From: Deltaproteobacteria bacterium RIFOXYA12_FULL_61_11
Lineage (GTDB): Bacteria; Bdellovibrionota_F; JAHFAK01; YA12-FULL-61-11
DNA: 9,128 nt
Reading direction: 5' to 3'
NCBI GenBank assembly: GCA_001799195.1
Contig: MGSU01000156.1
Span: 1-9,128, forward strand
Positions 1 to 9,128 of this stretch are shown piece after piece. Made by a program: the position numbers and the translations under genes. Each line of letters opens with the position of its first letter. Positions within the stretch are counted from its first letter, which is position 1. The notes under the pieces were generated by a model that saw only the letters and a list, made by a program, of their open reading frames with translations, made no database searches and was not told the DNA's origin.

Positions 1-1
1 C

Positions 2-1252
2 GAGAGCCCCATCGACCAGTACCTCGTCCAACACCCCGAGTTCGTCACCGAGACCCCGGTGGAACAGGCCTGGCTCGACGGAGACAACCCCTACGTCCTG
101 CTCCAGCACCTCCCCTGCGCCGCCCACGAGTATCCGTTACGGCCCGAAGAACCCCTGCTCGAGGGTCCGGCCTACCGGCAAGCCGTGGAGACCCTGCACG
201 CCGCCGGCACCTTCAAGTGGTATCGCGGCTGCTCGCGCTACGCCCTGCCCGACTACCCGGCCAAGGGGGTCAACCTGCGCGGACTGACGGATCACAACGT
301 TGAGATCCACTGCCAGGGCGACGTCATCGGCGAAATCGATCCGATCGGCGCACGCGGCTCTCTCTATAAGGACGCGGTCTACCAGCACCTCGGTCGGCGA
401 TACCTCTCGCTCTCCCTCGACCTCGAACAGAAGCTCTGCGAGGTCGCTCCGACCGAGGTGCGCTATTACACCGAGGCGGTCTGGGAGGGGCGGGTGACCC
501 TTGGCGAGGCGGAAGGCCGCCGGGAGCACCACGGTCACCTGTTGCTCTTCGGCGCCGTGACCGTGAACAAGCAACCCAAGCTCTACAAGAAGATCCGCGA
601 GGGGAGCTTCGAGAACGTCGGGTACGGCCCCATCACCCTGCCGCCCTTCGAATACGAAACCACCGGTCTGTGCCTGCTGCCTGGCCGCGCCTGGATCGAG
701 ACCCTGGAGGCGGTGGACAAGCGTTTCGTGGACCTCGGCCTGCGGGGGCTGGCCTACCTCCTGCGGCGGGTCGCCCCCAGTCTGTGCATGGCCGCTGTCG
801 GCGACATCGATACCGACGTGGCGTTGGCCGAGTACGAAGAAGCCACGTGGCGCAGCGCGCTCTACCTGTACGACGCGCTCGAGGGCGGGGTAGGTTTCGC
901 CGAGAAGATCTTCCAGCTCCTCGAGTCCTCTCTCGGCCTGTGCCGGGAGGTGCTCCGCGAGTGTCCCTGCCGGGGGGGGTGTCTGGCCTGCGTCCCCCCG
1001 CTGCTCCCGGGAGTGTCCGGCGAAGAGACCGAGCAACTCCTGGTCGAGAGCGATGTCGCGGTGCGCTGCTGCGAGAGCCTGCTTTCTTCTCTGCTCGAGG
1101 GAACCCTCGTGGTGCCCGTGGTCACGCGGATCGAACGCAGGACCGGTCGGGCGGTCGAGCCTGCGCCCGAGGATCCCGAGGCAGCCCTGCGGCAGCGGCA
1201 ACTCGACCGTGCCGCAGGACAGTTACAAAAACGACGGGAGCGACAGCATTGA
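2..1252 (+). CDS. mrfA: MrfA/YprA-type DEAD/DEAH helicase, C-terminal part (DUF1998 zinc domain), 5'-truncated by window edge
   Basis: The open frame runs from base 2 with no stop, so this is the last 416 residues of a larger protein; the GTG at 59 is internal. The two RecA-like helicase domains lie outside the window. The first visible residues (SPIDQYLVQHP, then NPYVLLQHLPCAAHEYPL) match the segment after the helicase core in the YprA family. A GVGFAEKIF motif leads into a cysteine cluster, CPCRGGCLAC, with cysteines encoded at 962, 968, 980 and 989. This is the zinc-binding four-Cys motif of DUF1998 that gives MrfA its name. In B. subtilis, MrfA is a 3'-5' DNA helicase that works with the exonuclease MrfB to repair mitomycin C lesions in a UvrABC-independent route. 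Here an MrfB-like gene follows immediately, its TTG start overlapping this TGA stop, which supports the assignment. The ATPase motifs cannot be checked. Confidence 0.88.
   Translation, partial: ESPIDQYLVQHPEFVTETPVEQAWLDGDNPYVLLQHLPCAAHEYPLRPEEPLLEGPAYRQAVETLHAAGTFKWYRGCSRYALPDYPAKGVNLRGLTDHNVEIHCQGDVIGEIDPIGARGSLYKDAVYQHLGRRYLSLSLDLEQKLCEVAPTEVRYYTEAVWEGRVTLGEAEGRREHHGHLLLFGAVTVNKQPKLYKKIREGSFENVGYGPITLPPFEYETTGLCLLPGRAWIETLEAVDKRFVDLGLRGLAYLLRRVAPSLCMAAVGDIDTDVALAEYEEATWRSALYLYDALEGGVGFAEKIFQLLESSLGLCREVLRECPCRGGCLACVPPLLPGVSGEETEQLLVESDVAVRCCESLLSSLLEGTLVVPVVTRIERRTGRAVEPAPEDPEAALRQRQLDRAAGQLQKRRERQH
1236..1240 (+). promoter_or_regulatory. Ribosome binding site fixing a TTG start for mrfB
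   Basis: GGGAG lies 8 bases before the TTG at 1249, inside the 3' end of the helicase gene. No in-frame ATG or GTG is suitably placed near the junction, and the protein resembles its family right after this TTG. The TTG overlaps the upstream TGA as TTGA, the same arrangement as the ATGA and GTGA overlaps further down the operon. Confidence 0.65.
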
Positions 1253-2070
1253 TCGAGGGCGCCTTCCTCCACCTCCCCGGGATCGGTCCGGCCACGGCTC
1301 AGCGCCTCCGGGCAGCCGGGTTCCTCACCTGGTCAGACGTGCTGGCCCACCCCGAGCGCCTGCCGCTCGGCCCGGCCGGCAAGGAAAAACTCCTCGCCGC
1401 CGTGGAGAGGAACCGGCAGGCCCTCGAGGCCGACAACCTGCACTACCTCGTCTCCTCCTTCCACCCCAAGGAACACTGGCGGCTGCTGGGGGGCTGTAAC
1501 GAGCGACTGAGCTACTTCGACCTCGAGACCGATGGGCTCTGGCCCTACGGGAGGATCACGCTCATCGTCTGCCTGCATCGCGGCCGCCTGTGGCTCTTCC
1601 GGGCCGACCGCGACCTGGACGCCTTCTTGGACCTGCTCGAGGAGGTCGACCTACTGGTCTCCTTCAACGGCACCTGCTTCGACGTGCCCATGGTCTTGCA
1701 GCACTACCACATCCCGGAACTACCCTGCGCCCACCTCGACCTCCGCTGGGTCTGCCACCATCTCGGCTGGAAGGGCGGGCTCAAGGCCATCGAACAGGCC
1801 GTGGGGTTACAGCGGCCTCCGGGGATCTTCGGCCTCGACGGCGAGGACGCGATCCTGCTGTGGCAGCGCTGGATCCACCGGCGGGACCGGCAGGCCTTCA
1901 CGACTCTGGTGCGGTACTGCGCCGCGGACGTGCTCTCGCTCCGGCTCTTGACGACGGTTATCCTCGCCGAACACGGAACCTGCCTCGCCGAGGCCCTCGG
2001 TCCGAACCCTTACGAACAACTCGACGATCTGCTCCTCGAACCCCTCGAGGAACCGCGGAGTACTCCATGA
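1249..2070 (+). CDS. mrfB: MrfB/YprB-type DEDD 3'-5' exonuclease with N-terminal helix-hairpin-helix
   Basis: This is a 273-residue predicted metal-dependent nuclease of the RNase H-like YprB family. Residues 8-23 (LPGIGPATAQRLRAAG) form a helix-hairpin-helix DNA-binding motif. The nuclease fold starts near residue 88. All four DEDD carboxylates are visible: D91 and E93 in YFDLETDG, D145 in SFNGTCFDVP, and D227 in YCAADV. Tyr223 four residues before D227 is the spacing of DEDDy exonucleases. B. subtilis MrfB is, from memory, about 410 residues with a C-terminal TPR region; this version lacks such a tail, so it is a compact form. It follows an MrfA-like helicase with overlapping start and stop codons, so the two are probably translationally coupled and act together in excising damaged DNA. 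The start is TTG with a GGGAG eight bases upstream. The next gene overlaps its stop as ATGA. Confidence 0.87.
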   Translation: MIEGAFLHLPGIGPATAQRLRAAGFLTWSDVLAHPERLPLGPAGKEKLLAAVERNRQALEADNLHYLVSSFHPKEHWRLLGGCNERLSYFDLETDGLWPYGRITLIVCLHRGRLWLFRADRDLDAFLDLLEEVDLLVSFNGTCFDVPMVLQHYHIPELPCAHLDLRWVCHHLGWKGGLKAIEQAVGLQRPPGIFGLDGEDAILLWQRWIHRRDRQAFTTLVRYCAADVLSLRLLTTVILAEHGTCLAEALGPNPYEQLDDLLLEPLEEPRSTP

Positions 2071-3251
2071 CCCTGCCCACCTTGTTCGACCTCGCCGCAA
2101 GGCTCATCGCGGAAGACACGGCCGGGGAGGCCACCAACCTGCCCCTCCTGGACGTGGTGCAAGACCTCCTCGAGCGGGCCGGGTTCCGCTGCACGCGGCA
2201 GCTCGACGGCCGCAGGAACCTCGCCAACCTCCTCGCGGTCGCGGGTCCGCTCGACGACGATTGTTTGGTACTATGCGGCCATACCGATGTGGTCCCCCAC
2301 GCCGGTCAACCCGGTTGGAGCGGCGATCCGTTGCGGCTCCGGCGCGAGGGGGACTCCCTCCTCGGCCGGGGAACCTCGGACATGAAGGTCTTCCTCGCCC
2401 AGGCCGTCCTCGCCGCCCTCGAGACAGACCTCCCCGGACTGCGCCGCGGCTTGGCCCTGCTCTTCACCTACGACGAAGAGACGGAGAGCACCGGCGCGCG
2501 GCGGTTCGCCCGCTTGCTCGGCACCGGGCCCTCGCTCCTGCCGCCGAGGTCTCAGGTGCTCCTCGGCGAGCCGACCGACTGGCGCATCTACCGAGGCCAC
2601 AAGGGGTACGTGCGTTTTTCGCTGACCGCGCACGGCAAGGGAGGCCACAGCAGCCGCCGGGCCGAGGGCTGCAACGCGGTGGTGTGGGCGGCGAGGGCGG
2701 CAGCATTGATCGACGACCTCGCCCGCGAAGAACGCGCCGCGCTCGTTCCGGACGAGCTCTTCGGCTCCGAGGGCGAGGCCTCGGTCAACGTGGCCTCGCT
2801 GCACGGCGGCCTCGCCGACAACATGATCCCGGAACAGGCGGTGCTGCGGGTGTCCTATCGGCCGCGGCCGAACCAAGATCCCCTGGCCTTCCTCGAAAGG
2901 GTGCGCAAGGCCGTGGATGAAATCCTGCTCGGACCCATGAAACGGGAAGCGCGGACCGGCCAGCTCGATATCGACCTCCAGTACCAAGGTCCCGGACTCC
3001 TGACCGAAGCCGACACCATCCTCGAAAAAGCCCTCCTGTCGGCCGGGGCTCTCGGTCCTGCCGGAGCGGCACCGTATTCCACGGACGGTGGCCATCTTGC
3101 TGGAGCCGGGCTGCGCTGCCTGATCTGCGGCCCCGGCTCGCTCGCCCAGGCCCATCGCGCCGACGAAAGCATCTCTTCGGCAGCCTTCGAACAAGGAGTG
3201 CCCTTCCTGCGGGCCGTGATCCGGGAGTATTGTCTGACGAAGAGGAATTGA
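2067..3251 (+). CDS. argE: ArgE-like acetylornithine deacetylase (M20 metallopeptidase family)
   Basis: This 394-residue M20-family hydrolase is close to the usual ArgE length (about 380). ArgE removes acetate from N2-acetylornithine in cytoplasmic arginine synthesis, using one or two zinc ions. The full set of family residues is present: H72 and D74 in GHTDVVP, the bridging D105 in GRGTSDMK, the catalytic E137 and ligand E138 in YDEET, E168 in LGEPT, and H363 in QAHRADE near the C-terminus. The dimer-domain histidine is H194 in GGHSS. The GEPT...RGHKGY segment and the C-terminal ICGPGSLAQAHRADE resemble ArgE more than DapE, but a related deacylase such as a succinyl-diaminopimelate or amino-acid deacetylase is not excluded. 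The ATG start overlaps the mrfB stop (ATGA), and GGAG at 2057-2060 lies 6 bases upstream. No other arginine genes are visible, so its place here is probably shared transcription rather than shared function. Confidence 0.85.
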   Translation: MTLPTLFDLAARLIAEDTAGEATNLPLLDVVQDLLERAGFRCTRQLDGRRNLANLLAVAGPLDDDCLVLCGHTDVVPHAGQPGWSGDPLRLRREGDSLLGRGTSDMKVFLAQAVLAALETDLPGLRRGLALLFTYDEETESTGARRFARLLGTGPSLLPPRSQVLLGEPTDWRIYRGHKGYVRFSLTAHGKGGHSSRRAEGCNAVVWAARAAALIDDLAREERAALVPDELFGSEGEASVNVASLHGGLADNMIPEQAVLRVSYRPRPNQDPLAFLERVRKAVDEILLGPMKREARTGQLDIDLQYQGPGLLTEADTILEKALLSAGALGPAGAAPYSTDGGHLAGAGLRCLICGPGSLAQAHRADESISSAAFEQGVPFLRAVIREYCLTKRN

Positions 3252-3838
3252 TGGGCTTCCCACCGCTCAGCTCTGCCCGGTTGTTGGGACCGGCGTTCGT
3301 GCTGGTCGCCGGAGCGGCGGGCGCGACCTGGTGGTACCTCGATCAGCGCGACCGCGAGAGCGAGGTCCTTGCGGCCTTCGAGTTCCTACATCGCAATGTG
3401 TACGAGGCTCTGGCCGAGACCGACGAGCAACGGCTCTACGAGGCGCTGGCCCGGAGCTTCCACGGTCGCGAGCTGGAACGGCAGTACCGCGAGTTCCACG
3501 CGGGTCTCCTGCACCGGCGGGACGAACAGGTCGAGGTCCAGCTCGACCGTTTGGAATTCCTCGGCCTGGACGTCGCCCTCTCCGGCTCGGACCGCGCCGA
3601 GGTCACGGCCTCTTGGGAGGTGGGCGGCCGGTTGCGGCACCGCGGCCATGTCCACCTGCGCCTCCTCCGCCACCGTGCTCGCTCCACGCTGCAATTCGTG
3701 CCGCCCGAGGGCTGGCGCTTGGTCGCGTGCGAGGTGCTCCAGGGGCAGGATTTCACCCTCTCGGAGGCCGAACGCGAACGCGGCACCGCGCCTCCTGTCG
3801 CCGCCACTGTGGCTCCGGAACCGAGGCCGGGCCCATGA
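3251..3838 (+). CDS. Membrane-anchored protein of unknown function, ABC-transporter associated
   Basis: The product has 195 residues. Residues 11-30 form one hydrophobic helix (LLGPAFVLVAGAAGATWWYL) that should anchor it with the rest outside the cytoplasm. An amphipathic helical stretch rich in Arg and Glu follows (about 32-100), then a region predicted as beta strands with W122, GHVH at 132-135 and GW at 154-155, and a Pro/Ala-rich tail from 179. From memory, the pattern of an RNVYEAL helix, then a Trp, GHxH and GW-R near the end recalls an uncharacterised bacterial family found near transporters; I cannot name a Pfam entry. I chose ATG 3251, which overlaps the argE stop as TGATG and has AGGA at 3243-3246. 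TTG codons at 3230 and 3248 are in frame but less well placed. The next gene, an ABC ATPase, overlaps its stop as ATGA, so it is likely an accessory subunit of that transporter. Confidence 0.72.
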   Translation: MGFPPLSSARLLGPAFVLVAGAAGATWWYLDQRDRESEVLAAFEFLHRNVYEALAETDEQRLYEALARSFHGRELERQYREFHAGLLHRRDEQVEVQLDRLEFLGLDVALSGSDRAEVTASWEVGGRLRHRGHVHLRLLRHRARSTLQFVPPEGWRLVACEVLQGQDFTLSEAERERGTAPPVAATVAPEPRPGP

Positions 3839-4521
3839 CCGGACGGCAGAGCCTCGCCCTCGAAGCCCTCGGCCTGCAAGTGCGGTATCCCGGTTCGGGA
3901 ACCTCTGCCCTGGCCCTCGACGAGCTGCGCGTCAACCGTGGTCAGACCCTCTGCGTGCTGGGACCCAGCGGCAGCGGGAAGACAACGTTCCTCGACTGCC
4001 TGGCCGGCCTCGTGCGTCCGGACCGGGGCTCCCTGATCGTCCTCGGGCAGGACCTCTCGAGCCTCGGCGACGCGGCCCGGCGGCGGTTCCGGCTGACCCG
4101 GTTGGGTTCCGTCTCCCAGCGCTTCGAGCTGGTACCCTATCTCACGGCCTTGGAGAACGTGCTGCTGCCCGCGCGGCTCCGACCAAGCCGGTCCGACCGG
4201 GCGAGGGACCTCGAGGAGGCGAGGGGCCTGCTCGACGCCATGGGTCTCACGGCCCTCTCGCGCCGGAAACCCGGTCAACTCTCCTGCGGAGAAGCCCAGC
4301 GGGTAGCGGTCTGCCGGGCGCTGCTCGGGAGCCCTGAACTGTGCCTGGCCGACGAACCGACCTCGAACCTGGATCCGGCCGCCGCCGGCCTGGTGCTTGA
4401 GCTGCTCCTCGCACGTTGCGAGAAGACCGGCGGGACTCTGGTCCTGACCACGCACGACCGCGGCCTCGCCGCGGCCTTCGACCTCGTGATCGACCTCGGC
4501 GAGGGGAGGCGGGCGTGGTGA
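3835..4521 (+). CDS. ABC transporter ATP-binding protein, LolD/MacB type
   Basis: This 228-residue single-domain ATPase powers a transporter at the cytoplasmic face of the inner membrane. All motifs are visible in order: Walker A GPSGSGKTT at 43-51 (K49), the Q-loop Gln at 95 (SVSQRFELVPYLTALENV), the signature at 149-153, Walker B CLADEP with D173 and E174, the D-loop SNLD, and the switch His207 in TTHD. The spacing and the LTALENV and DEPTSNLD segments are typical of the LolD/MacB/FtsE group that pairs with FtsX-type permeases. The signature is LSCGE rather than LSGGQ/E, with a Cys in the second-last usual Gly position; its effect is unknown. It overlaps the gene before (ATGA) and the permease after (GTGA), so the three are almost certainly co-expressed. 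The substrate cannot be read from this subunit; context suggests a metal system. Confidence 0.9.
   Translation: MTGRQSLALEALGLQVRYPGSGTSALALDELRVNRGQTLCVLGPSGSGKTTFLDCLAGLVRPDRGSLIVLGQDLSSLGDAARRRFRLTRLGSVSQRFELVPYLTALENVLLPARLRPSRSDRARDLEEARGLLDAMGLTALSRRKPGQLSCGEAQRVAVCRALLGSPELCLADEPTSNLDPAAAGLVLELLLARCEKTGGTLVLTTHDRGLAAAFDLVIDLGEGRRAW
4505..4509 (+). promoter_or_regulatory. Ribosome binding site for the permease GTG start
   Basis: A strong GGAGG sits in the last codons of the ATPase gene. It is 5 bases before GTG 4515 and 8 bases before GTG 4518. The second GTG overlaps the ATPase stop as GTGA and gives the better spacing, so 4518 is preferred; the difference is one residue. Confidence 0.6.
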
Positions 4522-5660
4522 GGTTGGTCCTGAGACAGCTCCTGCACGAACGCTTCACAACCCTACTGTTCCTCTTGTGTTTCGGTCTGCTCGCGGCCCT
4601 GCCGCTCGGCCTCCACCGCTTGGTCGGGAGACTCGAGGAAGGCATGACCGAGCGGGCTGAACGCAGCCCGCTCCTTCTCGGCAGGAGGGGTGGACAGCTC
4701 CAGCTCGTCCTCGCCGCCCTGCATTTCCGCGGAGCTGCGCCCGAAGCCCTCACCTTTGGCGATTTCGAAAACCTCTCCGAGCGTTGGAGGGGAGCGATGG
4801 TGCCGCTGCACCTCGGCGGTTCCCTGGCACAACGGCCTTTGATCGGCACCGACCCCTCGTACTTCGAATTCCGAGGGTTGCACCTGGCCCGAGGCTCGGC
4901 CTTCGCTCTGCTCGGTGAGCTCGTGCTCGGGGCCGAGGCGGCCGAGGAATTGGAGGTCCAGGTCGGGACCCTGCTCCGAGCCGACACCGGAGGCGCCTTC
5001 GACCTGACCAGGTCCGAGGTCCCCGCGCTGGCCGTGGTCGGTATCCTCGCGAAGAGCGCCACCGCGGACGACGGCGCCGTCTTCGCCGATCTCTCCACGG
5101 CCTGGATGGTCGAGGGCTTGCTCCACGGCCATGCCGGGGCCGGCTCGGATCCTGCGGCGATCGACCGCAGCGACGACCGTACCGTGGTCTATTCGCCGCT
5201 CCTGCCCACGGCTACGGCCATCGACCCTACCGAGCTCTCGGCCTTCCACCTGCATCTCGAACCCGAGAGCGCGCCGTTGCACGCGATCCTCCTCGAGGGG
5301 ACCGACCAAGCCGAAGAAACCATGCTCCTGGCCGACCTCGATCGCGACGAGCGCCTGTTCGCGGTGCGGCCCGTCGAGGTCGTCGAGGAACTCCTGGCGC
5401 TGGTGTTCCGCGTGCGGGAGGCCTTCGACCTTGTCCTGGCGGCCGTGTTCTGCGCCGTGGCCATGCTCCTTAGCGTGGTGGTGCTCCTGTCGTGGAGGGT
5501 TCGCAGGGAAGAATTCGCCCTGTTCGAGACCCTCGGAGCACCGAAGGGTTTTGCCGCAACGCTCGTCGCCCTTCAATTGCTGGTGCTCCTGCTGGCCGGG
5601 ACGGCGCTGGCGGCCGTGTTGGTGGAGGTGCTGGCAAGGGGATTCGAACGTGGATGGTAA
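4518..5660 (+). CDS. FtsX/MacB-like ABC permease, apparently missing its last transmembrane helix
   Basis: The product has 380 residues. Helix 1 is at about 14-32 (TTLLFLLCFGLLAALPLG), followed by a large periplasmic domain (about 33-298), helix 2 at about 303-326, a cytoplasmic loop with RREEFALFETLGAPKG (the usual FtsX-family coupling loop, R-R-E..A...LGA), and helix 3 at about 348-371. The protein then stops at RGFERGW. FtsX-type permeases normally have a fourth helix here, so the C-terminus looks cut. The periplasmic segments PLLLGRRGGQLQLVL, MVPLHLGGSLAQRPLIGTDPSYF, LVLGAEAAEELEVQVG and LAVVGIL resemble the COG0577 permeases found in zinc-regulated loci rather than LolC. I recall this from family alignments and have not tested it. 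The stop coincides with the start of a lower-GC segment. Neither other frame downstream encodes a hydrophobic helix, so a simple frameshift does not explain the loss. It may be non-functional or may end in an unusual way. Confidence 0.8.
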   Translation: MRLVLRQLLHERFTTLLFLLCFGLLAALPLGLHRLVGRLEEGMTERAERSPLLLGRRGGQLQLVLAALHFRGAAPEALTFGDFENLSERWRGAMVPLHLGGSLAQRPLIGTDPSYFEFRGLHLARGSAFALLGELVLGAEAAEELEVQVGTLLRADTGGAFDLTRSEVPALAVVGILAKSATADDGAVFADLSTAWMVEGLLHGHAGAGSDPAAIDRSDDRTVVYSPLLPTATAIDPTELSAFHLHLEPESAPLHAILLEGTDQAEETMLLADLDRDERLFAVRPVEVVEELLALVFRVREAFDLVLAAVFCAVAMLLSVVVLLSWRVRREEFALFETLGAPKGFAATLVALQLLVLLLAGTALAAVLVEVLARGFERGW

Positions 5661-5668
5661 GGAGATAG

Positions 5669-5689
5669 TACCGTATTCACTATGCGGTG
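5669..5689 (+). other. Short stem-loop just after the permease stop
   Basis: TACCGTAT (5669-5676) can pair with ATGCGGTG (5682-5689) around the 5-base loop TCACT. This gives eight pairs, two of them G-T wobbles (T5669-G5689 and T5674-G5685). No T-run follows, so it is not a convincing intrinsic terminator. It is the only hairpin I see in the non-coding stretch 5661-5761. Confidence 0.35.
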
Positions 5690-5734
5690 GGTAGCGCGGA
5701 GATAACAAGGGCAGGCCGACATTCTTCTTGTAAT

Positions 5735-5764
5735 GGTGAAACTTCTATTGGTGAGACTTCGATG
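5735..5764 (+). repeat. Imperfect 15-base tandem duplication spanning the sulfatase-family gene start
   Basis: GGTGAAACTTCTATT (5735-5749) is followed directly by GGTGAGACTTCGATG (5750-5764), with 12 of 15 positions identical. The second copy supplies the Shine-Dalgarno-like GGTGAG (5750-5755, 6 bases before the start) and the ATG itself. The first copy has a similar GGTGA but ends ATT where the second ends ATG. The surrounding region 5661-5761 is otherwise non-coding and AT-richer than the operon upstream (26 of 60 bases G or C at 5701-5760). Confidence 0.55.
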
Positions 5765-7900
5765 GAAATGCAGCGCAGAGCAGGAATTCGTCGGTGGCGC
5801 TCGATCGCATCGTGGTGGGTGTTGCTCCTGGGCGTGGGTTGTTCCTGTCAAAAGGAGAAGAGTGGACCGGTGCCGGGCAGTCTTGTCCCTGAAAGAGCGG
5901 CCAGTACAACAGCCGCGCTGGAACAAGATGAAAACGTTGAGCCCACGTCCGATAAGGTCCCAGTAGTCGACCGAGGCTCAGCCGATCCGATCCGAGCAGC
6001 TCTCGAGCTCATCCCGACCGACCCGAGGCTGGCATACGATCGTCTGACAAAAGCCCTTGCAGAGGATATGACCGCAGCTCCCGCCCACCGCGCCAATGGT
6101 TATCTTCAGCTCATGCACCTCCTTCAGGAATTCGGTGGCTCGCGTCGCCAAGCCGAGGAGCTCGCCTATAAAGCCTATCTCGAACAACCTGAACTCCTCG
6201 AAGCGCTGCAAAAGCTCTACACCATAACGAGTCTCAACGAACGAAAACCGGAATCGCTTACCTGGTTGCGTCGGCTGCTCCAGCAACGGGGCTATCTCTT
6301 CGATCCTCGAGAGGTGTACGATCCCCAACAGTTCATGGAGGTTCTCGGAAAACGTTCCCCGGAAGCAGGACGTTATGATGTGCGTTGGTATCGACTCGGG
6401 GTGCTCTACAGAATGCTGGGCTTGTCGGCGAGGGCACAAGTGAAGTTCGAGGAAATCGTCAACCGAGCCATCGACACCCATGGGTTCTACGCCAAGAGTC
6501 TCCAACAGCTTTCCCGGCTGCATGCTTTACGCGGCGACTTGGCGATGGCAAGGAAGTACGAGGCCCGGGCCGCCGAAGTAGAACCGCTTGGATTGCCCCT
6601 CGGCCAACCAGAACGCCCCAGTGTGGTGTTCCTGACCATCGATGCTCTCCAGGCGAAACACCTCGGGACCTATGGGTATCCCCGGAAGACCACGCCCAAT
6701 CTCGATGCCTTTGCAGCCAAAGGGTTGGTCTTTGAGCGCGCGTTGGCAACCTCAACCGCCACCGTGAGTTCCAGCGTTTCCTTCCTAACCGGTTCCTACC
6801 TGGCAACAGAGGGCCAACAGTCCGGTTGTTCCTTGCTCGGCGATGAACACCGCACCATGGCTGAGCACTTCCAGGATCTCGGATATGTGACCACGGCCAT
6901 CCTGAACAACAGCAATTACGCTGCCTGCAGTGGGTTTCAGCAGGGATTCGATCATGTTGAGCTGGGATTCGAGAACGCCAGGGATCAGGTCGCCGCGACC
7001 ATCGCCAGACTGGTCAACCCGGAGTTGCGCTTGCCCTTCTTCTTCTGGGTCCACCTCATTGATCCTCATTCCCCGTATGACCCACCAGGAGACCGGCAAC
7101 ACCGCTTCTCGGTTGCCCCCCTGGTTCCCGATCGGCAATTGACGCTGGAACCGGAAGATGGTGACGACGACTCCTTACCAGCTCACACGATCCTTCTTCG
7201 TTCCATATATGATGGGGTCCACCGCAAGCTGTACTATTATCTGAATGCGTATGACGCGGAGCTTCGCTACACCGATAACATATTGGGTCTCTTGCTGCGT
7301 TTCCTCGATACCCTATCGAACGTCATAGTGGTCGTGAGTGCTGATCATGGCGAGTCCCTGGGGGAGCACGATGTGCCGTTCACGCATGGTAATCAACTCT
7401 ACCAAGAATTATTGCACGTCCCTCTGATCCTCAGAGCTCCGGGTTTGAAACCTGGGCGGCACCGTTCCACCACCGTGAGCCTCGTGGATGTGCTGCCGAC
7501 CTTGCTCCGATTGGTCGGCGCTGAGGGGGCCGATCTTGACGGAGAGGATCTCCTGACACAATGGCGCACCGGTCGCAGACAGCACCCTGTTTTCGCCTAT
7601 AGCCATCATCCCGAGCACGGTATGATCTCGCGGGTGGCCGTGGATGAGCGGTATAAGTATCTCGAGTTGATCGACCCTCGAGATACCCCACGGAAGGAGT
7701 TCTTCGATCTGCGCGGGGATCCGGAAGAGTATCAGAATATCTACCTAGACGATGATCCACACATGAAGATGCTGGCAGAGAAGATGGCTGCCTTCCTCAA
7801 AGAACATCCTCGTAAAGCTTCGGCTACAACCGATAGAAGCCTCAAGGGGCTTGATCCCTTCACGCGAGAACGCCTCAAGAACCTCGGGTACCTCAAATGA
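5762..7900 (+). CDS. Sulfatase-fold lipoprotein-like protein with N-terminal helical repeats
   Basis: The product has 712 residues. The N-terminus has an Arg-rich start, hydrophobic WWVLLLGVG and Cys27, a likely but non-ideal lipobox (Gly at -3), so it is probably a periplasmic or outer-membrane lipoprotein. Residues about 70-280 are helical with TPR-like spacing. The alkaline-phosphatase/sulfatase domain (PF00884 type) starts at about 287: VVFLTIDAL with metal ligand D294, TPNLDAFAAKGLVFERA, the active-site segment TATVSSSVSFLTG, HLIDPHSPYDPP from H431, and ADHGESLGEH with D528 and H529. The C-terminus has FFDLRGDPEE and ends LKNLGYLK, both typical of this family. The nucleophile site has no CxPxR formylglycine motif; Thr334 is in that position, so it is a sulfatase-fold hydrolase or transferase and probably not a true formylglycine sulfatase. 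GC and codon use are lower than in its neighbours (30 of 60 bases at 6181-6240 against 44 of 60 at 4201-4260), suggesting transfer. Its stop overlaps the next start (ATGA). Confidence 0.85.
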   Translation: MEMQRRAGIRRWRSIASWWVLLLGVGCSCQKEKSGPVPGSLVPERAASTTAALEQDENVEPTSDKVPVVDRGSADPIRAALELIPTDPRLAYDRLTKALAEDMTAAPAHRANGYLQLMHLLQEFGGSRRQAEELAYKAYLEQPELLEALQKLYTITSLNERKPESLTWLRRLLQQRGYLFDPREVYDPQQFMEVLGKRSPEAGRYDVRWYRLGVLYRMLGLSARAQVKFEEIVNRAIDTHGFYAKSLQQLSRLHALRGDLAMARKYEARAAEVEPLGLPLGQPERPSVVFLTIDALQAKHLGTYGYPRKTTPNLDAFAAKGLVFERALATSTATVSSSVSFLTGSYLATEGQQSGCSLLGDEHRTMAEHFQDLGYVTTAILNNSNYAACSGFQQGFDHVELGFENARDQVAATIARLVNPELRLPFFFWVHLIDPHSPYDPPGDRQHRFSVAPLVPDRQLTLEPEDGDDDSLPAHTILLRSIYDGVHRKLYYYLNAYDAELRYTDNILGLLLRFLDTLSNVIVVVSADHGESLGEHDVPFTHGNQLYQELLHVPLILRAPGLKPGRHRSTTVSLVDVLPTLLRLVGAEGADLDGEDLLTQWRTGRRQHPVFAYSHHPEHGMISRVAVDERYKYLELIDPRDTPRKEFFDLRGDPEEYQNIYLDDDPHMKMLAEKMAAFLKEHPRKASATTDRSLKGLDPFTRERLKNLGYLK

Positions 7901-8874
7901 AAACTCCCCGACCTGCAAGACAACTTTCCTCCAATAGGTTGCGTACCTCGCCTCTCCTCACCCTCCCGGTACTCCTCTACTGCCTCGCGGCGCCGACGGG
8001 CTATGCTGCTCCGAAAACTTCCCGGCCCCTGGTCGTCGCCTCGTCGTTCCACCTCGCTGCCCTGGTCGATGGACTTGCCGCGGGATTGGTCGAGGTCGAC
8101 CTCCTGGAGCTCGAGGATCCGGCGCACGCTTGGCCGAACCGCGAGCAGGTCCTGCGCCTCCAAGCCGAGGCCTCCTTGGTGCTGGTCAACGGGGTCGGCT
8201 TCGAACCCTGGCTCGAGACCGTGGCCCTACCCAGGCGTGCCCTGTTTCGGACCGGCCGGGCCCTGAGACAGGGGGGCGACCTGCTCGAACGGCCGGGAGC
8301 CGCGGTACACGGCCACGGCGCCGCCGGTCGACACAGCCACGCCGCCGAGGCAGGCCACACGTGGTTAGACCCCGAGCTCTTGCTACGGGAACTCCGGGCC
8401 GTGGAGACACGCTTGCGGCTGTTCCTCCCCGGAGCGAGCGAAGTCCTGGCGGCGAACGCCGCCACCTGTGCCGCGGCGCTCCAAGGACTCGCCGAGCAGG
8501 TGGAGAAGCTCGCGGCGGCCGTGCCCAAGGGGACCGTGCTCGCCGCCAGCCACCCGGCCTATGACTACCTCGGCCGCCGCCTCGGTACCGCCATCCACAG
8601 CCTGCACCTCGAACCCGAGGACGCACTCACCCCCGACGACCTCGCCGAGCTGCAGGGACTCGGAGGGAGGGGCGTCATGCTCTGGGAAGGGCCTCCCCAA
8701 TCGGAAACCGTCGAGCTGCTGCGTCGCGAGGCCGGGTTGACCGTGGTCGTCCTCGACCCCCTGGAGCGGCGACCGGAGGGGCAGGGATGCCCCTTCACAC
8801 TCCTCGTAAACACCTTTGCCCGGGGACTGGCCGACCTCGACCGGGCCTTGGCCGGACTTCCGGGGCAACGCTGA
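7897..8874 (+). CDS. ZnuA/TroA-type metal-binding periplasmic protein
   Basis: This 325-residue exported protein belongs to the cluster A-I metal-binding ABC family that captures Zn or Mn in the periplasm. The signal peptide has a basic start, hydrophobic LLTLPVLLYCLAA (20-32) and a likely cut after GYA at residue 37. Family landmarks are in order: VVASSFHLAALV, metal ligand H78 in DPAHAW (usually DPH, here with two extra-looking residues), LVLVNGVGFEPWL, a short His-rich loop with H138, H140, H146 and H148, ligand H154 in HTWLDP, ligand H219 in SHPAYDYLG, E264 in WEGPPQSE, and ligand D287 in VVLDPLE. The three-His-plus-acid set and the His-rich loop favour zinc. No ZnuB or ZnuC gene is seen; the nearest ABC genes are the FtsX-type pair at 3835-5660. 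The ATG overlaps the upstream TGA, with no clear ribosome binding site, so translation may depend on coupling. The first ~20 codons are lower in GC than the rest. Confidence 0.86.
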   Translation: MKTPRPARQLSSNRLRTSPLLTLPVLLYCLAAPTGYAAPKTSRPLVVASSFHLAALVDGLAAGLVEVDLLELEDPAHAWPNREQVLRLQAEASLVLVNGVGFEPWLETVALPRRALFRTGRALRQGGDLLERPGAAVHGHGAAGRHSHAAEAGHTWLDPELLLRELRAVETRLRLFLPGASEVLAANAATCAAALQGLAEQVEKLAAAVPKGTVLAASHPAYDYLGRRLGTAIHSLHLEPEDALTPDDLAELQGLGGRGVMLWEGPPQSETVELLRREAGLTVVVLDPLERRPEGQGCPFTLLVNTFARGLADLDRALAGLPGQR

Positions 8875-8878
8875 GCCG

Positions 8879-9128
8879 ATGAAGAAGCTCCTCTTGGCCG
8901 TCTTGGGCCTGCTGCTACTCATGGAGAGCAACGCGCACATCGTGCAGCTCGGCGGCAGGGACACCCCCTCGCCGGACACGTACCGTTTCGGCCATGGCCT
9001 GTTCCGCTTGACCGAGGAGACCCGGTACCTGCTCGAGCACACCTCCCTGACCGTGCTGGACAAACACCTGATCCGGCTCGGTCTGCTGGTGACCGTGCAG
9101 GACCTGTTGACCTTCACCGACCTCGACC
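8879..9128 (+). CDS. Secreted protein of unknown function, 3'-truncated by window edge
   Basis: Only the first 83 residues are present. MKKLLLAVLGLLLLMESNA is a clear signal peptide, with cleavage likely after SNA (residue 19). The mature part begins HIVQLGGRDTPSPDTY and continues with FGHGLFRLTEETRYLLEHTSLTVLDKHLIRLG, which looks mostly helical; I do not recognise the family. His occurs at 20, 39, 54 and 63, not enough to claim metal binding. It starts 4 bases after the ZnuA-like stop, so it is most likely in the same transcription unit and could be another periplasmic part of the metal system. The ribosome binding site is weak (TGAG overlapping the upstream stop). Confidence 0.7.
   Translation, partial: MKKLLLAVLGLLLLMESNAHIVQLGGRDTPSPDTYRFGHGLFRLTEETRYLLEHTSLTVLDKHLIRLGLLVTVQDLLTFTDLD

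Follow-up and report, generated by a model that had tools for sequence, protein, structure and literature searches.

A conserved gene set joins a MacB/FtsX-type ABC permease to a TroA-fold receptor and may import metal

The window analysed here is a whole contig (C156) of 9,128 bases, on which the following features lie:

3251..3838, + strand: anchored periplasmic protein (lip), with an N-terminal membrane anchor and a C-terminal domain carrying an invariant H130xxH133xH135xR137
3835..4521, + strand: LolD/FtsE/MacB-type ATPase (PF00005, ABC_tran, 7e-28)
4518..5660, + strand: MacB-fold three-helix permease (MacB_PCD, 3e-6), with invariant periplasmic HGH (203-205) and FHxH (243-246) motifs
5687..7900, + strand: lipoprotein with TPR and a sulfatase/phosphotransferase fold (PF00884, Sulfatase, 3e-42)
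7897..8874, + strand: TroA/ZnuA-fold substrate-binding protein, SBP (PF01297, ZnuA, 4e-24)
8879..9128 (ORF to 9127), + strand: start of a small secreted protein with a signal peptide, cut by the contig end

The family assignments proposed in an earlier note for the ATPase, the permease and the SBP are borne out by these Pfam matches. Its one-direction gene set holds for the first five genes, whose junctions either overlap (by 4 bases on each side of the ATPase) or span 26 bases, but its last ORF (8879-9127) is truncated. The sulfatase gene is a compositional outlier (GC3 of 0.62 vs 0.80-0.94 in the other window genes) and relatives carry no sulfatase at the corresponding place; it is an insertion between permease and SBP, outside the conserved system. 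The small secreted protein begins with a histidine once its signal peptide is removed (...SNA/HIVQLGG); it has no family match in Pfam or NCBIfam and no homologue in the relatives' loci, and its membership of the system is an unproven candidacy only.

Over 60 loci, spread across Planctomycetota, Verrucomicrobiota, Proteobacteria and Gemmatimonadota, bring together the anchored His-motif protein, the LolD-type ATPase, the FtsX/MacB-fold permease and the TroA/ZnuA-fold SBP. The order lip-ATPase-permease-SBP recurs in loci L037-L118, as anticipated by the proposal of a single unit apart from the sulfatase; among these 83 locus sets the ATPase was found in 78, lip in 64 and the SBP in 66, many gaps being contig ends. 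Where enough downstream sequence was available, the SBP lay within 3.5 kb (64/76 loci), and 11 of the 12 genomes whose locus has no adjacent SBP carry a family SBP elsewhere. A MacB/FtsX-type permease paired with a TroA-type receptor, an arrangement that the earlier note had called unusual and that would have fallen had relatives never placed the two side by side, is therefore supported. When 386 genomes were surveyed without bias, the permease and SBP families turned up in the identical seven, with clear score gaps (395 then 134 bits for the permease, 248 then 197 for the SBP), and permease and SBP distances were correlated at 0.57 (null maximum, 0.24). The class of the window's host contains only one other genome, in which the permease was not found, and a tally of 138 outer neighbours yielded no additional recurring partner. 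The gene block is far beyond chance, and the permease-receptor combination is a real, conserved architecture. We found no description of this gene combination in the open-access literature; the four-gene system is widespread and apparently undescribed.

The AlphaFold2 model of the permease (pLDDT 92.5) has three membrane helices, not four. Its fold matches MacB, LolE, HrtB, YbbP and 5xu1 (Foldseek, VIA-align), with an alignment that stops ~40-65 residues short of the HrtB and LolE C terminus; a partial FtsX match (7-70 of 120, 0.006) falls under the Pfam cut-off. Judged by the family profile, which detects ZrgB with HMM E values of 9e-36 to 2e-32, the permease is homologous to ZrgB, and to that extent the suspected likeness to the Vibrio Zrg system stands; it does not extend to the periplasmic motifs, since HGH and FHxH, both invariant in the permease family, are absent from ZrgB. 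Invariant histidines occur in three periplasmic parts of the system: the anchored protein, the permease and the SBP. The ATPase has LolD as its best NCBIfam match (156 bits, under the cut-off of 307.75) and is fused to the permease as one gene in locus L061. The anchored protein has no Pfam match and none in NCBIfam above cut-off, and its profile found no relative of solved structure. Its relatives in other phyla carry an additional N-terminal domain of 200-400 aa; a mature N-terminal His was seen in only 10/46 of these long proteins by a crude test and was left out of the argument for that reason.

The SBP model (pLDDT 88.5) adopts the AdcA/FpvC/ZnuA fold (Foldseek, AdcA 4e-17), and its profile is closest to the zinc receptors YcdH, AdcA and ZnuA. 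It carries the invariant H138xH140G...H146xH148 loop of the family, together with W156 and H219P. Contrary to the full set of metal ligands originally read in this protein, the first canonical ligand histidine is replaced (family motif DPxxW, DPAHAW in the window): the PHxxP motif occurs in 0/65 family members, whereas 21/31 canonical ZnuAs analysed alongside have it. Of the remaining ligands, the second (GH-TW) is kept in 25/65, the window SBP included, and the third (HP) in 55/65. Family and canonical SBPs part in the tree with weak support (0.44), so scores and motifs are the grounds for separating them.

DUF4198 (NikK-type) genes occur in 14 Rhodobacterales loci of the system and in a different lineage (L178/L182), and all seven small neighbours tested in the Rhodobacterales variant match the NikL family (E 1e-11 to 7e-20; profile 1-98 of 180), under the curated cut-off because half the model is covered. 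NikR is encoded close to L037 and L097, and NikM (CbiM family) is missing from 7/9 NikK/NikL-bearing Rhodobacterales searched. Urease was present in 11/11 genomes with DUF4198 in the locus vs 0/10 without, a correlation confounded by phylogeny. A DUF4198 protein binds nickel at 18 nM (PMC12537917). Given the NikK/NikL and urease association, nickel or cobalt is the likeliest substrate in the Rhodobacterales branch; and since system genes lie beside nickel-binding proteins in some bacteria, the metal that the system moves is probably nickel or one similar to it. Copper genes were also seen nearby (CopC in six Methylococcales loci, PCuAC in two Gemmatimonadota loci, SCO in L075); copper was rejected as a general substrate, CopC and PCuAC being limited to two lineages. 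A search of 68 upstream regions for Zur, Fur and NikR boxes found none above the chance level (the Zur patterns follow the proteobacterial consensus, and other phyla may differ), and palindromes sought by eye were not common to several loci, TATGTTATATAACATA occurring in L042 alone. With this outcome of the Zur-box search, and with the NikK/NikL association pointing to nickel or cobalt, zinc, the substrate first suggested, is not supported. The window genome (87% complete) has no NikR or urease match and no NikK/NikL component was seen in the window, where the contig ends soon after the SBP; its own system's metal may differ from the nickel or cobalt of the NikK/NikL branch.

We propose, with middling confidence, that these genes encode a conserved inner-membrane metal-handling ABC system with a TroA-fold receptor, most likely importing, and with nickel (cobalt possible) as its metal in the NikK/NikL branch. 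Two ATPases, two three-helix MacB-fold permeases (a presumed dimer), the receptor and the anchored His-motif protein would form the assembly. Periplasmic metal-binding proteins (in some lineages of the NikK/NikL types, or other N-terminal-His proteins) would hand a divalent metal to the SBP, which may hold it through its HxHG...HxH loop and HP histidine. The SBP would then dock onto the periplasmic domain of the permease, whose HGH and FHxH could form a relay with the HxxHxH of the anchored partner, and ATP hydrolysis would power transfer, most likely into the cell; where NikK-type and NikL-like proteins are present, the metal would most likely be nickel (possibly cobalt), supplying urease. 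A narrower version, in which a three-helix MacB-fold permease serves an SBP-dependent importer of nickel (or cobalt), we rate as somewhat less likely than not. Weighing against the main explanation are the MacB-fold exporter precedent, the nearby copper genes and the loci lacking an adjacent SBP, as well as the phylogenetic confounding, the sub-cut-off NikL matches and the missing NikR and urease in the window genome.

NikKMLQO nickel ECF transporters share with the Rhodobacterales variant the NikK-type and NikL-like periplasmic proteins; there, however, the MacB-type pair and the SBP take the place of NikM, NikQ and NikO, and of the NikL family model only the soluble half is represented in the NikL-like protein. 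Cluster A-I importers (ZnuABC, AztABC, AdcABC) also use a TroA-fold SBP with a His-rich loop, but their permease is of the ABC-3 type (PF00950) rather than MacB-fold, the SBP here lacks the first ligand histidine, and their His-rich stretch is variable where the loop here is an invariant HxHG...HxH. In the window genome a ZnuB-type permease lies on another contig (C43) within a complete znuABC. Such a set elsewhere was the other finding that could have told against the pairing; it is present, yet means only that ordinary zinc uptake exists in this cell as well, and leaves the permease-SBP link unbroken.

An auxiliary ZrgABC-like zinc importer, with the ZnuA-like protein in ZrgA's place, is an unlikely alternative. 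Like ZrgABCDE (Vibrio) and PA4063-PA4066 (Pseudomonas), the system combines a separate LolD/MacB-type ATPase, a homologous FtsX-type permease and a dedicated periplasmic metal-binding protein, and the zinc-receptor-like SBP profile and a zur-znuABC cluster ~2 kb downstream of the SBP in L100 (Paracoccaceae) fit zinc. Unlike both, it has a TroA-fold SBP instead of ZrgA (PF10986, without a match in the window genome), three permease helices instead of four, with HGH/FHxH, and an anchored HxxHxH protein. The absence of Zur-box-like sites from 68 upstream regions, the missing PHxxP ligand, the HGH and FHxH motifs that ZrgB lacks, recurring partners that are NikK/NikL and not zinc proteins, and a znuABC already in the window genome all oppose it.

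Most ABC proteins of the MacB fold (type VII) act as exporters or mechanotransmitters. A periplasmic metal-transfer (mechanotransmission) machine, in which ATP drives metal from one periplasmic carrier to another or loads it into secreted metalloenzymes with no membrane crossing (copper being possible in methanotrophs and Gemmatimonadota), is slightly less probable still. In known cases the MacB/LolE/FtsX fold acts in this way, and the permease's mere three helices, the universal anchored His protein and the CopC and PCuAC neighbours would suit it; TroA-fold SBPs, however, are a hallmark of uptake systems, and the NikK/NikL and urease link implies a cytoplasmic nickel need. Export of metal or metallophore by a MacB-type exporter, with the SBP as periplasmic capture partner, appears improbable. 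MacAB-TolC, LolCDE, HrtBA and FtsEX share the permease fold and ATPase class, and the homologous PA4064-PA4065 pair has been proposed to export pyochelin-cobalt (PMC11481552). The unit here differs in its single, three-helix permease and obligate uptake-type partner, and neither the window nor the conserved neighbourhood holds a MacA/HlyD-type adaptor, nor the conserved unit a TolC gene; LolCDE moreover requires a LolC/LolE pair, and the ATPase misses the LolD equivalog score. Chance neighbourhood, with the ZnuA-like gene part of another system, has virtually no standing: it could invoke the sulfatase gene between permease and SBP, but this is the compositional outlier, and adjacency and identical genome sets refute it.

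The role of metal-linked MacB-type systems is disputed between metal import (Vibrio Zrg, PMC9820375) and metallophore export (PA4063-PA4066, PMC11481552), and a large family tying such a permease to an uptake-type receptor makes the dispute directly testable. If the nickel/cobalt importer is real, the MacB/FtsX class would include a genuine importer fold, and orphan NikK/NikL proteins, which a 2009 survey could not assign by gene neighbourhood (PMC2667541), would gain a transporter; the link offers them a possible home, with urease activity as a simple read-out. Public records annotate the family SBPs as zinc proteins, which is probably wrong in part.

The window spans the whole of contig C156, from a genome of 4.64 Mb in 342 contigs, and carries the following features:

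within 1-3251, left end: Hrq1/MrfA-type helicase, C-terminal part (Pfam)
within 1-3251, after the helicase: RNase_H_2 protein (Pfam)
within 1-3251, after the RNase_H_2 protein: M20 peptidase (Pfam)
3251-3838: anchored protein, 195 aa
3835-4521: ABC ATPase
4518-5660: MacB/FtsX-type permease
5687-7900: TPR-sulfatase-fold lipoprotein
7897-8874: ZnuA/TroA-family substrate-binding protein (SBP)
after 8874: small secreted protein, first 83 codons, running off the contig end

A permease search of plasmid records hit Methylomagnum ishizawai and Paracoccus liaowanqingii; both loci have the same gene order, annotated in the records as hypothetical-ATPase-permease-"zinc SBP". When the window permease and these two were aligned and the alignment was scanned over one genome per species, 80 further loci were found; loci of the system occur in Planctomycetota, Verrucomicrobiota, Methylococcaceae and other Gammaproteobacteria, Rhodobacterales, Gemmatimonadota and other groups. 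Of the 83 sets, 78 had the ATPase, 66 the SBP and 64 the anchored protein; in one locus (L061) ATPase and permease were fused into a single 645-aa protein. The SBP lay within 3.5 kb of the permease in 64 of the 76 loci with at least 1 kb of downstream sequence, and 11 of the 12 loci without a nearby SBP had a family SBP encoded elsewhere in the genome (209-400 bits; canonical ZnuAs reached at most 81 bits in this search). In an independent co-occurrence test on 386 genomes picked irrespective of the system, family permeases (395-559 bits, next score 134) and family SBPs (248-409 bits, next 197) shared an identical set of seven genomes. Permease and SBP patristic distances were correlated (0.57, against a maximum of 0.24 over 1,000 permutations). 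A chance neighbourhood is excluded, and the earlier note was right to tie the ZnuA-like gene to the ATPase-permease pair.

The AlphaFold2 model of the permease (pLDDT 92.5, 70 sequences) has a periplasmic alpha/beta domain and predicted helices at 12-49, 285-328 and 345-377, and its fold matches MacB, LolE, HrtB, YbbP and S. pneumoniae 5xu1. In structural alignment the full model covers residues 1-300 of HrtB (341 in all) and reaches about residue 349 of the 413 in LolE, stopping before both C termini, so the fourth membrane helix of the MacB class is absent; hydropathy agrees, ZrgB relatives having an extra C-terminal segment that family permeases do not. ZrgB-type permeases (from Vibrio Zrg-like systems) are homologous to the family permease (E 9e-36 to 2e-32) but lack its HGH and FHxH His motifs, and HGH (203-205), both His of FHxH (244, 246), W196 and P253 are invariant in all aligned family members. 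All aligned anchored proteins share HxxHxHxR, W122 and W155; they are short in Rhodobacterales and the window and carry an extra N-terminal domain elsewhere, which in one protein is weakly similar to DUF6702, a family studied as metal-binding (PMC12537917). A profile search matched no solved structure to the anchored protein by sequence.

The SBP is predicted to fold like AdcA, FpvC and ZnuA (pLDDT 88.5); in profile comparison it matches YcdH and AdcA at 1e-49 to 1e-47. The "full metal ligands" credited to the window SBP need revising: the second and third ligand His are kept, but the first motif, PHxxP, is lost there, as in all family SBPs (0/65), where DPxxW takes its place (DPAHAW in the window, with a displaced His), and an HxHG...HxH loop is present. 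A strict pattern for this loop matches 58 of the 65 family SBPs versus 1 of 31 canonical ones, and the first two His of the loop are invariant in the alignment; across the family the second canonical His is kept in 25/65 and the third in 55/65. The SBP is thus a TroA-fold protein whose candidate metal site differs from the canonical one.

Neither NCBIfam nor Pfam has a curated family for the permease, for the anchored protein or for the whole combination, and the combination is not described in the open-access literature searched. We place the system, as a variant, among the MacB-type metal-linked ABC systems and outside both ZnuABC and Zrg. The window genome has canonical-order znuA, znuC and znuB on a separate contig (C43). 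In a Paracoccaceae locus (L100, 13485-18479) a canonical zur-znuCB/znuA cluster starts ~2 kb downstream of the system's SBP, and at L130 (G346:C2, 2865-7649) a ZrgA-ATPase-permease set adjoins a canonical znuA-like gene, a second ABC ATPase and a Fur-family-like gene, placing zrg and znu within one cluster.

In the Rhodobacterales branch, nickel, or cobalt, is the best candidate metal, as suggested by the DUF4198, NikL-like, NikR, urease and NikM patterns. There the order is anchored protein-ATPase-permease-DUF4198-small protein-SBP, and from the gene pair and established knowledge we take the DUF4198 protein to be NikK. The small protein matched the NCBIfam NikL family in 7/7 tested (E 1e-11 to 7e-20), with only the first 98 of 180 model positions covered and scores below the curated cut-off. 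Nine Rhodobacterales genomes with NikK/NikL were searched for NikM (CbiM family), which was missing in 7. NikR lies near two loci of the system (L037, L097), and urease alpha was found in 11/11 genomes with DUF4198 in the locus versus 0/10 without, a correlation inflated by kinship. An Ideonella DUF4198 protein binds nickel with a Kd of 18 nM, and DUF4198 occurs near TonB receptors and NikR (PMC12537917). A 2009 survey listed orphan NikK/NikL proteins whose gene neighbours gave no explanation (PMC2667541); this system may account for some of them. A second lineage (G095, G233) has DUF4198 between SBP and anchored protein; its loci (L178/L182) adjoin genes that look like those of corrinoid-dependent methyltransferases (homocysteine methyltransferase-like, URO-D family), possibly a cobalt context. 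Copper-linked neighbours occur elsewhere: CopC in 6 Methylococcales loci, and PCuAC, a copper chaperone, in 2 Gemmatimonadota loci. Neither urease nor NikR was found in the window genome. The Zur boxes that the earlier note proposed to look for upstream of the operon in relatives did not appear: 68 upstream regions held no Zur-, Fur- or NikR-box-like sites.

Mechanistically, an ATPase-permease dimer would sit in the inner membrane; periplasmic carriers would load the SBP, which would then dock on the permease periplasmic domain, and metal could be handed over via the His motifs that SBP, anchored protein and permease each carry, with ATP closure driving the transfer. Import is favoured as the direction, since the permease is paired with a receptor of the uptake type and urease needs cytoplasmic nickel. 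Export, or purely periplasmic transfer, is a possible alternative: the MacB-type fold class is known for both, and the related Pseudomonas PA4064-PA4065 has been assigned to pyochelin-cobalt export (PMC11481552), whereas zinc import has been assigned to Vibrio Zrg (PMC9820375).

Other neighbours recur. Four Methylococcales loci (L037, L046, L052, L060) have a homologous TonB-dependent receptor near the system and, upstream, BNR-repeat, CopC and uncharacterised ~220-aa secreted proteins; in four Planctomycetota loci (L045, L056, L065, L072) the system is flanked by a protein of ~337 aa, predicted to have a single membrane anchor, and its membrane partner of ~160 aa. Upstream of one Methylococcales operon (L042, ~3440-3460), the palindrome TATGTTATATAACATA looks Zur-like and was not found in relatives.

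Among the loci compared, the window alone has a sulfatase gene between permease and SBP, and with a third-position GC of 0.62 versus 0.80-0.94 in the other window genes it looks like a later insertion. Its product combines a sulfatase fold, TPRs and a lipobox; TVSSSVSFLTG stands where the Cys/Ser nucleophile motif is usual, so the protein may not be a sulfatase but a phosphotransferase or hydrolase of the Thr type. At the left end of the window, the helicase has an MZB domain and is directly followed by the RNase_H_2 protein, which has a helix-hairpin-helix start, and then by the M20 peptidase.
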